Positions 1 to 64,000 of a stretch of DNA of 64,000 nt are shown piece by piece. The stretch is from Tatumella ptyseos (lineage in GTDB: Bacteria > Pseudomonadota > Gammaproteobacteria > Enterobacterales > Enterobacteriaceae), in the NCBI RefSeq assembly GCF_030552895.1, contig NZ_CP130649.1, positions 682,001-746,000 of the forward strand. Reading direction: 5' to 3'. A model generated the notes under the pieces. That model saw only the letters and a program-made list of their open reading frames with translations. It had not been told where the DNA came from and did not search any database. The translations under genes were made by a program, and so were the position numbers. Numbering within the stretch: the first letter of the stretch is position 1; every line of letters begins with the position of its first letter.

Positions 1-296
1 TCTTCTGCACTTTCTTTAGTTTTATCCCAGCCTTTTTCCGCGCCTTGCTTGGTGCTGTGCCAAGCCTTTTGCGAACCTTCAGAAATTTTACTGCCGGTGG
101 AGTTGGCTTTCCCTTCTGCGGCATGCTTCGCTTTAAGCTTCTGCTGGGCGCCTGTGTTCTGGGCTTCATGCAGTTTTTCTTTAGCGGTATCCGCGCCTTT
201 GTGAGCGGTGGCTAACGTCTCTTCACTAGCTTGTGTTGCGGCGAAGGCACCAAAGGAAAGGGTTAATGCTGAAGCAAGAATCGCTAATCGTTTCAT
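1..296 (-). CDS. Putative secreted periplasmic protein, C-terminus beyond window edge
   Basis: Reading leftwards from an ATG at 296 there is an open frame to the window edge (98 codons). It begins with a Sec-type signal peptide (MKRLAILASALTLSFGAFA, probable cut before the next Ala). The mature part is Ala/Lys/Glu-rich and strongly hydrophilic, with repeated K-A/G-x-x-A patterns (AKEKLHEAQ, KAWHSTKQGAEKGWDKTKES) suggesting an amphipathic helical or disordered stress-type protein. An in-frame ATG lies two codons upstream at 302, but a GGAGA ribosome site is about 7 bases before the 296 start, so 296 is preferred. I do not recognise a named family. The stop codon is outside the window. Confidence 0.6.
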   Translation of the reverse strand, partial: MKRLAILASALTLSFGAFAATQASEETLATAHKGADTAKEKLHEAQNTGAQQKLKAKHAAEGKANSTGSKISEGSQKAWHSTKQGAEKGWDKTKESAE

Positions 297-666
297 TCTC
301 ATTCTCCATAAGGGATATATCACTTTTTATTATAGTGCAGACTCCTCCAAGTGTGGGCTGGAGGCAAGAAAAAGAGAATACTCTGAGTTTGAACCCTCAC
401 TTACAGTTCCCAAAGTAGCTCTAAGACTAAAGCTGATCGAGCAACCCTAGACGTGCTTTTTGATACGTTCAGCATAAAAGGCGCTAAACATTTTTTAGTC
501 TCCCCCCTGTAAACTGAAAGAATTGCAATGGATTAACTTATTCTTTTAATCTGAAAATGAACGGGTTAGATAATTAGTTTTCGCAGAATGTAAATAATGC
601 AGGCATACTACAGGCCTAAAAAATTAAAAATTCTAATTATTCGACCCAAATACAGGAAATCAGGTA
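297..666. other. Intergenic region between the left-edge gene and ugd
   Basis: AT-rich, with no convincing coding frame. It must hold the promoters of the two divergent genes. An AGGA ribosome site lies about 10 bases before the ugd ATG. Short frames on the plus strand overlapping 208-450 are antisense to the left-edge gene and look non-coding. I see no RNA gene. Confidence 0.4.
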
Positions 667-1833
667 ATGAAGATTGCTATTGCTGGCACTGGTTATGTTG
701 GACTTTCGAACGGCCTTTTACTTGCACAACATAATGAAGTCGTGGCGTTGGATATAGACCAGCAGAAGGTTGAAAAATTAAATAATAAACAATCACCGAT
801 TGTTGATAAAGAGATAGAGTTTTACCTCGCTAACAAGCCCCTCAATTTTACCGCAACGACCGACAAAAATTTGGCTTATCAAAATGCTGATTATGTCATT
901 GTGGCGACGCCCACCGACTATGATGTCGAGTCAAACTACTTTAATACACGTAGCGTCGAGTCAGTGATTGACGATGTTTTAGCGATTAACCCGCAGGCCA
1001 CTATCGTAATTAAATCGACCATTCCGGTCGGATTTACTCGTGCGTTGAAGGATAAATTAGGTGTGGAGAATATTATTTTCTCACCTGAATTCTTACGTGA
1101 GGGTAAGGCCCTGTATGATAATTTGCACCCTTCACGCATTGTGGTGGGTAGCCAAAGTGATGCGGCCAAGAAATTCGCACAGTTATTGGCTGATGGGGCT
1201 GAAAAGCAAGATATTCCTGTACTCTTTACTGATGACACGGAAGCGGAGGCAATCAAACTCTTCGCTAATACCTATCTTGCGTTACGTATTGCCTACTTTA
1301 ATGAGCTAGATAGCTATGCTGAGCATCACGGTCTTGATGCACGCCAGATTATTGAAGGGGTGAGTCACGACCCTCGGATTGGTGACCATTATAATAACCC
1401 TTCTTTTGGTTACGGTGGTTATTGTCTGCCTAAAGATACCAAACAGCTCAGAGCCAACTACGAGCAGGTTCCGAATAATATTATCAATGCTATTGTCGAT
1501 GCGAACCGCACCCGTAAAGATTTTATTGCTGAAAGTATTCTAAAAAAACAACCGAAACGTGTCGGGATTTATCGTTTGGTCATGAAAGCAGGATCCGATA
1601 ATTTCCGTGCCTCCGCTGTCCAAGGCATTATGAAACGCCTTAAAGCTAAGGGTATTGACGTCATGGTCTATGAACCGGTTCTGCATGAAGAGACCTTCTT
1701 CAATTCGCCGGTAACCCATGACCTGCAACAATTAAAGCAGCAGTGTGATGTGATTATCGCTAACCGCCTAGTCGAAGAGCTGCAGGATGTTCGGGATAAA
1801 GTCTATACCCGTGATCTTTTTGGCAATGATTAA
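667..1833 (+). CDS. ugd: UDP-glucose 6-dehydrogenase
   Basis: Oxidises UDP-glucose to UDP-glucuronate with two NAD+ in the cytoplasm, supplying precursor for capsule/exopolysaccharide and for aminoarabinose modification of lipid A. The protein has 388 residues, the normal length for the enterobacterial enzyme. It has the N-terminal NAD-binding glycine motif GTGYVG (residues 7-12), the FSPEFLREG segment (about 138-146), the conserved KLFANTYLA segment, and the catalytic cysteine C253 in [14 protein letters not shown]. Sequence resemblance to E. coli Ugd is high throughout. It stands alone, with a strong intrinsic terminator 11 bases after the stop, so it is probably monocistronic. No exopolysaccharide cluster is adjacent. 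Confidence 0.96.
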
Positions 1834-1843
1834 CGTTTAGCAC

Positions 1844-1877
1844 GAAAAAAAGGCTGACATCTGTCAGCCTTTTTTAT
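1844..1877 (+). terminator. Intrinsic terminator after ugd
   Basis: Inverted repeat AAGGCTGACA / TGTCAGCCTT with a two-base centre, flanked by an A-run on the left and a T-run on the right. It starts 11 bases after the ugd stop and could act in both directions. Confidence 0.9.
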
Positions 1878-2002
1878 TTTGTACGGTGCACTTGGCATTA
1901 TTATCAGTATCTTGCGGTATAGAACAGAGATTTATCTAGGTACACCACTCAAACAAGCGCCTAATCATCCTTTAATTCGCCTCTACCGGCTTACCTCCGT
2001 GC

Positions 2003-2263
2003 TTACTCCTTGCTCTCCCACCATTCAGACCGTCGGAGTTGTTTAATCAGACGGTTGTTACCGAGATTCATGTTCTGCAGTTCACTCTTACTAGTGGCGA
2101 GGGGTTGTTTCTCCTCATCCAAGACTTAGAGAATAGTACTCAACCGGCTTTGGATAATACGATAGCTCCCATCAACTTCGCGAAATAACTCAAGTGCGAA
2201 GCGACGCTGTTGGCGTGAACCAGAAAACGGGTCGACAAAAAACAGGGGCTTTTTCTCGGACAT
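2003..2263 (-). pseudogene. Small hypothetical gene interrupted by an in-frame TAA
   Basis: From an ATG at 2263, preceded by a good AGGAG ribosome site 7 bases away, the frame encodes 45 residues (MSEKKPLFFVDPFSGSRQQ...) and then meets TAA at 2128-2126. The same frame continues open for 40 more codons (starting VLDEEKQPLATSKS, ending EWWESKE) to a stop at 2005-2003. The residues on both sides look like one charged globular protein, so the TAA is probably a nonsense mutation in an 85-residue gene. A real 45-residue product is the alternative. I do not recognise the family. Confidence 0.45.
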
Positions 2264-2401
2264 TACTGCTCTCCTTTCTGAACTCTCGACACTGTAACTA
2301 TAATTTAACTAATGTTTATATTTTGAGAAAATTCCGCCTAGAGTTATCGCCAGTAAAATTCCTATACTCGACCTTATTCTCGGAGGAATAGAGGGGGGGA
2401 A

Positions 2402-2710
2402 ATGTACGATTTTAAGCAGGATGATCGGGATACCTTTGGTGAACTCCTGAGTCGTACTTTTCGGCGTAAGGGGAGTCATCGTTGGGATACCTGCGTTTTT
2501 AAAAAGCGTGACAACGAAATCTATGTGGTCTATCGGCATTCCAAAGGCCAAGTTGATCCTGATGGTATCAAGCGTAATCACAAACGAACTGAGACAGTAT
2601 TCCGCGCGCAAAGCCTCTTCGCTCTCCGTCAGCTTGATCTGCCTACTGGGCCAGATACTGATCAGCTGTTCGATTCATTATTTTGGAAAAACCTACCTTT
2701 GAGTGAATGA
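2402..2710 (+). CDS. Hypothetical basic protein, 102 residues
   Basis: An ATG preceded by a GGAGG/GGGGG purine run starts a 102-residue protein rich in Arg, Lys, Asp and aromatic residues (RTFRRKGSHRWDTCVFKKRDNEIYVVYRHSKGQ). There is no signal peptide or membrane segment, so it is probably cytoplasmic. It is divergent from the disrupted gene at 2003-2263, with a shared upstream region of about 140 bases. I do not recognise the family. The good ribosome site and codon pattern support real coding, but no function can be assigned. Confidence 0.5.
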   Translation: MYDFKQDDRDTFGELLSRTFRRKGSHRWDTCVFKKRDNEIYVVYRHSKGQVDPDGIKRNHKRTETVFRAQSLFALRQLDLPTGPDTDQLFDSLFWKNLPLSE

Positions 2711-2924
2711 GTCTAGGCAGACTCAGTAAAGGTAAATTGATTACCCGCTCAACACGCGTTTTGACACAGCGCGAATGACCCATGCCTACCTTTGCTACAC
2801 AATAATGAATGGATATCATCAGGATTCAATATAAAGTATCTTCCTAATACTATTTCTCTGTGCTGAAAATAGGGCACAATCACTCGTGCTTATAATTGAA
2901 CGCAACCACTCAGGAGAGTGAGAA

Positions 2925-3437
2925 ATGAAATTCGCGATACTATCTGTTGCAGTTGTCTCACTACTGGGCTGTACTCACTATTATCAGCCTATTCATACCG
3001 ACTCACCCAATATGGTACAGGTTGAAAAGTATGAGCACTGTACCGTCGCTTATCGCTCACAGCAGTCACCGAATGGGACACTACTGCTCTCTCGCGCGAC
3101 GGTTTATACTGTTGGCAGTCGTTTTCAGGCCGATTTCATGACCAGCAGCAAGACGCGGCTGGTGTTGAGCAGTCCTGACATACCAGCGTCGAAGCAGGGG
3201 GCTTTCTCTGCAAATCACCATTGGTTCTACCGACTCACCGCTCTCCCCAAACAGAATAGCAAGACCTTCTCGGTGATGACTGAGTTAGATTCTACGTTAC
3301 CGACAATTTTTACCCTGACCTGTCTGACTCGGCTTAAACAGTCGGCAACGGTCGATTTTCTTCCTAGTGGAAACTATATTGTTGATAATCAGCTCAAGCC
3401 GGTGAGCTTCGATAAAGCTGTGATGATTAATGAGTAA
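2925..3437 (+). CDS. Putative outer- or inner-membrane lipoprotein, 170 residues
   Basis: The protein starts with a short lipoprotein signal (MKFAILSVAVVSLLGC, lipobox LLGC, acylated Cys16), so it should be processed by Lgt, LspA and Lnt. The residue after the cysteine is Thr, not Asp, which favours outer-membrane sorting. The mature domain is mixed beta-like with two further cysteines (EHCTVAY, LTCLTRL) that could form a disulfide. The ribosome site is AGGAGAGTGAGAA directly before ATG. No known family is recognised. It is monocistronic as far as can be seen, although a small gene follows 41 bases later. Confidence 0.65.
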   Translation: MKFAILSVAVVSLLGCTHYYQPIHTDSPNMVQVEKYEHCTVAYRSQQSPNGTLLLSRATVYTVGSRFQADFMTSSKTRLVLSSPDIPASKQGAFSANHHWFYRLTALPKQNSKTFSVMTELDSTLPTIFTLTCLTRLKQSATVDFLPSGNYIVDNQLKPVSFDKAVMINE

Positions 3438-3478
3438 ACTAGAATTTGATGTCAACGATTGGAGGAGATTAGCTAAAA

Positions 3479-3670
3479 ATGGCATCATCAGAAGTCAGCC
3501 TAGACGGCAAAGGCGTGAATAGAATAAAAATAGAGAACGCAGAAGGAAATAACGTCTCTCAAGGTAATAATCCTATATTTAATCTTGAGACGTTAATGCG
3601 TCTTGTGACAAAAGAGAATATTCACCAGTATATCGATTTGGGTCGGCGAGTTGGAAAAGAGAAAATTTAA
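3479..3670 (+). CDS. MazE-tail-like fragment, possible decayed antitoxin
   Basis: A 63-residue frame whose second half (PIFNLETLMRLVTKENIH, then QYIDLGRRVGKEKI) matches the pattern of the toxin-binding C-terminal tail of MazE/ChpAI antitoxins (P-x-F-x-L-x-x-L, x-T-x-ENLHxxID-x-G, final KE). The N-terminal AbrB-type DNA-binding swapped hairpin of normal MazE (about 82 residues) is missing or unrecognisable, and no MazF-type toxin follows. The nearest GGAGG is about 13 bases from the ATG, longer than ideal. I infer a truncated antitoxin or tail-only derivative. The alternative is a chance small ORF, but the pattern match is detailed. Confidence 0.45.
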   Translation: MASSEVSLDGKGVNRIKIENAEGNNVSQGNNPIFNLETLMRLVTKENIHQYIDLGRRVGKEKI

Positions 3671-3740
3671 CAACGCGGCCAAGAGTTAAGACTCGATGGA
3701 TCGCCCAAAGCATGGCAGTTAACCTGCTAAAGGAGCATTG

Positions 3741-3983
3741 ATGAATTACCCGCGTAAGTCACCCCACCCAGGTCGCTATATCGCCGAAGAGATGCCAGAA
3801 CTGCAATTGGACAAGGTTACTTTAGCTGAACGCCTTGGTATTTCGGTCGATCAGCTAGATAGCTTGATAAACGGCTGTTCTGATGTTACGCCAACGCTGG
3901 CGGTTAAGTTGGCGGAGACTATTGGTAGTACACCAGAAATGTGGATGAGGCTACAACAGTCGTATACGGCCAGTCATTCATAA
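3741..3983 (+). CDS. HigA-family antitoxin, solitary
   Basis: An 80-residue XRE-type helix-turn-helix protein of the HigA/VapI antitoxin family. It has the family N-terminus (SPHPGRYIAEEMPEL), the helix-turn-helix (VTLAERLGISVDQLDSLINGC) and the C-terminal TPEMWMRLQQSY signature. The ATG at 3741 has AGGAG five bases upstream; a TTG one codon earlier is possible but too close to the site. HigA normally represses its own operon and binds a HigB RNase, but no HigB-like gene lies on either side, so this is an orphan regulator or antitoxin. It lies 70 bases after the MazE-tail fragment. Confidence 0.75.
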   Translation: MNYPRKSPHPGRYIAEEMPELQLDKVTLAERLGISVDQLDSLINGCSDVTPTLAVKLAETIGSTPEMWMRLQQSYTASHS

Positions 3984-4466
3984 TGAAAGTATTGGTATCT
4001 GTAAGCTGAAGGCTACGTCTTAATCCCTCCGCGATGACTAGACTCGTTAAAATACGACTAGATTAAGTCTTCGGCCAGTCTTATTTAGCCGATACGTTAA
4101 GTAAGAATAGTACTAACTATCGCTTCAAATAGGAAAAAATCACTGAATTAGGATTCGCTACTAATTTTTATCAAATAACAGGCTAGTAGTGTTTCGATTT
4201 ATAAATACCATGATTATTATTTTCAGTAAGAGTTAAGAAATAAACTAACCCCTTAATTATTATTTATTGTTGGTTGAGTGAGTGGCTGCAATAAATTTTA
4301 ATTTTAATGTGATAAAGCACAATAAATAATACGAAAGTACTACTGATTTTAAAATAACACTGTATTTGTGTCGTGAGCCCTTGCTAAGGTGAGGGGCGGC
4401 GTTAATATCGCCTTCGACAGCAACGTGTAACAGGATGGTTACGCGCTCAATACGAAAGGGAATCTC
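3984..4466. other. AT-rich intergenic region upstream of cdiB
   Basis: About 480 bases with many A/T runs and no convincing gene. A 78-codon frame on the minus strand has no ribosome site and atypical composition. This stretch should contain the cdiBA promoter and leader. I could not assign a specific -35/-10 pair. Confidence 0.35.
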
Positions 4467-6212
4467 GTGGTAGATTATTTCACTTTTCCTCGACACTTGT
4501 TATTACCGGTGTTGGGTTTACTCTGTTTTTTGGGTCAGAGCCAGGCCTCTTCCGAGCCACTTTGGCGAGAGGCATCGTCTACATCGCGACAGGTATCTAC
4601 ACCTCCCCCCCGCGATGATCTGCAACGCATTCATCAACAAGCGCAGCAGCGGGCGTTGGAGCAACGCTTAGCACCAGAGCAGCCGACCATTCATCTTGAC
4701 GTGCCGACAACGCCTTCTCCGCAAAGCGGTTTTCCTCAAGAAATACCCTGCTTTCCAATCGGACAGGTTTCGCTTAGCGGTAGTGAAGCGATCCCTCATT
4801 GGGTGCCGCTACAGCGACTGGCTACGACAGCAGTAGGGCAGTGTTTAGGCGGAACAGGGATTAATCTTCTTATGCGTCGCCTTCAGAACCTGCTGGTGGA
4901 TCATGGTTATGTCACCACTCGCGTGCTGGCTTCTCAGCAAGATCTCACCACAGGGCAGCTTTCTCTAACAATAGTTCCGGGTAAGCTCAAACAGTTGATC
5001 GCCACCGCAGCATCAACTCGAGCTGTGACGTTAAGTAATGCGTTTCCTACGCGAACGGGAGAGCTACTTGATCTTCGCGGATTAGAGCAAGGTTTGGAAA
5101 ACCTACAGCGGCTGCCGACCGTCCAAGCGAGTATGGAGATTGTGCCTACCGAACGACCAGGAGAGAGCGATATCGTCGTCAACTGGCAGCAATCCCGTAA
5201 GTGGCGACTAGGGGTCTCGCTTGATGATTCCGGTACTCGCAGTACAGGCCGCTATCAGGGCGGGACGACACTTTATCTCGATAATCCGCTTTCGTTCAGT
5301 GACAGTCTATATCTTTACGCCGGACGCTCCTTATTACCTGGCGGAGGGAAGGGGACACATAACTATACCGGGCAGTATTCGCTACCTTATGGTTACTGGC
5401 TTGCCAGTCTCACGGCGAGCTATAGTGATTACAGTCAGACTATTGCCGGCGCCAATGCAGATTACCGTTACCGCGGCCAAAGTCACCAGCTCGCGCTACA
5501 GTTGGGACGGGTTATCCATCGAGGGAGCCAGCACAAAACTCGGCTAACGGGAGAAGTGGCGCTGCGTGAATCCAGGAACTTTATTGATAACACGGCGATC
5601 GATGCTCAACATCGAAAAACTACCTCATGGAAAGCCAGCCTACAACATCAGCAGTTTATTGATCGTGCTGTCCTGAATCTTGGTGTGAGTTATCAACAGG
5701 GCACGCGCTGGTTTGGTGCCTTAACGGCGAGTGAGGAGACCTTTGGCGACGCCACGGCACTCAGTCGTATCCTTCAGCTTAGCGCCGATATTGCGTTCCC
5801 TTTCACCCTCGCGAGCCAGCAGTTTCGCTATCAGCTGCAGTATCAACAGCAATTCACGTCAACAAAGTTAACCCCCTCGGAACAGTTCTCAATCGGCAGC
5901 CGTTGGACAGTGAGAGGTTTCGATGGTGAGCGTTCACTCAACGCCGATCAAGGGGCATTGCTACGTAACGAATGGAGTTGGTTTACCCCCTTCAGCGCAC
6001 AGCAACTCTATCTGGGGATCGATTATGGCTTACTAAATGGTAAAGGTTCGCCTCAGCAATTAGGACGGTATCTGGTAGGCAGCATTGTAGGCGTGCGGGG
6101 ACAGCTGTTATCCACCGGATATGAGACTTTTATCGGTGTCCCTTTAGCGGCCCCGCAAGGTTTTATGAAAGATAGCTTCACCCTTGGCTTTTCGCTCAAT
6201 TGGCAATACTAA
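4467..6212 (+). CDS. cdiB: Two-partner secretion outer-membrane transporter (CdiB/ShlB family)
   Basis: 581 residues. It exports the adjacent CdiA across the outer membrane as an Omp85-superfamily two-partner transporter. Order: GTG start, Sec signal ending about QSQA-S, an N-terminal plug/linker rich in Gln/Arg, POTRA domains (starting near IPCFPIGQVSLSGSE), then a 16-strand beta-barrel. The loop-6 signature appears as VRGFDGE near residue 487, and the chain ends in ...LNWQY with a terminal aromatic residue, the usual barrel assembly signal. Length matches the family. The GTG has only a weak purine-rich site before it. It is separated from cdiA by 10 bases, and the ribosome site of cdiA overlaps its stop codon, so the two are co-translated. 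Confidence 0.93.
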   Translation: MVDYFTFPRHLLLPVLGLLCFLGQSQASSEPLWREASSTSRQVSTPPPRDDLQRIHQQAQQRALEQRLAPEQPTIHLDVPTTPSPQSGFPQEIPCFPIGQVSLSGSEAIPHWVPLQRLATTAVGQCLGGTGINLLMRRLQNLLVDHGYVTTRVLASQQDLTTGQLSLTIVPGKLKQLIATAASTRAVTLSNAFPTRTGELLDLRGLEQGLENLQRLPTVQASMEIVPTERPGESDIVVNWQQSRKWRLGVSLDDSGTRSTGRYQGGTTLYLDNPLSFSDSLYLYAGRSLLPGGGKGTHNYTGQYSLPYGYWLASLTASYSDYSQTIAGANADYRYRGQSHQLALQLGRVIHRGSQHKTRLTGEVALRESRNFIDNTAIDAQHRKTTSWKASLQHQQFIDRAVLNLGVSYQQGTRWFGALTASEETFGDATALSRILQLSADIAFPFTLASQQFRYQLQYQQQFTSTKLTPSEQFSIGSRWTVRGFDGERSLNADQGALLRNEWSWFTPFSAQQLYLGIDYGLLNGKGSPQQLGRYLVGSIVGVRGQLLSTGYETFIGVPLAAPQGFMKDSFTLGFSLNWQY

Positions 6213-6222
6213 GGATTCATGG

Positions 6223-9200
6223 ATGAATAAAAATCGCTACCGTATCGTATTTAATCCCGCTCGAGGTATGTCGATGGTGGTCGCCGACATTACCGTATCG
6301 GCTAATACCCTTACCGCCCCCTGCACCTGCGCTGCTCGGCCGATCGCCTCGGCATTTCGCTTAACCCGGCTAAGCCTAGGGATGTTATTGGCGGCAGGAG
6401 CTATCAGTGTTCCGGCACAAGCAAAGGTTATCGCTAACTCGCAAGCCTCTTCCCATCAGCAGCCGACTATTTTACAGACGGCGAATGGTCTTGAGCAGAT
6501 CAATATTCAAGCCCCCAGTGCTGCAGGGGTTTCTCATAATAAATATACGCAGTTCGATATCGAGCATCGGGGGGCGATTTTGAATAATGGCCGTACCACC
6601 AGCCAGACTCAGCTTGCCGGACAGGTGGTCGCCAATCCATGGCTTGCCAAAGGCGAGGCGAAAGTCATCCTTAATGAGGTGAATAGCCGAGACCCTTCTT
6701 TATTGAACGGCATGTTGGAGGTTGCGGGCCGCCAAGCCGATATTATTATTGCTAACCCCGCGGGGATCACCTGTGACGGTTGCGGCTTTATTAATGCCAA
6801 TCGCACAACGTTAACCACTGGGCAGGTCCACTTAGCGAATGGCAACCTTAGCCATTACAAGGTGGAGCAGGGAACGATACGTGTCGAGGGGAAGGGGATG
6901 GAGAGTACCCGCCAAGATAGCACGACGCTACTGGCCCGTGCGGTGAAGATTAACGCGGCATTGCAGGCACAAACCCTGTCGATCACCACCGGCCAGAATA
7001 CTATTAATGCCCATGACGGAACGGTCAGGGTCCACAGCACGCAAGGCAGTGAGCGTCCGCAGTTTGCGGTGGATGTCTCTCAGTTGGGAGGCATGTATGC
7101 CAATAAAATCCTGTTACGCGGCACCGAGTCCGGCGTCGGGGTCCACAATGCCGGGACCATAGGCGCTGGCGCAGGCGATGTGGTGATCACTTCTCAGGGG
7201 ACACTCACTCACCGGGGACACCTACAAGCCAGCCAGAATATTCAACTCACCTCCCAAGGCAGTCTAGCGAGTAGCGGTACTCTGGCGGCGGGAGTCAAGC
7301 GTGACGGGCAAATGGGTCCAACCGGTCATCTACATCTCAGCAGTAATCAGGCGATCACCCTGAGCGGTGATAACCGAGCGAAAGAGGGTGTGGTGGTCAA
7401 GGCCACAGCGGTGAATGCCGATGGCAGCCAGACTCATGCCAACAGTGTCGATTTTATCTCTACATCAGGGAATATCGATACGCGCAATGCGGTGGTCGCT
7501 GCACAGGATATCCGTATCAACAGCGCGCAGCAGCTGAATAATGATGCAGGTCATTTAAGTGCTGAGAAACTCTCGATAAAGGCAACGCGTCTCTCCAATC
7601 GCTCCGGCACCTTGCAGCAGAGCGGCGAACAAGCCTTAACACTCTCCCTTCAGGAAGGGATGGACAATTATCAAGGCCGCCTGATTACGCAGAGTCAGCG
7701 CTTAACCTTGACCGGCGGGCAACTCAATAATCAGCAGGGAAAAATTAGCGCAGCAAAGCTAGCGATTCATACCGATTTATCCAGCCTCAATAATCAGCAA
7801 GGGGTGATTAGTGCTAGTAAAAATCTCACGCTCACCAGTCAAGGTATCGATAACGATCGGGGACTGATCCAAGCGGGTGAATCGCTAACCCTCACCGCGA
7901 AACAGGGCAAGATCACTAACCGAGAAACGTTGCAAACGGGGGGGATTGTAAGTCAGGGCAACTTAACGCTGAACGGTGAGGTACTGGATAATCAGGTGGG
8001 TAGGATCCTGAGTGGGGGAGATCTCTCTATAAAATCGGCCGGATTAACCAATGTGCAAGGCTTGATCCAAGCGAATCAACAACTCACCCTGACGACGCAG
8101 CGCGCGGCACTCAACAACACCCAAGGTGAACTGCTGGCGGGTAAAGACTTATTGCTTGAGAGTGGCGCGCTTATTAATACCCAAGGACGTATTGCGAGCA
8201 AAGCCAATATGCGCTTACAGACTGCGGGTCAAGCGCTGGAAAATACCACAGGACGCCTAGCGGCGGGGGGGCAGTTACAACTGAGTACCGGACAGCTGAA
8301 CAATCATCAAGGGACGCTGCAAGCCATCGGTAATATTCAGGCAAGTATTGCGCAGGGGCTTGATAATCGTCAGGGCACGATACATAGCCAAGGCAACCTC
8401 CATGTCACCATGACGACCTCTCTTAATAACGATGCCGGGCGGCTTGCTGCGGGCCAGCAATTACAGGTGCAAGGGACGTCCGATACGCTCGTCCATAACG
8501 AGGCGGGCAACATGGTGGCTGGGCAACAGCTAGTGATCCAGGCTGGCGCGCTGCAGGGGGTGGGCGACCTATTATCTCATCGTGACATGCAGCTTAGCTT
8601 CGATCAGCGTTTTCTCCATCGCGGGCGGATACGCGCGAAGGGAGACATTACCGCCTCTTTTCAACAAGGCCTTGATAACCAAGGTCTACTAAGCGCGGGG
8701 GGGATAATGGCCCTGCGACTTCCCTCACTGACCAACCTGCAACAGGGCGAAATCAGCGCCAGTCACACCGATATTGAGGTACAAAATACCCTACTTAATC
8801 AGGGGCTGATTGATGGCGACCTAACGCTTATTCGCGCTGAACAGCTGGATAATATTGGGAGCGGGCGGCTCTATGGCGACCATTTAGCGTTAGAGGCTCA
8901 GCGCTTCACCCAGCGCCAAGAGGCTGGCCTATCGCCGATTACCGCGGCGCGTCAGCACTTATCGATCGCCACGTATCACCTCCATAATCTGCTAAATAGT
9001 CTTATTTTTAGCGCTGGCGAGTTAGTGGTCGGGGCCAAGCTTGATGCGCAGCGACGAGCCCAAGGCCAAGCGACTGAATTATATAACTCGAGCGCCACCA
9101 TCGAGGCATTGGGATCGATGACGCTAAACAGTCAGCGTATCACTAACCTTAACGAGACCTTAACCACAGCCTTAGTTGAGGTGGAAAATACGACTCACCA

Positions 9201-12200
9201 CGAGGCGGCACTCAGCGGTTCTGCACAGCGTTACGATTGGCAGGAGGTTGATACCCGCGATAAAAATAAATATGGGGTCCATACGGCAAAAATGCCGGAT
9301 GGTACACAGAGCGAGGATTTTTATGAGTATCGCTATCAGCGTACCGTACTGGAAACACAGATCGTAAAAAGCGATCCCGGAAAAATTATTGCCGGCGGCG
9401 ATTTAACCCTCAGCAGTCAACAGGTGACCAACCAAGACAGTATCGTGATGGCGGGCGCAAGGTTACTGGGGACTATCGGTTCGCTGAGCAATATTGTGAC
9501 GTGGGGGGAGCGGATCACCACCGATATTGGCACGGTCACTCGATGGTATGCGAAGAAAAGCTCTGGGATATTAGGCACCGTCACCAGTCAAGGTAAGCGC
9601 ACTAGCGGTTACGCCCCCCAGCCCACGACCACGACGATCGATTTTCAGCAGCACCGTTGGCAGGAAAATAGTTCCGCGCAGAGTAGTGGAAAGACAATCG
9701 CGGGGCGGACGTCGCAGGCAGTTCCTGCTGAGGGCAGTCACACCAGTACCCTCGATAACCTGCAACAGCCTGATGCCCAACAGGCCATTAACCGCGTGGT
9801 CAGCGAAACGGGGAAAACGATCCACTTCGTCCCCGCGAAGGTGACGTTACCGAACAGTGCACTGTATCAGCTACGCCCGGCAGCCGATGTGCCGTACTTA
9901 ATTGAAACCGACCCCCGTTTTACCGACGCTAGGCAGTTTCTTAGTAGTAACCAGGTATACGGCCAGTTCTCCTGGACAGAAGGTTTACTGGCTAAGCGCT
10001 TAGGCGATGGCTTTTATGAGCAAGCCTTAGTACGAGAGCAAATTATTACCTTAACCGGTAGCCGCTTTTTACAAGGCTTTGACAATGACGAGCAGCAATA
10101 TCGCGCACTACTGGAGGCCGGAGTCGCTTTTGCTCAGCGTTTTCAACTCACCCCTGGAATAGCGTTAACCACCGAGCAGATGGCGCAGCTGACCAGTGAT
10201 ATGGTGTGGTTGGTTCAACAAGAGGTCACACTGGCTGATGGCGCTACGCACAAGGTGCTAGTGCCCCAAGTCTACGCACAGGTTCAAAGCGGCGATGTCA
10301 CTCGCGAAGGTGGGTTACTCTCTGCACGGCAGATGTCATTACAACTCACTGGCGATTTGGTGAACAGTGGCAGTCTGCTAGGACGCGAGTCAGTGCAGAT
10401 CAAGGCTGACAACATCACCCATCTTGGCGATCTTTTCGGTCGTCAGGTGGCATTGACCGCGCTGCACGATATTACTCAGTTGGGAGGGCTGCTGCACGCC
10501 GATCAAAGTCTCTCGCTGTTAGCGGGAGGAAACATCACCAGTCAAACCGTGATGGCAGAAGAGGGTGAACATCGTTGGCGGGATCGGCCTGCCTCGATTT
10601 TTGTGCAGAGCGAAGGTGGGAGCTTAAGGTTACACGCACAGAACGACCTCACTTTGGCAGGCAGTTTGGTCGAAAATAAGGGGAAAGGTAGCCATACACA
10701 ACTATCGGCGGGCAACGATCTGCAACTGACTACCGTGACGACCACAAGCCACGAGTCGTTAGAGTGGGGGAAAGGCAACGATCGACGCGTCACCCAGACG
10801 AGCGAACTGGGAAGTCATGTCAAAGGAAATGGCCAAATAACCTTATCAGCGGGACGTGATATCAGCCTACAGGCGGCAAAGGTGAGTGCGGGGGATGGCC
10901 TAAGTTTGACAGCGGGGCGTGATCTCACGCTGAAAAGTGGTCAGTCGCAACAGTGGGTGACTGAGAATAGTCAGCAACGTAGCGGCGGATGGTTATCCAG
11001 TAAAACGCAGACGCGCCATGATAGCGTTTCGACGACACAGGCATTAAGCAGTGCGGTGGAAGGTGAGCAGGTCCACCTGCAGGCGGGACATGATCTGAGC
11101 TTAGTCGGCAGTCGCGCTATTGGGTCGCAACAGGTCGTCCTGCAAGCCGGTAATGCACTGAGCTTGACGCAGGCAGAGAACAGTCGCCAAGAGATCCATC
11201 GCTACGAAGAAAAACGTAAGGGATTATCGGGGACAGGTGGGATTGGCTTTAGTTATGGACAACAGACACAACGCTCGACGGATGAGGGGCGTTCGGTAAC
11301 TCATCTAGGGAGCTTAGTGGGCAGTAGCGAAGGTAGCCTAACCTTGACGGCGGGCAAGGGGCTAACCCTGACCGGCGCTGAACTGTTAGCAAAACGCGAC
11401 CTAAATTTAATCGCCCAGAACGTGACTATCTCGGCCAGTGAACAGCACAGCAGTCAAAGCCATTTTTCTGAGCAAAAAAGCAGTGGCTTCACCTTAGCGC
11501 TCTCTGGCAGCGTCGGGGCGTTGGTCAATCAAGCCATTAGCCAAGCGACCTCCGTGAGCGAGGAAAACTCAGGACGCTTAGCGGCTTTAAAAGGCGTACA
11601 GTCAGCCTTGACCGGTGTCCAAGCCTACCAAGCGGTACAGGCTAACGGATTGAGTTCGGAGCCCGCGGGGACCATGGTGGGGATTAATCTCTCTTGGGGA
11701 ACCCAATCATCGACCTCCACCCAAGTCCACGCGACGCAGCAACATCAAGCCAGCCAATTGATAGCCGGTAATAATCTTACCATTACCGCCCATGACGGCG
11801 ATATCCGACTGACGGGCAGTCGTGCTCAAGCAGGTCAGGATATCACCCTTAAGGCGACAGGCGATGTGCTGCTGGAATCGGCAATAGACCGCCAACAAGT
11901 CAGCGGAAAAAATAGCAGTCAGGGCGGCTCTGTTGGGATTGGGTTTAACTTTGGTACTGGAGCTAAAGGGATTTCTGTCAGCGCCAGCCTTAATACGGCG
12001 AAAGGGCGTGAGAAGGGGAATGCCCTTTCCCATCGTGAGACGACGCTTGATGCCGGTGAAAAACTTACTATCGTCAGTGGCCGGGATACCCAACTCACCG
12101 GTGCGCAGGCAAGCGGCAAGAAGGTTGAGATGACGGTAGGTCGTCACTTGACCCTGACTAGCGAGCAAGATACCGATAATTACGCTTCAACACAGACCAG

Positions 12201-14118
12201 TGCCAGCGTGGGGGGTAGCGCAAGTATGGGCGGTGGCTCATTCTCGCTCAACCTCTCGCGCGATAAAATCGATAGTACTTACGCCTCAGTACAGGAGCAA
12301 ACGGGGATTTTCGCCGGGCAGGGTGGGTTCATGATTGAGGTGGGACAACACACTCAATTGCACGGCGCAGTTATCGGCTCGACGGGTGCTGCGCAGAATA
12401 ATCGTCTAGAGACAGGGACACTTGGGTTTTCGGATATCCGTAATCATGCGCAGTATAAGGTTGAGCACCAAAGTGTTGGAATGAGTTCGGGGGGCGACCC
12501 AGTAGGGCAACTAATTAAAGATGCCGCGACCTCTTTACTGTCGGCAAGTCAGGGTACTGGGAGTGCTGAATCCTTCACCCAGTCAGCGATAAGCCAAGGG
12601 ACGCTAGTCGTTCGCGATCTGGCTGAGCAGTCACAGTCTTTAGCGTCGCTCAGTCGCGATGTCAATCATGCGCATGAGACGCTCAACCCAATATTTGATA
12701 AGGAAAAGGAGCAAAACCGTCTACGCGAAGCGCAATTGATTAGCAGCATAGGTGCACAAGCGGCGAATATTGCTGAGACCCAGGGCAAGCTTTCGGCGAC
12801 TAAAACGGCGCAAGAGAAACTCGCCCAGCTCACCCCCGCGCAGCGGGAAGAGATGACAGGGCAGTGGCTTGAGCAGCATCCCGGTCAACAACCCGATGAG
12901 CGTAAGCTGGTAGAGTTCGCCTACCAGCAATTTTACCAGCAGGCAATGAAAGACTCGGGTTTAGGTGTTGGTGGCAGCGTTCAGCGAGCCATTCAAGCGG
13001 CGACCGCAGCAGTACAGGGCCTTGCCGGCGGGGATATTAGCGGAGCATTAGCGGGCGGATCAGCTCCCTATATTGCTAATGTTATTGGCCAAAGTAGTCT
13101 CGATACCTTCGGCAAGCAATTAGCGCATGCGACGGTGAATACGGCGCTGGCTGCGGCACAGGGTAAGGATCCTTTAGCCATGGCAGCTGGGGCCACCAGT
13201 GCAGAGCTAGTAGGGATTATCGCCAGCCAAGTTTATGGCCTTGAGGTTAATGAGCTTAGCGAGGATAAGAAGCAGACGGTCAGCGCCCTAGCAACCCTTG
13301 CCGCCGGTTTGGCTGCAGGTTTAGTTGGGGGCGATACTGAGAGTACGTTAGCAGGGATGCAGGCGGGGAAGGTGACGGTTGAGAATAACTACCTCAGTAG
13401 TGATGATATCAAAACCTTTACAGATAAATACGCCAAGGCCAAAACCGATACCGAGAAAGAAGCTCTCATGGCCGAGCTGAAGAAACTCGATATTGAGCAG
13501 CAAAAACAGGCGTTATATACAGGGATTTCGATAAACGCTCAGAAAGAGGTGCTGGCTGATCTGAAAACACTCGCTGCATCGCCAGAATGTATTGCGAAAT
13601 GTCAGGAGCTGACTGCTTATTCTATTAGTGAGCTTGAACCAGTAGCTAACAATACGCAATTACATGAAGACAATCTGAAAAAGGGAATACTGGCCAGCGT
13701 TATCTATGCTCTGACTATAGAGAAACCGACCTCCGTTAGTTCTGGGTCTGGCTTGTCTTTGCTGACGAAAGAGCAGCAACAATTAATCAGAAATGCTGAA
13801 ACGATCACGACAGCTAAAGGAATACAGAATCCTTATCCGAGAGATTTAAACGAAAAGGTTTTATGGAATGGGGTTAAAAATAATCCATCTAACGGTCAAC
13901 CACTTAAAGGAATGAATAATGACCCTCGTTTCCCTGCATCTGCTGGTTTTCAGAAAATGCAAGTGAGTCAAAAGCTATCAGATGGTTCCAGTATAACGAT
14001 TCATTACCAGTACAACTCAAATACTGGTAAGGCTTATGATATGAAAATTACTACACCACAAAGAGAACCGAGTAATCCATCTAATGTTATTGATAAGATT
14101 AAGGAAACCATTAAATGA
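6223..14118 (+). CDS. cdiA: Contact-dependent growth inhibition filamentous toxin
   Basis: 2631 residues. The giant surface exoprotein of a CDI system delivers its C-terminal toxin to neighbouring bacteria. The start at 6223 gives the typical extended signal peptide (MNKNRYRIVFNPARGMSMVV... ending SVPAQA, about residue 67), with AAGGA seven bases upstream. Then come the TPS secretion domain (about 70-330, with ANPAGITCDGCGFINANR), long FHA-type beta-helix repeats, a conserved mid-region (LIETDPRF...KRLGDGFYEQ...LVPQVY, about 1235-1360), a second FHA repeat block, and the pre-toxin domain ending in VENNYL. The VENN valine is residue 2386, and the toxic tip is the last 246 residues. This tip has an entry-type domain with ECIAKC, and a C-terminal domain ([18 protein letters not shown]) I do not recognise. 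Its stop overlaps cdiI (ATGA). Confidence 0.93.
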   Translation: MNKNRYRIVFNPARGMSMVVADITVSANTLTAPCTCAARPIASAFRLTRLSLGMLLAAGAISVPAQAKVIANSQASSHQQPTILQTANGLEQINIQAPSAAGVSHNKYTQFDIEHRGAILNNGRTTSQTQLAGQVVANPWLAKGEAKVILNEVNSRDPSLLNGMLEVAGRQADIIIANPAGITCDGCGFINANRTTLTTGQVHLANGNLSHYKVEQGTIRVEGKGMESTRQDSTTLLARAVKINAALQAQTLSITTGQNTINAHDGTVRVHSTQGSERPQFAVDVSQLGGMYANKILLRGTESGVGVHNAGTIGAGAGDVVITSQGTLTHRGHLQASQNIQLTSQGSLASSGTLAAGVKRDGQMGPTGHLHLSSNQAITLSGDNRAKEGVVVKATAVNADGSQTHANSVDFISTSGNIDTRNAVVAAQDIRINSAQQLNNDAGHLSAEKLSIKATRLSNRSGTLQQSGEQALTLSLQEGMDNYQGRLITQSQRLTLTGGQLNNQQGKISAAKLAIHTDLSSLNNQQGVISASKNLTLTSQGIDNDRGLIQAGESLTLTAKQGKITNRETLQTGGIVSQGNLTLNGEVLDNQVGRILSGGDLSIKSAGLTNVQGLIQANQQLTLTTQRAALNNTQGELLAGKDLLLESGALINTQGRIASKANMRLQTAGQALENTTGRLAAGGQLQLSTGQLNNHQGTLQAIGNIQASIAQGLDNRQGTIHSQGNLHVTMTTSLNNDAGRLAAGQQLQVQGTSDTLVHNEAGNMVAGQQLVIQAGALQGVGDLLSHRDMQLSFDQRFLHRGRIRAKGDITASFQQGLDNQGLLSAGGIMALRLPSLTNLQQGEISASHTDIEVQNTLLNQGLIDGDLTLIRAEQLDNIGSGRLYGDHLALEAQRFTQRQEAGLSPITAARQHLSIATYHLHNLLNSLIFSAGELVVGAKLDAQRRAQGQATELYNSSATIEALGSMTLNSQRITNLNETLTTALVEVENTTHHEAALSGSAQRYDWQEVDTRDKNKYGVHTAKMPDGTQSEDFYEYRYQRTVLETQIVKSDPGKIIAGGDLTLSSQQVTNQDSIVMAGARLLGTIGSLSNIVTWGERITTDIGTVTRWYAKKSSGILGTVTSQGKRTSGYAPQPTTTTIDFQQHRWQENSSAQSSGKTIAGRTSQAVPAEGSHTSTLDNLQQPDAQQAINRVVSETGKTIHFVPAKVTLPNSALYQLRPAADVPYLIETDPRFTDARQFLSSNQVYGQFSWTEGLLAKRLGDGFYEQALVREQIITLTGSRFLQGFDNDEQQYRALLEAGVAFAQRFQLTPGIALTTEQMAQLTSDMVWLVQQEVTLADGATHKVLVPQVYAQVQSGDVTREGGLLSARQMSLQLTGDLVNSGSLLGRESVQIKADNITHLGDLFGRQVALTALHDITQLGGLLHADQSLSLLAGGNITSQTVMAEEGEHRWRDRPASIFVQSEGGSLRLHAQNDLTLAGSLVENKGKGSHTQLSAGNDLQLTTVTTTSHESLEWGKGNDRRVTQTSELGSHVKGNGQITLSAGRDISLQAAKVSAGDGLSLTAGRDLTLKSGQSQQWVTENSQQRSGGWLSSKTQTRHDSVSTTQALSSAVEGEQVHLQAGHDLSLVGSRAIGSQQVVLQAGNALSLTQAENSRQEIHRYEEKRKGLSGTGGIGFSYGQQTQRSTDEGRSVTHLGSLVGSSEGSLTLTAGKGLTLTGAELLAKRDLNLIAQNVTISASEQHSSQSHFSEQKSSGFTLALSGSVGALVNQAISQATSVSEENSGRLAALKGVQSALTGVQAYQAVQANGLSSEPAGTMVGINLSWGTQSSTSTQVHATQQHQASQLIAGNNLTITAHDGDIRLTGSRAQAGQDITLKATGDVLLESAIDRQQVSGKNSSQGGSVGIGFNFGTGAKGISVSASLNTAKGREKGNALSHRETTLDAGEKLTIVSGRDTQLTGAQASGKKVEMTVGRHLTLTSEQDTDNYASTQTSASVGGSASMGGGSFSLNLSRDKIDSTYASVQEQTGIFAGQGGFMIEVGQHTQLHGAVIGSTGAAQNNRLETGTLGFSDIRNHAQYKVEHQSVGMSSGGDPVGQLIKDAATSLLSASQGTGSAESFTQSAISQGTLVVRDLAEQSQSLASLSRDVNHAHETLNPIFDKEKEQNRLREAQLISSIGAQAANIAETQGKLSATKTAQEKLAQLTPAQREEMTGQWLEQHPGQQPDERKLVEFAYQQFYQQAMKDSGLGVGGSVQRAIQAATAAVQGLAGGDISGALAGGSAPYIANVIGQSSLDTFGKQLAHATVNTALAAAQGKDPLAMAAGATSAELVGIIASQVYGLEVNELSEDKKQTVSALATLAAGLAAGLVGGDTESTLAGMQAGKVTVENNYLSSDDIKTFTDKYAKAKTDTEKEALMAELKKLDIEQQKQALYTGISINAQKEVLADLKTLAASPECIAKCQELTAYSISELEPVANNTQLHEDNLKKGILASVIYALTIEKPTSVSSGSGLSLLTKEQQQLIRNAETITTAKGIQNPYPRDLNEKVLWNGVKNNPSNGQPLKGMNNDPRFPASAGFQKMQVSQKLSDGSSITIHYQYNSNTGKAYDMKITTPQREPSNPSNVIDKIKETIK
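12969..13392 (+). repeat. Pre-toxin repeat, copy A (inside cdiA)
   Basis: About 424 bases encoding [15 protein letters not shown]... to VENNY. The same DNA recurs at 16911-17334 with no indels (constant offset 3942) and roughly ten substitutions by eye. The last 185 bases (13204-13388) recur identically at 15636-15820. This provides long homology directly upstream of three different toxin cassettes. Confidence 0.92.
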
Positions 14119-14405
14119 TAGTAAAAGATCAATATGAAAAAATTGATGTTTTCGCAATTTACTGGATCGGCGGAAAGACTTATTTTTATGGCCTCTCTAA
14201 GGGGTATAATGGCCTGTTAGCTTACAATGCAAAAGATGTTGAGATTATTGACTCCGTAATGACTGGTGACTTTGTATTCTATGATGATGGTGTTTTTTTT
14301 AAACCCTTGATAGAAGAAAAATTACTTGATGATTTAGTTGAAGGTGACGAGATTGCCTATAAACGTTTCTTAGAAATTCTAAAAGAAGAGGGTCGTATAG
14401 AATAG
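14115..14405 (+). CDS. cdiI: CDI immunity protein for the expressed CdiA tip
   Basis: 96 residues, acidic, soluble (no signal or membrane segment). Its ATG overlaps the cdiA TGA (ATGA), the usual arrangement for a cognate immunity gene, so it should protect the producer by binding the CdiA toxin tip in the cytoplasm. It is clearly homologous to the immunity gene at 18045-18353 (shared YFYG-SKGYNGLLAY, GDF-F, FYKPLI-EKLLDDL). The divergence is concentrated at the N-terminus and in scattered surface positions. The assignment rests on position and on the paired similarity of both toxins and both immunity proteins. The toxin activity itself is unknown. Confidence 0.85.
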   Translation: MIVKDQYEKIDVFAIYWIGGKTYFYGLSKGYNGLLAYNAKDVEIIDSVMTGDFVFYDDGVFFKPLIEEKLLDDLVEGDEIAYKRFLEILKEEGRIE

Positions 14406-14614
14406 CAGTAATTTCAGTCCTTAAAGAAATCCCGCCCATAGTTGGAGAGATTTTTCTTTGAATCCATCAACAACAGACAAGATGTATTTTTGGAGTACCG
14501 CCATCTGCGCCGGTGCTTCAAAAGACGACATGGTGAGGGCCGCACCTCGACATCCGATCCCAGTTTAAAATTTAATTCACTTTAGTGCACTAAAGTGCAA
14601 CTTTATGAAATTAT
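14406..14614. other. Spacer between cdiI and the first orphan cassette
   Basis: It holds a degenerate relative of the downstream hairpins (14429-14452, AATCCCGCCCATAG...). There is also a 35-codon frame (LNPSTTDKMYFWSTAICAGA...) that may be an insertion-sequence or gene remnant but cannot be named. At 14578-14597 is a perfect 20-base palindrome. No start codon for the next cassette is present. Confidence 0.4.
14578..14597. repeat. Perfect 20-base palindrome
   Basis: CACTTTAGTGCACTAAAGTG is its own reverse complement. It lies 17 bases upstream of the first orphan VENN motif. It could be an operator, a relic end of a mobile element, or chance; nothing adjacent decides this. Confidence 0.6.
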
Positions 14615-15310
14615 GTTGAGAATAACTGGCTGAGTGGCCTGGAAGGCTTCGGTACTGGCTTCCAGAATAATATCCAGGCCCAGGGATCGCTGGTAAATAA
14701 TACCAATCTAACTGATGAGCATGGCAAAGTACTTAATCCGGTAACCCCAGAGCAAATTAAGTATGCTTCAGACAAGCTCGTGACGGGTGAATTACCTGCC
14801 GGACAGAATACAGCAACTGGCTTATTAACGGCATGGAGTGCAGGAATGAGCACAGTTATGGCGCCTGTTCTTCTTCCCGCTACAGCAACGGCGGGAAGTA
14901 TTATCGGTGCAGGGGCAATCGGCGGATCGGTAAATGTGTTCAATCAGTTGAACAGCGGGGGGCCTTTCAGTGCCACTGATGCGCTTATCGCGACAGGTAT
15001 CAGCGGGCTAACTCAGGGCAAAGGGTTCTGGTTTACTGGAGCCGCAAGTGTGGGCGGAGCCTATGTTGGGGCTAAGTTGCAGGGGAACGATGCTATAGTT
15101 CCGATGATAGGTGCCGGCTTTGGAACCTTTGGAGGTGCTACCAGAGGTAAAGGTGTGGAGCGACTACAAATTACAATTCCTCAATTCACTATACCTAAAA
15201 TAACAGGGGCAGTCGCTGAATCTGCCGGTTCTGAATATCTCGGCAGTTCCGCACAAAATCTAGCCGAAAAAGTTCAGCAAAAATTGGAGAAAAAGAATGA
15301 TAAAAAATAA
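14615..15310 (+). CDS. Orphan CdiA C-terminal toxin cassette 2 (no start codon)
   Basis: An open frame of 231 residues beginning VENNWLSGLEGFGTGFQNNIQ, directly preceded in frame by a stop at 14606-14608 and lacking an ATG or ribosome site near its beginning. It is therefore a silent toxin tip that becomes functional only if fused to cdiA. The protein is Gly/Ala-rich with several hydrophobic glycine-zipper stretches (TATAGSIIGAGAIGGSV, FTGAASVGGAYVGAKL) and a lysine-rich end. Its partner is a two-helix membrane protein. Both facts suggest a membrane-acting toxin, by analogy with known pore-forming CDI tips whose immunity proteins are membrane proteins. That is inference. Confidence 0.75.
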   Translation, partial: VENNWLSGLEGFGTGFQNNIQAQGSLVNNTNLTDEHGKVLNPVTPEQIKYASDKLVTGELPAGQNTATGLLTAWSAGMSTVMAPVLLPATATAGSIIGAGAIGGSVNVFNQLNSGGPFSATDALIATGISGLTQGKGFWFTGAASVGGAYVGAKLQGNDAIVPMIGAGFGTFGGATRGKGVERLQITIPQFTIPKITGAVAESAGSEYLGSSAQNLAEKVQQKLEKKNDKK

Positions 15311-15548
15311 GAAAGTTAAGCTCTTATTATCATTGATCACTTCGTGGATAGTTGGTCTTTTCATCACTCTTGTAGGTAGTCGATTACTTATATCTCTGGC
15401 ATCCTATTTTTTAGTGGGTGATTTTGATTTTGATCGAAATAACTTAATCAGAGGCACAGAAATATCAATCGGATGCGGGACTATTATTGGTGTGGGGCAA
15501 TGCCTCATGTCGAAAGAGAAACCGTCCGCGCCTTTTAATCCCAAGTAA
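15297..15548 (+). CDS. Orphan CDI immunity protein 2, small membrane protein
   Basis: 83 residues with two hydrophobic segments (about 9-32 and 50-66). The start ATG lies inside the end of the orphan toxin frame, with a GGAG ribosome site about 8 bases before it. The C-terminal tail is KPSAPFNPK, resembling the tail of immunity protein 3 (KKPPSEPK). Location after the cassette-2 toxin, and a membrane topology suited to neutralising a membrane-acting toxin, support the immunity role. It has its own translation start, so it could be made without cdiA if transcribed. Confidence 0.7.
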   Translation: MIKNKKVKLLLSLITSWIVGLFITLVGSRLLISLASYFLVGDFDFDRNNLIRGTEISIGCGTIIGVGQCLMSKEKPSAPFNPK

Positions 15549-15557
15549 CATACGCAA

Positions 15558-15579
15558 ATCCCGGCCATAGAGCCGGGAT
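15558..15579 (+). terminator. Hairpin after immunity gene 2
   Basis: ATCCCGGC / GCCGGGAT with a six-base loop, 9 bases after the stop. There is no T-run, so termination is uncertain. The same motif family follows immunity gene 3 (16740-16763), and degenerate forms follow genes 1 and 4. The next VDNN motif begins 4 bases later. Confidence 0.6.
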
Positions 15580-15583
15580 AATG

Positions 15584-15635
15584 GTTGATAATAACTGGCT
15601 GAGCCTACCATCAGGAATATTAGCGAGAGGAAGCT
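15584..15635 (+). pseudogene. Cassette-start remnant VDNNWLSLPSG
   Basis: The frame reads VDNNWLSLPSGILARGS then a stop. The first residues match the beginning of cassette 3 (VENNYLSLPSGM...), including the DNA around CCATCAGGAAT. The remnant is cut off and joined directly to the pre-toxin repeat at 15636. It looks like the stump of an earlier cassette 3 end, left by recombination. Confidence 0.65.
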
Positions 15636-15820
15636 GAGCTAGTAGGGATTATCGCCAGCCAAGTTTATGGCCTTGAGGTTAATGAGCTTAGCGAGGATAA
15701 GAAGCAGACGGTCAGCGCCCTAGCAACCCTTGCCGCCGGTTTGGCTGCAGGTTTAGTTGGGGGCGATACTGAGAGTACGTTAGCAGGGATGCAGGCGGGG
15801 AAGGTGACGGTTGAGAATAA
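15636..15820 (+). repeat. Pre-toxin repeat, copy B (short)
   Basis: 185 bases identical by eye to cdiA 13204-13388, encoding [12 protein letters not shown]... to VEN. It supplies homology for exchanging cassette 3 with the cdiA tip. Confidence 0.93.
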
Positions 15821-16487
15821 TTATCTGAGCCTTCCATCAGGAATGGCAGATTATGGCCAGTCAGCGTCTTCATTAGCAGCCTCTATGGTTCAAAAAGGCG
15901 CAACCCCAAATGAAATTAAAACAGCGCTTAGTCAGCATGTGAAAGGGGACTTACCTGAGGGAGCTAATATAACAAAAGCAATTGTTGAGGGATATACGGA
16001 TGGTTTACTAATTGCGGGAGCTTGGTATCTGGGGCCAGCGGCATCAGTAGGCAAAGTGATTGGCGGAGGAGTTATCGCAGAGATAGCGAATGGAAGCTAC
16101 CAGTGGTTTGATTTAAGTAAACCCGGAAATGAAAATAAGAGTTGGGACTATAAAGGTAGTATAGCATCAGGAATTACCGGGATGCTGGCACCTGGACGGA
16201 GTATCCAGCAGAACGTTGGAATAGCGGTAGGCGGTGCGGTTTTTATTGATGGGCCTGATATGGGGTCTGTTGGTGGTGCTGTTTCAGGTGGTACTGGGTT
16301 GGGATGGGCATTTGGTGAACACGCACCAAGAGTTTTTAATTCGTTGACTGGGAAGGAAGTACCTGGATTTGTATTTGATGCTATAGGCTCACTAGGCACA
16401 GAATTTTTGGGAGGATACACAAAAGACCTCTTAAATACACCGGTACCGCAAAATCCCCCTGAAAAAACTAAGGAGGGTAAAAAATGA
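15636..16487 (+). CDS. Orphan CdiA pre-toxin plus toxin cassette 3 (no start codon)
   Basis: An open frame joining the duplicated pre-toxin segment to a 225-residue tip starting VENNYLSLPSGMADYGQS (valine codon at 15810). An in-frame stop lies at 15621-15623, and no credible start follows; only internal TTG/GTG codons are available. The tip is rich in Gly/Ala with hydrophobic stretches (GLLIAGAWYLGPAASVG, GKVIGGGVIAEIA, GGAVSGGTGLGWAFG), and ends in a Lys/Pro tail. It resembles cassette 2 in composition and in its membrane-type immunity partner. I infer a silent membrane-acting toxin allele. Confidence 0.75.
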   Translation, partial: ELVGIIASQVYGLEVNELSEDKKQTVSALATLAAGLAAGLVGGDTESTLAGMQAGKVTVENNYLSLPSGMADYGQSASSLAASMVQKGATPNEIKTALSQHVKGDLPEGANITKAIVEGYTDGLLIAGAWYLGPAASVGKVIGGGVIAEIANGSYQWFDLSKPGNENKSWDYKGSIASGITGMLAPGRSIQQNVGIAVGGAVFIDGPDMGSVGGAVSGGTGLGWAFGEHAPRVFNSLTGKEVPGFVFDAIGSLGTEFLGGYTKDLLNTPVPQNPPEKTKEGKK

Positions 16488-16732
16488 ACGCATATATCAA
16501 ATTGCTAATTTATTCTTGTGTTTTTTGTATACTGCTTTGCTTCATTTTAGGTGCTGGCACCTCATTCATTATATACATCAAGAATGGATATTTTTTGATT
16601 CCCAATGGGCAGATAAAAAGAGCTATTATTTTCGGGGGCATTGCAGGAACAGCTATTACATCGGCGACAATAGTCTTTAACCTAATAGATAAATTTAACT
16701 TCCGCAAAAAACCGCCCTCCGAACCTAAGTAG
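16484..16732 (+). CDS. Orphan CDI immunity protein 3, small membrane protein
   Basis: 82 residues with two predicted membrane helices (about 8-32 and 45-66). Its ATG overlaps the cassette-3 stop (ATGA), with AAGGAGGG upstream, a strong site. The tail KKPPSEPK resembles that of immunity protein 2. Position and topology support neutralisation of the cassette-3 toxin at the inner membrane. Confidence 0.72.
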   Translation: MNAYIKLLIYSCVFCILLCFILGAGTSFIIYIKNGYFLIPNGQIKRAIIFGGIAGTAITSATIVFNLIDKFNFRKKPPSEPK

Positions 16733-16739
16733 CTTCGCC

Positions 16740-16763
16740 AATCCCAACCAATTGGCTGGGATT
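16740..16763 (+). terminator. Hairpin after immunity gene 3
   Basis: AATCCCA..CC-AATT-GG..TGGGATT, nine pairs with one internal mismatch, starting 8 bases after the stop. It lacks a clear T-run. The next VENN motif follows 3 bases later, so the hairpin marks the junction between cassettes. Confidence 0.6.
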
Positions 16764-16766
16764 GCT

Positions 16767-16910
16767 GTTGAGAATAATTATCTGAGTCAGAAACAACAGG
16801 CTCAAAAGAAAGAAGAACTCGCAGAATGTAAAGCATCTCCTGTAAAGCACAGACGCAGGCAAAATGGACAGCGATTGACCTAGGGCAGGATGGCAGCTTT
16901 GCGGCGGGTA
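16767..16910 (+). pseudogene. Frameshifted remnant of a further CdiA-CT cassette
   Basis: Begins VENNYLSQKQQAQKKEELAE and reaches TAG after 38 codons. After a +1 shift near 16835 the reading continues [23 protein letters not shown], typical of the N-terminal linker of other CDI tips, then joins the pre-toxin repeat at 16911. No toxin domain or immunity gene survives. It is the start of a lost fifth cassette. Confidence 0.65.
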
Positions 16911-17334
16911 TGGTGGCAGTGTTCAGCGAGCCATCCAAGCGGCGACCGCAGCAGTACAGGGCCTTGCCGGCGGGGATATTAGCGGAGCATTAGCCGGCGG
17001 AGCCGCCCCCTATATTGCTAATGTTATTGGCCAAAGTAGTCTCGATACCTTCGGCAAGCAGTTAGCGCATGCGACGGTGAATGCGGCGCTGGCTGCGGCA
17101 CAGGGTAAGGATCCTTTAGCCATGGCAGCTGGGGCCAGCAGTGCAGAGCTAGTAGGGATTATCGCCAGCCAAGTTTATGGCCTTGAGGTTAATGAGCTTA
17201 GCGAGGATAAGAAGCAGACGGTCAGCGCCCTAGCAACCCTTGCCGCCGGTTTGGCTGCAGGCTTAGTTGGGGGCGATACTGAGAGTACGTTAGCAGGGAT
17301 GCAGGCGGGGAAGGTGACGGTTGAGAATAATTAT
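16911..17334 (+). repeat. Pre-toxin repeat, copy C (long)
   Basis: Full 424-base counterpart of cdiA 12969-13392 at constant offset 3942, ending at the VENNY codons. Differences are scattered single bases (for example GCGGGCGGATCAGCT versus GCCGGCGGAGCCGCC). Confidence 0.92.
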
Positions 17335-18045
17335 CTGAGTGATAAGGATATAAAAACTTTCACTGAGAAATATACTGCCGCGAAAACAGATTCTGAGAAA
17401 GAGCAGCTTTTGGCAGACCTGAAAAAACAGGACGCAGAAAAGCAGAGGCAGGCATTATCTACGGGGATCTCAATAGCCGATCAGAAAGTTGCTCTGGCAG
17501 ATCTTAAAGCGCTTGCTGCCTCATTAGAATGTACCGCTCAATGCCAGGAACTGGCGGCTTATTCCATATCAGAACTGGAACCGGTAGTAAACAACACGCA
17601 ACTGCACGAAAATAATATCAAGAAAGGAATATTGGCTTCAGTAATTATTGCGTTGACAGTGGATAAACCTGTCAGCAATAACTCAGCGCCAGGTTTGTCT
17701 TCTTTGACGAAAGAGCAGCAACAGTTAATTAATAATGCAGAATACATTACAACAGCCAAGGGAATACAGAATCCATTCCCGCGTGATTTGAATGAAAAGG
17801 TTCTGTGGAATGGAGTTAAGGCTAATCCATCTGCTGGAGAGGTACTCAAGGGAATGAATAAAGATCCCCGCTTCCCTGTATCAGCGGGATTCCAGAAAAT
17901 GCAGGTTACTCATGAATTACCTGATGGCTCTAATATCACAATACATTATCAATACAACTCAAATACGGGAAAGGCTTATGATATGAAAATGGTGACGCCG
18001 CAAGCTAATCCATTGCAGCCAGGTCCATCGTTAAAGGGAAAATAA
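16912..18045 (+). CDS. Orphan CdiA pre-toxin plus toxin cassette 4, homologue of the expressed tip
   Basis: An open frame from [12 protein letters not shown] through the pre-toxin to [14 protein letters not shown] (valine codon 17320) and a 241-residue tip. No ATG start or ribosome site lies at its beginning; a GTG at 17077 is internal to the repeat. The tip aligns along its whole length with the cdiA tip. It shares the entry region ([13 protein letters not shown]), [20 protein letters not shown] and [16 protein letters not shown]. Divergence lies mainly in the linker and the extreme end. It is therefore a silent allele of the same toxin class. The activity is unknown; a conserved HYQYN...KAYDM end is the probable catalytic or core region. 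Confidence 0.8.
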
Positions 18046-18353
18046 TGAAAATACAAAATAATAGTTCTGAGAAAATCATTGATGTTTATGCTGTTTATTG
18101 GAGCCATGGAGAAACTTATTTCTACGGTTTTTCAAAGGGATATAATGGACTTCTTGCTTATAAAGCAAGTGATGTGAAGATCATTGATCCAGCGTTATCT
18201 GGTGATTTTATATTTTTTGAGGGCGGAATTTTCTATAAGCCACTAATAGATGAAAAACTTCTTGATGATCTACTTGAATATGATGAATGCGCTTATAACA
18301 GATTCCTTGAGATCCTGAAAGTTGAAGGTAGAGTAGATCCAGATTATTATTAA
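18045..18353 (+). CDS. Orphan CDI immunity protein 4, homologue of cdiI
   Basis: 102 residues, acidic and soluble. The ATG overlaps the cassette-4 stop (TAATG) with AAAGGGA upstream. It is clearly related to the first cdiI product (YWSHGETYFYGFSKGYNGLLAY versus YWIGGKTYFYGLSKGYNGLLAY, and the LIDEKLLDDL segment), with extra residues at both ends. It should neutralise the cassette-4 tip and may or may not cross-protect against the expressed tip. Confidence 0.8.
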   Translation: MKIQNNSSEKIIDVYAVYWSHGETYFYGFSKGYNGLLAYKASDVKIIDPALSGDFIFFEGGIFYKPLIDEKLLDDLLEYDECAYNRFLEILKVEGRVDPDYY

Positions 18354-18685
18354 CCTTTAACGACCCCAGCCAATCGAGCCGGAATATTTTGACTCACCGC
18401 TTATTCCTCAGCCAGCCGGATGATCAACTCCCCCTGCTCACACAGCATTGCGAGGAATAACGGTAATGACAGCGATTAATGCGCTGTTACACTGAACGGG
18501 GGCAAGGCAATCGCAACGGCCGGGCGATAGCCTGCGTGCGAGGGCAAAACTATAAAGATACGGCGTCTAAGAGTATTTTTAAATAACGCTATAAAATGCT
18601 TAAAAATTGATACATTTAGTAAACTGATAGCGAATCTGATGAAAGCTCTAATTATTGGTGATACGGGTGGGGCTTGTCCAAACAC
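18354..18685. other. Intergenic region after the CDI array
   Basis: It starts with a degenerate relative of the cassette hairpin (18362-18385, CCCCAGCCAATCGAGCCGGA). No convincing gene is seen. A 69-codon minus-strand frame has no ribosome site. Confidence 0.4.
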
Positions 18686-18707
18686 AAAGCCAGAATATTC
18701 TGGCTTT
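18686..18707 (-). terminator. Palindromic terminator after rpmE2-rpmJ2
   Basis: A 22-base perfect palindrome, arms AAAGCCAGAAT / ATTCTGGCTTT, lies 15 bases beyond the rpmJ2 stop on the minus strand, followed by a T-containing tract. It may also stop transcription coming from the CDI side. Confidence 0.75.
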
Positions 18708-18721
18708 AGTCATTTAAAAAC

Positions 18722-18862
18722 CTAACGTTTTTTCTTAGTACCTTGAACGGCTTTAAAACGCGGGTTGCTTTTACAAATCACAAATACGCGACCATGCCGA
18801 CGGACGATCTTGCAATCAGGGTGACGCTGCTTTGCCGATTTCAGTGAGCTGAGGACTTTCAT
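18722..18862 (-). CDS. rpmJ2: Ribosomal protein L36, zinc-free paralogue (YkgO type)
   Basis: 46 residues, very basic ([18 protein letters not shown]... [14 protein letters not shown]...KKKR), almost the same as E. coli YkgO. It lacks the C-x2-C/C-x4-H zinc site of ordinary L36, so it can replace zinc-bound L36 under zinc starvation. The ATG overlaps the rpmE2 stop (ATGA). The pair is an operon downstream of a Zur-box palindrome. Confidence 0.95.
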
Positions 18863-19128
18863 TCTTTTTCCTTTTTGGTGTGTTCAAAAAAACGACCGAA
18901 GCGTTGTGCAAAGCGTGCAGCACTGCCTTCTTTGGCAAACTCTTTCTGCTTACCGGTATAGAAAGGGTGCGAATGGGCAGAGACGTCTAACGTGACGTAA
19001 GGATAAATTTCGCCTTGATATTCGACAGTACGGTCGGTTTTGATCGTCGATCCAATCACCATATAGTGATCAGCGCCTAAATCGTGGAATACCACTTGAC
19101 GATAAGTCGGGTGAATAGAGGGTTTCAT
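18859..19128 (-). CDS. rpmE2: Ribosomal protein L31 type B (YkgM type)
   Basis: 89 residues with the type-B L31 pattern ([41 protein letters not shown]). It lacks the zinc-ribbon cysteines of standard L31 and serves as the zinc-independent substitute in the 50S subunit. Length matches the family (about 87). It is first in the operon with rpmJ2. The Zur-like site at 19145-19163 is just upstream of the start, implying induction when zinc is low. Confidence 0.95.
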
Positions 19129-19144
19129 TCTCGCTGCTAAATGT

Positions 19145-19163
19145 AATGTTATAATATAACAAT
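19145..19163 (-). promoter_or_regulatory. Probable Zur operator of rpmE2-rpmJ2
   Basis: AATGTTATAATATAACAAT: a 19-base near-perfect palindrome (one mismatch besides the centre) 16 bases before the rpmE2 start. It fits the known enterobacterial Zur box pattern AATGTTATA-N-TATAACATT. Confidence 0.82.
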
Positions 19164-19214
19164 AAAGGATCTTCAGGAGCGGTGCAAGTCTCTTCGCTCA
19201 CTATGATCAGATGA

Positions 19215-20135
19215 TTAGGTTAGCGCCTGCTCGATGCGTTGCTGCAACCTGGCACTGGTTATCCTTAAATAGTGGCTGAACATACTGCGAGCGGCAGAGT
19301 CAGGGCGATGGCGAGGGGTCACCACACTGACGGTAAACGGGACCGAAACACTAAATCGCCGCATCACTACGTTGTGGGGTAAGTAATCGATAGCGGTTAG
19401 CGGATTGATGATCGACACCCCACAACCTTGTCCAACCATGGCACAAACAGAGGCTGCACTATGAGTTTCAAGGGCAAGACGACGCGAGACCTCTTCCGTT
19501 TGGAACAGTGAATCAAGTAATTGTCGATAGCTATCGGTGCGCGACAGACTAATAAAGGGTAACTCACTAAAGTCTTGAGGAGTGAGCACCTTACGCGAAG
19601 CTAAAGGATGGTTGCTGGGCAGCACACAGACTTCATCGACTGTCAGTAAATGATCAATTTCACATCCTTCAGGAACAGATTGTGTCTCAGTAATCCCAAG
19701 GTCAAAACGTTGTGCCGTCAACCACTCTTCCAGTAAGGGCGATTCCTGCGGGGTGATAGTCATATTCGCGGCTGGGTAGTCGCGTAAATAGTCTGCGCAA
19801 GCCTGAGGCAGGAGTGATTGTGAAAAAGCGGGTAAGCAGGCGATGGTGATTTCCGATTGGTCGAACTGGGCCAAACTGGCGGCGGTTTCTTGGATACGCT
19901 GACGGCCGTACCAACTACGCTGAACCTCCTCAAATAATCGGAAACCTTGCTGAGTCGGGTGTAGGCGCCCTTGGCTACGGCGAAATAAGGGCACCGTGAG
20001 CTGCTGTTCAAGACGCGCTAATTCTCGGCTTAAGGTTGGCTGAGAGGTGCGTAGTAAGGCGGCCGCACTGGTCAGGGTGCCTTGAGTCATCACCGCATGG
20101 AAGATTTCGATTTGTCGCCAGCTTAAAGGGGTCAT
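19215..20135 (-). CDS. lysR: LysR, transcriptional activator of lysA
   Basis: 306 residues. It is the LysR-type regulator that activates lysA in response to diaminopimelate and is repressed by lysine. The N-terminal helix-turn-helix (LTSAAALLRTSQPTLSRELARLE) is followed by the effector domain with segments nearly the same as E. coli LysR (LPAFSQSLLPQ, ITPQESPLLEEWL, ISLSRTDSYRQLLD, ETHSAASVCAMVGQG). It is divergent from lysA across 109 bases, the standard arrangement, so both promoters and the LysR site lie there. The ATG at 20135 is preferred over the GTG one codon earlier. Confidence 0.95.
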   Translation of the reverse strand: MTPLSWRQIEIFHAVMTQGTLTSAAALLRTSQPTLSRELARLEQQLTVPLFRRSQGRLHPTQQGFRLFEEVQRSWYGRQRIQETAASLAQFDQSEITIACLPAFSQSLLPQACADYLRDYPAANMTITPQESPLLEEWLTAQRFDLGITETQSVPEGCEIDHLLTVDEVCVLPSNHPLASRKVLTPQDFSELPFISLSRTDSYRQLLDSLFQTEEVSRRLALETHSAASVCAMVGQGCGVSIINPLTAIDYLPHNVVMRRFSVSVPFTVSVVTPRHRPDSAARSMFSHYLRITSARLQQRIEQALT

Positions 20136-20244
20136 CACACTTCTCGTTATCGCTATATCAAAAATGAATAGAGTATCGATTAAATGATATTTTTCAATAT
20201 AGAAAGAGTATGGCTTACTAAGACCCTAGCTTAAGGAGAATAGT

Positions 20245-21516
20245 ATGCCGACCCCGATCACTGATACCGCAACTGCTTTACACCAGACTCAACTGTTGGC
20301 TTTAGCTCAACACTATCAAGGGCCTTACTGGGCCTATGATGCCGAAATTATTCGCCAACAAATCGCTAAGTTACGCCAGTTTGATGTGATTCGTTTTGCG
20401 CAGAAGTCTTGCTCAAATACCCATATCTTGCGTCTAATGCGAGAGGAAGGGGTTAAGGTTGACTCGGTATCGGTTGGGGAATTGACCCGTGCGCTGCAGG
20501 CAGGCTATCAACCGCAGGGCAACGATATTGTCTATACCGCTGATCTGCTTGATCGGGAAGGCTTGGCTCGGGTCGTCGAACTTAAGGTTACGGTCAACAC
20601 CGGTTCTATTGATATGCTTAAGCAATTAGCGGACTTATCGCCGGGACATCGGGTCTGGTTGCGTATTAACCCTGGTTTTGGGCATGGACACAGTCAGAAA
20701 ACCAATACCGGTGGTGAGAACAGTAAGCATGGTATTTGGTACCAACAATTACCGGATGCTTTAGCCGTGATTCAGCAGGCCGGTTTGCAGCTTGAAGGCC
20801 TACATATGCATATTGGCTCGGGAGTTGATTATCAACATCTGCAACAAGTCTGTGATGCAATGGTCGACCAAGTGCTAAGCAGTGGTTGTGATTTGCAGGC
20901 AATCTCGGCAGGTGGCGGGTTATCGACGCCTTATACCTTTGAGGATCAAGAGATCGATCCTGCCCATTACTTCTCGTTATGGGATCAGGCTCGTCAACGT
21001 ATTGCGGCACACCTTGGCCATGCAGTGACCCTTGAGATCGAACCTGGACGCTTCCTTGTCGCCCAATCTGGGGTACTAGTCAGTGAAGTGCGTGGCATCA
21101 AATGGATGGGGAACCGTCATTTCACCTTAGTCGATGCGGGTTTTAGCGATCTTATGCGTCCAGCAATGTACGGCAGCTATCATCATATTTCGGTGATGCC
21201 TGCTAATGGCAGTGACGCGAGTGAGCGGCCTCATCAGCAGACGCTGGTGGCCGGACCGCTCTGTGAATCAGGTGATGTATTTACTCAGCTGGCGGGCGGG
21301 GAGGTTGAACCGCGTGACCTGCCACAAGCCCAAGTGGGGGACTATCTTGTCTTTCATGACACCGGCGCTTATGGGGCGTCTATGTCCTCGAATTACAATA
21401 GCCGCCCCTTAATTCCTGAGGTCTTGCTGGATCAAGGGCGTGCTATCGAGATCCGTCGTCGCCAAACGCTGGACGAGCTACTCGCGCTTGAGGAAGCTCT
21501 GCCCCTAAACGGCTAA
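20245..21516 (+). CDS. lysA: Diaminopimelate decarboxylase
   Basis: Decarboxylates meso-diaminopimelate to L-lysine, the last step of lysine synthesis (PLP enzyme, cytoplasm). 423 residues against 420 in E. coli. Visible are the PLP lysine K54 in FAQKSCSN, the barrel motifs LHMHIGSGVDY, ISAGGGLS and EIEPGRFLV, and the C-terminal active-site GPLCESGDVF and HDTGAYGASMSSNYN. AAGGAG precedes the ATG. It is controlled by divergent lysR. It converges on galR with 10 bases between stop codons, and no obvious terminator fits there. Confidence 0.97.
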   Translation: MPTPITDTATALHQTQLLALAQHYQGPYWAYDAEIIRQQIAKLRQFDVIRFAQKSCSNTHILRLMREEGVKVDSVSVGELTRALQAGYQPQGNDIVYTADLLDREGLARVVELKVTVNTGSIDMLKQLADLSPGHRVWLRINPGFGHGHSQKTNTGGENSKHGIWYQQLPDALAVIQQAGLQLEGLHMHIGSGVDYQHLQQVCDAMVDQVLSSGCDLQAISAGGGLSTPYTFEDQEIDPAHYFSLWDQARQRIAAHLGHAVTLEIEPGRFLVAQSGVLVSEVRGIKWMGNRHFTLVDAGFSDLMRPAMYGSYHHISVMPANGSDASERPHQQTLVAGPLCESGDVFTQLAGGEVEPRDLPQAQVGDYLVFHDTGAYGASMSSNYNSRPLIPEVLLDQGRAIEIRRRQTLDELLALEEALPLNG

Positions 21517-21526
21517 GCGCGAATGG

Positions 21527-22534
21527 CTACAGCTCTTCTAAGCGCGCTACCGAATGGCGAATAACTAAGGTCGGTTGGAAAAGATGTGTCACTGGCGGTG
21601 GCGCTAAACCATTTCCTAAGGCTAGCGCGAGATGGGCTGCCTGCTGTGCCATCGCGACGACAGGGTAACGAACCGTTGTCAGACGTGGGCGGACATAGCG
21701 AGAGACGTGGACATCGTCAAAGCCTATCATCGAGATCTGTTCTGGTACCTGTAAACCGTTGTCGGTCAAGGCTGCTAGCGCCCCCGCAGCCATTGAATCA
21801 TTATAGCAAGCGACCGCAGTAAAACCTCGGCCCTGCGCTAACAGGGAAACCATCGCTTGCTCACCGCCATGCTCATCCGGCTCTCCATAGGCAATAAATT
21901 CACTCTGCGGGATCAATCCATGATCTCGTAACGCATCGTGATAACCTGCAAGTCGTTCTTTCGCATCAGAAATCGTATGGGTAGAACAGATATAGGCGAT
22001 TTTCTGATGACCTTGGCTGATCAGGTGGCGGGTCGCTAACCAACTACCATAACGATTGTCGAGGGCGATACAACGCGACTCGAACCCCTTTACCACCCGG
22101 TTATTAACCACCATGCCAGGTATTTGACGCATAATCGCTTGCAGATCGTCATCACTGATCATCTTGGCATGAACGACCAAACTTTGGCATTGGTGGCGGA
22201 TGAGTTGCTCGATGGCTAATTTTTCTTGCGAAGCGCGGTGATAGCCGTTACCAATCAATAAGAAGTTGCCGGTCTGAATCGCGACTTGGTCTACTGCCTT
22301 CACCATCGCCCCGAAGAAGGGATCGGAGACATCGTTGACCAGAAGACCTAATGTCGCGGTGGATTGCTGGGCAAGGGCGCGGGCATTGGCGTTAGGAATA
22401 TAATTTAGCTGCGCCATCGCCTCAGCCACCACTTTTTGTGAGTGAGTACTAGCTTTAGGGGATTGATTGAGGACTCGCGACACTGTTGCGACGGAAACCC
22501 CCGCTAATCGGGCAACGTCCTTAATAGTGGCCAT
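21527..22534 (-). CDS. galR: GalR, LacI-family galactose repressor
   Basis: 335 residues: LacI-type helix-turn-helix at the N-terminus (MATIKDVARLAGVSVATVSRVLN), hinge helix (NANARALAQQ), then the periplasmic-binding-like domain that binds galactose. Its position beside lysA and its sequence match E. coli GalR, which represses the gal regulon. A CG-centred palindrome at 22549-22564 just upstream suggests autoregulation. A paralogue such as GalS cannot be fully excluded by reading, but synteny favours GalR. Confidence 0.92.
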   Translation of the reverse strand: MATIKDVARLAGVSVATVSRVLNQSPKASTHSQKVVAEAMAQLNYIPNANARALAQQSTATLGLLVNDVSDPFFGAMVKAVDQVAIQTGNFLLIGNGYHRASQEKLAIEQLIRHQCQSLVVHAKMISDDDLQAIMRQIPGMVVNNRVVKGFESRCIALDNRYGSWLATRHLISQGHQKIAYICSTHTISDAKERLAGYHDALRDHGLIPQSEFIAYGEPDEHGGEQAMVSLLAQGRGFTAVACYNDSMAAGALAALTDNGLQVPEQISMIGFDDVHVSRYVRPRLTTVRYPVVAMAQQAAHLALALGNGLAPPPVTHLFQPTLVIRHSVARLEEL

Positions 22535-22548
22535 AATAATACTTCCAG

Positions 22549-22564
22549 GGTAAACGTTTACACC
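22549..22564 (-). promoter_or_regulatory. GalR/LacI-family operator upstream of galR
   Basis: GGTAAACGTTTACACC contains the 12-base palindrome GTAAACGTTTAC centred on CG, the half-site pattern of GalR/GalS/PurR operators. It sits 15 bases before the galR start, as expected for self-repression. Confidence 0.75.
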
Positions 22565-22749
22565 ACCTTATGGTACGCCAAACCTCCGACGCTGTAACCT
22601 CGACAAATGCCGCTCAGATCTCAGTTTTGCGCTAAAGTCCAAACAATTAGCATGAAAACGTTACGATACTTATTGTTAGTTACATTTTGCGGGGTTCTGT
22701 TGCGTTTTAAGGCTGGCGGTTTGTTGTGGGGTTTCAGTAAAGTAACTCT

Positions 22750-22821
22750 CCCAGAGGTATTAATCGGTGAACATCTATCCATGGATTACACCAGCCTGCG
22801 CATCAGCGCAGGTTTTTTTTT
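22750..22821 (+). ncRNA. omrB: OmrA/OmrB-family Hfq-dependent small RNA
   Basis: The 5' end CCCAGAGGTATTAATCGGTG is the conserved seed region of E. coli OmrA/OmrB (CCCAGAGGTATTGAT...). The 3' part TTACACCAGCCTGCGCATCA, then GCGCAGG and nine T's, is the characteristic terminator stem (CCTGCGC/GCGCAGG). Length is about 72 nt. In E. coli the two tandem copies lie between aas and galR, the same neighbourhood. Only one copy is seen here, and its middle part resembles OmrB more. OmrA/B are activated by OmpR and repress outer-membrane proteins (CirA, FecA, FepA, OmpT), curli regulator CsgD and ompR itself. The GTTACATTTTGC segment upstream could be an OmpR site, which is tentative. Confidence 0.93.
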
Positions 22822-22973
22822 CACTAAAATAACCCTTAACCATTACTTTTCAATAAGTTACTAAATTTCTCATAATCCAATTACGAACTGAAACACAGTT
22901 TTCAGTCCGGATAATCCCTTTTTAAGGTAAACTATCGATAAATTTATCTTTATTGTAAACCTATCGGACTGCT

Positions 22974-24707
22974 ATGCCCCGGATGAAAAAGAAAACAGGA
23001 AAAGACTCAGCTAAATCGCCCTTTAACTCATTTCGATTTCGTCTGGTCTGCCTCGGGGTCGTGGCCTGCTTAGGGTTATTGTTGTTACGCGTCGGCGATC
23101 TGCAATTGGTCGACCAACCGATGCTGGAGCACGAGGCTGATCAGCGCTCTCTACGTACGGTTACCTTGCCAACTAATCGTGGAACCTTATTAGACCGTAA
23201 CGGTGAAACCGTTGCCTTAAGCGTCCCGTCACGCGATATTATCGCCGACCCGTTAAAAATCCTTGAAGCGAATCCTAATTTTTATAGCCCGAAATGGGCT
23301 TATCTGGCTAATGCCTTAAATATGCGTCCGGAGCAGTTGGCTAATTTAATTATGGCCAACGCTAAAAAACGCTTTCTCTATCTGGGGCGTAAAGTTGAAT
23401 TGGGTATCGCCAAAGATATCTCCAGCTTACATTTGCAGGGGCTGACCTCAGTCTATGACGACAGCCGTTATTACCCGATGGCGGAGGCCGCCGCACCGCT
23501 GATTGGTATTGTCGGTGCCGATAATAAAGGCCTGAATGGTTTAGAGCATAGTTTTGATACCTTATTACAAGGTGTTCCGGGTAAAGAGAAATATCGCCAA
23601 GACCGCCACGGGAATATTATCTCCATGCTCAGCTATCAGCCGCCAACTCAGCCGCCGACAGTGCAATTGAGTATTGATAAATTTATTCAATACACCATGT
23701 ATTCGAAATTACGTGATGGTGTTGAACTAAATAAGGCGGACTCTGGCGCAGCAGTGATGGTTCGTGTCGATACCGGTGAAGTGTTAGGGATGGCCTCTTA
23801 TCCTTCTTACAACCCCAATAATTACGAGGGGGCGAATGCTGCGCAGATGCGTAATGTGGCGATTAACGATAGTTTTGAACCGGGCTCGACGGTAAAACCC
23901 TTGGTCATCATGGAGGGATTACAGCGCCATCTGGTTCGCCCCGACTCGGTGTTAGATACCATACCTTATCGGGTTGACGGTCATTTAATTCGCGATGTGG
24001 GGCACTGGCCGCGTCTAACCATGACCGGTATTCTTCAAAAATCGAGTGATATCGGCGTGTCGCATATTGCGTTAGCGATGCCTGCAGATGTGTTAGTGAA
24101 CACTTACCGCTCTTTCGGCTTAGGCCGCTCGACGGGCTTAGGGTTGACCGGAGAAAGTGTCGGCTACTTCCCACTGCATCGTCAACGCTGGGCAGATATT
24201 GAACGGGCTACCTTCTCGTTCGGCTACGGCCTACGGGTCACGCCGTTACAAATTGCGCGCGAATACGCGACACTTGGTTCCTTTGGGCTCTATCGTCCAT
24301 TATCGATTACCAAGGTCACGCCACCAGTGGTTGGCACCCGTGTGGCGGACGAAGATGTTGTTCGTAGCGTCGTGCATATGATGGAGAGTGATGCCTTACC
24401 CGGAGGCTCGGGGGTGCGTGCGGCGGTCCCTGGTTATCGGCTTGCCATTAAAACGGGTACCGCCGAGAAGATGGGAAGCAGCGGTAAATATGATGGCGGT
24501 TATATCAACTACACCGCAGGGGTCGCCCCAGCCAGTCATCCGGTAGTCGCCTTAGTCATTATGATTAACCACCCTACTGCAGGCGACCACTTCGGCGGAA
24601 GCGTTGCCGCACCAGTGTTTGGTAATATCATCGGCCCAGTATTGAAACATATGAATATTGCGCCAGATGCCATCTATACCCCGCAAGATCCTCAGGCACA
24701 ACATTAA
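22974..24707 (+). CDS. FtsI/PBP3-like peptidoglycan transpeptidase (extra paralogue)
   Basis: 577 residues, class B penicillin-binding protein very similar to E. coli FtsI: cytoplasmic basic start, one membrane helix (about 22-40), dimerisation domain (TNRGTLLDRNGE), then transpeptidase. The catalytic SxxK is S305-T-V-K308 and KTG is K493-T-G. The second motif reads S357-S-D359 where FtsI has SSN, an Asn-to-Asp change. The normal ftsI lies in the dcw division cluster, which is not in this window, so this is likely an accessory copy comparable in concept to Salmonella PBP3SAL. It is monocistronic with a strong terminator. The start is uncertain because the ribosome site is weak and an ATG lies at 22983. 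Confidence 0.85.
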   Translation: MPRMKKKTGKDSAKSPFNSFRFRLVCLGVVACLGLLLLRVGDLQLVDQPMLEHEADQRSLRTVTLPTNRGTLLDRNGETVALSVPSRDIIADPLKILEANPNFYSPKWAYLANALNMRPEQLANLIMANAKKRFLYLGRKVELGIAKDISSLHLQGLTSVYDDSRYYPMAEAAAPLIGIVGADNKGLNGLEHSFDTLLQGVPGKEKYRQDRHGNIISMLSYQPPTQPPTVQLSIDKFIQYTMYSKLRDGVELNKADSGAAVMVRVDTGEVLGMASYPSYNPNNYEGANAAQMRNVAINDSFEPGSTVKPLVIMEGLQRHLVRPDSVLDTIPYRVDGHLIRDVGHWPRLTMTGILQKSSDIGVSHIALAMPADVLVNTYRSFGLGRSTGLGLTGESVGYFPLHRQRWADIERATFSFGYGLRVTPLQIAREYATLGSFGLYRPLSITKVTPPVVGTRVADEDVVRSVVHMMESDALPGGSGVRAAVPGYRLAIKTGTAEKMGSSGKYDGGYINYTAGVAPASHPVVALVIMINHPTAGDHFGGSVAAPVFGNIIGPVLKHMNIAPDAIYTPQDPQAQH

Positions 24708-24714
24708 GCTGTAT

Positions 24715-24738
24715 AAGGACGGCCAATCGGCCGTCCTT
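24715..24738 (+). terminator. Intrinsic terminator after the FtsI-like gene
   Basis: Perfect ten-base stem AAGGACGGCC / GGCCGTCCTT with loop AATC and a T-rich tail, 8 bases after the stop. Confidence 0.93.
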
Positions 24739-24908
24739 CTCTTTTCTCAGTTCGATGTTTACGCTGGCAGAAATAATTTAACGCCTTCCTTACCAATTTA
24801 TTCTGGCAACTGAGCGACAGCTTGCTAATAATGTAGGTTACTTTGACCTCACTGTTTGCCTCTTCGCGACAGAAGGTTGTTGATGTCTTTTGATGATTAA
24901 GAAGAACC

Positions 24909-26132
24909 ATGACCAATACTTCTCAACGACCCGCGCGTCGTGTTTGGCTCAAAAAACTGGCCATTATTCTTGTTATTATTGTGCTAGCTGTGATTGCTTG
25001 GCGTCTGTTCTTTACTCACTCCTCTTCTTCAGCAGGCGGCGCACCATCAGGAAGACATGCAATGAGGCCTGGGATGGGGGCGGGAAGCGCCACTATCGTT
25101 CATGCTGTGACGGCGAAGCAGGCAGACGTTCCAGTCTATGTGTCGGCACCCGGTACCGTTATTCCTAATGCTAGTGTCACGGTGACGAGCCGTATCACTG
25201 GTCAGCTCGATAAGGTCCTGTTCACCGAGGGGCAGAAAGTGACCGCCGGGCAACTCTTGGCGCAAATCGACGATCGCGATTACCAAGCAACCCTCGCGCA
25301 GTACCAAGGGGCCTTGGCGGAAAACCAAGCGTTGCTTAAGAACGCCGAGTTGACCTTAGCGCGCTACCGTAAGCTTTATGCTCAAGATTCTTTATCCAAA
25401 CAAGATTTAGAAAGCCAAATTGCGACGGTGGGCCAGTATCGTGGCACCGTGCAGCAAGATATTGCGCAAATTAATAATGCGAAGGTCAGCATTAGTTATG
25501 CTCGGATCACTGCCCCAGTCACCGGACGGGTTGGCTTGCGTCTGGTCGATGCCGGCAACTTAGTGCAGAGTGGCGATAGTACTGGCATTGTGACCATTAC
25601 CCAGATGCAACCTGCTGCGGTCACCTTCAGTGTCCCGCAGAGTTATGTTAGCCAATTGGCCAGTAAGCTCCATCAAGGGCAAGCCTTGCCGGCGACTGCC
25701 CTCGATCAAGACGGTTCAACCGTCCTCGCTCAGGGTGACGTTCGCTTTATCAGCAATACTATTGATACCAGCACAGGCAGTGTGGCGCTAAAAGCGATGT
25801 TCGCTAACCAAAATGAGGCGCTCTTTGCTAATCAGTTTGTGAATTTACGTTTGCAAATCGATCTTTTGAAGCAGGCGACGGTGGTGTCAAGTCAAGCGAT
25901 TCAACTAAGCAGCGATGGTAGCTTTGTATTTATTGTCAAACCGGACAATACCGTGGTGCGTCAAGCGGTGAAAACGGGGCCGCTATTCGGTAACGACCAG
26001 CAGGTCATTCTATCCGGGGTGAAGCCGGGTGATAAATTGGTCTCTGACGGCATTGATCGACTGACCACCGGGAGTAAGGTGACGGTTGCCGAGGCAACAA
26101 CCACTCAGACTGCAGAAAACAAGGCTGAGTAA
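24909..26132 (+). CDS. mdtA: Multidrug efflux periplasmic adaptor MdtA
   Basis: 407 residues, membrane fusion protein linking the MdtB/MdtC RND pump to an outer-membrane channel. An N-terminal membrane anchor ([15 protein letters not shown]) precedes the lipoyl/hairpin region ([29 protein letters not shown]), the alpha-hairpin (about 110-160), the second lipoyl half ([20 protein letters not shown]) and beta-barrel/proximal domains. It closely resembles E. coli MdtA, which exports bile salts, novobiocin and similar compounds. It is first in a four-gene operon; its stop overlaps the mdtB start (TAATG). E. coli mdtABC is followed by mdtD-baeSR, absent here, so regulation probably differs. Confidence 0.94.
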
Positions 26133-29100
26133 TGAATCCTTCTCGTCTCTTTATCCAACGCCCGGTCGCCACCGTCCTGTTGATGGTGGCTGTATTACTC
26201 TCGGGGATTTTCGCCTATCGTTTCCTATCGGTTTCAGCATTACCCCAAGTTGATTACCCAACGATTCAGGTGACCACTCTCTATCCTGGTGCTAGCCCAG
26301 AAGTGATGTCGACATCGGTAACGGCACCCCTTGAGCGTGAGTTAGGTGAGATGAGTGGCTTAAGTGCCATGACCTCAAGCTCGTCCTCAGGCTCGTCATT
26401 GATCACACTACGCTTCGGTTTAACCACCTCGCTTGATGTGGCGGAGCAAGAAGTACAAGCGGCGATAAACTCGGCGAATAGCTTATTGCCCAGTGATCTA
26501 CCGAATCCACCAACCTATAAAAAGGTTAACCCCGCGGATACTCCGGTTGTTACCATTGCCGCGACCTCAGACAGTCTATCCTTGACACGGGTACAAGATC
26601 TGTTAAATACCCGAGTGGCGCTAAAGCTTTCGCAGATTTCCGGTGTGGGCTTAGTGAGCTTAGACGGGGGCAACAAGCCAGCGATTCGTATTCAGTTAAA
26701 CCCCACCGCGTTAGCCGCCCATAAGCTCACCCTAGAAGAGGTGAACACTGTCGTCGGCAACAGCAATGTTAATGGTTCTAAGGGCGGCTTCGATGGAAAG
26801 TTCCACTCGGTCACCATCGATGCGAACGACCAACTGCGCACTCCTGAAGAGTACGCTAACCTCATTATTACTTGGCAGAATGGGGCGGCACTAAGGCTGA
26901 AAGATATCGCCACCATTACTCAAGGTGCCGAAAACACTTTCCAATCGGCTTGGGCTGATAATCATCCGGCAATCATTATGAACGTTCAGCGACAACCGGG
27001 TGCGAACGTTATTCAGGTGGTGGATGATATTAAGGCGCAGCTACCGAAACTGCAGCAGACCTTACCTGACGGGGTAAAATTACAAATTGTTGCGGACCGT
27101 ACTCAAACCATCCGTGCTTCGATCAGTGATGTCCAGTTTGAGATGGTGCTCTCTATTGCCTTGGTAGTCATGGTGACATTCCTGTTTTTACGCAATATTG
27201 CCGCGACCTTGATCCCAAGCGTGGCGGTACCGCTCTCGCTGATTGGGACGTTCGGCGTGATGTACCTGCTAGGCTTTAGCCTCAATAACCTCTCTTTGAT
27301 GGCGTTAACTATTGCTACCGGATTCGTGATCGATGATGCGATTGTGGTGGTGGAGAATATCTCGCGCCGTCTGGAAGAGGGTGAATCGCCGATGCAGGCG
27401 GCTTTAAAAGGCTCGCAACAAATTGGTTTCACCATTATCTCGTTAACCTTTTCGTTAATCGCTGTACTGATCCCATTACTCTTTATGGGCGATGTCGTGG
27501 GGCGCTTATTCCGTGAGTTTGCGATTACGCTGGCGGTATCGATCTTAGTGTCGATGTTGGTTTCATTAACCCTCACCCCCATGCTCTGTGCTTACTTATT
27601 GAAGCATACGCCTCCCGAGCAGCAGTCACGCTTCGCGCAGAAGGGCGAGCAGTGGTTTGAGAAAATTGTGCGGGGCTATGACCGGCTATTAAGCGTCGTC
27701 CTGAACCATCAGAAGTTAACGCTACTGGTGGCGGTAGGAACCTTCGTGTTGACGGCGTTACTTTACGTGGTGGTTCCTAAAGGCTTTTTCCCACAACAAG
27801 ATACCGGCATGATCCAAGGCATTACCATCGCCTCGCAAGATGTATCGTTTCAAGAGATGGCGAACCGGCAAAAACAGTTAGCCGCGATCATCCTTAAAAA
27901 TGACAATGTTGATGCCTTAACCTCGACGATTGGTATTGATGGCACCAATACCAGCCTGAATAGTGGGCACTTACAAATTACGCTGAAATCTTTTGAGGAC
28001 CGCAGTGAGCGGGCCGATAAAGTAATCACCGAATTAAAACAGGCAGCTAAACAGGTACCGGGTATTCAGTTGTATTTGCAGTCGTCGCAAGACTTAACCG
28101 TTAACGACCAAGTGACGCCGAACCAATACCAATTTACCCTCACCGATCTCAGTAGCGAAAACTTGGTGAAGTGGACGCCTCAATTAATTGCGGCGCTTGC
28201 CAAACGGCCAGAGTTCAGCGATGTGGTCAGCAACTTACAGGACCAAGGCCGCATTGCCTACGTCGATTTGGATCGCGATAAAGCTTCGCGCTTAGGGATC
28301 ACCGCAGCGGATGTCGACACTGCACTGTATAACGCCTTCGGCCAGCGGTTAATTTCGACGATTTTCACCCAATCTAACCAGTATCGCGTCGTGTTAGAGG
28401 TGGCGCCTCAGTATCAGCAAACACCGTCTTCACTTGACGATATTTGGTTGAAAAGCTCGGTGACATCAAACAGCACGTCGAGTAGTTCGACGTCGTCGAC
28501 CACTAGCTCAAGCTCGACCACTTCGTCTAGCACTAGCTCGACCTCTACCGAGAGTGGCATGGTCAAACTGACCGCGGTCGCGACGGTTCATCAACGCCTT
28601 GGCTCGTTAATGAACATGCGCCTTAACCAATATCCTGCGGTGATGGTCTCGTTTAATTTAGCCGATGGCTACTCGATTGAGGAAGCACAGCAGGCGATTA
28701 CGGAAGTGAGCCAACAGCTCTCATTACCAGACAGTATCTCGTTACAATACCAGGGTGAAGCAGCGTCGTTTGAGAGTGCCACCAGTAATACGCTTTGGCT
28801 AATTTTAGCCGCACTGCTCACCATGTATCTGGTGTTGGGGATTCTCTATGAAAGCTTTATTCATCCGGTCACCATTCTTTCCACACTCCCTTCAGCGGCG
28901 ATTGGCGCGCTATTAGCGCTACTGCTTAGCGGCAGCGAATTCAGTTTGATTGCGCTAATCGGGGTCATTTTGCTGATAGGTATCGTCAAGAAAAATGCGA
29001 TTATGATGATCGACTTTGCCCTGCAGGCTGAGCATGAACAGCATATGTCGCCGCGTGACGCCATCCATCAGGCATGCTTACTACGTTTTCGCCCAATCCT

Positions 29101-29329
29101 TATGACCACTATGGCTGCTTTGCTGGGGGCGTTGCCCTTAATGTTAGCCAGTGGTTCGGGAGCCGAGCTGCGCCAGCCTCTAGGATTAGTGATTGTCGGC
29201 GGATTGATTGTCAGTCAAGTTTTAACGCTTTTCTCGACGCCAGTGATCTATCTTTGGTTTGATCACTGGTCGGAACGTGGACGCCGTTTTATCGCAAGGA
29301 AACAACAACGTCGTCGGGATGAACGATGA
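26132..29329 (+). CDS. mdtB: RND efflux pump subunit MdtB with Ser/Thr insert
   Basis: 1065 residues: inner-membrane proton-driven RND transporter that works as a heterotrimer with MdtC. Twelve membrane helices, with the first at the N-terminus ([20 protein letters not shown]) and the proton-relay helix 4 region ([18 protein letters not shown], containing the DD pair). The second half repeats the first. It is about 25 residues longer than E. coli MdtB, explained by a tract at residues 775-806 consisting of Ser and Thr except one Val and one Asn, in the second periplasmic loop. Overlaps mdtC by ATGA. Confidence 0.94.
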
Positions 29330-32300
29330 ATATCACACGCTTATTTATTTTCCGCCCGGTTGCAACGTTATTGTTGACTGCAGCGTTGGTACTGTTGGGC
29401 TTTTTGGGCTATCGGCTCTTGCCGGTAGCGCCTTTACCTCAGGTAGACTTCCCGACCATTATGGTCTCAGCAAGCTTGCCAGGGGCTAGCCCTGAAACGA
29501 TGGCGGCAACGGTCGCTACGCCGCTAGAACGCGCATTGGGGCAAATTGCGGGTGTATCTGAGATGACGTCCAGCAGCTCGCAAGGGTCGACTCGGGTCGT
29601 CCTACAGTTTGATCTAGATCGTGATATAAACGGTGCCGCCCGTGATGTGCAGGCAGCGATTAATGCATCACGTAGCCTACTGCCCAGCAGCATGCCGTCA
29701 TTACCGACCTATCGCAAAGCTAACCCTTCCGATGCGCCGATCGTATTACTCGCACTGACCTCGAAAACGCGTACTGCCGGGCAGTTATACGATATTGCTG
29801 AAAGTAAAATCGAGCAGGTCTTGGCGCAGGTCAGTGGGGTAGGCGAAGTGTCGCTGATGGGCAGTGCGCTGCCTGCCGTGCGTATCGACTTACAACCTAA
29901 TAAATTGACGCAATATGGCGTTTCCTTGGACGAAGTGCGTCAAGCCGTCGCCAACAGTACCTCGAACCTTCCGAAAGGGATTATTCAAGGTCCGCATCTC
30001 TCTTGGGCGATCGACGGCAACAGCCAATTAGATAAAGCTGCGCTCTATCAGGATCTCATCATTCGTTATCAGGATGGCAAAGCGTTACGCCTTAAGGACG
30101 TGGCGACCATCTACGATGGGGTTCAGGACAAGTATGTTGGGGGGGCGTTGAATGGTAACCCCGCGGTGATGCTTGGGGTGACTCGCCAAGCGGGGGCTAA
30201 TATGCTGGTGACCATTGACGAGATCAAAGCTAAGTTGCCGCAACTCCGTGAACAATTACCGGCAGATACTTCATTGCAGCTGGTCTTAGACCGCTCACCT
30301 AATGTTCGCTCTTCCCTTTATGAAACCGAGGAAACGTTACTGGTCGCGGTGATGCTGGTGGTCGCGGTGGTTTTCGTCTTCTTACGGGATTGGCGTTCGG
30401 TACTAATCCCTGCCTTAGCACTGCCGGTATCCTTAATTGGTACCTGTATTTTTATGTATCTACTGGGCTATAGCCTCGATAACTTATCGTTGATGGCCTT
30501 GATTATCGCTACCGGCTTCGTGGTCGACGATGCCATTGTGGTGCTGGAAAATATCATAAGGCATATAGAAGAGGGACTCAGTCCGGTACGGGCAGCTATT
30601 CGTGGCGCAAAGGAGGTGAGCTTTACGGTACTTTCCATGACCGCCTCCCTTATCGCGGTCTTCATTCCCATCCTGCTGATGGGCAGTATTGTTGGGCGCC
30701 TATTCAGAGAATTTGCGGTGACCTTATCGATTTCGCTGGTGATTTCGATGTTTGTTTCACTCAGTTTGACGCCTATGCTCTGCGCACGTTTACTTAAACG
30801 TCGTCCACCAGTGACACAGCGTCCCCATCCCGTTTTCCAATGGATTGAACGTCGACTTACCGCATTATTAGCCCTGTATAGCCGTGGATTGAAGTGGGTA
30901 CTTGCCCACCAGAAATTGACCATGCTCGGCCTATTAGCGACTGTGCTACTGAATTTCTATTTATTTACCGTGGTCCAGAAAGGATTTTTCCCAGATCAAG
31001 ATACGGGGATGTTGATGGGAATGGTCAGGGCTGACCAAAGTGTCTCGTTCGAGGCGATGACGCCGAAGGTCAATCAATTTACCCAGCTGATCTTACATGA
31101 CCCTGATGTCGATGCGGTGATGTCTTCGCGCGGCGGAGGAATGTTTGGCTCGCGTAGTTCGGCGACCTTTTTTGTGAAACTCAAATCCTTAGATCAGCGG
31201 AAAGCGTCCGCGACGGAAATTGCTAACCGACTCAGTATGAAAGGCAGTCAGATTGCCGGTGCTCAGATGTTCTTGATGGCGGCGCAGGATCTACGTGTCG
31301 GTGGCAGGAGCGCCAATGCCTCTTATCAATACAGTTTACAAGCCGATGACTTGGCGCTATTACGTGAGTGGACCCCAAAAGTACAGAAGGCCTTTAGCGC
31401 CTTACCGCAATTAACCAGTGTTGACTCCGACTCGCAAACCGGCGGTCAAGAAGTGATGATTACCATCGATCGCGATGCGGCAACACGCCTTGGGGTGGAT
31501 GTTGATATGCTGGATACCATGCTGAATAATGCCTTCAGTCAGCGGCAAATTGCGACCATCTATAAAACCTTGAATCAATACAAGGTGGTCATGATGTTAC
31601 AAAGTAGCAATACACAGGATGCGGATGAGCTATCAAAAATTTATGTTCTCAACGACGATGGTGACCGAATCCCCCTTTCTGCTATTGCCAAATTCAGTGG
31701 GGCGAATGCCCCGTTGTCGGTTGCACACCAAGGACAATCGGCCACCAGTACTATCGCGTTCAACTTAGCGGATGGCGTCTCGCTTGAACAGGCCCAGGCC
31801 GTCATTAAGCAGACGATGGCGAAGATTGGCGTTCCCGATACTATTGCCGCCAGTTTCCAAGGGACTGCCCAGGCTTTTAGCCAGTTAACCGCGACCTTAC
31901 CTTGGTTGATTTTAGCGGCCTTAGCTGCGGTCTATATCGTGCTTGGGATGCTCTACGAGAGTTATATCCACCCGCTGACCATCTTATCAACCTTACCTTC
32001 CGCTGGGGTCGGCGCACTGCTATTGTTAATTTTAACCAATACGCAGCTGACGGTGATTGCACTAATCGGCATCATCTTGCTGATCGGAATTGTGAAGAAG
32101 AACGCCATTATGTTGATTGATTTCGCGTTAGAGGCTGAGCGGCGCGGGATGACATCACAACAAGCGATCACTGAGGCCTGCTTAAAGCGTTTTCGCCCGA
32201 TTATGATGACCACGTTAGCGGCATTTTTTGGGGCGTTACCGATGGCATTAGGCAGTGGCGGCGATGCTGATTTACGAAGCCCGTTGGGTATCGCGATTGC

Positions 32301-32430
32301 AGGGGGGCTTGCCCTCAGCCAGTTATTAACGCTGTTTACGACGCCAGTGGTGTATCTATGGTTAGATAAAGTGAGTCGGGTAACTCGGCAGCGCTGGCAC
32401 CGTTATCGTCATTCAGGAAATGAGTCATGA
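29326..32430 (+). CDS. mdtC: RND efflux pump subunit MdtC
   Basis: 1034 residues; partner of MdtB in the hetero-oligomeric RND pump. Typical features: first helix after [21 protein letters not shown], helix 4 with [15 protein letters not shown] (proton-relay Asp pair), the internal repeat, and conserved ends [15 protein letters not shown]. It lacks the Ser/Thr insert found in MdtB at the corresponding place ([19 protein letters not shown]). Its stop overlaps the start of the outer-membrane factor gene (ATGA), so all four genes are translationally coupled. Confidence 0.94.
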
Positions 32431-33824
32431 AAGTAGCTTTTAAAATCTCGACCCTCAGCGTTATGCTGCTATTAACTGGGTGCATGGTTGGTCCAGACTA
32501 TCATCGCCCCACGCAATCTATGCCGCTGGCCTTTAAAGAAGCCAAAGGATGGCAGCAAGCCCAGCCACAGGATAGGGTGCAGAAAGGTGAGTGGTGGCAG
32601 GTCTATCAAGATCCGCAACTGAGCCAATTACTCTCGCAAGTGGCTATCTCAAACCAAAACGTCGCCATGTATGCTGCGCAGTATCGTCAAGCCTTGGCGC
32701 TTACCGACCAGGCCACCGCAAATCTTTATCCGACGGTTACCGGTGATGTACAATCGACGCGTAGTGGGAGCGCCAGTTCGGGGCAACGCACTACCAGTAA
32801 TAGTCACTCGGCACAACTTAGCGCCAGCTGGGAACTCGATCTGTGGGGCAAATTACGCCGTCAAGCCGCTGAGGATCGGGCGAGTGCGCAGTCGAGTCAA
32901 GCCGATCTGGCTAACGCGACGCTCAGTGCGCAAAGTACTTTAGCGCAAGATTACTTCCAATTACGGATCCTCGACCAGCGTATTGCGCTCTATCAGAAAA
33001 GTATTGACGCTTACCAAGGCTACTTACGGATTATTAATAATAAGTATCAGGCGGGTAGTGAAAACCGTGCAACGGTTGCCCAAGCGCAGATGCAGTTACA
33101 GAGCGCGCGCTCGACCCTGCTCGGTATCACTTGGCAGCGGGCGCAATATGAACATGCTATCGCCACGCTATTAGGTAAAACGCCGGCAGAGTTCTCCTTA
33201 GCCGCTGCCCCCCTTACGGCGACCTTACCGCAAATCCCCGTGATGGTGCCTTCTAAGTTACTCCAGCGTCGTCCAGATATTGCGGTAGCGGAACGTTCCA
33301 TGGCTGCAGCGAACGAGGCAATTGGGGTTGCCATTGCTGGTTATTTCCCTGATTTAACGCTGAGTGCCTCCGGCGGGACCAGTGCCAGCGAGCTGCATAA
33401 CCTGTTCTCGCTCCCTTATCGGGTTTGGTCACTCGGCCCGGAACTGAGCGGAACGATTCTAGACTTCGGTGCGACCAAAGCCTCCGTGGCCCAAGCACGC
33501 GCTGCCTATGATGCGCAAGTGGCCAACTATCGACAAACAGTGTTAACCGCGATGCAGGATGTGGAGGATAACTTAGTCGAATTAAACACGCTGGGCGAAG
33601 AAATCAAGGCACAGCAAGCCTCGGCCCAAGCCGCCATGACTTCAGCCCAAGTCACTCGTAATCAATATGATGCGGGGATGATCGATTATCTTGATGTGGC
33701 AACTACCGAAAATAGTAGCCTGAGTGAGCAGCAATCCTTACTTCAGTTGCAGAGTCAGCAGTGGGTAAGCAGCGTTGCATTAATTGCGGCATTAGGGGGC
33801 GGTTGGCATACGCCCGAACAGTGA
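32427..33824 (+). CDS. Outer-membrane efflux lipoprotein (NodT/OprM family)
   Basis: 465 residues, TolC-like channel of the lipoprotein type: lipobox LLTGC with Cys19, then MVGPDYHRP typical of OprM/NodT proteins. It has two structural repeats with conserved ASWELDLWGKLRR, RRPDIAVAERSMAAANEAIGVA and DFGATKASVAQARAAYDAQ. It is translationally coupled to mdtC, so this locus carries its own outer-membrane channel, whereas E. coli MdtABC uses TolC encoded elsewhere. It probably forms the third component of the pump. Confidence 0.93.
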   Translation: MKVAFKISTLSVMLLLTGCMVGPDYHRPTQSMPLAFKEAKGWQQAQPQDRVQKGEWWQVYQDPQLSQLLSQVAISNQNVAMYAAQYRQALALTDQATANLYPTVTGDVQSTRSGSASSGQRTTSNSHSAQLSASWELDLWGKLRRQAAEDRASAQSSQADLANATLSAQSTLAQDYFQLRILDQRIALYQKSIDAYQGYLRIINNKYQAGSENRATVAQAQMQLQSARSTLLGITWQRAQYEHAIATLLGKTPAEFSLAAAPLTATLPQIPVMVPSKLLQRRPDIAVAERSMAAANEAIGVAIAGYFPDLTLSASGGTSASELHNLFSLPYRVWSLGPELSGTILDFGATKASVAQARAAYDAQVANYRQTVLTAMQDVEDNLVELNTLGEEIKAQQASAQAAMTSAQVTRNQYDAGMIDYLDVATTENSSLSEQQSLLQLQSQQWVSSVALIAALGGGWHTPEQ

Positions 33825-33899
33825 TTATCACACTAAGTCATTAAATTAGTTAACCTATAATTAACGACAAAATTTGTCAGCAAGACGTTAAACGTGTTT

Positions 33900-33932
33900 A
33901 ATCAAAGGTATCAAATTTTGATACCTTTGATT
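33900..33932 (+). terminator. Long hairpin between the efflux operon and aas
   Basis: Palindrome with 16-base arms (AATCAAAGGTATCAAA / TTTGATACCTTTGATT) followed by a short T-run. It should terminate the mdtABC-OMF transcript. It ends only 14 bases before the aas start and therefore also shapes the aas leader. Confidence 0.85.
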
Positions 33933-33946
33933 TTTACAGGGAAAAC

Positions 33947-36109
33947 ATGTTGCTCAAATTTCTGCGGTGGGTCTGCCAACTCTTATGGCGCGTTGAAGTA
34001 CAAGGAGAGACGTCGAGTTTTACCTCCCAAAAAGTGATTATCACGCCTAATCACGTCTCCTTTCTTGATGGGATTCTTCTCACGCTTTTTCTTCCTGTTA
34101 AACCGGTTTTCGCCATTACGTCCACCTATGCCAACCACTGGGCACTGCAGCGGGTAAAACGCTGGGTGGATATTGTTGCGTTGGACCCGGCCAGACCCAT
34201 GACCATGAAGCGCCTAATTAAAGAGGTGAACAGTGGCCGTCCGGTGATTATCTTTCCTGAAGGTCGGATCTCAGTGACCGGCTCTCTAATGAAAATCTAT
34301 AGTGGCGCGGGGTTTATTGCTGCGAAAACAGCTGCAACGGTGATCCCCATTCGTATCGAAGGGGCAGAGTACACGCCGTTCAGCCGTTTACCGGCTAAAC
34401 GCCGTTTATTCCCTAAAATTCGTCTCTTTATTTTACCCGCTACGCATATCCCTATGCCGCAAGCCGCCAAAGCCCGTCAACGACGAGTGTTAGCCGGTGA
34501 GCACCTTGCCCATATCATGCAAGAAGCACGAATGGCGGTTCGTCCACGTGAGACACTCTATGAAGCCTTCATCCATGCCGGCCAACGTTTTGGTTGGTCC
34601 CATGGCTGCGTAGATGATAGTAATTTTTCCGTAAACAGCTATCGGCAATTGCTGAAGAAAATATTGGGGGTAGCCTGTATTCTCGACAAGCAAACCCAAC
34701 CAGGGCAAAACATTGGCCTGCTGTTACCCAACAGCGTCGTCACTGTCGCAACGATCTTGGCGGCGACGGCACGAGGCCGCGTGCCTGCCATGCTCAATTA
34801 CTCAGCGGGAAATAGTGGGCTACATGCCGCGATTAAGGCGGCTGAGATCACCACTATTTTTACCTCCCGCCAGTTTCTCGATAAGGGAAAATTGCACTTT
34901 TTGGTTGAGAATGCCCCGCATGTTCGTTGGCTCTATCTCGAAGACTTAAAAGAGACGCTAACCAGAGAGGATAAATGGTGGGTAGCGAAGCATCTCTTCT
35001 TCCCTAAAGCGGCGCAAATCGCTCAACAGCCGGAAGACGCTGCGGTAATTCTGTTTACTTCTGGTTCAGAAGGCGTCCCGAAAGGTGTGGTACACAGCCA
35101 TAAAAGTTTGTTAGCCAATGTTGAACAGATTCGTACTGTTGCTGACTTTTTGCCGCGCGATTGCTTTTTATCTGCCATGCCGCTGTTTCATGCCTTTGGT
35201 CTGACGGTAGGCTTACTTTTACCGCTCGCTACTGGTGCGAAAGCCTTTCTTTATCCCAGCCCTCTGCATTATCGGGTTATTCCTGAACTGGTGTACGACC
35301 AAGACTGCACCGTGTTATTCGGTACCTCGACCTTCTTAAACTATTATGGGCGTTTTGCTGAGGGCTACGATTTCGCTCGTTTACGCTATGTGGTGGCCGG
35401 GGCGGAGAAGCTGCAAGAAAATGTCCGTCAGTTATATGCAGAAAAATTCGGTATTCGTATCTTAGAAGGCTACGGCGCAACAGAATGCGCTCCAGTCTTA
35501 TCGATAAATCTGCCGATGGCGGCTAAGATTAATACCGTCGGACGCTTATTGCCCGCCATGGACTTTCGTTTGATTGCGGTATCGGGTATTGAGCAGGGGG
35601 GGCGCCTACAGGTTCGTGGTCCGAATATTATGAAAGGCTACTTACGGGTTAACAATCCGGGGCATATCGAACCCCCTGCGGCAGACAATGGCGAAGGGCA
35701 GCTCGACGCTGGATGGTATGATACCGGCGATATCGTTAGCTTTGATGAAGACGGTTTTTGCCGAATCCAAGGACGAGTGAAACGCTTTGCTAAACTCGCG
35801 GGTGAGATGGTTTCACTGGAAAGTGTCGAGTCTCTCGTGATGGCAGCCTCTCCCGATCAACAGCATGCGGTGACGGTAAAAGAGGATTCGCAGAAAGGCG
35901 AGGCGCTGGTGCTTTTTACGACCGACACGCACTTACAACGTGATGTGTTATCGAACGAAGCTAAAGCCAAAGGATTGAGTGAATTACTGGTGCCACGCGA
36001 TATTCGCGTGGTTGAGAGCTTACCAGTACTCGGCAGCGGTAAACCCGATTATGTTTCGCTTAAAGCGATGGCAGCAGAGCCAGCGCGTTCACTTTCTGAC
36101 AATGGGTAA
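33947..36109 (+). CDS. aas: Bifunctional lysophospholipid acyltransferase / acyl-ACP synthetase Aas
   Basis: 720 residues (719 in E. coli). The N-terminal PlsC-type acyltransferase has NHVSFLD (H36, D41) and the FPEGR motif. The C-terminal AMP-forming ligase has [27 protein letters not shown] and WYDTGDIV. It activates fatty acids on bound acyl carrier protein and re-acylates 2-acyl-glycerophosphoethanolamine at the inner membrane, repairing phospholipids after lipoprotein acylation. It is followed after 2 bases by lplT, which imports the lysophospholipid. The start has a GGGAAAA site and lies just after the upstream hairpin. Confidence 0.96.
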
Positions 36110-36111
36110 CA

Positions 36112-37305
36112 ATGAAATTATCTGCAGAATCACCCCTTAATGTACCGGGCATTCGCCCGGTTTTATTGGCGCAATTTTTCTCCGCCTTCGCGGATAATGC
36201 GCTACTTTTTGCTACCTTGGCCCTGCTCAAAAATGCCGAGTATCCAGATTGGAGCCAGCCAATCCTACAAATGGTGTTTGTCATTGCTTATATCCTGTTA
36301 GCACCCTTTGTCGGCCATTTTGCGGATCGTTTCTCCAAGGGACGAGTTATGATGGTGGCTAACAGTATTAAGCTGATTGGCGTCATTGCGATTGGCGTCA
36401 ATTTCAGTCCATTCCTTGGCTATAGCTTGGTCGGTATTGGTGCAGCGGCTTACTCGCCAGCTAAATATGGTATTTTGGGCGAGTTACTGCCAAGCAAGCA
36501 GTTAGTGAAAGGAAATGGCCTGATGGAGGGATCGACCATCGCAGCCATTCTGCTAGGTTCAGTCAGCGGCGGTATTTTGGCCGATTGGCATGTCTCTACC
36601 GCTCTCTTAGTCTGTGCCATTATCTATGCCCTAGCGGTGATGGCAAATGTCATGATCCCCAAGTTGGAAGCGGCACGCCCTCATGGTAATTACAATCCAA
36701 AACGCCTGATAAATCAGTTTGTGCAGGCGACTCAAACCCTGTGGCATGATAAAACCTGCCGCTTTTCGTTGATTGGTACCAGTATGTTCTGGGGAGCTGG
36801 GGTGACCTTACGTTTCCTGTTAGTTATCTGGGTTCCGGTCGCGCTAGGTATTCAAGATAACACCACACCGACCACCTTGAATGCGATGGTGGCCCTAGGG
36901 ATTGTTGTGGGGGCCTTTCTGGCGGCGAAATGGGTCTCTTTACAGCATGCGGGTAAAGCGTTACCGGCGGGCATAGCGGTAGGATTATTAGTCGTGGTTT
37001 TCGCGCTAGAAACCCATTTACTCCCTGCTTACGGATTATTAGTCTTAGTTGGTATCTTTGGGGGCTTTTTCGTTGTCCCTCTTAATGCCTTGCTCCAAGA
37101 GCGTGGACAACAAACTGTGGGAACGGGAAGTGCTATCGCCGTACAAAATCTCGGTGAAAATAGCGTGATGCTGGGCATGTTGGTGCTGTACAGCGTGGCA
37201 ATTTGGCTAGGGGCTTCTGCAGTAGTAACAGGCGTCGCGTTCGGCATTTTGTTTGCGCTCGCGATCACCTGTTTATGGTTGTGGCAGTTAAAAAGAAAAG
37301 CGTGA
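36112..37305 (+). CDS. lplT: Lysophospholipid transporter LplT
   Basis: 397 residues, major-facilitator-family inner-membrane protein with about 12 helices. It flips lysophosphatidylethanolamine inward for Aas. The N-terminus ([27 protein letters not shown]) and the [13 protein letters not shown] loop between helices 2 and 3 match the E. coli protein. It is in an operon with aas (gap 2 bases) and converges on tas with 7 bases between the stop codons. Confidence 0.96.
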
Positions 37306-37312
37306 TGACGTC

Positions 37313-38353
37313 TTAAGGCGCAGGATTAGGAAAACGGCGATGGATCGCCTCAATACCCGCGAGAACCTCTTCATTCAACGTCACCTCGAAACTATCAATA
37401 TTCTGCTTCAACTGTTCTAAGGTGGTTGCACCTAGCAAGGTACTTGCAACGAATGGTTGTTGCCGCACGTAGGCTAACGCCATCTGGCAAGGGTCTAGCT
37501 GGTGTGCTTCAGCCAGCGCGACATATTGCGCGATAGCTTGTTCAGTGTATTCGCCGTTATAGCGCGTAAAGCGGCTAAATAAGGTGTTACGAGCCTTCTC
37601 TGGACGTTTCCCCCCCAAATATTTACCGCTCAGTGTGCCAAAGGCGAGGGAAGAGTAGGCGAGTAATTCAATCCCTTCGAACTGACTGATTTCAGATAAT
37701 CCAATCTCGAAGCTACGATTGACTAAACTGTAAGGATTTTGGATCGATACGATTCGTGGAAGGTCATGTTTTTCTGCAAGTTGCAGATAACGCATCACTC
37801 CCCATGGTGTTTCATTCGATACGCCGATATAGCGAATTTTTCCTGCCCGCACATGCTCCGATAACGCTTCCAATGTCTCCAATAAAGTTACCGGGACATT
37901 ATCTTCGCTGTATTGATACTCCAATTTACCAAAACAGTTCGTGGGGCGCTGGGGCCAATGTAATTGGTAAAGATCCAGATAATCGGTATTGAGACGGCTA
38001 AGGCTTGCTTCCAAAGCTTGGCGAATATTTTTTCGGTCTAAGGCCTGTTGTGGGCGAATAGAGGCATCATTGCCACGGACCGGACCTGCCACTTTGCTGG
38101 CGAGTATGATCTTGTCGCGTTCCCCGCTTCTCTTTAACCAACTCCCAATATAGCTTTCGGTGAGACCTTGGGTTTCAGGGCGGGGGGGAACGGGATACAT
38201 TTCGGCAGTATCAATCAGGTTGATTCCACGTTCGCGTGCATAATCAAGTTGTTGGTGGGCATCCGCTTCGCTGTTTTGCTCACCGAAGGTCATGGTACCC
38301 AAGCCTAATTGACTAATCTCGAGACTACTATGGGGAATACGGTGATAGTGCAT
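37313..38353 (-). CDS. tas: Aldo/keto reductase Tas
   Basis: 346 residues, NADPH-dependent aldo/keto reductase fold. It starts MHYHRIPHSSLEISQLGLGTMTFG and contains DTAEMYPVPPRPETQG (catalytic Tyr), SKVAGP (catalytic Lys) and DLYQLHWPQRPTNCFG, all nearly as in E. coli Tas. E. coli tas was found because it suppresses a tyrosine auxotrophy and starvation-mutation phenotype; the true substrate is unknown. It is next to lplT as in E. coli. Confidence 0.95.
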   Translation of the reverse strand: MHYHRIPHSSLEISQLGLGTMTFGEQNSEADAHQQLDYARERGINLIDTAEMYPVPPRPETQGLTESYIGSWLKRSGERDKIILASKVAGPVRGNDASIRPQQALDRKNIRQALEASLSRLNTDYLDLYQLHWPQRPTNCFGKLEYQYSEDNVPVTLLETLEALSEHVRAGKIRYIGVSNETPWGVMRYLQLAEKHDLPRIVSIQNPYSLVNRSFEIGLSEISQFEGIELLAYSSLAFGTLSGKYLGGKRPEKARNTLFSRFTRYNGEYTEQAIAQYVALAEAHQLDPCQMALAYVRQQPFVASTLLGATTLEQLKQNIDSFEVTLNEEVLAGIEAIHRRFPNPAP

Positions 38354-38366
38354 GCATCAATCCTTA

Positions 38367-38585
38367 TTATTTTTTTATAATACTGGAAATATCGTCGCTA
38401 TTAATTTGCGTAGTGTGGCCCTGTTGGTCAGTGTACTCAACCAGTCCGGTCTCTTTATCTATAATGGGTTTGCCTTCAGTAACCAGCATTTTCCCATCTT
38501 TAGTGGCCATCACGTAATCGCTCGAACACCCGCTCAGTAATAAGCTGCCGGTTACGCCGACGAGTAGTAAAACAACTTTAATCAT
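38367..38585 (-). CDS. ygdR: YgdI/YgdR-family small lipoprotein
   Basis: 72 residues from the ATG at 38585: lipoprotein signal ending LLLSGC (Cys20), then SSDYVMATKDGKML... DKETGLVEYTDQQGHTTQIN..., very close to E. coli YgdR (DUF903, SH3-like fold). Ser-Ser after the cysteine favours the outer membrane. A frame continues seven codons upstream, but the 38585 start gives the normal signal length. It lies between tas and mutH as in E. coli. The ygdQ gene present there in E. coli is missing. Function is unknown. Confidence 0.93.
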   Translation of the reverse strand: MIKVVLLLVGVTGSLLLSGCSSDYVMATKDGKMLVTEGKPIIDKETGLVEYTDQQGHTTQINSDDISSIIKK

Positions 38586-38900
38586 CTCTTTTCGTCCTCT
38601 TTTCATTAGCGCAACAGTTAAGCGATGATAACGATTAGCATAAACCAGAATTGTCTGGTTTCCTCTCTACACGAGGTGGGGGGGCTCATTAACCTTTTAG
38701 CACGCGGTGTGACTGCTGAAAACAATAATTTAATTATTTGAATTCTAAGCAAAAATAAAATCAGGGTCCAACAAGCGGTCGACGAGATTAAAACGTAAAA
38801 AGATATGTCTTTCTAGCGCCAACTCAGATGAGTAATTACGCTTAACTATCAGTAAGCTAAAGCCTAACCCCTTACTTGGCAAGCCCTTAGTAAAGGTCTC
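38586..38900. other. Intergenic region between mutH and ygdR
   Basis: About 315 bases, AT-rich. It contains a perfect hairpin AAACCAGA-ATTG-TCTGGTTT at 38642-38661 that could terminate mutH transcription on the minus strand or fold in the ygdR leader. No coding frame is seen. In E. coli ygdQ occupies this interval. Confidence 0.5.
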
Positions 38901-39578
38901 TTAACCAAAGTGCCTAGCCAGTAATGGAGCAGTAAAACGCTTCTTCAAATAGAAGCCACGTGGCAGCGTGAGAATTTTATTCCCGGAAGGCCCGATCGCC
39001 TCGGTCAAGGCCCGATTGTTGGCGGCTTTAGGGCGGATCTGTAGGTATTCACCATGGCGAGCGGTAATCGCTTCGACACGACCTAATGCAATCATCTCCA
39101 TTAACTCCTCCCAATCCGTTTGCAATTGGTGGTCTTCTTCTGGAGAAGGTTGCCACAGAAGCGGTGCACCAATACGACGTTCGGCAAGGGGAATCGTTCG
39201 CTCACCTTCAATAGGTATCCATAGGACCTTAGCCAGTTTTTGGCGAACATGGCTTTGCGGCCAAGTGACGCCGATATTGCCGGTTAACGGTGCCACGCAG
39301 ACAAAGGTCGTTTCCAGCGGTTCGCCTTTAGCATTGATTGGAATGGTTTTTAGTTCTATCCCCAAGTGCGCGAAATCTTGCTCAGCTTTACTGCCCGCTT
39401 GTGCCCCGAGTGCTAACTCAATTAAATTCCCCACCCAACCTTTATTACGTTGTAGGTTTGCTGGCATTTGCACACCGTGTTCAATGGCCACGTCAGCAAA
39501 GGTTTTCCCTGCAATCCGTTGCGCTCGGCTCAGCAGTTCTCGTTCAGAGGTGGGTGGATCAAGATAGGCTAATGGCAT
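38901..39578 (-). CDS. mutH: DNA mismatch repair endonuclease MutH
   Basis: 225 residues (229 in E. coli). It nicks the unmethylated strand at hemimethylated GATC sites after activation by MutS-MutL. Catalytic residues D68, E75 and K77 are in [11 protein letters not shown], and the C-terminal [23 protein letters not shown] and [13 protein letters not shown] regions are conserved. The presence of MutH implies Dam-directed repair in this organism. It is transcribed away from rppH, with a large regulatory gap between. Confidence 0.96.
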
Positions 39579-40259
39579 TGCTCACTCTTTTGTATGAAAA
39601 ATAACCAGTGTTAACTAGGGTTTTAAAAACAGACGCTTTAATTCACTAGATTAAGAATAATAGCATGAAATATCATGGTTTTTTACGGGAATACTTTATC
39701 GACCAAGAGGCGTATTGATCGGGTTATCCCAGTTTCAAGACATTCATAAACAGCTTTGTCACCCTAGTTATCCACAGAAAAATTGGATAACTCTCGAATT
39801 TTGAGAGTACTGTTTCTATTTACAGCCTTGACACTGGGGTTTGACTAGTTTTTTTTCGACTTATGCGTAACATTCAGGCATCTTCTGTGGATAATTTAAT
39901 AAATGGTTAAATTTTAACCTTTGTGTTGAATGGTCAGAAAGTCATAGCAGGAAAGGCTAATAAAATGTTGTTTATAAAGTCGGTAACTTCCTGTATTTTA
40001 TCGTTTTTATATGGGTGGTTTATTAAGGATTAAAGCAGGTTTAAAAGTGATTATTCAACTGAATCCCATCTTTTTCACAAAGCTATCCACAGAAAAGGTG
40101 AATAAAATAGGTTAACTCTGTGCTAATTTGTTTATAACTTTACTTTTAGCCCTAAGTTATCCCAATAATCCCTGGCGTTTTTGGCGTAAGTCAATGGTTT
40201 ACCGCCCGAGTGGAGTGTGAAACAATCAGGATATCTAAAAAGAATATTGAGGTAGTCCA
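39579..40259. promoter_or_regulatory. AT-rich mutH-rppH intergenic region with DnaA-box cluster
   Basis: About 680 bases without genes. It contains two perfect DnaA boxes, TTATCCACA at 39768-39776 and its complement at 39886-39894, and a one-mismatch box CTATCCACA at 40083-40091. Further TTATCC-type cores lie near 39724, 39784 (reverse) and 40155. An inverted repeat TTATCCA/TGGATAA (39768-39790) and ACTCTC/GAGAGT (39790-39808) follow one another. Divergent promoters for mutH and rppH must lie here. Confidence 0.7.
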
Positions 40260-40787
40260 GTGATCGATGATGATGGCTACCGCCCTAACGTGGGTATCGT
40301 AATTTGTAATCGCCAAGGACAGGTTTTATGGGCTCGGCGATTTGGACAGCACTCTTGGCAATTTCCGCAAGGCGGGATTAATTCTGGCGAGACGGCTGAA
40401 CAGGCGATGTACCGAGAATTATTTGAAGAAGTGGGACTGCACCGTAAAGATGTGCGTATTCTTGCTTCGACACGTAATTGGTTGCGCTACAAATTACCTA
40501 AACGTCTAGTGCGATGGGATACTCGGCCTGTGTGTATCGGCCAAAAACAGAAGTGGTTTCTGTTACAACTTCAGTGTCAAGATTCTGCCGTCAATGTGCA
40601 ACGGAGCAGTACGCCGGAATTTGATGGGTGGCGCTGGGTGAGTTTTTGGTATCCAGTCCGTCAGGTGGTCTCTTTCAAACGGGACGTTTATCGACGGGTA
40701 ATGAAAGAATTTGCAACATCGTTAATGGCTCAACCGGAAGGGGGAGGCCAGCGTTCGAATTACTCAGGCCGGCGTAAAAGGGGTTGA
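40260..40787 (+). CDS. rppH: RNA pyrophosphohydrolase RppH
   Basis: 175 residues, Nudix hydrolase that removes pyrophosphate from the 5' end of mRNA and so triggers RNase E decay. The Nudix box is [22 protein letters not shown]. The N-terminus ([30 protein letters not shown]) is nearly as in E. coli. The start codon is GTG at 40260, in line with the conserved [11 protein letters not shown]-terminus. It is followed after 3 bases by ptsP, forming the usual rppH-ptsP operon. Confidence 0.96.
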
Positions 40788-40790
40788 TCG

Positions 40791-43046
40791 ATGGCATTGA
40801 AGCTCACACAGTTACGGGATATTGTTGAAAAAGTGGCGAGTGCGCCGCGGCTCAATGATGCATTAGAAATTCTCGTAAATGAGATTTGTCATACGATGGA
40901 AACAGAAGTCTGTTCCATCTACTTGGCAGATCATGAGCGTGGTTGCTACTATTTGATGGCAACCCGGGGCCTTAAAAAACCTCGTGGCAAAAACATCACC
41001 CTCGCCTTAGATGAAGGTATTGTTGGTTTAGTAGGACGCCTTGCTGAACCAATAAACTTAGCGGATGCGCCTTCTCACCCTAGTTTTAAGTACATTCCTT
41101 CGGTTAACGAAGAACACTATCGCGCCTTTCTTGGCGCCCCGATCGTCTCACGCCGTACGGTACTCGGCGTGCTGGTCGTGCAACAGCGTGAACCCCGTCA
41201 GTATGATGAAAGTGAAGAGTCGTTTCTCGTCACCTTGGCGACCCAGGTCGCCACACTGCTCTCTCCCTCGCAACTTCGCCAATTATTTGGTTTATATCGT
41301 CAGAGTCGCCTTCAGGGCATTGCCGCCTCGCCTGGCGTGGCTATAGCACCGGGGTGGGTTGACCAGGTACAGCCACTTCTCGAACAGGTTACCCGAGCTT
41401 CAGCGCTCGATATTGAGCAAGAACAAGAACGCATGTTATTGGCCATGTCTGAAGCCGCAGAGGAGTTTCGGCGTTACAGTAAACGTTTTTCAGGCAGCGC
41501 GCAGAAAGAGAGCGCAGAGATTTTTAATCTCTATTCCCATTTATTAAGTGAGCCTCGGCTGAAAAAAAGCCTGCTGGCGGAAATCGAGCAAGGCATTGTG
41601 GCAGAGTGGGCGGTTAAAGTCGTGATTGAAAAATTCGCCGCACAGTTTTTGGAGCTAAAAGATAACTATCTGCGCGACCGCGCCAACGATTTACGGGAGT
41701 TAGGTCAACGCCTACTTTTTCACCTCGATGACTCCTTACAGGGGAGTAACAGCTGGCCCGAACGCTTTGTTTTAGTTGCCGACGAATTAACCGCGACATC
41801 GCTTGCTGAGATCCCTCAAGATCGCTTGGCAGGGATAGTCGTCAGAGATGGCGCTGCAAACTCCCACGCCGCCATTCTGACACGCGCCATGGGTATTCCC
41901 ACCGTAATGGGCGTCGATATCCGGCCGGAACAACTTGATAAGCGTCAGCTAATAGTCGACGGTTACCGTGGTGAAGTGTTAATAGAGCCGGAACCGATAC
42001 TGATTAAAGAGTATCAACGCCTGCTTAAAGAGGAAAATGCACTTAGTAAAACGGCGGAAACCGCGGCCGAGTTACCGGGCGAATTGAAGAGTGGAGAGCA
42101 TATTGCCATTATGCTTAACGCGGGATTAAGCGCCGAATTGGAGCTCAATCAAGATAAATGGGTTGAAGGGATAGGGCTTTACCGCACAGAAGTTCCCTTT
42201 ATGTTGCAAAGTGGCTTTCCTTCGGAAGAGGAGCAAGTCGCTCAATATCAAGGGATGTTACAGCTCTTCCACCAGAAACCGGTGACCTTGAGAACGCTCG
42301 ACATTGGGGCAGATAAGCAATTGCCTTATATGCCGATTAGCGAAGAGAACCCGGCCCTGGGTTGGCGGGGTATTCGGTTGACCTTAGATCAACCCGAAAT
42401 CTTCTTGGTCCAGATCCGTGCGATGTTAAGGGCGAATGCCGCGTCGGGTAATTTACGGATCCTGCTGCCGATGATCACTAGCATCGAAGAGATCGATGAT
42501 GCCCGCCACCTGATTGATCGCGCGATTTATGAGGTCGAAGAACTCCTGGGTTATGAGATCCCTTCGCCGGAAGTTGGGATTATGCTGGAAGTACCCTCAA
42601 TGATCTTTTTGATCCCACAATTGGCACGAAAGGTCGACTTTATTTCGGTAGGGACCAACGATTTAACCCAATATTTGCTAGCGGTAGACCGTAATAATAC
42701 CCGGGTCGCGAACTTATATAGTGCCTTACATCCCGCGGTTTTACAGGCGCTCTACCGTATTATGACCCTCGCTACGCGCGTCAACTTACCTGTCTGTTTA
42801 TGTGGGGAAATGGCTGGCGACCCAACTTGTGTGCCGCTACTGGTCGGGATGGGCTATCGCCACTTGAGTATGAACGGGAAAAATATCCCGCGGGTAAAAT
42901 ACCTATTACGACACTTAGAATGTAATGAGACCGAACAACTGGCGGCGCAAGTTTTACAGTCCAGTACGACCAGCGAGGTCCGCTACCAAATCTCGGTCTT
43001 TATGGAACGTCGTGGATTAGGCGGGTTAATCCGCGGCGGTCGTTAA
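40791..43046 (+). CDS. ptsP: Phosphoenolpyruvate-protein phosphotransferase PtsP (EI-Ntr)
   Basis: 751 residues (748 in E. coli). First enzyme of the nitrogen-related phosphotransferase chain (PtsP-NPr-EIIA-Ntr). An N-terminal GAF domain (about 1-165) senses small molecules such as glutamine/2-oxoglutarate. The EI domains include the phospho-histidine H359 in GAANSHAAILTRAMGIP and the PEP-binding barrel (GLYRTEVPFML, LEVPSMIFLIPQLA, SVGTNDLTQY, CGEMAGDP). Downstream lgt has its own promoter region, with a hairpin between. Confidence 0.96.
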   Translation: MALKLTQLRDIVEKVASAPRLNDALEILVNEICHTMETEVCSIYLADHERGCYYLMATRGLKKPRGKNITLALDEGIVGLVGRLAEPINLADAPSHPSFKYIPSVNEEHYRAFLGAPIVSRRTVLGVLVVQQREPRQYDESEESFLVTLATQVATLLSPSQLRQLFGLYRQSRLQGIAASPGVAIAPGWVDQVQPLLEQVTRASALDIEQEQERMLLAMSEAAEEFRRYSKRFSGSAQKESAEIFNLYSHLLSEPRLKKSLLAEIEQGIVAEWAVKVVIEKFAAQFLELKDNYLRDRANDLRELGQRLLFHLDDSLQGSNSWPERFVLVADELTATSLAEIPQDRLAGIVVRDGAANSHAAILTRAMGIPTVMGVDIRPEQLDKRQLIVDGYRGEVLIEPEPILIKEYQRLLKEENALSKTAETAAELPGELKSGEHIAIMLNAGLSAELELNQDKWVEGIGLYRTEVPFMLQSGFPSEEEQVAQYQGMLQLFHQKPVTLRTLDIGADKQLPYMPISEENPALGWRGIRLTLDQPEIFLVQIRAMLRANAASGNLRILLPMITSIEEIDDARHLIDRAIYEVEELLGYEIPSPEVGIMLEVPSMIFLIPQLARKVDFISVGTNDLTQYLLAVDRNNTRVANLYSALHPAVLQALYRIMTLATRVNLPVCLCGEMAGDPTCVPLLVGMGYRHLSMNGKNIPRVKYLLRHLECNETEQLAAQVLQSSTTSEVRYQISVFMERRGLGGLIRGGR

Positions 43047-43065
43047 TACTCGGCTACATTTACTG

Positions 43066-43083
43066 GCCCGCAATCTTGCGGGC
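43066..43083 (+). terminator. GC-rich hairpin between ptsP and lgt
   Basis: GCCCGCA-ATCT-TGCGGGC, a perfect 7-base stem 19 bases after the ptsP stop. Only TT follows, so it may be a weak terminator. Confidence 0.55.
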
Positions 43084-43167
43084 TTATGCTATGATTTCGC
43101 CCAACCTATTTGTTCACCCCCTTAATAATGAGGCGCGAGTGATTGATTTAACAACCAATGGTGCAAG

Positions 43168-44049
43168 ATGACTGCGAGCTATCTTAAGTTTCCACAATTT
43201 GACCCGGTAATTTTCTCTATCGGTCCAATCTCCCTTCACTGGTATGGGTTGATGTATTTGGTCGGCTTTATTTTCGCCATGTGGTTAGCAACCCGGCGTG
43301 CAAATAAGCCTGGCAGTGGTTGGACCAAAAACGAAGTTGAAAATCTTCTCTACGCCGGTTTCTTAGGGGTATTTTTAGGGGGCCGGATCGGTTATGTCTT
43401 ATTCTATAACTTACCGCTTTTCTTAGAAAATCCGCTCTATCTATTCAAAGTTTGGGACGGTGGAATGTCGTTCCACGGTGGGTTAATTGGTGTCATTGTC
43501 GTGATGCTAGTATTTGCCCGTAGAACCCACCGTAACTTCTTCCAAGTTTCCGATTTTATTGCGCCGTTGATTCCATTTGGCTTAGGCGCAGGTCGCTTAG
43601 GTAACTTTATCAATGGTGAGTTGTGGGGACGTGTAGACCCTAATTCGTCTTGGGCAATGTTGTTCCCAGGCTCCCGTGATGAAGACATAGCCTTAATCCC
43701 AAGCCATCCGCAGTGGCAATCTCTGCTAGACACCTATGGCGTACTGCCGCGTCACCCCTCGCAGCTATACGAATTAGCCTTAGAAGGTGTGGTCCTCTTT
43801 ATTATTCTGAATCTGTTTATTCGTAAACCGCGTCCAATGGGCAGTGTTTCGGGTCTATTTCTGATAGGCTATGGCGCTTTCCGTATTATCGCCGAGTTTT
43901 TCCGCCAGCCTGATGCGCAGCTTGGGTTATTCGGTGGGGTGATCAGCATGGGGCAGATCTTGTCTATCCCAATGATTGTCGCTGGAGTGATAATGATGAT
44001 TTGGGCATACAAACGCCAGTCAAAGACTGTAACGAGTGAAGTAAAATGA
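43168..44049 (+). CDS. lgt: Prolipoprotein diacylglyceryl transferase
   Basis: 293 residues, seven membrane helices. Transfers diacylglycerol from phosphatidylglycerol to the lipobox cysteine of prolipoproteins, the first step in maturing the lipoproteins found in this window. Conserved segments include [33 protein letters not shown] (essential His in FHGGL) and the signature [16 protein letters not shown]. Its stop overlaps the thyA start (ATGA), giving the standard lgt-thyA operon. Confidence 0.97.
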
Positions 44050-44840
44050 ACCAATATTTGCAACTGATGCAGAAAGTCCTCTCTGAAGGCGCGGTAAAAG
44101 ACGACCGTACCGGTACTGGAACCTTATCTATTTTTGGTCACCAAATGCGCTTCGATCTGCAACAGGGTTTTCCCCTCGTCACCACCAAAAAATGCCATCT
44201 GCGCTCAATTATTCATGAGTTACTGTGGTTTTTGAAAGGCGACACTAATATCGCTTACCTGAAAGAGAACAAGGTAACGATTTGGGATGAGTGGGCAGAT
44301 GAGCAAGGGAACTTAGGTCCGGTTTATGGTCAACAATGGCGTAGTTGGCCAGCCGCTGATGGCCGTCATATCGACCAAATTAGTGAAGTGATCCGCCAGA
44401 TTAAACAGGACCCCGATTCACGCCGCATCATCGTATCAGCGTGGAATGTGGGAGAGTTAGATAAAATGGCGCTGGCGCCTTGTCATGCCTTTTTCCAATT
44501 CTATGTGGTAAACGGTAAATTGAGTTGTCAGCTCTATCAACGCTCTTGTGATGTGTTCTTAGGCTTACCTTTTAACATCGCCAGTTATGCTTTATTAGTG
44601 CATATGATTGCGCAGCAGTGCGATCTCGAGGTGGGCGATTTCGTCTGGACAGGCGGAGATACGCATCTCTATTCCAATCACTTGGAACAGGCGAACCTAC
44701 AATTAAGCCGCGAACCTCGAGCGCTTCCTAAATTGGTCATTAAGCGTAAGCCTGACACCATTTTTGATTACTGCTTCGATGATTTCGATATCGAAGGCTA
44801 CGATCCACATCCAGCGATCAAGGCCCCCGTCGCAATTTAA
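44046..44840 (+). CDS. thyA: Thymidylate synthase
   Basis: 264 residues, exactly the E. coli length. Methylates dUMP to dTMP with methylene-tetrahydrofolate. The nucleophile is C146 in [12 protein letters not shown]; folate- and dUMP-binding segments ([31 protein letters not shown]) are conserved. It is translationally coupled to lgt and ended by a strong terminator, which separates it from the rhodopsin operon. Confidence 0.98.
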
Positions 44841-44884
44841 GTCGTCGAGTTTCAACCTTAACGGCCGAAAGCGTCTCAGTATCC

Positions 44885-44918
44885 AAGTCTGTAACCCTAT
44901 TAGGGTTGCAGACTTTTT
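44885..44918 (+). terminator. Intrinsic terminator after thyA
   Basis: Nested stem AAGTCTG...AACCCTA / TAGGGTT...CAGACTT followed by six T's, 44 bases after the stop. Confidence 0.9.
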
Positions 44919-45128
44919 TCATTTCAATACCCTATAATTCGTTATCTTTTCAGCGCATGCTTAATCTACAATCTGGATTTTATCAAGCGGCGAGAAGAGT
45001 ATTTATTTTCATAAATATCGCTGTTTAAATTTGCAGAAAATTAATCCCCTCATATACTTATCTTCATATGATTATCCTGATCATTATGTTCAATAAGAAC
45101 TATTATAACTCTGTCTGGAGGGGGTTTA

Positions 45129-45839
45129 ATGGGCCAAGTTCCACTGATTGCCGGTTTTACAATAATGTCACTCTCGACATTATTAATTTACCTTTCTGGA
45201 AGGAAAAAAGTTGCCATTAAAAATCATGTTATGATGCATGCCATGGTCACCTTTATCGCTGCTACCGCTTATTTAGCGATGGCGTTAGGGGTGGGAAATG
45301 TAATGTCTGATAATGGAACAACTATTTATTTTGCGAGATATATTGACTGGTCTGTGACAACACCTATTTTATTAGCAGGCTTGGTGATGATTGCCTTTCA
45401 TGAATATGGTCCTTCAAGCCAAATAAGTGGATATTTAACGGCAATTATTGGCTTAGATATTATCATGGTCATTACAGGATTATTATCCTCGCTGGCAGAT
45501 GCTTTTATGTTGAAAGCAATCTGGTATTTATGGTCTTGTGTCGCCTTCCTGGGTGTACTTTTCTTATTATGGCGGCCCTTACGTAAAATTGCTGCGACGC
45601 GTGAACTCACGACTGCAGGAGGATATTACAAAAATATTACTCTGCTGACCTTAGTCTGGCTTATTTACCCTGTTGTTTTTCTGCTTGGGCCTGAAGGCTT
45701 AGGTGTAATCAGTGATGCAGCATCGGTATGGAGCTTCCTAGTGTTAGATGTTATCGCAAAAGTCTTCTATGCATTCTATGCGGCAAGAGTCTTAGTAAAA
45801 TCTTTCCAAACATCGACCATTGATAATACTACGGTATGA
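45129..45839 (+). CDS. Microbial rhodopsin, DTG-type light-driven proton pump
   Basis: 236 residues, seven helices, retinal-binding. Schiff-base lysine K211 (VLDVIAKVFYAFY) with counter-ion D207. The helix-C motif RYIDWSVTTP gives R70, D73 (proton acceptor, bacteriorhodopsin D85) and T77 (T89), but G84 stands where the proton donor (D96) should be. Aligning helix B by the YLxMxLG end places H37 opposite bacteriorhodopsin T46. Known DTG rhodopsins of proteobacteria pump protons using such a helix-B histidine in place of the carboxylate. The start has a very strong GGAGGGGG site. It looks more AT-rich than its neighbours, and is placed between thyA and ppdA, which adjoin in E. coli, implying acquisition. 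It is translationally coupled to blh (ATGA). No carotenoid genes are in the window. Confidence 0.95.
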   Translation: MGQVPLIAGFTIMSLSTLLIYLSGRKKVAIKNHVMMHAMVTFIAATAYLAMALGVGNVMSDNGTTIYFARYIDWSVTTPILLAGLVMIAFHEYGPSSQISGYLTAIIGLDIIMVITGLLSSLADAFMLKAIWYLWSCVAFLGVLFLLWRPLRKIAATRELTTAGGYYKNITLLTLVWLIYPVVFLLGPEGLGVISDAASVWSFLVLDVIAKVFYAFYAARVLVKSFQTSTIDNTTV

Positions 45840-46651
45840 GTGTCAAGCTGAACCGTAAAAGGGGCTGGATGTTACTTTATGGGGCAGCTTTCGCTGCCTC
45901 TTTTTGTCCACTAATGGTTCAACTACTCTTCGCCAGCGTAGCGATTGGCATCGTGGGTATGGCCCATGGCGCCAGTGATTTAGCCGTCGTTCCACCTGAA
46001 AAAAGAGTCGGATTCCTTTGCGGCTATGTCAGTATTATGACGGTCTGCTTGCTAGGCTGGCAGCACTTTCCCACCAGCGCATTACCTGGTTTCTTAGTGG
46101 CTTCAGCGATACATTTCACACTTGAAGAGCCGACGCAAAGCGGCTGGCTTACTCGTGTGGCCTTAGGTATAGGATTAGTAACTATCCCAGCGGTTTTTTA
46201 TCGTAGCGATACGGCCGATCTCCTAAACTATGCTGGATTCTCACCGGCAGCATTGGGGGTGATGATGAACCTACTCCAAGGGACCGGGGCACTCTGCGCC
46301 GGAGGATTAATTTGTCTGATGCTGTTTACTCAACAATATCGACGTTTCACTGGTGTGGTGGCGTTACTTTTTTTCCCACCATTAGTGGGGTTTTCTGTCG
46401 GTTTTTTAATTCTTCATGCTTTTCCACAAACTGATGAACGCTGTACTGCCTTGGGTTGTCGTAATTATTATGATTATTTACGAGTAACATGGCCTATATT
46501 AGTCGGTGCACTTCTCTTTACTTTTGCTGCTATATTTTTTTTATTACCTTCAGCACAAAATAGCGTACGTAATCTCTTTACACTACTTACCGCTTTAGCA
46601 TTGCCGCATTTATTAGTTACCCCTCTCTTTGAAAGAAAACGGATATTCTAA
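45836..46651 (+). CDS. blh: Beta-carotene 15,15'-dioxygenase (Brp/Blh family)
   Basis: 271 residues, polytopic membrane protein that cleaves beta-carotene into two retinals, the chromophore for the rhodopsin. Family motifs are visible: GMAHGASDL (H44, D48), AIHFTLEE (H93), FLILHAF (H194) and ALPHLLVTP (H258); the four histidines are the expected iron ligands. Length fits the family. Its ATG overlaps the rhodopsin stop, so opsin and chromophore enzyme are made together. It needs beta-carotene from crt genes elsewhere. Proline/membrane-rich and moderately AT-rich at the end. Confidence 0.93.
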   Translation: MSVKLNRKRGWMLLYGAAFAASFCPLMVQLLFASVAIGIVGMAHGASDLAVVPPEKRVGFLCGYVSIMTVCLLGWQHFPTSALPGFLVASAIHFTLEEPTQSGWLTRVALGIGLVTIPAVFYRSDTADLLNYAGFSPAALGVMMNLLQGTGALCAGGLICLMLFTQQYRRFTGVVALLFFPPLVGFSVGFLILHAFPQTDERCTALGCRNYYDYLRVTWPILVGALLFTFAAIFFLLPSAQNSVRNLFTLLTALALPHLLVTPLFERKRIF

Positions 46652-46861
46652 TTTCTATAGTAGTCATAAATATTTTTTAGAAATTGATTTCATCTATATT
46701 CTCTCCTGCGTTTGAAAAAGTAATCAATTGATTTTCGTTTCGGGATCGAGATCGTATTATAAATAACCAAAATAACGAGTAGGGATATTAATTAAAGCTT
46801 TCCTCGCAGAATAAAGCTAATGGTTTGGTTGTTCTTTTTCATAAAGCAGTAAACTGTACCA
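46652..46861. other. Intergenic region between blh and ppdA
   Basis: 210 AT-rich bases with a 12-base palindrome AATCAATTGATT at 46722-46733 and no gene. The promoter of the ppdA-recC series should be here. No clear terminator for the rhodopsin operon was found. Confidence 0.35.
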
Positions 46862-47338
46862 ATGCGATTATATTCTAGGATGTCTACCGCTGGATTCACC
46901 CTGCTAGAGATACTGATAGTGTTAGTGATCACTGCAGTATTAACAGGCTTAGGGAGTCAGTCCTTAAATCAGTGGCAATCTCGACAGCAGGTCAAGGCCA
47001 GTGCAAAAGAGTTAACCTATTTTTTAGATCGTTTACGCCAGCAGGCCAATGCCTATCACTTAACGATAAAATTTAGGCATTCGCTACAAAATGAGGAGAC
47101 AGAAATTAGTGCGGTAAGCGAACGCTGGACCGGTAGGAACAAAAAGTGGACGTGGAAACCTAACACTCCCAAAGTAAAGTTGTTAGCGGTGGTGGGTGAG
47201 CCCCGTTTTTTTGGAAAACATGGCACCGCTTGGCCGGGAAGCTTTGAAATTGGGAATCAGGCTACACGTTGGAGAGTCATTATTTCTACCCATGGCAGAG
47301 TCCGTTACTGCGAGAGCCATATTAAGGGGTGTCAATGA
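46862..47338 (+). CDS. ppdA: Prepilin-like protein PpdA
   Basis: 158 residues with a type IV pilin/pseudopilin leader: MRLYSRMSTAG then FTLLEILIVLVITAVLTGLG, cut after Gly with Glu at +5, followed by the hydrophobic helix. It closely resembles E. coli PpdA by leader and location at the head of ppdA-ppdB-ygdB-ppdC. An ATG at 46880 (MSTAGFTLLE) would give a leader of more usual length; neither start has a strong ribosome site. Probably a minor pseudopilin. Confidence 0.85.
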   Translation: MRLYSRMSTAGFTLLEILIVLVITAVLTGLGSQSLNQWQSRQQVKASAKELTYFLDRLRQQANAYHLTIKFRHSLQNEETEISAVSERWTGRNKKWTWKPNTPKVKLLAVVGEPRFFGKHGTAWPGSFEIGNQATRWRVIISTHGRVRYCESHIKGCQ

Positions 47339-47886
47339 AGTCAGCTATTGAACGTCAAGCCGGTTTTAGTCTGATTGAACTCCTGATCGCCTTAACGATT
47401 GGCGCCATACTTCTACTTAGTGCTGAACGTTTATTACCCTTGGTATGGCAACAGATGTCAGCGATGGAACAACGGCAATGGGTCCGCACTGAAATGCAAC
47501 GATTACTACTCTTACTCGAAAAAGCGATTCGTCGAGCAGGATTTTGTAATGGAGATCGCTGTGGCGGGGTCAGTATGGAAATCAAAGATGAAGGTAAGTG
47601 TTTACTTATTCGCTGGGATGATAATGCCAATGGTCAATGGGAAGGCCCCGCGCATTCACAAAGCGATTATTTCGGTTACCGATACCGTGGGCTAGCCATA
47701 GAGAGTGCCAGAGGGGTGGTCGATTGTCACTCAGGGCAGTGGTCGCGCTTAACCCTCCCTACACAGGTGCAAGTGGTTGATTTCCAGGTAAAGAGGGTCG
47801 CTCAGCAGGTAGAAATCTACCTAAGGATAAAAGCGGGTAAGTACACACTTAATCGCCAACACAGAGTTAATCGAGAGAATAGCTAA
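47335..47886 (+). CDS. ppdB: Prepilin-like protein PpdB
   Basis: 183 residues from the ATG at 47335, which overlaps the ppdA stop (ATGA) and has AAGGGG upstream; a GTG two codons earlier is less likely. Leader MKSAIERQAG then FSLIELLIALTIGAILLLSAE is a standard prepilin signal. The rest resembles PulJ/GspJ-like minor pseudopilins, including paired cysteines (FCNGDRCGG, CLLIRWDDNANGQWEG). It is in an operon with ppdA and ygdB. Confidence 0.87.
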   Translation: MKSAIERQAGFSLIELLIALTIGAILLLSAERLLPLVWQQMSAMEQRQWVRTEMQRLLLLLEKAIRRAGFCNGDRCGGVSMEIKDEGKCLLIRWDDNANGQWEGPAHSQSDYFGYRYRGLAIESARGVVDCHSGQWSRLTLPTQVQVVDFQVKRVAQQVEIYLRIKAGKYTLNRQHRVNRENS

Positions 47887-48344
47887 TGGCTATTTCATCT
47901 CGTAGCTCATCACAAGCAGGGAGTGTGGCCTTATTAAGCGTCCTACTGGTCATGATGTTAGCAATAGGTGTTTTACGCTTGAGCAGTGATTCTCTGCGTT
48001 ATGGAGCACAGCAGGTCAACGATGAGAAAAATTATTTTCGAGCATTCTATCAAGCGCAGTCAGCGTTGGCTTGGGGGCGAGCCTTCACCTGGTCAGTGGC
48101 ACAAGGGTGGCAATGCCCGTTATCGCCGTCAGCTTCTTTCTCGGTCTGTTTTTTACAAACTTCGCCATCGGAGGGCTGGTTACGAGGTGCCTCTGAAAAG
48201 AGTGAGTGGTTACTTTGGCAGCGAGTCATTTTCAATGAACTTTCCCCAGGACGACTCCGGCGACATCCTCGCGGCTGGACCGATGACTGCCCACTGTCCA
48301 CCGAACTGTGCACCGCATCATTGTTTAGGGATAAGCTTGGTTGA
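47886..48344 (+). CDS. ygdB: YgdB-like protein (DUF2509), pseudopilin-operon member
   Basis: 152 residues. It begins with a polar segment and then a hydrophobic helix (GSVALLSVLLVMMLAIGVLRL). The central QAQSALAWGRAFTW and late PRGWTDDCPLSTELC match E. coli YgdB, which resembles PulK/PilX-like minor pilins lacking the Glu-5. The start overlaps the ppdB stop (TAATG). The last 62 bases overlap the probable ppdC start. Confidence 0.85.
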   Translation: MAISSRSSSQAGSVALLSVLLVMMLAIGVLRLSSDSLRYGAQQVNDEKNYFRAFYQAQSALAWGRAFTWSVAQGWQCPLSPSASFSVCFLQTSPSEGWLRGASEKSEWLLWQRVIFNELSPGRLRRHPRGWTDDCPLSTELCTASLFRDKLG

Positions 48345-48624
48345 GGTGCTGATTGCCTTAACATTATTATCGATCAGTAGTTTACTGATTTTACAGTTTA
48401 TCAGTAGCTTACAGCTCAGTGAGCAGACTCTGTGGCAACGCCGTGAAACGTGGTGGGTATTAGCGCAACAGTTAGAAGGACGTCAGAGCGCTAACGACGC
48501 CATTATCGAACAGCTGATTGCGGAAACCCATGGCTGCTATTGGCAACGTGTCGCCTGGCAAGTGGCAAAGCGTTCACCACTGTATTTGGAACGTTTACAT
48601 TGTCCGCAGAAAGGGGACGAGTAG
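48283..48624 (+). CDS. ppdC: Prepilin-like protein PpdC
   Basis: 113 residues from the ATG at 48283. The prepilin site is HCLG then ISLVEVLIALTLLSISSLLIL, with Glu at +5. The C-terminal LYLERLHCPQKG matches the RLHCP end of E. coli PpdC. The frame is open much further upstream (to 47986), but that part is out-of-frame ygdB sequence. The chosen start gives an unusually Cys/His/Pro-rich 16-residue leader and overlaps ygdB by 62 bases; no clear ribosome site is seen, so it probably depends on ygdB translation. Confidence 0.78.
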   Translation: MTAHCPPNCAPHHCLGISLVEVLIALTLLSISSLLILQFISSLQLSEQTLWQRRETWWVLAQQLEGRQSANDAIIEQLIAETHGCYWQRVAWQVAKRSPLYLERLHCPQKGDE

Positions 48625-48685
48625 GTCGTGATCCGCGACGAGGCAAGGTATACTGCTGTACTGGGTTGTAGGAGAAGAGGTCACA

Positions 48686-51600
48686 ATGTTTCGTGTTTGG
48701 CATTCAAATCGTCTTGATTTATTGAAAGATCTGGTCACCTCGATAATGGAGAATGATCCGCTACCCGACCCCCTTGAACAGGAAGTGGTATTGGTACAAA
48801 GCCCCGGCATGGCACAGTGGCTGCAAATGGAATTAGCCTTAGGTTTTCATTCGCGTATTGCTGCTAATATTCATTTTCCGCTCCCTGCAACCTTCATTTG
48901 GCAGATGTTCGTTGCCGTCTTACCTAATATTCCCACTGAGAGCGCGTTTACGAAAAGTGCGATGACATGGAAACTGATGCATCTCTTACCTTCTTTGCGA
49001 GAGGAGCCAGCGTTTCAGGTGCTTAGCGATTATCTTGCTGAGGAGGGGGATCCCCGCAAGTTATACCAACTTTGTGCACAAGTCGCTGACCTCTTCGACC
49101 ACTACCTAGTGTACCGTCCTGACTGGTTAGCGCTATGGGAGCAGGGAGAGTGTATTGCGGAATTAGGGGGTGCTCAAACATGGCAAGCGCCGCTATGGCA
49201 AGCACTGGTCGACTACACTGCGCAGATTGGTCAACCCGAATGGCACCGTGCTAATCTTTATCAACGCTTTATACAGCGTCTCGCCGGCACTGACTTGCAG
49301 GCCGTTTTACCCAAGCGGGTCTTTATCTGTGGGATTTCCTCTTTACCGCCAATCTATTTGCAGGCGCTCGAAGCCTTAGGTCGGCATTGCGAAATCCATC
49401 TTCTCTTTACCAACCCGTGCCAACACTACTGGGGCGATATTCAAGACCGCGCATTCCTTGCTCGGCTACTCACCCGGCGACGTAAGGTTTATGCACTGAA
49501 GCAACAACAGTGGCAAGACACCGGTGAGCAGCGCGCTTTATTTAAAGCGCCGGATATTGCGCCACAACTATTTAGTGAAGAGGGTGAACAAGCGCTGCCG
49601 AACCCTCTACTCGCTTCATGGGGGCGACAAGGACGGGATAATCTCTATCTGCTGGCGCAGATGGAAAGTGTGAATGATGAGATTCATGCGTTTGTTGAAA
49701 GTGAACCGACTCATCTGCTCTCGCAACTGCAGCACGATATTTTACAATTAGAAGATCATTCAATCGTCGGATTAACGTCTGAACAGTTTATCAACAGCAA
49801 CAGCAAGCGACCGTTGGCGCATGACGATCGCTCAATCACCCTAAGTAGTTGCCACAATGCTCAGCGTGAAGTCGAAGTTCTGCGGGACTATCTTCTCACG
49901 TTACTCGAGAACGATCCGGACCTCAGTCCACGCGATATTATCGTGATGGTGGCCGATATCGATATCTATACCCCGTATATTGAAGCGGCTTTCTCGAAAG
50001 CGAATAATGAAGCTTATTTACCTTTTTCTATCTCGGATCGCAGTGCCAGCTATGCACACCCAGTCATCCAAGCGTTTATCCAATTATTAATGCTACCTGA
50101 TAGCCGTTTTACATCAGAACAGGTATTGTCCCTGCTTGAAGTGCCGGCACTCGCTGAGCGTTTTGCTATCAGTGAAGAACAGCTACAGCGCTTGCGTCAT
50201 TGGGTCGAAGCGTCTGGGATTCGCTGGGGATTAGATGATGAAAGCGTTGCCGATCTCGCGCTACCCGTCACCGGTCAGCACACTTGGCAGTTTGGGATCC
50301 AACGTATGCTTCTCGGTGTCGCCATGGATAGTACGCAAGGGGATTGGCAGGGCATATTACCCTTCGATGAAAGTGCAGGATTATTGGGAGAATTAGCCGG
50401 ACAATTGGCTGAGTTTCTGGCCGCACTCCGTGAGTGGCGTGAACGTCTCACCCAATCCTACACGCTCGAGGAGTGGTTACCCTATTGTCGGCAATTGACC
50501 GAGCGCTTTTTTATTGGCGATGCAGAGAGCCAAGCCGCGTTAGAAGTGATTCACGAACAGTGGCGTAAGGTGATCCAAGAGGGGATTACGGCGCAGTACA
50601 CGCAACCTATTCCTATGACACTATTACGGGATGAACTTCGCGGCAGACTTGAACAACAGCGTATTAGCCAGCGATTCTTAGCGGGACAGGTTAACTTCTG
50701 CACATTAATGCCTATGCGCTCTATCCCCTTTAAGGTGGTCTGTCTGTTAGGCATGAATGATGGGGTCTATCCACGAACTTTGCTGCCTTCCGGTTTTGAT
50801 CTGATGCCGAAACAACCCCGTAAAGGGGATAGAAATCGCCGCGACGATGACCGCTATCTCTTCCTGGAAGCTTTAACCTCGGCACAGCACTATTTTTATG
50901 TCAGCTATGTGGGGCGCTCGATACAAGATAATCAGCCTCGCCTTGCCTCGGTATTGGTCACGGAGTTATTGGAATATATCGGGCAAAGTTTTTACCTCGA
51001 GGGCGATGCACACTGTGATGTCGATGAAAGCGCACGGCGCGTCCAGCAACATCTGGTTTTAGCCCAAGCCCGCACGCCGTTTTCTGCGGAAAATTTTAGT
51101 GAACAGAACCCTTGGCACTCCTTTGCTCAGCAATGGACAGCGGCGGCGAATCGTGAAGGGCTGCCACAGCCGCTCTTTTCCCAACCTCTCGACCCTTATA
51201 TTCCTGAAGAGCTTTCTCTTACCGCCTTCATCAGTTTTTGGCGGCACCCGATTCGAGCATGGTTTACTCGGCGCTTAGGCGTCTATTTTCAACGTGAAGA
51301 GGTTGGACTTCCTGAGAGTGAACCTTTTATCCACGATAATTTGACCCGTTATCAGCTCAACCAACGGTTATTAAATACCTTAATCGACGAACAGCCGGCT
51401 GAGCCGCTTTATCGCCATTATCGTCTATCAGGGCAGCTGCCTTATGGTGCATATGGCCGACTACTCTGGCAGCGACAATGTCTCGAGATGGAGAAAATCG
51501 CCGATACCGTTGTGGCGGAAAGACAGCCTACCCAGAGCTTGGAAGTCGATCTTATGTTGAAGGAAACCCGTGTAGTGGGGTGGTTACCTCAGGTTCAGGC

Positions 51601-52114
51601 AGATGGTCTGCTACGCTGGCGTCCCGGCAAGCTCAATTTAACCGATGGGTTAGTGTTATGGATTGAACACTTACTCTATTGTGCGATGGGGGGGCAAGGT
51701 ATCAGCCGATTATATGGACGGGACGAGAGCTGCTGGCGTTTTTTACCCCTGTCAACGGAGGCGGCGAAAGTCGAGCTGGAACGACTGATGCAGGGCTATT
51801 ACCAAGGGTTGGTCGAACCACTCTGGTTGTTGAAAGAGAGTGGGGGGAGTTGGTTGCAGGCAGCATTACTTAAAAATAGTCAACCTCCCGTCATTGATTG
51901 GCAGGAAAGTACGCAGGAGCGTGCCTTACAACACTTACACAGCGCCTGGAATGAAGGGTACCTGATGGACGGAGAGGGGAGCGACCCCTATCTACAACGG
52001 TTAGCACCGCAATTAACTGCAGAACAGGTTACGGCTATTTGTCAGCAAGCAGAATGTTGGTATTTACCGGTATTGCAATCACATTGCCCTGTAACGTCGG
52101 AGGCCGCATCATGA
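48686..52114 (+). CDS. recC: Exodeoxyribonuclease V subunit RecC
   Basis: 1142 residues (1122 in E. coli). Non-catalytic subunit of the RecBCD helicase-nuclease that splits the duplex and recognises Chi. N-terminal MFRVWHSNRLDLLKDLVTSIM, VLVQSPGMAQWLQMELA and SCHNAQREVEVLRDYLL match the enterobacterial protein, and C-terminal segments such as PFSISDRSA and LLGMNDGVYPRT agree. It precedes recB with an ATGA overlap. In E. coli ptrA (pitrilysin) sits between recC and recB; it is absent here. Confidence 0.96.
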   Translation: MFRVWHSNRLDLLKDLVTSIMENDPLPDPLEQEVVLVQSPGMAQWLQMELALGFHSRIAANIHFPLPATFIWQMFVAVLPNIPTESAFTKSAMTWKLMHLLPSLREEPAFQVLSDYLAEEGDPRKLYQLCAQVADLFDHYLVYRPDWLALWEQGECIAELGGAQTWQAPLWQALVDYTAQIGQPEWHRANLYQRFIQRLAGTDLQAVLPKRVFICGISSLPPIYLQALEALGRHCEIHLLFTNPCQHYWGDIQDRAFLARLLTRRRKVYALKQQQWQDTGEQRALFKAPDIAPQLFSEEGEQALPNPLLASWGRQGRDNLYLLAQMESVNDEIHAFVESEPTHLLSQLQHDILQLEDHSIVGLTSEQFINSNSKRPLAHDDRSITLSSCHNAQREVEVLRDYLLTLLENDPDLSPRDIIVMVADIDIYTPYIEAAFSKANNEAYLPFSISDRSASYAHPVIQAFIQLLMLPDSRFTSEQVLSLLEVPALAERFAISEEQLQRLRHWVEASGIRWGLDDESVADLALPVTGQHTWQFGIQRMLLGVAMDSTQGDWQGILPFDESAGLLGELAGQLAEFLAALREWRERLTQSYTLEEWLPYCRQLTERFFIGDAESQAALEVIHEQWRKVIQEGITAQYTQPIPMTLLRDELRGRLEQQRISQRFLAGQVNFCTLMPMRSIPFKVVCLLGMNDGVYPRTLLPSGFDLMPKQPRKGDRNRRDDDRYLFLEALTSAQHYFYVSYVGRSIQDNQPRLASVLVTELLEYIGQSFYLEGDAHCDVDESARRVQQHLVLAQARTPFSAENFSEQNPWHSFAQQWTAAANREGLPQPLFSQPLDPYIPEELSLTAFISFWRHPIRAWFTRRLGVYFQREEVGLPESEPFIHDNLTRYQLNQRLLNTLIDEQPAEPLYRHYRLSGQLPYGAYGRLLWQRQCLEMEKIADTVVAERQPTQSLEVDLMLKETRVVGWLPQVQADGLLRWRPGKLNLTDGLVLWIEHLLYCAMGGQGISRLYGRDESCWRFLPLSTEAAKVELERLMQGYYQGLVEPLWLLKESGGSWLQAALLKNSQPPVIDWQESTQERALQHLHSAWNEGYLMDGEGSDPYLQRLAPQLTAEQVTAICQQAECWYLPVLQSHCPVTSEAAS

Positions 52115-55100
52115 ACCCTACCTCTTCGTCGATAATTCTGAATCCTTTTACTCTACCTTTGCAGGGGCAACGACTTATTGAAGCCTCAGCCGGTACAGGT
52201 AAGACCTTTACGCTGGCCATTCTCTATTTACGCTTGCTGTTAGGACTGGGCAAGGAGAACGCTTGGCCCCGACTACTCTCAGTGGAAGAGATTTTAGTGG
52301 TGACCTTTACCGAGGCGGCCACTGAAGAACTTCGAGGGCGTATTCGCGATAATATTCATCAGTTAAGGATTGCCTGTATTCGCGGTGATTCCGAACATCC
52401 GGTGATGAAACAATTATTAGCGGAAATTGACGATAAAGCGCAAGCCGCGATGACCTTATTATTGGCCGAAAGGCAGATGGATGAATCGGCCATTTATACG
52501 ATACACGGCTTCTGTCAGCGAATGTTAAATCTTAACGCCTTTGAATCGGGGATGTTGTTTCAACAACAGTTACTGGAGGATGAGCAACAACTCTTACGCC
52601 AAGCAACAGAGGATTTTTGGCGACGCTATTGTTATCCCTTAGAAGACGCGATTGCGCAAGAGGTGATGGCACTGTTCAGTGGCCCTGAGCATCTATTGCA
52701 CTCGGTTAAAAGCTGGTTACAGGGTGACGCCCCTGAACTCAAACACCCGCTCTCTACGCCAGATTTGACGGCGTGTCATCATGAAAATAGCCGTCGTATT
52801 CTCGCATTAAAGCAGCAATGGCGAGAGGTTGCTGCGGAAGTGTATGACTGGGTGATGAAGTCTGATGTCGATAAAAGGAGTTATTCTTCGCGACACGTCC
52901 CTAACTGGATTAGTGTGATAACGCTTTGGGCGGAAAGTGATGAGACTGGTTATCAGTTGCCACAAAAAGAGTTAGAAAAATTTGGTCAGGCATTGCTCAT
53001 TGAGAAAACCAAAAAAGGGCAAGCGCCCCAACAGCCGATCTTCGAAGCAATAGATCATTTTCTCGCTACGCCGATCTCATTATATGAGCCATTAGTCGCC
53101 TTAGCGCTTAACGATATCCGCGCAAATTTACGACAAGAAAAAGAACGTTACGCCCTGCTGAGTTTCGACGATCTATTAACGAAGCTCGATCACGGCCTTC
53201 AGTCAGCACAGGGCGAAGCGCTGGCCGAAGCGATCCGCCAACGCTATCCCGTAGCGATGGTTGATGAGTTCCAAGATACGGATCCGACTCAGTACCGGAT
53301 TTTTAGCCGTATTTATGCCCAGCCTTCAGATACGGCCTTACTGCTGATTGGCGATCCTAAGCAAGCGATCTATGCTTTCCGTGGCGCAGATATTTTTACT
53401 TACCTTAAAGCGCGCGATGAAGTCACTGACCACTATTCACTGCATACTAATTGGCGCTCCTCGCCAGGTATGGTTGATACCGTTAATCGGCTATTTCAAC
53501 AAGTCGAACATCCTTTTCTCTTTGCCGATATTCCCTTTTTGCCTGTTGCTTCTGCGCCTAATAATCAGTCACTGAGTGTGTGGCGAGAGGGTAAACAGCA
53601 ACCTGCAATGCGCTGGTGGCTAAAGGAGGGAGAAGGATGCAATGTGTCCGATTACCACCAGACAATGGCGCACTATTGTGCGAATGATATTGCGCAATGG
53701 TTGACGGCAGGGCAGCAGGGAAAGGCATGGCTGGCCAGAGGCGAGACGCGCCGTAAGGTTACTGCAGCAGATATTACCGTGCTGGTGCGCAGTCGTCGTG
53801 AAGCCAGTTTGATCCGCGATGCACTGCAACAACTCGGTATCGCGTCGGTCTATCTATCGAGTCGAGATAGCGTTTACCAGACAGTGGAGGCACAAGAGTT
53901 ACTCTGGGTAGTAGAGGCTATTTTGCACCCGCAGCAAGAGTCATTATTACGGACTGCACTGGCGACCCAGCTGTTAGGCTACTCTGCTGCGCAAATAGAG
54001 GCGCTAAATCACGATAGTGGGCAATGGGATGCACTTACCGATCAGTTTACTGAGTGGCAACAACAGTGGCGAAAATTTGGTTTTTTACCCATGTTTCGTC
54101 AAGTATTACGTGACTATGGTCTGGCCGAGAATCTCTTATCAAGCCCACGGGGGGAGAGACGACTGACCGATCTATTGCATGTCAGTGAGCTCTTACAAAC
54201 CGCTTCTTCAGAACATGATACGCCCCATGCTCTGTTACGTTTTTTTGCCCAGCAAGTCGATCAACCTGACGACAATGCGCGCAATCAGCAATTACGCTTG
54301 GAGAGCGACCAAGATCTTGTGCAGATTGTCACGATCCATAAATCGAAGGGCTTGGAATATCCGTTGGTATGGTTACCCTTCATTGCAAGTTACCGAGAAA
54401 CGAAACAACCGCTATACCACGATCGACAACATTTCTCGGCGGTACTCGATCTACAAGGTGACGAAGAGAGCTTAACCTTAGCAGAAGAAGAGAGGCTGGC
54501 CGAGGATTTACGCCTGCTCTACGTAGCCCTAACACGGGCAATTTGGCACTGTAGTATTGGTATCGCCCCGCTATTTTATCGTAAACGCAAGTATCAAGGG
54601 CCGACCGAATTGGAGCACAGTGCTGTAGGGTATTTGGTACAGAAAGGCCAAGCGGCTAGCGCAGAACAGCTTGCTGAGGCTCTTGAGAACATGGCGGATG
54701 CTGAGTGTGAGGTCGTATTGACCCATGCCTCAACGTCCACTCGCTATCAACCAGAGTCTGCGGTCACGACAGCCGTGTCGGCAAAAGTGCTACAACGGTC
54801 GTTACAGGATCATTGGCGTGTGACCAGTTATTCAGCCCTGACACACCATGCGAGTAGCCGACAACTCTTTGTACCCGGATTTGATGCTGAAGTCATTACC
54901 GAGCAGGAGGAAGCGCTTTCGCCGCTTTCGACCGTGCATCAGTTCCCAAAAGGCGCTGCACCCGGGACATTCTTGCACCACCTATTCGAAAATCTCGATT
55001 TTACAGCGCCGCCCCAGACGCAGTGGGTGGCAGAGCAATTGCTCGCGTGGGGATATGAAGAGAGTTGGACGCCAGTCGTTCAGAAATGGATTGAGCGCGT

Positions 55101-55659
55101 CTTAGCGCAACCCCTTCCCGATGCCGGTACTTCACTTTCCTCGATTCGAGAGCGTGATCGATTAATCGAAATGGAATTTTGGATCCCGATTGAAAGGAGG
55201 CTCGATGCCATTAGCGTCGATCACTGTATCAAAGATCATGATCCCTTATCTGCTCAAGCAGGACAGTTAGTCTTCGCTCAGGTTCAGGGAATGCTGAAAG
55301 GCTTTATTGACTTAGTTTTTCGTTGGCAGGGTAAATATTATATCGCCGATTACAAGTCGAATTGGCTAGGCGCGGATAGCCAAGCTTATACTCAGAGCGC
55401 CATGCAAGGGGCAATGATTGAACATCGCTACGATTTTCAATATCAGTTATATACTCTCGCACTTCATCGCTACTTGCGTCATCGCCTGCCTAATTATGAT
55501 TATGAACAGCATTTTGGCGGTGTTTATTACCTATTTTTACGAGGGATGGCGGATGATCTCCCCGGAAATGGGATCTTCTTTACACGTCCGTCTTTTGCCT
55601 TAATTGAACAACTGGATCATCTCTTCAGTAAAGAGGAAGCAATTGATGAATCTCATTGA
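52111..55659 (+). CDS. recB: Exodeoxyribonuclease V subunit RecB
   Basis: 1182 residues. 3'-5' helicase and the only nuclease of RecBCD. Walker A is EASAGTGKTFTLA, followed by VVTFTEAATEELRGRI, VDEFQDTDPTQYRIF (Walker B), GDPKQAIYAFRGAD and TIHKSKGLEYPLVWLP (motifs III-V), and the C-terminal nuclease with GFIDLVF...YYIADYKSNWLG (D-x-K active site). The start at 52111 overlaps the recC stop; an open frame 24 codons upstream lies inside recC and is rejected. The 3' end overlaps recD by 14 bases. Confidence 0.97.
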   Translation: MNPTSSSIILNPFTLPLQGQRLIEASAGTGKTFTLAILYLRLLLGLGKENAWPRLLSVEEILVVTFTEAATEELRGRIRDNIHQLRIACIRGDSEHPVMKQLLAEIDDKAQAAMTLLLAERQMDESAIYTIHGFCQRMLNLNAFESGMLFQQQLLEDEQQLLRQATEDFWRRYCYPLEDAIAQEVMALFSGPEHLLHSVKSWLQGDAPELKHPLSTPDLTACHHENSRRILALKQQWREVAAEVYDWVMKSDVDKRSYSSRHVPNWISVITLWAESDETGYQLPQKELEKFGQALLIEKTKKGQAPQQPIFEAIDHFLATPISLYEPLVALALNDIRANLRQEKERYALLSFDDLLTKLDHGLQSAQGEALAEAIRQRYPVAMVDEFQDTDPTQYRIFSRIYAQPSDTALLLIGDPKQAIYAFRGADIFTYLKARDEVTDHYSLHTNWRSSPGMVDTVNRLFQQVEHPFLFADIPFLPVASAPNNQSLSVWREGKQQPAMRWWLKEGEGCNVSDYHQTMAHYCANDIAQWLTAGQQGKAWLARGETRRKVTAADITVLVRSRREASLIRDALQQLGIASVYLSSRDSVYQTVEAQELLWVVEAILHPQQESLLRTALATQLLGYSAAQIEALNHDSGQWDALTDQFTEWQQQWRKFGFLPMFRQVLRDYGLAENLLSSPRGERRLTDLLHVSELLQTASSEHDTPHALLRFFAQQVDQPDDNARNQQLRLESDQDLVQIVTIHKSKGLEYPLVWLPFIASYRETKQPLYHDRQHFSAVLDLQGDEESLTLAEEERLAEDLRLLYVALTRAIWHCSIGIAPLFYRKRKYQGPTELEHSAVGYLVQKGQAASAEQLAEALENMADAECEVVLTHASTSTRYQPESAVTTAVSAKVLQRSLQDHWRVTSYSALTHHASSRQLFVPGFDAEVITEQEEALSPLSTVHQFPKGAAPGTFLHHLFENLDFTAPPQTQWVAEQLLAWGYEESWTPVVQKWIERVLAQPLPDAGTSLSSIRERDRLIEMEFWIPIERRLDAISVDHCIKDHDPLSAQAGQLVFAQVQGMLKGFIDLVFRWQGKYYIADYKSNWLGADSQAYTQSAMQGAMIEHRYDFQYQLYTLALHRYLRHRLPNYDYEQHFGGVYYLFLRGMADDLPGNGIFFTRPSFALIEQLDHLFSKEEAIDESH

Positions 55660-57487
55660 TCAGGTTATTGCTTTTGCCCACTCCACGCAGCTATTTCGTG
55701 CCGTGGACTTACAATTTGCTCGGTTAGTGTGTGAAGGCGATAGGGCTGACTATTTCCTTGCTGCAGCCTGTGTCAGTGCGAGTGCTGGCGAGGGGCATGT
55801 GTGTCTCGATCTGGTGGCATTAACGCCTGATGTCCTGTGGACAGGACAACAGCGTGTTGCGGCTCAACAGCTTTGGCAGCTATGCCACGCCCCAGAGGAT
55901 GCCGAAACCTGGCAGCATCGATTGGCCAATTGGTCAGCGCTCACTTCGGCGGCGCAAGTGGGTCCACTTTGCTTAGTCGATCAGCAACTTTACTTACAGC
56001 GTGCTTGGCATCATGAACAACAGGTCGCGGCGTTTTTCAACGCATGTTTGGAGCAGAAGTTAAGTGACGAAACACAGGCGCGTCAGATTTTAGATCAGTT
56101 ATTTGGTGATGCGGTCAATAACGATCAAAAGGTTGCCGCCGCGGTCGCCTTGACTGCCCGCCATGCGATTATTTCTGGTGGGCCCGGGACAGGAAAAACC
56201 ACGACGGTCGCCAAACTGTTAGCGGCCTTGATTCAACTTAGTCCAGACAAGTTACGGATTCAAATGGCCGCACCGACCGGTAAAGCCGCTGCGCGATTAA
56301 CTGAGTCGCTAGGCAAAGCGTTACTCGCCTTACAGGTCGATGACACAATCCGCCAACGTTTTCCACGAGAGGCAACCACGTTACACCGCTTATTAGGGGC
56401 TCAAGCTACCACACGCCAACTGCGCTACCATGCACAAAATCCCCTGCATCTGGATATTTTAATTATCGATGAGGCTTCTATGGTCGATCTGACCATGATG
56501 GCGAACCTGATCGCGGCACTCCCTCAACAGGCACGCGTTATCTTCTTAGGGGATCGCGATCAACTTGCTTCGGTCGAGGCCGGATCGGTATTGGGGGATA
56601 TTTGTCGCAGTGCAGAATATGGTTACAGTTCGGCACGTGCAGCCCAATTAGCTCGCCTTACCGGTTGCGAGGTTGAGGGGGAAGAGCATCCCTCAGCACC
56701 ACAATTGCGAGATAACATTTGTTTGCTCAGACATAGCTACCGATTTGATGCGACATCCGGAATTGGCCAGCTTGCAAGAGCCGTGAATCAAGGACAAACC
56801 TCGAAGGCTCAAGCGCTACTTTCAGCGGAACTTCCTGATGTCCAGTGGCGTGGTCTTAGTGATGAAAGCCACTGGCGCACGATGCTAAATGAGGTCTGTG
56901 AGGGCTACCGACCATTCTTAGAATCGGTTGTTGGGAGGGAGGCGCCTCAGCAAATTATTGCAAGGTTCTCAGAATATCAATTGCTGTGCGCGCTTCGCGA
57001 GGGTGCTTTCGGGGTAAAGGGGCTCAATCAGAGTATTGAAACGGCCTTGCGTCAACGAGGACTACTCGCATCGGTCTCCTCTACGCAGCAAGATTATGTG
57101 GGTCGACCAATAATGATTACCCGTAATGATAATGGTCTGGGATTATTCAATGGGGATATCGGCATCACCTTGTTAGATGGCGAGCAGCAATTAAAGGTTT
57201 ATTTCCAATTACCCGATGGGGAATTACGGGCGGTACAGCCTTCACGATTACCCGCGCATGAAACAGCATGGGTGATGACAGTGCATAAATCTCAGGGCTC
57301 TGAATTCACCCATACCGCTTTAGTCTTGCCACGTCAGTTTAGTCCTGTACTTTCGCGTGAACTACTCTATACCGCGATTACTCGTGCGAGATCTCAATTA
57401 ACGCTTTATAGCGAGGCGACGATCCTTCATCGCACGATCCTTAACCAGACCGCGCGTCGCAGTGGGCTTACCGCCGCCTTGCGCTAA
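55646..57487 (+). CDS. recD: Exodeoxyribonuclease V subunit RecD
   Basis: 613 residues (608 in E. coli). Fast 5'-3' helicase of the SF1B class. Walker A is SGGPGTGKTTTVAKL. Further motifs are APTGKAAARL, IIDEASMVDLTMM, FLGDRDQLASVEAGSVLGDI and VMTVHKSQGSEFTH with TRARSQLTLYS. The start ATG at 55646 has GAGG eight bases upstream and gives the normal N-terminus. It is the last gene of recCBD, with only 2 bases separating its stop from that of argA on the other strand. Confidence 0.97.
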   Translation: MNLIDQVIAFAHSTQLFRAVDLQFARLVCEGDRADYFLAAACVSASAGEGHVCLDLVALTPDVLWTGQQRVAAQQLWQLCHAPEDAETWQHRLANWSALTSAAQVGPLCLVDQQLYLQRAWHHEQQVAAFFNACLEQKLSDETQARQILDQLFGDAVNNDQKVAAAVALTARHAIISGGPGTGKTTTVAKLLAALIQLSPDKLRIQMAAPTGKAAARLTESLGKALLALQVDDTIRQRFPREATTLHRLLGAQATTRQLRYHAQNPLHLDILIIDEASMVDLTMMANLIAALPQQARVIFLGDRDQLASVEAGSVLGDICRSAEYGYSSARAAQLARLTGCEVEGEEHPSAPQLRDNICLLRHSYRFDATSGIGQLARAVNQGQTSKAQALLSAELPDVQWRGLSDESHWRTMLNEVCEGYRPFLESVVGREAPQQIIARFSEYQLLCALREGAFGVKGLNQSIETALRQRGLLASVSSTQQDYVGRPIMITRNDNGLGLFNGDIGITLLDGEQQLKVYFQLPDGELRAVQPSRLPAHETAWVMTVHKSQGSEFTHTALVLPRQFSPVLSRELLYTAITRARSQLTLYSEATILHRTILNQTARRSGLTAALR

Positions 57488-57489
57488 GA

Positions 57490-58821
57490 TTATTGATGTA
57501 AGTCTAGCATCAATATTTTAGAACGACGTTGATAATTATAGAGTTTCTGCTTGCTCTCAGGCAGAAACTCTATATCGACGGGTTGGAAGCCACGTTCTTG
57601 AAACCAGTGAATACTCCGCGTCGTGAGAACAAAAAGCTTCTCTAAGCCTGACTGTCTTGCTTGTTGGCTAACTTGCTGGAGTAAGACATCACCCCGCGAA
57701 GAGCTACGGTAATCAGGGTGTACTGCGACGCAGGCCATCTCGCCTATTTTCTCCTGCTCAAAAGGATAGAGTGCGGCGCAGGCGATCGTTAATTGGTCGC
57801 GTACGACTACCGTAAATTTATCAATTTCCATTTCCAGCTGTTCACGAGAACGCCTGACTAAAATACCTTGCTGTTCAAGAGGGCGTATGAGTTCCAAAAT
57901 ACCACCGATATCATCTATCGTCGCTTTACGAACTTGTTCAGCCGATGCCATAACGACTTGAGTGCCGATCCCTTCGCGAGAAAACAGCTCTTGTAGTAAC
58001 GCACCATCCTCTAGATAACTAATTAAATGGCTGCCCGGTACGCCACTTCTGCAGGCTTGCATTGCACCCCGTAAAAAACGCACGGTACCGGAGAGATAAT
58101 CGCCGGTAGATTCATATTGTTCGATCCGTTGTTGAGCTTGATCAGGGAACATCTCAGAGATAATTTTACCTTCTTCATCAGGAACACCTTGCTCTGAGCA
58201 AAAACCTATCATCTTCGCGGCATTCAGTTTGATGGCAACTTGTGTCGCAATCTCTTCAGAAGTTAGATTAAAACTCTCACCCGTTACCGACACGGCTACT
58301 GGGCCAATCAGAACAATGGCGCCCGTGTCTAATTGCTGATTGATGGCTTGATAATCGATACGGCGGATACGACCAGAATGACAATAATCCACGCCATCAT
58401 CGACTCCTAAGGGTTGAGCAATAATAAAGTTACCACTGACAACATTAATATGTGCGTTTTGCAGGGGGGTATTACCTAAGCTCATTGAGAGCCGCGCGGT
58501 GATATCTAATTGCAATCTACCTGCCGCTTGTTTGACTAATTCCAAGGATTGCGCATCGGTAACTCGAGTATATTTATGATAAGTTGGCTCAATATTATGC
58601 TCGAGTAAATTGGCATCAATTTGTGGACGCGCACCATAGACCACGACGAGACGAATACCTAAACTGTGTAAAAGACCGATGTCGCTGACGATACTAAGGA
58701 AATTTTCGTGGCAGATCGCCTCTCCCCCAAGCATGATGACAAATGTCTTGTTGCGATGCGTATTGATATAAGGGGCGGTATGACGGAAACCTCTAACCAG
58801 TTCAGTGCTACGTTCTGTCAC
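57490..58821 (-). CDS. argA: N-acetylglutamate synthase ArgA
   Basis: 443 residues from a GTG at 58821, exactly the E. coli length, with GGAG five bases upstream. The ATG 22 codons further up gives an extra tail and would lie within the operators, so it is rejected. First step of arginine synthesis (glutamate plus acetyl-CoA). An N-terminal amino-acid-kinase-like domain ([15 protein letters not shown]) binds arginine for feedback inhibition; the C-terminal GNAT domain has [23 protein letters not shown]. Two ArgR boxes lie just upstream. Confidence 0.97.
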
Positions 58822-58831
58822 GGGAACTCCA

Positions 58832-58870
58832 AGTGAATTTTTATTCGTTATAATTGTATTTTTATTCTTA
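58832..58870 (-). promoter_or_regulatory. Tandem ArgR operator (two ARG boxes) of argA
   Basis: Box 1 at 58832-58849 (AGTGAATTTTTATTCGTT) and box 2 at 58853-58870 (ATTGTATTTTTATTCTTA) fit the 18-base ARG consensus (wnTGAATwwwwATTCAnw) and are separated by exactly 3 bases, the known spacing for hexameric ArgR. Box 1 begins 11 bases before the GTG start. Confidence 0.88.
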
Positions 58871-58931
58871 ATAAGAATAAATTGCAAGTATAGTTTTTGC
58901 TATTTGCGAACTTATCTTTAGGGAAAAGGAT

Positions 58932-60146
58932 ATGTTGTTCCAAAAAGGATCGGCCAGTTATCCATACTGGCTTCTAAGCGTAGCTATGCTTATTTACCTT
59001 GTGATGATGTCACCGGTGCAGGCTGCAGAAGGGCTGGAATTTAGTTCCACTCGAGTGTGGCCTTCTACGCTCTATACGCGGCTTACTTTCGAGTCGGTCA
59101 CTCTGCCTCGCTATCGTTCATTTATGTTAGCGTCGCCACAGCGGTTGGTTATCGATATTGAAGACTTCAAATTAAGCCCGATATTGCATAACTTAACCCA
59201 GCAGGTTAAAGGAACTGACCCCTTTATTAAACGAATTCGTATCGCAAAATTTGATGCGAAAACGTTGCGGGTCGTGGTGGATCTCAAGCAAGCGGTCAGA
59301 GCAGATATTTTCACATTAAAGCCGGTGGCGAATTTTCAACATCGACTTGTCGTGGATCTCTATCCTAAATTGAATAGTGACCAAGATCCGCTAAGTCTAT
59401 TTCTTGCCAATACTCCCGCAGTACATACGCCATTCAAACCTCTGGTTACAGCGAAAACGTCGAAGCCGTTTATTGTAATGATCGATCCTGGGCATGGTGG
59501 CGAGGATCCTGGGGCGCATGGTTTACATAAAACGCTTGAAAAGAATGTGGTGTTACAGATTGCCCAGCGGTTGAAAACGCTGGTGGATCAACAGCCCGAT
59601 ATGGCCGCAGAGATGACACGCAGTGACGACCATTTTGTTCCGCTCGCCATGAGGGTCGCAAAAGCGCAACAGCAAAAGGCGACCATTTTTGTGTCCATTC
59701 ATGCTGACGCGGTAGCTAATCGGCAGGCACGGGGCGCATCGGTCTTTACGCTATCAACGCGAGGCGCTACTTCAGCCGCAGCTCGATTCCTGGCTAACTC
59801 TCAAAACCAATCTGATTTAATCGGTGGTGTTAGTCGTAGTGGCGATAATTATCTGGACAGTACGCTTCTGGAACTGATGCAACATCAAACCTTACATGAC
59901 AGCGCGATATTGGGGAGTGCGGTGCTCAAGCAGTTACACAAGATAAACCCTTTACATAAGTCACGCGTCGAACGGGCGGGATTTGCAGTACTAAAAGCGC
60001 CTAATATCCCGTCCATCTTGGTCGAGACCGCCTTCATTAGCCATCCTGAAGAAGAGCGGAAATTACGTACTGCACGCTATCAGCAGCAAGTTGCTGAGGC
60101 AATTTTGGCAGGGATTCAGCGCTATAAGTCGACACATCATGAGTAA
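58932..60146 (+). CDS. amiC: N-acetylmuramoyl-L-alanine amidase AmiC
   Basis: 404 residues (417 in E. coli). Periplasmic zinc amidase that splits septal peptidoglycan. Order: signal sequence, AMIN targeting domain (about 35-150), linker, Amidase_3 domain with zinc ligands H188 (DPGHGGEDPGA), E203 (TLEKNV), H257 (SIHADA) and catalytic E365 (VETAFISHP). E. coli AmiC is exported by Tat; here the N-terminus (MLFQKGSASYPYWLLSVAML...SPVQA) has no twin arginine and reads as a Sec signal. The position beside argA is conserved. Activation by EnvC/NlpD-type proteins is expected from the family. Confidence 0.94.
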   Translation: MLFQKGSASYPYWLLSVAMLIYLVMMSPVQAAEGLEFSSTRVWPSTLYTRLTFESVTLPRYRSFMLASPQRLVIDIEDFKLSPILHNLTQQVKGTDPFIKRIRIAKFDAKTLRVVVDLKQAVRADIFTLKPVANFQHRLVVDLYPKLNSDQDPLSLFLANTPAVHTPFKPLVTAKTSKPFIVMIDPGHGGEDPGAHGLHKTLEKNVVLQIAQRLKTLVDQQPDMAAEMTRSDDHFVPLAMRVAKAQQQKATIFVSIHADAVANRQARGASVFTLSTRGATSAAARFLANSQNQSDLIGGVSRSGDNYLDSTLLELMQHQTLHDSAILGSAVLKQLHKINPLHKSRVERAGFAVLKAPNIPSILVETAFISHPEEERKLRTARYQQQVAEAILAGIQRYKSTHHE

Positions 60147-60157
60147 TAAAAAATAAA

Positions 60158-60183
60158 CCCGCCTAGAGTTTTTACTAGGCGGG
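60158..60183 (-). terminator. Terminator of the PotE-like gene, possibly bidirectional
   Basis: Stem CCCGCCTAG / CTAGGCGGG around an A/T loop. On the minus strand it is followed by a T-rich tail (TTTATTTTTTATT), 17 bases after the potE-like stop. On the plus side it is 11 bases after amiC but lacks T's. Confidence 0.8.
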
Positions 60184-60200
60184 GAGAGGAAAGTCGGGGC

Positions 60201-61523
60201 TTAGCGTTGAGACAGTTGGTGCTCTTTTTCACGTCCTGCAATGAAGCCGTAAAAGATATAGCCAATCATGGTGATAATCGTCCCGCCGAATACAGCTTCT
60301 ACACCGCATGAATAGACGCCATAAATGCTGTAAAGCACGGCTGCGGTACTGACGATTGAGGCAATGCGGTATTCCGATGCGCTCACTTGGCTTTTTTGCA
60401 ACATAACTTGCAGGCCTGTCATGGAGAGCACATAAGGAACCATATTGATAAAGACTGCTAAGTTAAGCAGCATGTTGAACTGTTTGAGTAAGTTAGGTGA
60501 GATGGTCATTGAAGCCAGTAGTAGTTCCAACACTAACATAATGAGCATTCCTGCAATAGGGGCATCGTCCTTACTCAGCTTACTGAAAATAGCAGGAAAT
60601 AAATGGTCGTCGGCAGCCGATTTAGAGACTTGCGCATTGGTAAATTGCCAGCCTAACAGTGAACCAATACACGCAATAACGGCTAGACCTGTCACGATCA
60701 TACCGATGGTGGGGTTGAACATTTTCGCAAAGACCAGCCCAAAAGGTGCATTACTTGCGGCGAGCTCGGCATTCGGGATGATCCCTTGTATCACGGTCGT
60801 GGAAGCAATGTAGACGATAGCGGCAAACCCCGTTCCGAACAGACATGCCAGCGGCACATTACGTTCTGGGTTTTCCACGGCATCAGAGTTAGCCCCAGCC
60901 GATTCCACCCCTAAGAAAGCCCACAAGGTTAGGGAGATACCAGATGAGATTGCGCCACCGGTTGTTAAACCATGTGGATTCCAAGCAGAGCTGAAGATAG
61001 CGGGATCAAACCAGAACCACCCTATGATCGATAAGCCTGCTACCGGAATAATAATTCCCCACACCGTAATGTTAGAAATACGCCCAGTGATCTTAGGACC
61101 TTTGAAATTGGCCGCCATCGTTACGACCAAAATGGCCACGACGGTAATGAAGGTATGCACCGGTGTTTCTTTGATCCATGGGGCAAATGGCGCCATGTAG
61201 CCTGTTGCCGACACAGCGATCGCCACACAGCTAATGACTAAACAGATGTAGTAGGTATAAGACGCAATAAAAAAGGCTGATTTCCCATGTGCTTCGGAAG
61301 CATACGCTGACATGCCGCCTGACCGCTTACATAAGGCTCCACAGCGAGCAAAAGTATAAGCGATACACATTGCCCCCACTACGGTGACCATCCAAGATAA
61401 GACCGAAATCGCCCCGGTTTCTGCTAAACTCGCGGGTAGCATAATAATGCCTGAGCCCATCATATTAACAGCAACCAACACAGTTAGGTCTATTACCCCC
61501 ATTTTCTTTGATTTAGTCGTCAT
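60201..61523 (-). CDS. potE: PotE-like amino acid/polyamine antiporter (APC family)
   Basis: 440 residues, twelve membrane helices. The helix-1 substrate motif is MGSGI in VNMMGSGIIMLPASLAE. SSGISLTLWAFLGVESAGAN, NPERNVPLA and GSLLGWQFTNAQV match E. coli PotE (putrescine/ornithine exchange) much better than AdiC or CadB. It is divergent from an AdiA-type arginine decarboxylase across 438 bases. The pair may therefore exchange arginine for agmatine, or the carrier may serve other amines; the sequence supports the PotE family and the context suggests acid resistance. Its terminator overlaps the amiC end. Confidence 0.82.
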   Translation of the reverse strand: MTTKSKKMGVIDLTVLVAVNMMGSGIIMLPASLAETGAISVLSWMVTVVGAMCIAYTFARCGALCKRSGGMSAYASEAHGKSAFFIASYTYYICLVISCVAIAVSATGYMAPFAPWIKETPVHTFITVVAILVVTMAANFKGPKITGRISNITVWGIIIPVAGLSIIGWFWFDPAIFSSAWNPHGLTTGGAISSGISLTLWAFLGVESAGANSDAVENPERNVPLACLFGTGFAAIVYIASTTVIQGIIPNAELAASNAPFGLVFAKMFNPTIGMIVTGLAVIACIGSLLGWQFTNAQVSKSAADDHLFPAIFSKLSKDDAPIAGMLIMLVLELLLASMTISPNLLKQFNMLLNLAVFINMVPYVLSMTGLQVMLQKSQVSASEYRIASIVSTAAVLYSIYGVYSCGVEAVFGGTIITMIGYIFYGFIAGREKEHQLSQR

Positions 61524-61961
61524 AAACTTTCTCCTAGTATTGAAAGAGTGCCCTTTTATTTTGAAATTTATATTCTTAATAATGCCTATAAATATTCATT
61601 AGTTATTTATTAAAAGGGTTTTTATATTTTTAAATTACGACTTAACCCTAGGTTTTGTAATTGATTAATATCAATTTAACTAGTGCTAAAATTATTTTTA
61701 GATAGTTATTCACAAAGCTTTTTATTGATTAAATTGTTGTTTTAAATTGATTTTTATCTATTTGTCGGATGGCTTTTATATATTAAAAGTCACGATTATT
61801 TAATAAATATCTAAAAATAAATTTTCGATAAAAAATAGGCTGGAATTTATTTTAAATTGGCGTTAGGTTTTTATTATCTTCCTTATTTAATTCCTTATCA
61901 AAACTGTTCGTGATGAGTGAATAAATGGAGTTAATAATTTTAAAATAATAAAGAGGTCTAT
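61524..61961. other. Divergent promoter region potE-like / adiA
   Basis: 438 very AT-rich bases without genes (long A/T runs such as TTTTTATATTTTTAAATTACG), a probable H-NS target by composition. It should hold both promoters. The ribosome site AAGAGG is seen 6 bases before adiA. Confidence 0.5.
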
Positions 61962-64000
61962 ATGTGTGACAAAAATTATTTAGTCGCCCTACACCAGGCG
62001 AGAATACAGCAAAGCAGTCTGACTCCTCTTGATGAGACGATTAATACCATCAGTCACTTACTGCGCAGTAAAGGTGAGCATGTTAAATTTACTCATCACT
62101 ACCAAGAGGCGACGACTTACGTCAGTTCAATGGCGCCTATTGACTGCTTTATGATTGAGTGGGTTCCTTCACAAAAAGAGGCCATTTATCATCTTCTTAA
62201 GCAGTTGAGAATCCGGCATGAAAAGGTACCGGCGTTTTTGTTGGTTAATACCCACGATGAAGGAAAATCCATCCCTGCTGAAGTGATGAGTAATATTGTT
62301 GAGACCTTTTTAGTCCTTGATGATACGACTGATTTTATCGTTGGCCGATTACAGGCAGCGGTCGCCCGTTACGAAAAAATCATTATGCCGCCATTGATGT
62401 CTGCCATGATGAAGTACGCTAAAGAGAAAGAATATTCATGGTCGGCACCGGGCCACCAAGGGGGGATTGGTTTTTGTAAGACGCCTGTTGGTCGTAAGTT
62501 CTTCGACTTTTACGGTGAAAATATTTTTCGTACCGATATGGGGATTGAGCGAGCTTGCCTCGGGTCGATGCTTGACCATACTGGAGCCTTTGGTGACAGT
62601 GAAAAATATATTGCAGAGGTATTCGGGGCGCATCGTTCCTACTCCCTAGTGGTGGGGACATCAGGCGCAAACCGTACAATAATGCAGGCCTGCTGTACCG
62701 ATAACGATATTGCTATTTGTGATCGTAATAGCCATAAATCTATCGAACAGGGCTTGATGTTAACCGGCGTTGCTCCGGTTTATATGACGCCAACCCGCAA
62801 TGCTTACGGGATTATCGGGCCTATTCCCAAAGCGCAAATGACGCAGAAAGCGATTCAACAACGTATTGCTGATAACCCCTTTGCTAGCAAGGCAGTCAAT
62901 AGCCGTCCGGTTTACAGCGTCGTGACCAACTGTACTTATGATGGGCTTATTTATAATGGCGATGCCATTCAGCAACTACTGGGTGAAAGCTGTGATCGTA
63001 TTCATTACGATGAAGCCTGGTTCGGTTACTCGCGTTTCAACCCGATTTATCAGCACTTCCACGCAATGCGTGGCGATAAAGCGATGCATGGCGCAGATCA
63101 ACCTACGCTGTTTGCTACCCATTCGACGCATAAATTATTGAATGCGTTATCACAAGCTTCTTACATTCATATGCGCGAAGGTCGTGGGTCAATTAAACCT
63201 GTACAGTTTAGTCAAGCCTATATGATGCATGCCACGACTTCGCCTCTTTACTCTATCGCTGCCTCCAACGATGTGGCGGCCGCAATGATGGAAGGTAATC
63301 AGGGGATTAATCTGACCACAGAAGTGATTGAAGAGGCGGTTGAGTTCCGACAAGCGGTAGCTCGTGCGCATCAGCAAGCCAACGCCGAGAACAGCTGGTT
63401 TTTCAAACCTTGGAATCCTGAGGTAGTCACCGATCCCCGTACCCAGCAAAGCTATGACTTCGCTGAGGCACCACGCGACTTATTAGTGAAAGAGCAAAGC
63501 TGTTGGATGCTGAATCCTTCTGATCGCTGGCACGGTTTTGAAGGATTGGACGAGAACTGGGTCATGTTAGATCCCGTTAAAGTTAGTCTATTAACGCCTG
63601 GTTTGAATGATGATGGGTCATTACAGGAAGAAGGGGTGCCAGCAGCGTTAGTAACAGCTTACCTTTCAAGCCTTGGTATCGTTCCGACACGTACGACTGA
63701 CTTCCAAGTGATGTTCTTGTTCTCAATGGGGGTGACTAAAGGGAAATGGGTAACCCTAATGAATAGCTTATTATCCTTTAAAAAACATTATGATGCCGAT
63801 GCGCCACTCAGCGAAGTCTTACCGGGACTGGTTGAGACGGACCCTGTTCTGTATGGAACGATGACGATGCAACAGCTGGGTCGTCGTATGATTGCCTTCC
63901 TGAAAAAACATAACCCAAGCGATCAATTGAATAAAGCCTATTCAAGTCTTCCACAAATGGATAGGTTACCGCGCGATGCTTACACGCAACTGGTGAAAGA
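61962..64000 (+). CDS. adiA: Acid-inducible-type arginine decarboxylase, C-terminus beyond window edge
   Basis: 679 codons are visible of about 756. PLP enzyme of fold type I that converts arginine to agmatine, consuming a proton. An N-terminal wing (response-regulator-like) domain precedes EYSWSAPGHQGGIGF, FRTDMGIERACLGS, GTSGANRTIMQAC, HYDEAWFGYSRFNPIY and the PLP lysine in THSTHKLLNALSQAS. The segments WFFKPWNPEVVTDP, NWVMLDPVKVSLLTPG and IVPTRTTDFQVMFLFSMGVTKGKW follow AdiA rather than CadA/LdcC or SpeF. Divergent from a PotE-like antiporter. In E. coli adiA pairs with adiY-adiC, not potE. Confidence 0.92.
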   Translation, partial: MCDKNYLVALHQARIQQSSLTPLDETINTISHLLRSKGEHVKFTHHYQEATTYVSSMAPIDCFMIEWVPSQKEAIYHLLKQLRIRHEKVPAFLLVNTHDEGKSIPAEVMSNIVETFLVLDDTTDFIVGRLQAAVARYEKIIMPPLMSAMMKYAKEKEYSWSAPGHQGGIGFCKTPVGRKFFDFYGENIFRTDMGIERACLGSMLDHTGAFGDSEKYIAEVFGAHRSYSLVVGTSGANRTIMQACCTDNDIAICDRNSHKSIEQGLMLTGVAPVYMTPTRNAYGIIGPIPKAQMTQKAIQQRIADNPFASKAVNSRPVYSVVTNCTYDGLIYNGDAIQQLLGESCDRIHYDEAWFGYSRFNPIYQHFHAMRGDKAMHGADQPTLFATHSTHKLLNALSQASYIHMREGRGSIKPVQFSQAYMMHATTSPLYSIAASNDVAAAMMEGNQGINLTTEVIEEAVEFRQAVARAHQQANAENSWFFKPWNPEVVTDPRTQQSYDFAEAPRDLLVKEQSCWMLNPSDRWHGFEGLDENWVMLDPVKVSLLTPGLNDDGSLQEEGVPAALVTAYLSSLGIVPTRTTDFQVMFLFSMGVTKGKWVTLMNSLLSFKKHYDADAPLSEVLPGLVETDPVLYGTMTMQQLGRRMIAFLKKHNPSDQLNKAYSSLPQMDRLPRDAYTQLVK

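Follow-up and report, generated by a model that had tools for sequence, protein, structure and literature searches.

A probable mirror-type retinal photosystem in Rosenbergiella, with glutamine at a metal-histidine position of its Blh

The DTG rhodopsins PspR of Pseudomonas putida and PaR of Pantoea ananatis were reportedly described by Harris et al. in 2015. In the available parts of PMC10154332, PaR is among the published proteins, proton pumping is reported for both, and SpaR of Sphingomonas paucimobilis (PDB 8anq) is described as pumping outward, with a photocurrent about tenfold higher at pH 5.0 than at pH 7.8. The Schiff-base proton of SpaR is accepted by D73, and pumping is almost nil in the D73N variant; H37, of which seven variants are named, was proposed by the authors as the donor or as part of a donor group, and millimolar zinc inhibits the protein, perhaps through H32/H33/E92 or H33/H37 (PMC10154332). 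The same source reports MpR, a DTG rhodopsin of Methylobacterium, as a Na+/Li+ pump (PMC10154332). A DTG rhodopsin of Rosenbergiella nectarea (WP_092678153.1), expressed in E. coli in 2021, gave retinal-dependent colour with absorption at 533 nm, which is the property reported for it; in the accessible portion of that study, transport assays are limited to four other proteins, none of them from Rosenbergiella (PMC7979833). The carotenoid cluster is highly conserved in this genus according to the available text of PMC10142583. As for the Brp/Blh family, the part of a review that was available (PMC9227343) states that histidines 21, 78, 188 and 192 of Blh 66A03, from an uncultured marine bacterium, are each needed, alanine variants having less than 5% activity, and terms the four-histidine site absolutely conserved among the enzymes compared.

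We analyzed a stretch of 64,000 nucleotides, hereafter the window, that contains a rhodopsin gene at 45129-45839 (plus strand, as are all the features below that are given by position in the window; 236 aa) and a Brp/Blh-family gene, blh, at 45836-46651 (271 aa), a predicted beta-carotene 15,15'-dioxygenase. The rhodopsin scores 144.5 bits against Pfam Bac_rhodopsin (PF01036; cut-off 24.6); Blh scores 64.4 bits against Pfam BCD (PF15461; cut-off 28) and 81.7 bits against NCBIfam TIGR03753, below the cut-off of 95.25. These are the only rhodopsin match and the only Blh match in the genome (E up to 0.001; 3,215,174 bases in 2 contigs). The pair lies between thyA (44046-44840; PF00303), which is followed by a terminator-like hairpin at 44885-44915 (a 14-pair stem and then a T-run, as a consensus match), and a pilin-like gene with an N_methyl motif (46862-47338; PF07963) that starts 210 bp after the end of blh. 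We take the latter to be ppdA from its position.

The original prediction, that a DTG rhodopsin coupled to Blh sits between thyA and ppdA behind a ribosome site of its own, had exact coordinates for the pair and agrees with the locus in each of these respects. The stop codon of the rhodopsin gene and the start codon of blh overlap as ATGA (45836-45839), and the sequence GGAGGGGG stands at 45117-45124 as a ribosome binding site; its GGAG is aligned in 12/12 upstream regions from Erwiniaceae, duplicates counted. The coupling had also been put forward as a novelty, which does not hold: the two genes overlap in all 11 mirror loci examined (ATGA in 10, GTGA in 1).

The alignment of the window rhodopsin with SpaR is free of gaps over residues 5-223 (272 bits; 57.5% identity over these 219 residues), so that the numbering of the two proteins is identical and the key residues can be read directly. 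The rhodopsin carries D73, T77 and G84, the helix-C residues of the DTG/DTS/DTT type found in mirror proteorhodopsins, the retinal lysine K211 in helix G, and H33, H37, Y48, R70, E92, S121, Y180, E189, D196, S199 and D207. D73, T77, G84, H37, D207 and K211 are thus placed as had been claimed, and the position of bacteriorhodopsin T46, where another residue would have counted against the prediction, is occupied by histidine (H37; codon CAT, 45237-45239), presumed to be part of the cytoplasmic proton-donor group. SpaR shares D73, T77, H33, H37, E92, S121, S199 and K211 with the window rhodopsin, but has S84 and H32 in place of G84 and N32. PspR (7w74; 227 bits, 50.2% identity) and PaR have DTG and H37 as in the window, whereas G32 and G92 of PspR correspond to N32 and E92. 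Among the best 120 of 218 matches, the closest other rhodopsins have 99 and 98% identity to that of the window. By analogy, the window rhodopsin should work like SpaR with its first zinc site altered, since N32 (codon AAT, 45222-45224) stands at the putative zinc-site residue H32; as N32 replaces a highly conserved histidine, sensitivity to zinc may differ. Asn32 is present in 8/8 rhodopsins of the Rosenbergiella group (rows P0121-P0128).

To describe the clade, we counted residues in 122 clade rows, for which the best 120 of 218 matches and the window were used, and in 65 rhodopsins outside; because best matches were used, the clade counts here, like those for Blh below, refer to close relatives by construction. 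Within these best-match rows H37 and H33 are each present in 122/122, S121 in 109/122 and S199 in 110/122; in the outside rows the corresponding numbers are 45/65, 22/65, 0/65 among the residues listed, and 12/65. H37, on which the original prediction had leaned, is therefore not diagnostic, and neither H37 nor H33 alone was accepted as proof of membership in the clade. His32 occurs in 104/122 of the same best-match rows and is replaced by asparagine in the window; it is highly conserved in the mirror clade and does not define it, as the clade member PspR has Gly32. In a maximum-likelihood tree of 62 hand-chosen rows, from the best matches and 74 rhodopsin loci, the window rhodopsin falls into the clade of SpaR and PspR (34 of the 62 rows, support 100/100) and not with the Methylobacterium-type DTG rhodopsins, which form a separate clade; the phylogenetic placement that had been proposed as a check thus gives a DTG clade, specifically the mirror one. 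Nine Rosenbergiella rows group together at 100/100, and row P0129 adjoins them at 88/96. The branch of the mirror clade has a length of 1.53 and support of 100/100, with long-branch warnings (treekit) at its join to the outside rows and on PspR's own branch; because of these warnings, the mirror clade itself is more secure than the branching order of the groups within it and around it.

These data make it likely that the pair is a mirror-type retinal photosystem of Rosenbergiella, with retinal supplied in cis and an outward proton pump that is favored at acidic pH. In the proposed sequence of events, the chromosomal crt cluster would provide beta-carotene, the translationally coupled Blh would cleave it to retinal, and retinal would bind to the rhodopsin at K211; illumination with green light (the R. 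nectarea relative absorbs at 533 nm) would then move the Schiff-base proton to D73 and from there outward.

The first of these steps was addressed by the search for crtE, crtB, crtI and crtY that the original prediction had called for. A crt cluster was found at 459,398-465,621 of genome contig C1, in the order polyprenyl synthetase, glycosyltransferase, CrtY, CrtI and CrtB, with a CrtZ-like hydroxylase on the opposite strand. Lycopene cyclase CrtY (466 bits; NCBIfam cut-off 215) and the CrtI-family phytoene desaturase (754 bits; cut-off 238) are over their cut-offs, and phytoene synthase CrtB is just below (478 bits; cut-off 480). The polyprenyl synthetase is placed by domain (PF00348, 145 bits) and position; no NCBIfam model is over its cut-off for this protein, and the farnesyl synthase model outscores that of CrtE. 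The hydroxylase matches PF04116 at 31.6 bits (cut-off 31) and no NCBIfam model, and the glycosyltransferase has a Pfam domain match. The names CrtE, CrtX and CrtZ are our assignments from domain and position. A match to SQS_PSY is present in 5/5 Rosenbergiella genomes. Absence of a carotene pathway, together with absence of retinal binding, had been named as grounds for giving up the prediction; as the crt cluster is present, these grounds fall away, and production of beta-carotene by the host is likely from its gene content.

The second step had been taken for granted in the original prediction, according to which blh gives retinal. The assignment to the Brp/Blh family (PF15461) stands; the assumption of activity is weakened by a glutamine that aligns with one of the four needed histidines. 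We aligned 121 Blh of the window's kind, namely the window Blh and the best 120 of 130 matches, with 43 others, which are open reading frames beside other rhodopsins (loci L011-L075), and mapped the 66A03 positions through the Blh that bear HxxxH and through the H-x3 spacing rather than from the 66A03 letters. 66A03 has the family name, three metal histidines and the spacing in common with the window Blh; it differs in its fourth metal histidine, at which the window has Gln198 (codon CAA, 46427-46429), and the window Blh scores below the TIGR03753 cut-off. In this alignment of the best 120 of 130 matches plus the window, all 121 Blh have His44 and His194, 120 have His93, and at least 120 have each of D48, E97 and H258, while position 198 is Gln in 120/121 and Lys in 1, compared to His in 42/43 and Ala in 1 of the others. 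In a tree of 44 rows, picked by hand from these Blh and from the 74 loci mentioned above, the Gln and His kinds are split at 100/100. The AlphaFold model of the window Blh is confident (pLDDT 92.7), and no confident match was found for it among solved structures.

In a separate draw across the phylum (398 genomes), 11 had PF15461 matches, and 8 Blh from these were aligned (the window's own was not recounted, and two weak ones were omitted). Two have Gln and six have His at position 198. Both of the Gln type adjoin mirror-type rhodopsins: the rhodopsin of L109 is 79.9% identical to PspR, and L110 comes from a Pantoea-type genome that had already been sampled (G146). Three of the six His-type Blh lie beside other rhodopsins, and three have no rhodopsin within the 1.5-kb flanks. 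The linkage of Gln-type Blh to mirror rhodopsins was thus examined in the 11 mirror loci and in L109 and L110. A literature search, with most subscription journals outside its coverage, found no published report of this His to Gln replacement.

The replacement can be read in two ways. One is that the Blh of the pair has lost its activity on beta-carotene, so that retinal comes from elsewhere or the protein has some other role. The near-uniform Gln198 of the best-match set against His in the others, the histidine in all six further non-mirror Blh, and the activity below 5% of the His192Ala variant of the marine enzyme (the available part of PMC9227343) point that way; however, D48, E97, H258 and the three remaining metal histidines are kept, and neither the overlap with the rhodopsin gene in 11/11 loci nor a blh dN/dS of 0.15-0.17 is what a dead gene would be expected to have. 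We consider this reading unlikely. The other is that the Gln-type Blh, since its gene stays coupled and conserved, is probably active with an altered site. As a more specific form of the latter, we give about even weight to a Blh lineage that accompanies the mirror proteorhodopsins, with a replacement that predates the split of the Sphingomonas, PspR-type and Erwiniaceae copies, in which retinal would still be made through an iron site of three histidines, possibly with the glutamine.

Rates of substitution were estimated by the method of Nei and Gojobori; dS is often above 1 and is undefined in several pairs. Compared with the R. epipactidis-type locus, the window gives dN/dS of 0.042 for the rhodopsin gene and 0.171 for blh, and compared with the R. 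metrosideri-type locus 0.051 and 0.146; dS in these comparisons is 1.6-2.1, which is near saturation. Conservation of both genes across the genus, at dN/dS far below 1, makes the pair more than chance open reading frames. Between these two loci themselves (L099, L100), dS is 1.06 for the rhodopsin gene, 0.41 for blh and 0.13-0.27 for seven flanking genes. The rhodopsin dS is far above that of the flanking genes, and a rhodopsin allele has therefore probably been exchanged between Rosenbergiella species.

It should be noted that not every DTG rhodopsin is reported as a proton pump. MpR carries DTG and belongs to a neighboring clade, MpR-like Methylobacterium rhodopsins (DTG/DTS) often have His37 and a Blh nearby, as in the window, and the presence of H37 and H33 in 45/65 and 22/65 of the outside rhodopsins would allow a light-driven Na+/Li+ pump here as well. 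Several differences make this very unlikely. In our tree, in which the Methylobacterium rhodopsins stood in for MpR, the mirror clade is set apart from them, the long-branch warning applying to its join; S121 and S199 are of the mirror type; and the acidic residues described for MpR-like rhodopsins at SpaR positions 30, 31 and 33, in the available text of PMC10154332, correspond to I30, K31 and H33 in the window. The MpR-like Blh also keep the HxxxH pair. A light sensor in place of an energy-converting pump is about equally improbable: once SpaR, PspR and two structures named 'Rhodopsin' are set aside, the next matches with solved structures include xenorhodopsins and Anabaena sensory rhodopsin, yet the nearest characterized relatives pump (PMC10154332, as far as available), and no transducer gene was recognized among the neighbors (blh, thyA, lgt and pilin-like genes). 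The outward proton pump thus remains the preferred reading.

Upstream of the pair, a promoter-like block TTTGCA-17-TATACT is found at 45030-45058. The region has 6 promoter-like matches compared to 5.8 in shuffles, i.e., no excess. In a comparison of four Rosenbergiella loci the block aligns in every one, and its CATATACT core recurs 98-109 bp 5' of the ATG in 8/8 Pantoea/Erwinia loci (L004-L009, L085 and L086). Six of these upstream regions are distinct, as L085 is a repeat of L004 and L009 has 97.6% identity to L005. The core has one plus-strand occurrence in each of the ten sources counted and is absent from the 250 bp 5' of the Sphingomonas rubra gene. The pattern TTGCA-N14to16-CATATACT has a single occurrence in the whole genome, at this block. 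In the Pantoea copies, an ATATTC/GAATAT inverted repeat was seen by eye just 3' of the block.

The pair follows thyA in four of the five Rosenbergiella genomes that our set contains, with 2,021-2,122 bp from thyA to the ppdA match (window, L002, L003 and L098). In the fifth (G154), the pair is absent and a gap of 4,349 bp (L097:6165-10513) holds other genes, among which a 426 aa LdcA-like carboxypeptidase and a 68 aa IS3 OrfA-like frame were noted by eye. The pair has other neighbors in the Pantoea loci: in two Pantoea-type genomes it lies elsewhere in the chromosome, and thyA is separated from ppdA by no more than 198 and 188 bp, distances that run to where the ppdA match starts (residue 6 or 7). 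The rhodopsin is present in 5/392 genomes of the family, three in Rosenbergiella and two in the Pantoea-type genus, in a draw that included 4 of the 5 Rosenbergiella genomes. Lateral acquisition, as originally predicted, is likely in view of this patchy distribution and of the other chromosomal sites in Pantoea. The G+C content of the rhodopsin gene is 0.40 compared to 0.48 for the window; it was rejected as sole proof of lateral gain, because the G+C of the Pantoea copies is near that of their surroundings. A very recent, strain-specific insertion on a mobile element could draw on the same G+C difference and on the variable thyA-ppdA site, but is the least credible of the alternatives and was rejected, as the site is common to 4/5 Rosenbergiella genomes, among which the species have diverged, no repeat that convincingly flanks the pair was found (one AT-rich 19-nt pair of 79% identity has a copy inside the rhodopsin gene), and insertion-sequence genes were not recognized by eye among the window's open reading frames. 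The observations fit lateral spread at some time, together with descent and allele exchange within the genus.

The photosystem is thus real and probably functional. Its kind and its genus are already in print; the host, which had been proposed as a novelty, was preceded by the DTG rhodopsin of R. nectarea (PMC7979833) and by PaR of Pantoea ananatis (PMC10154332). What is new is the site in 4/5 Rosenbergiella genomes, the recurring promoter-like block and the Gln198 Blh. As a pump, the system extends what is known of a described clade by details of sequence and locus from a genus that lives in nectar. Nectar is often acidic, and it is attractive to suppose that a pump favored by acid would suit sunlit nectar of this kind. 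If the Gln198 Blh makes retinal, the four-histidine site, as published in the available part of the review (PMC9227343), would be no requirement.
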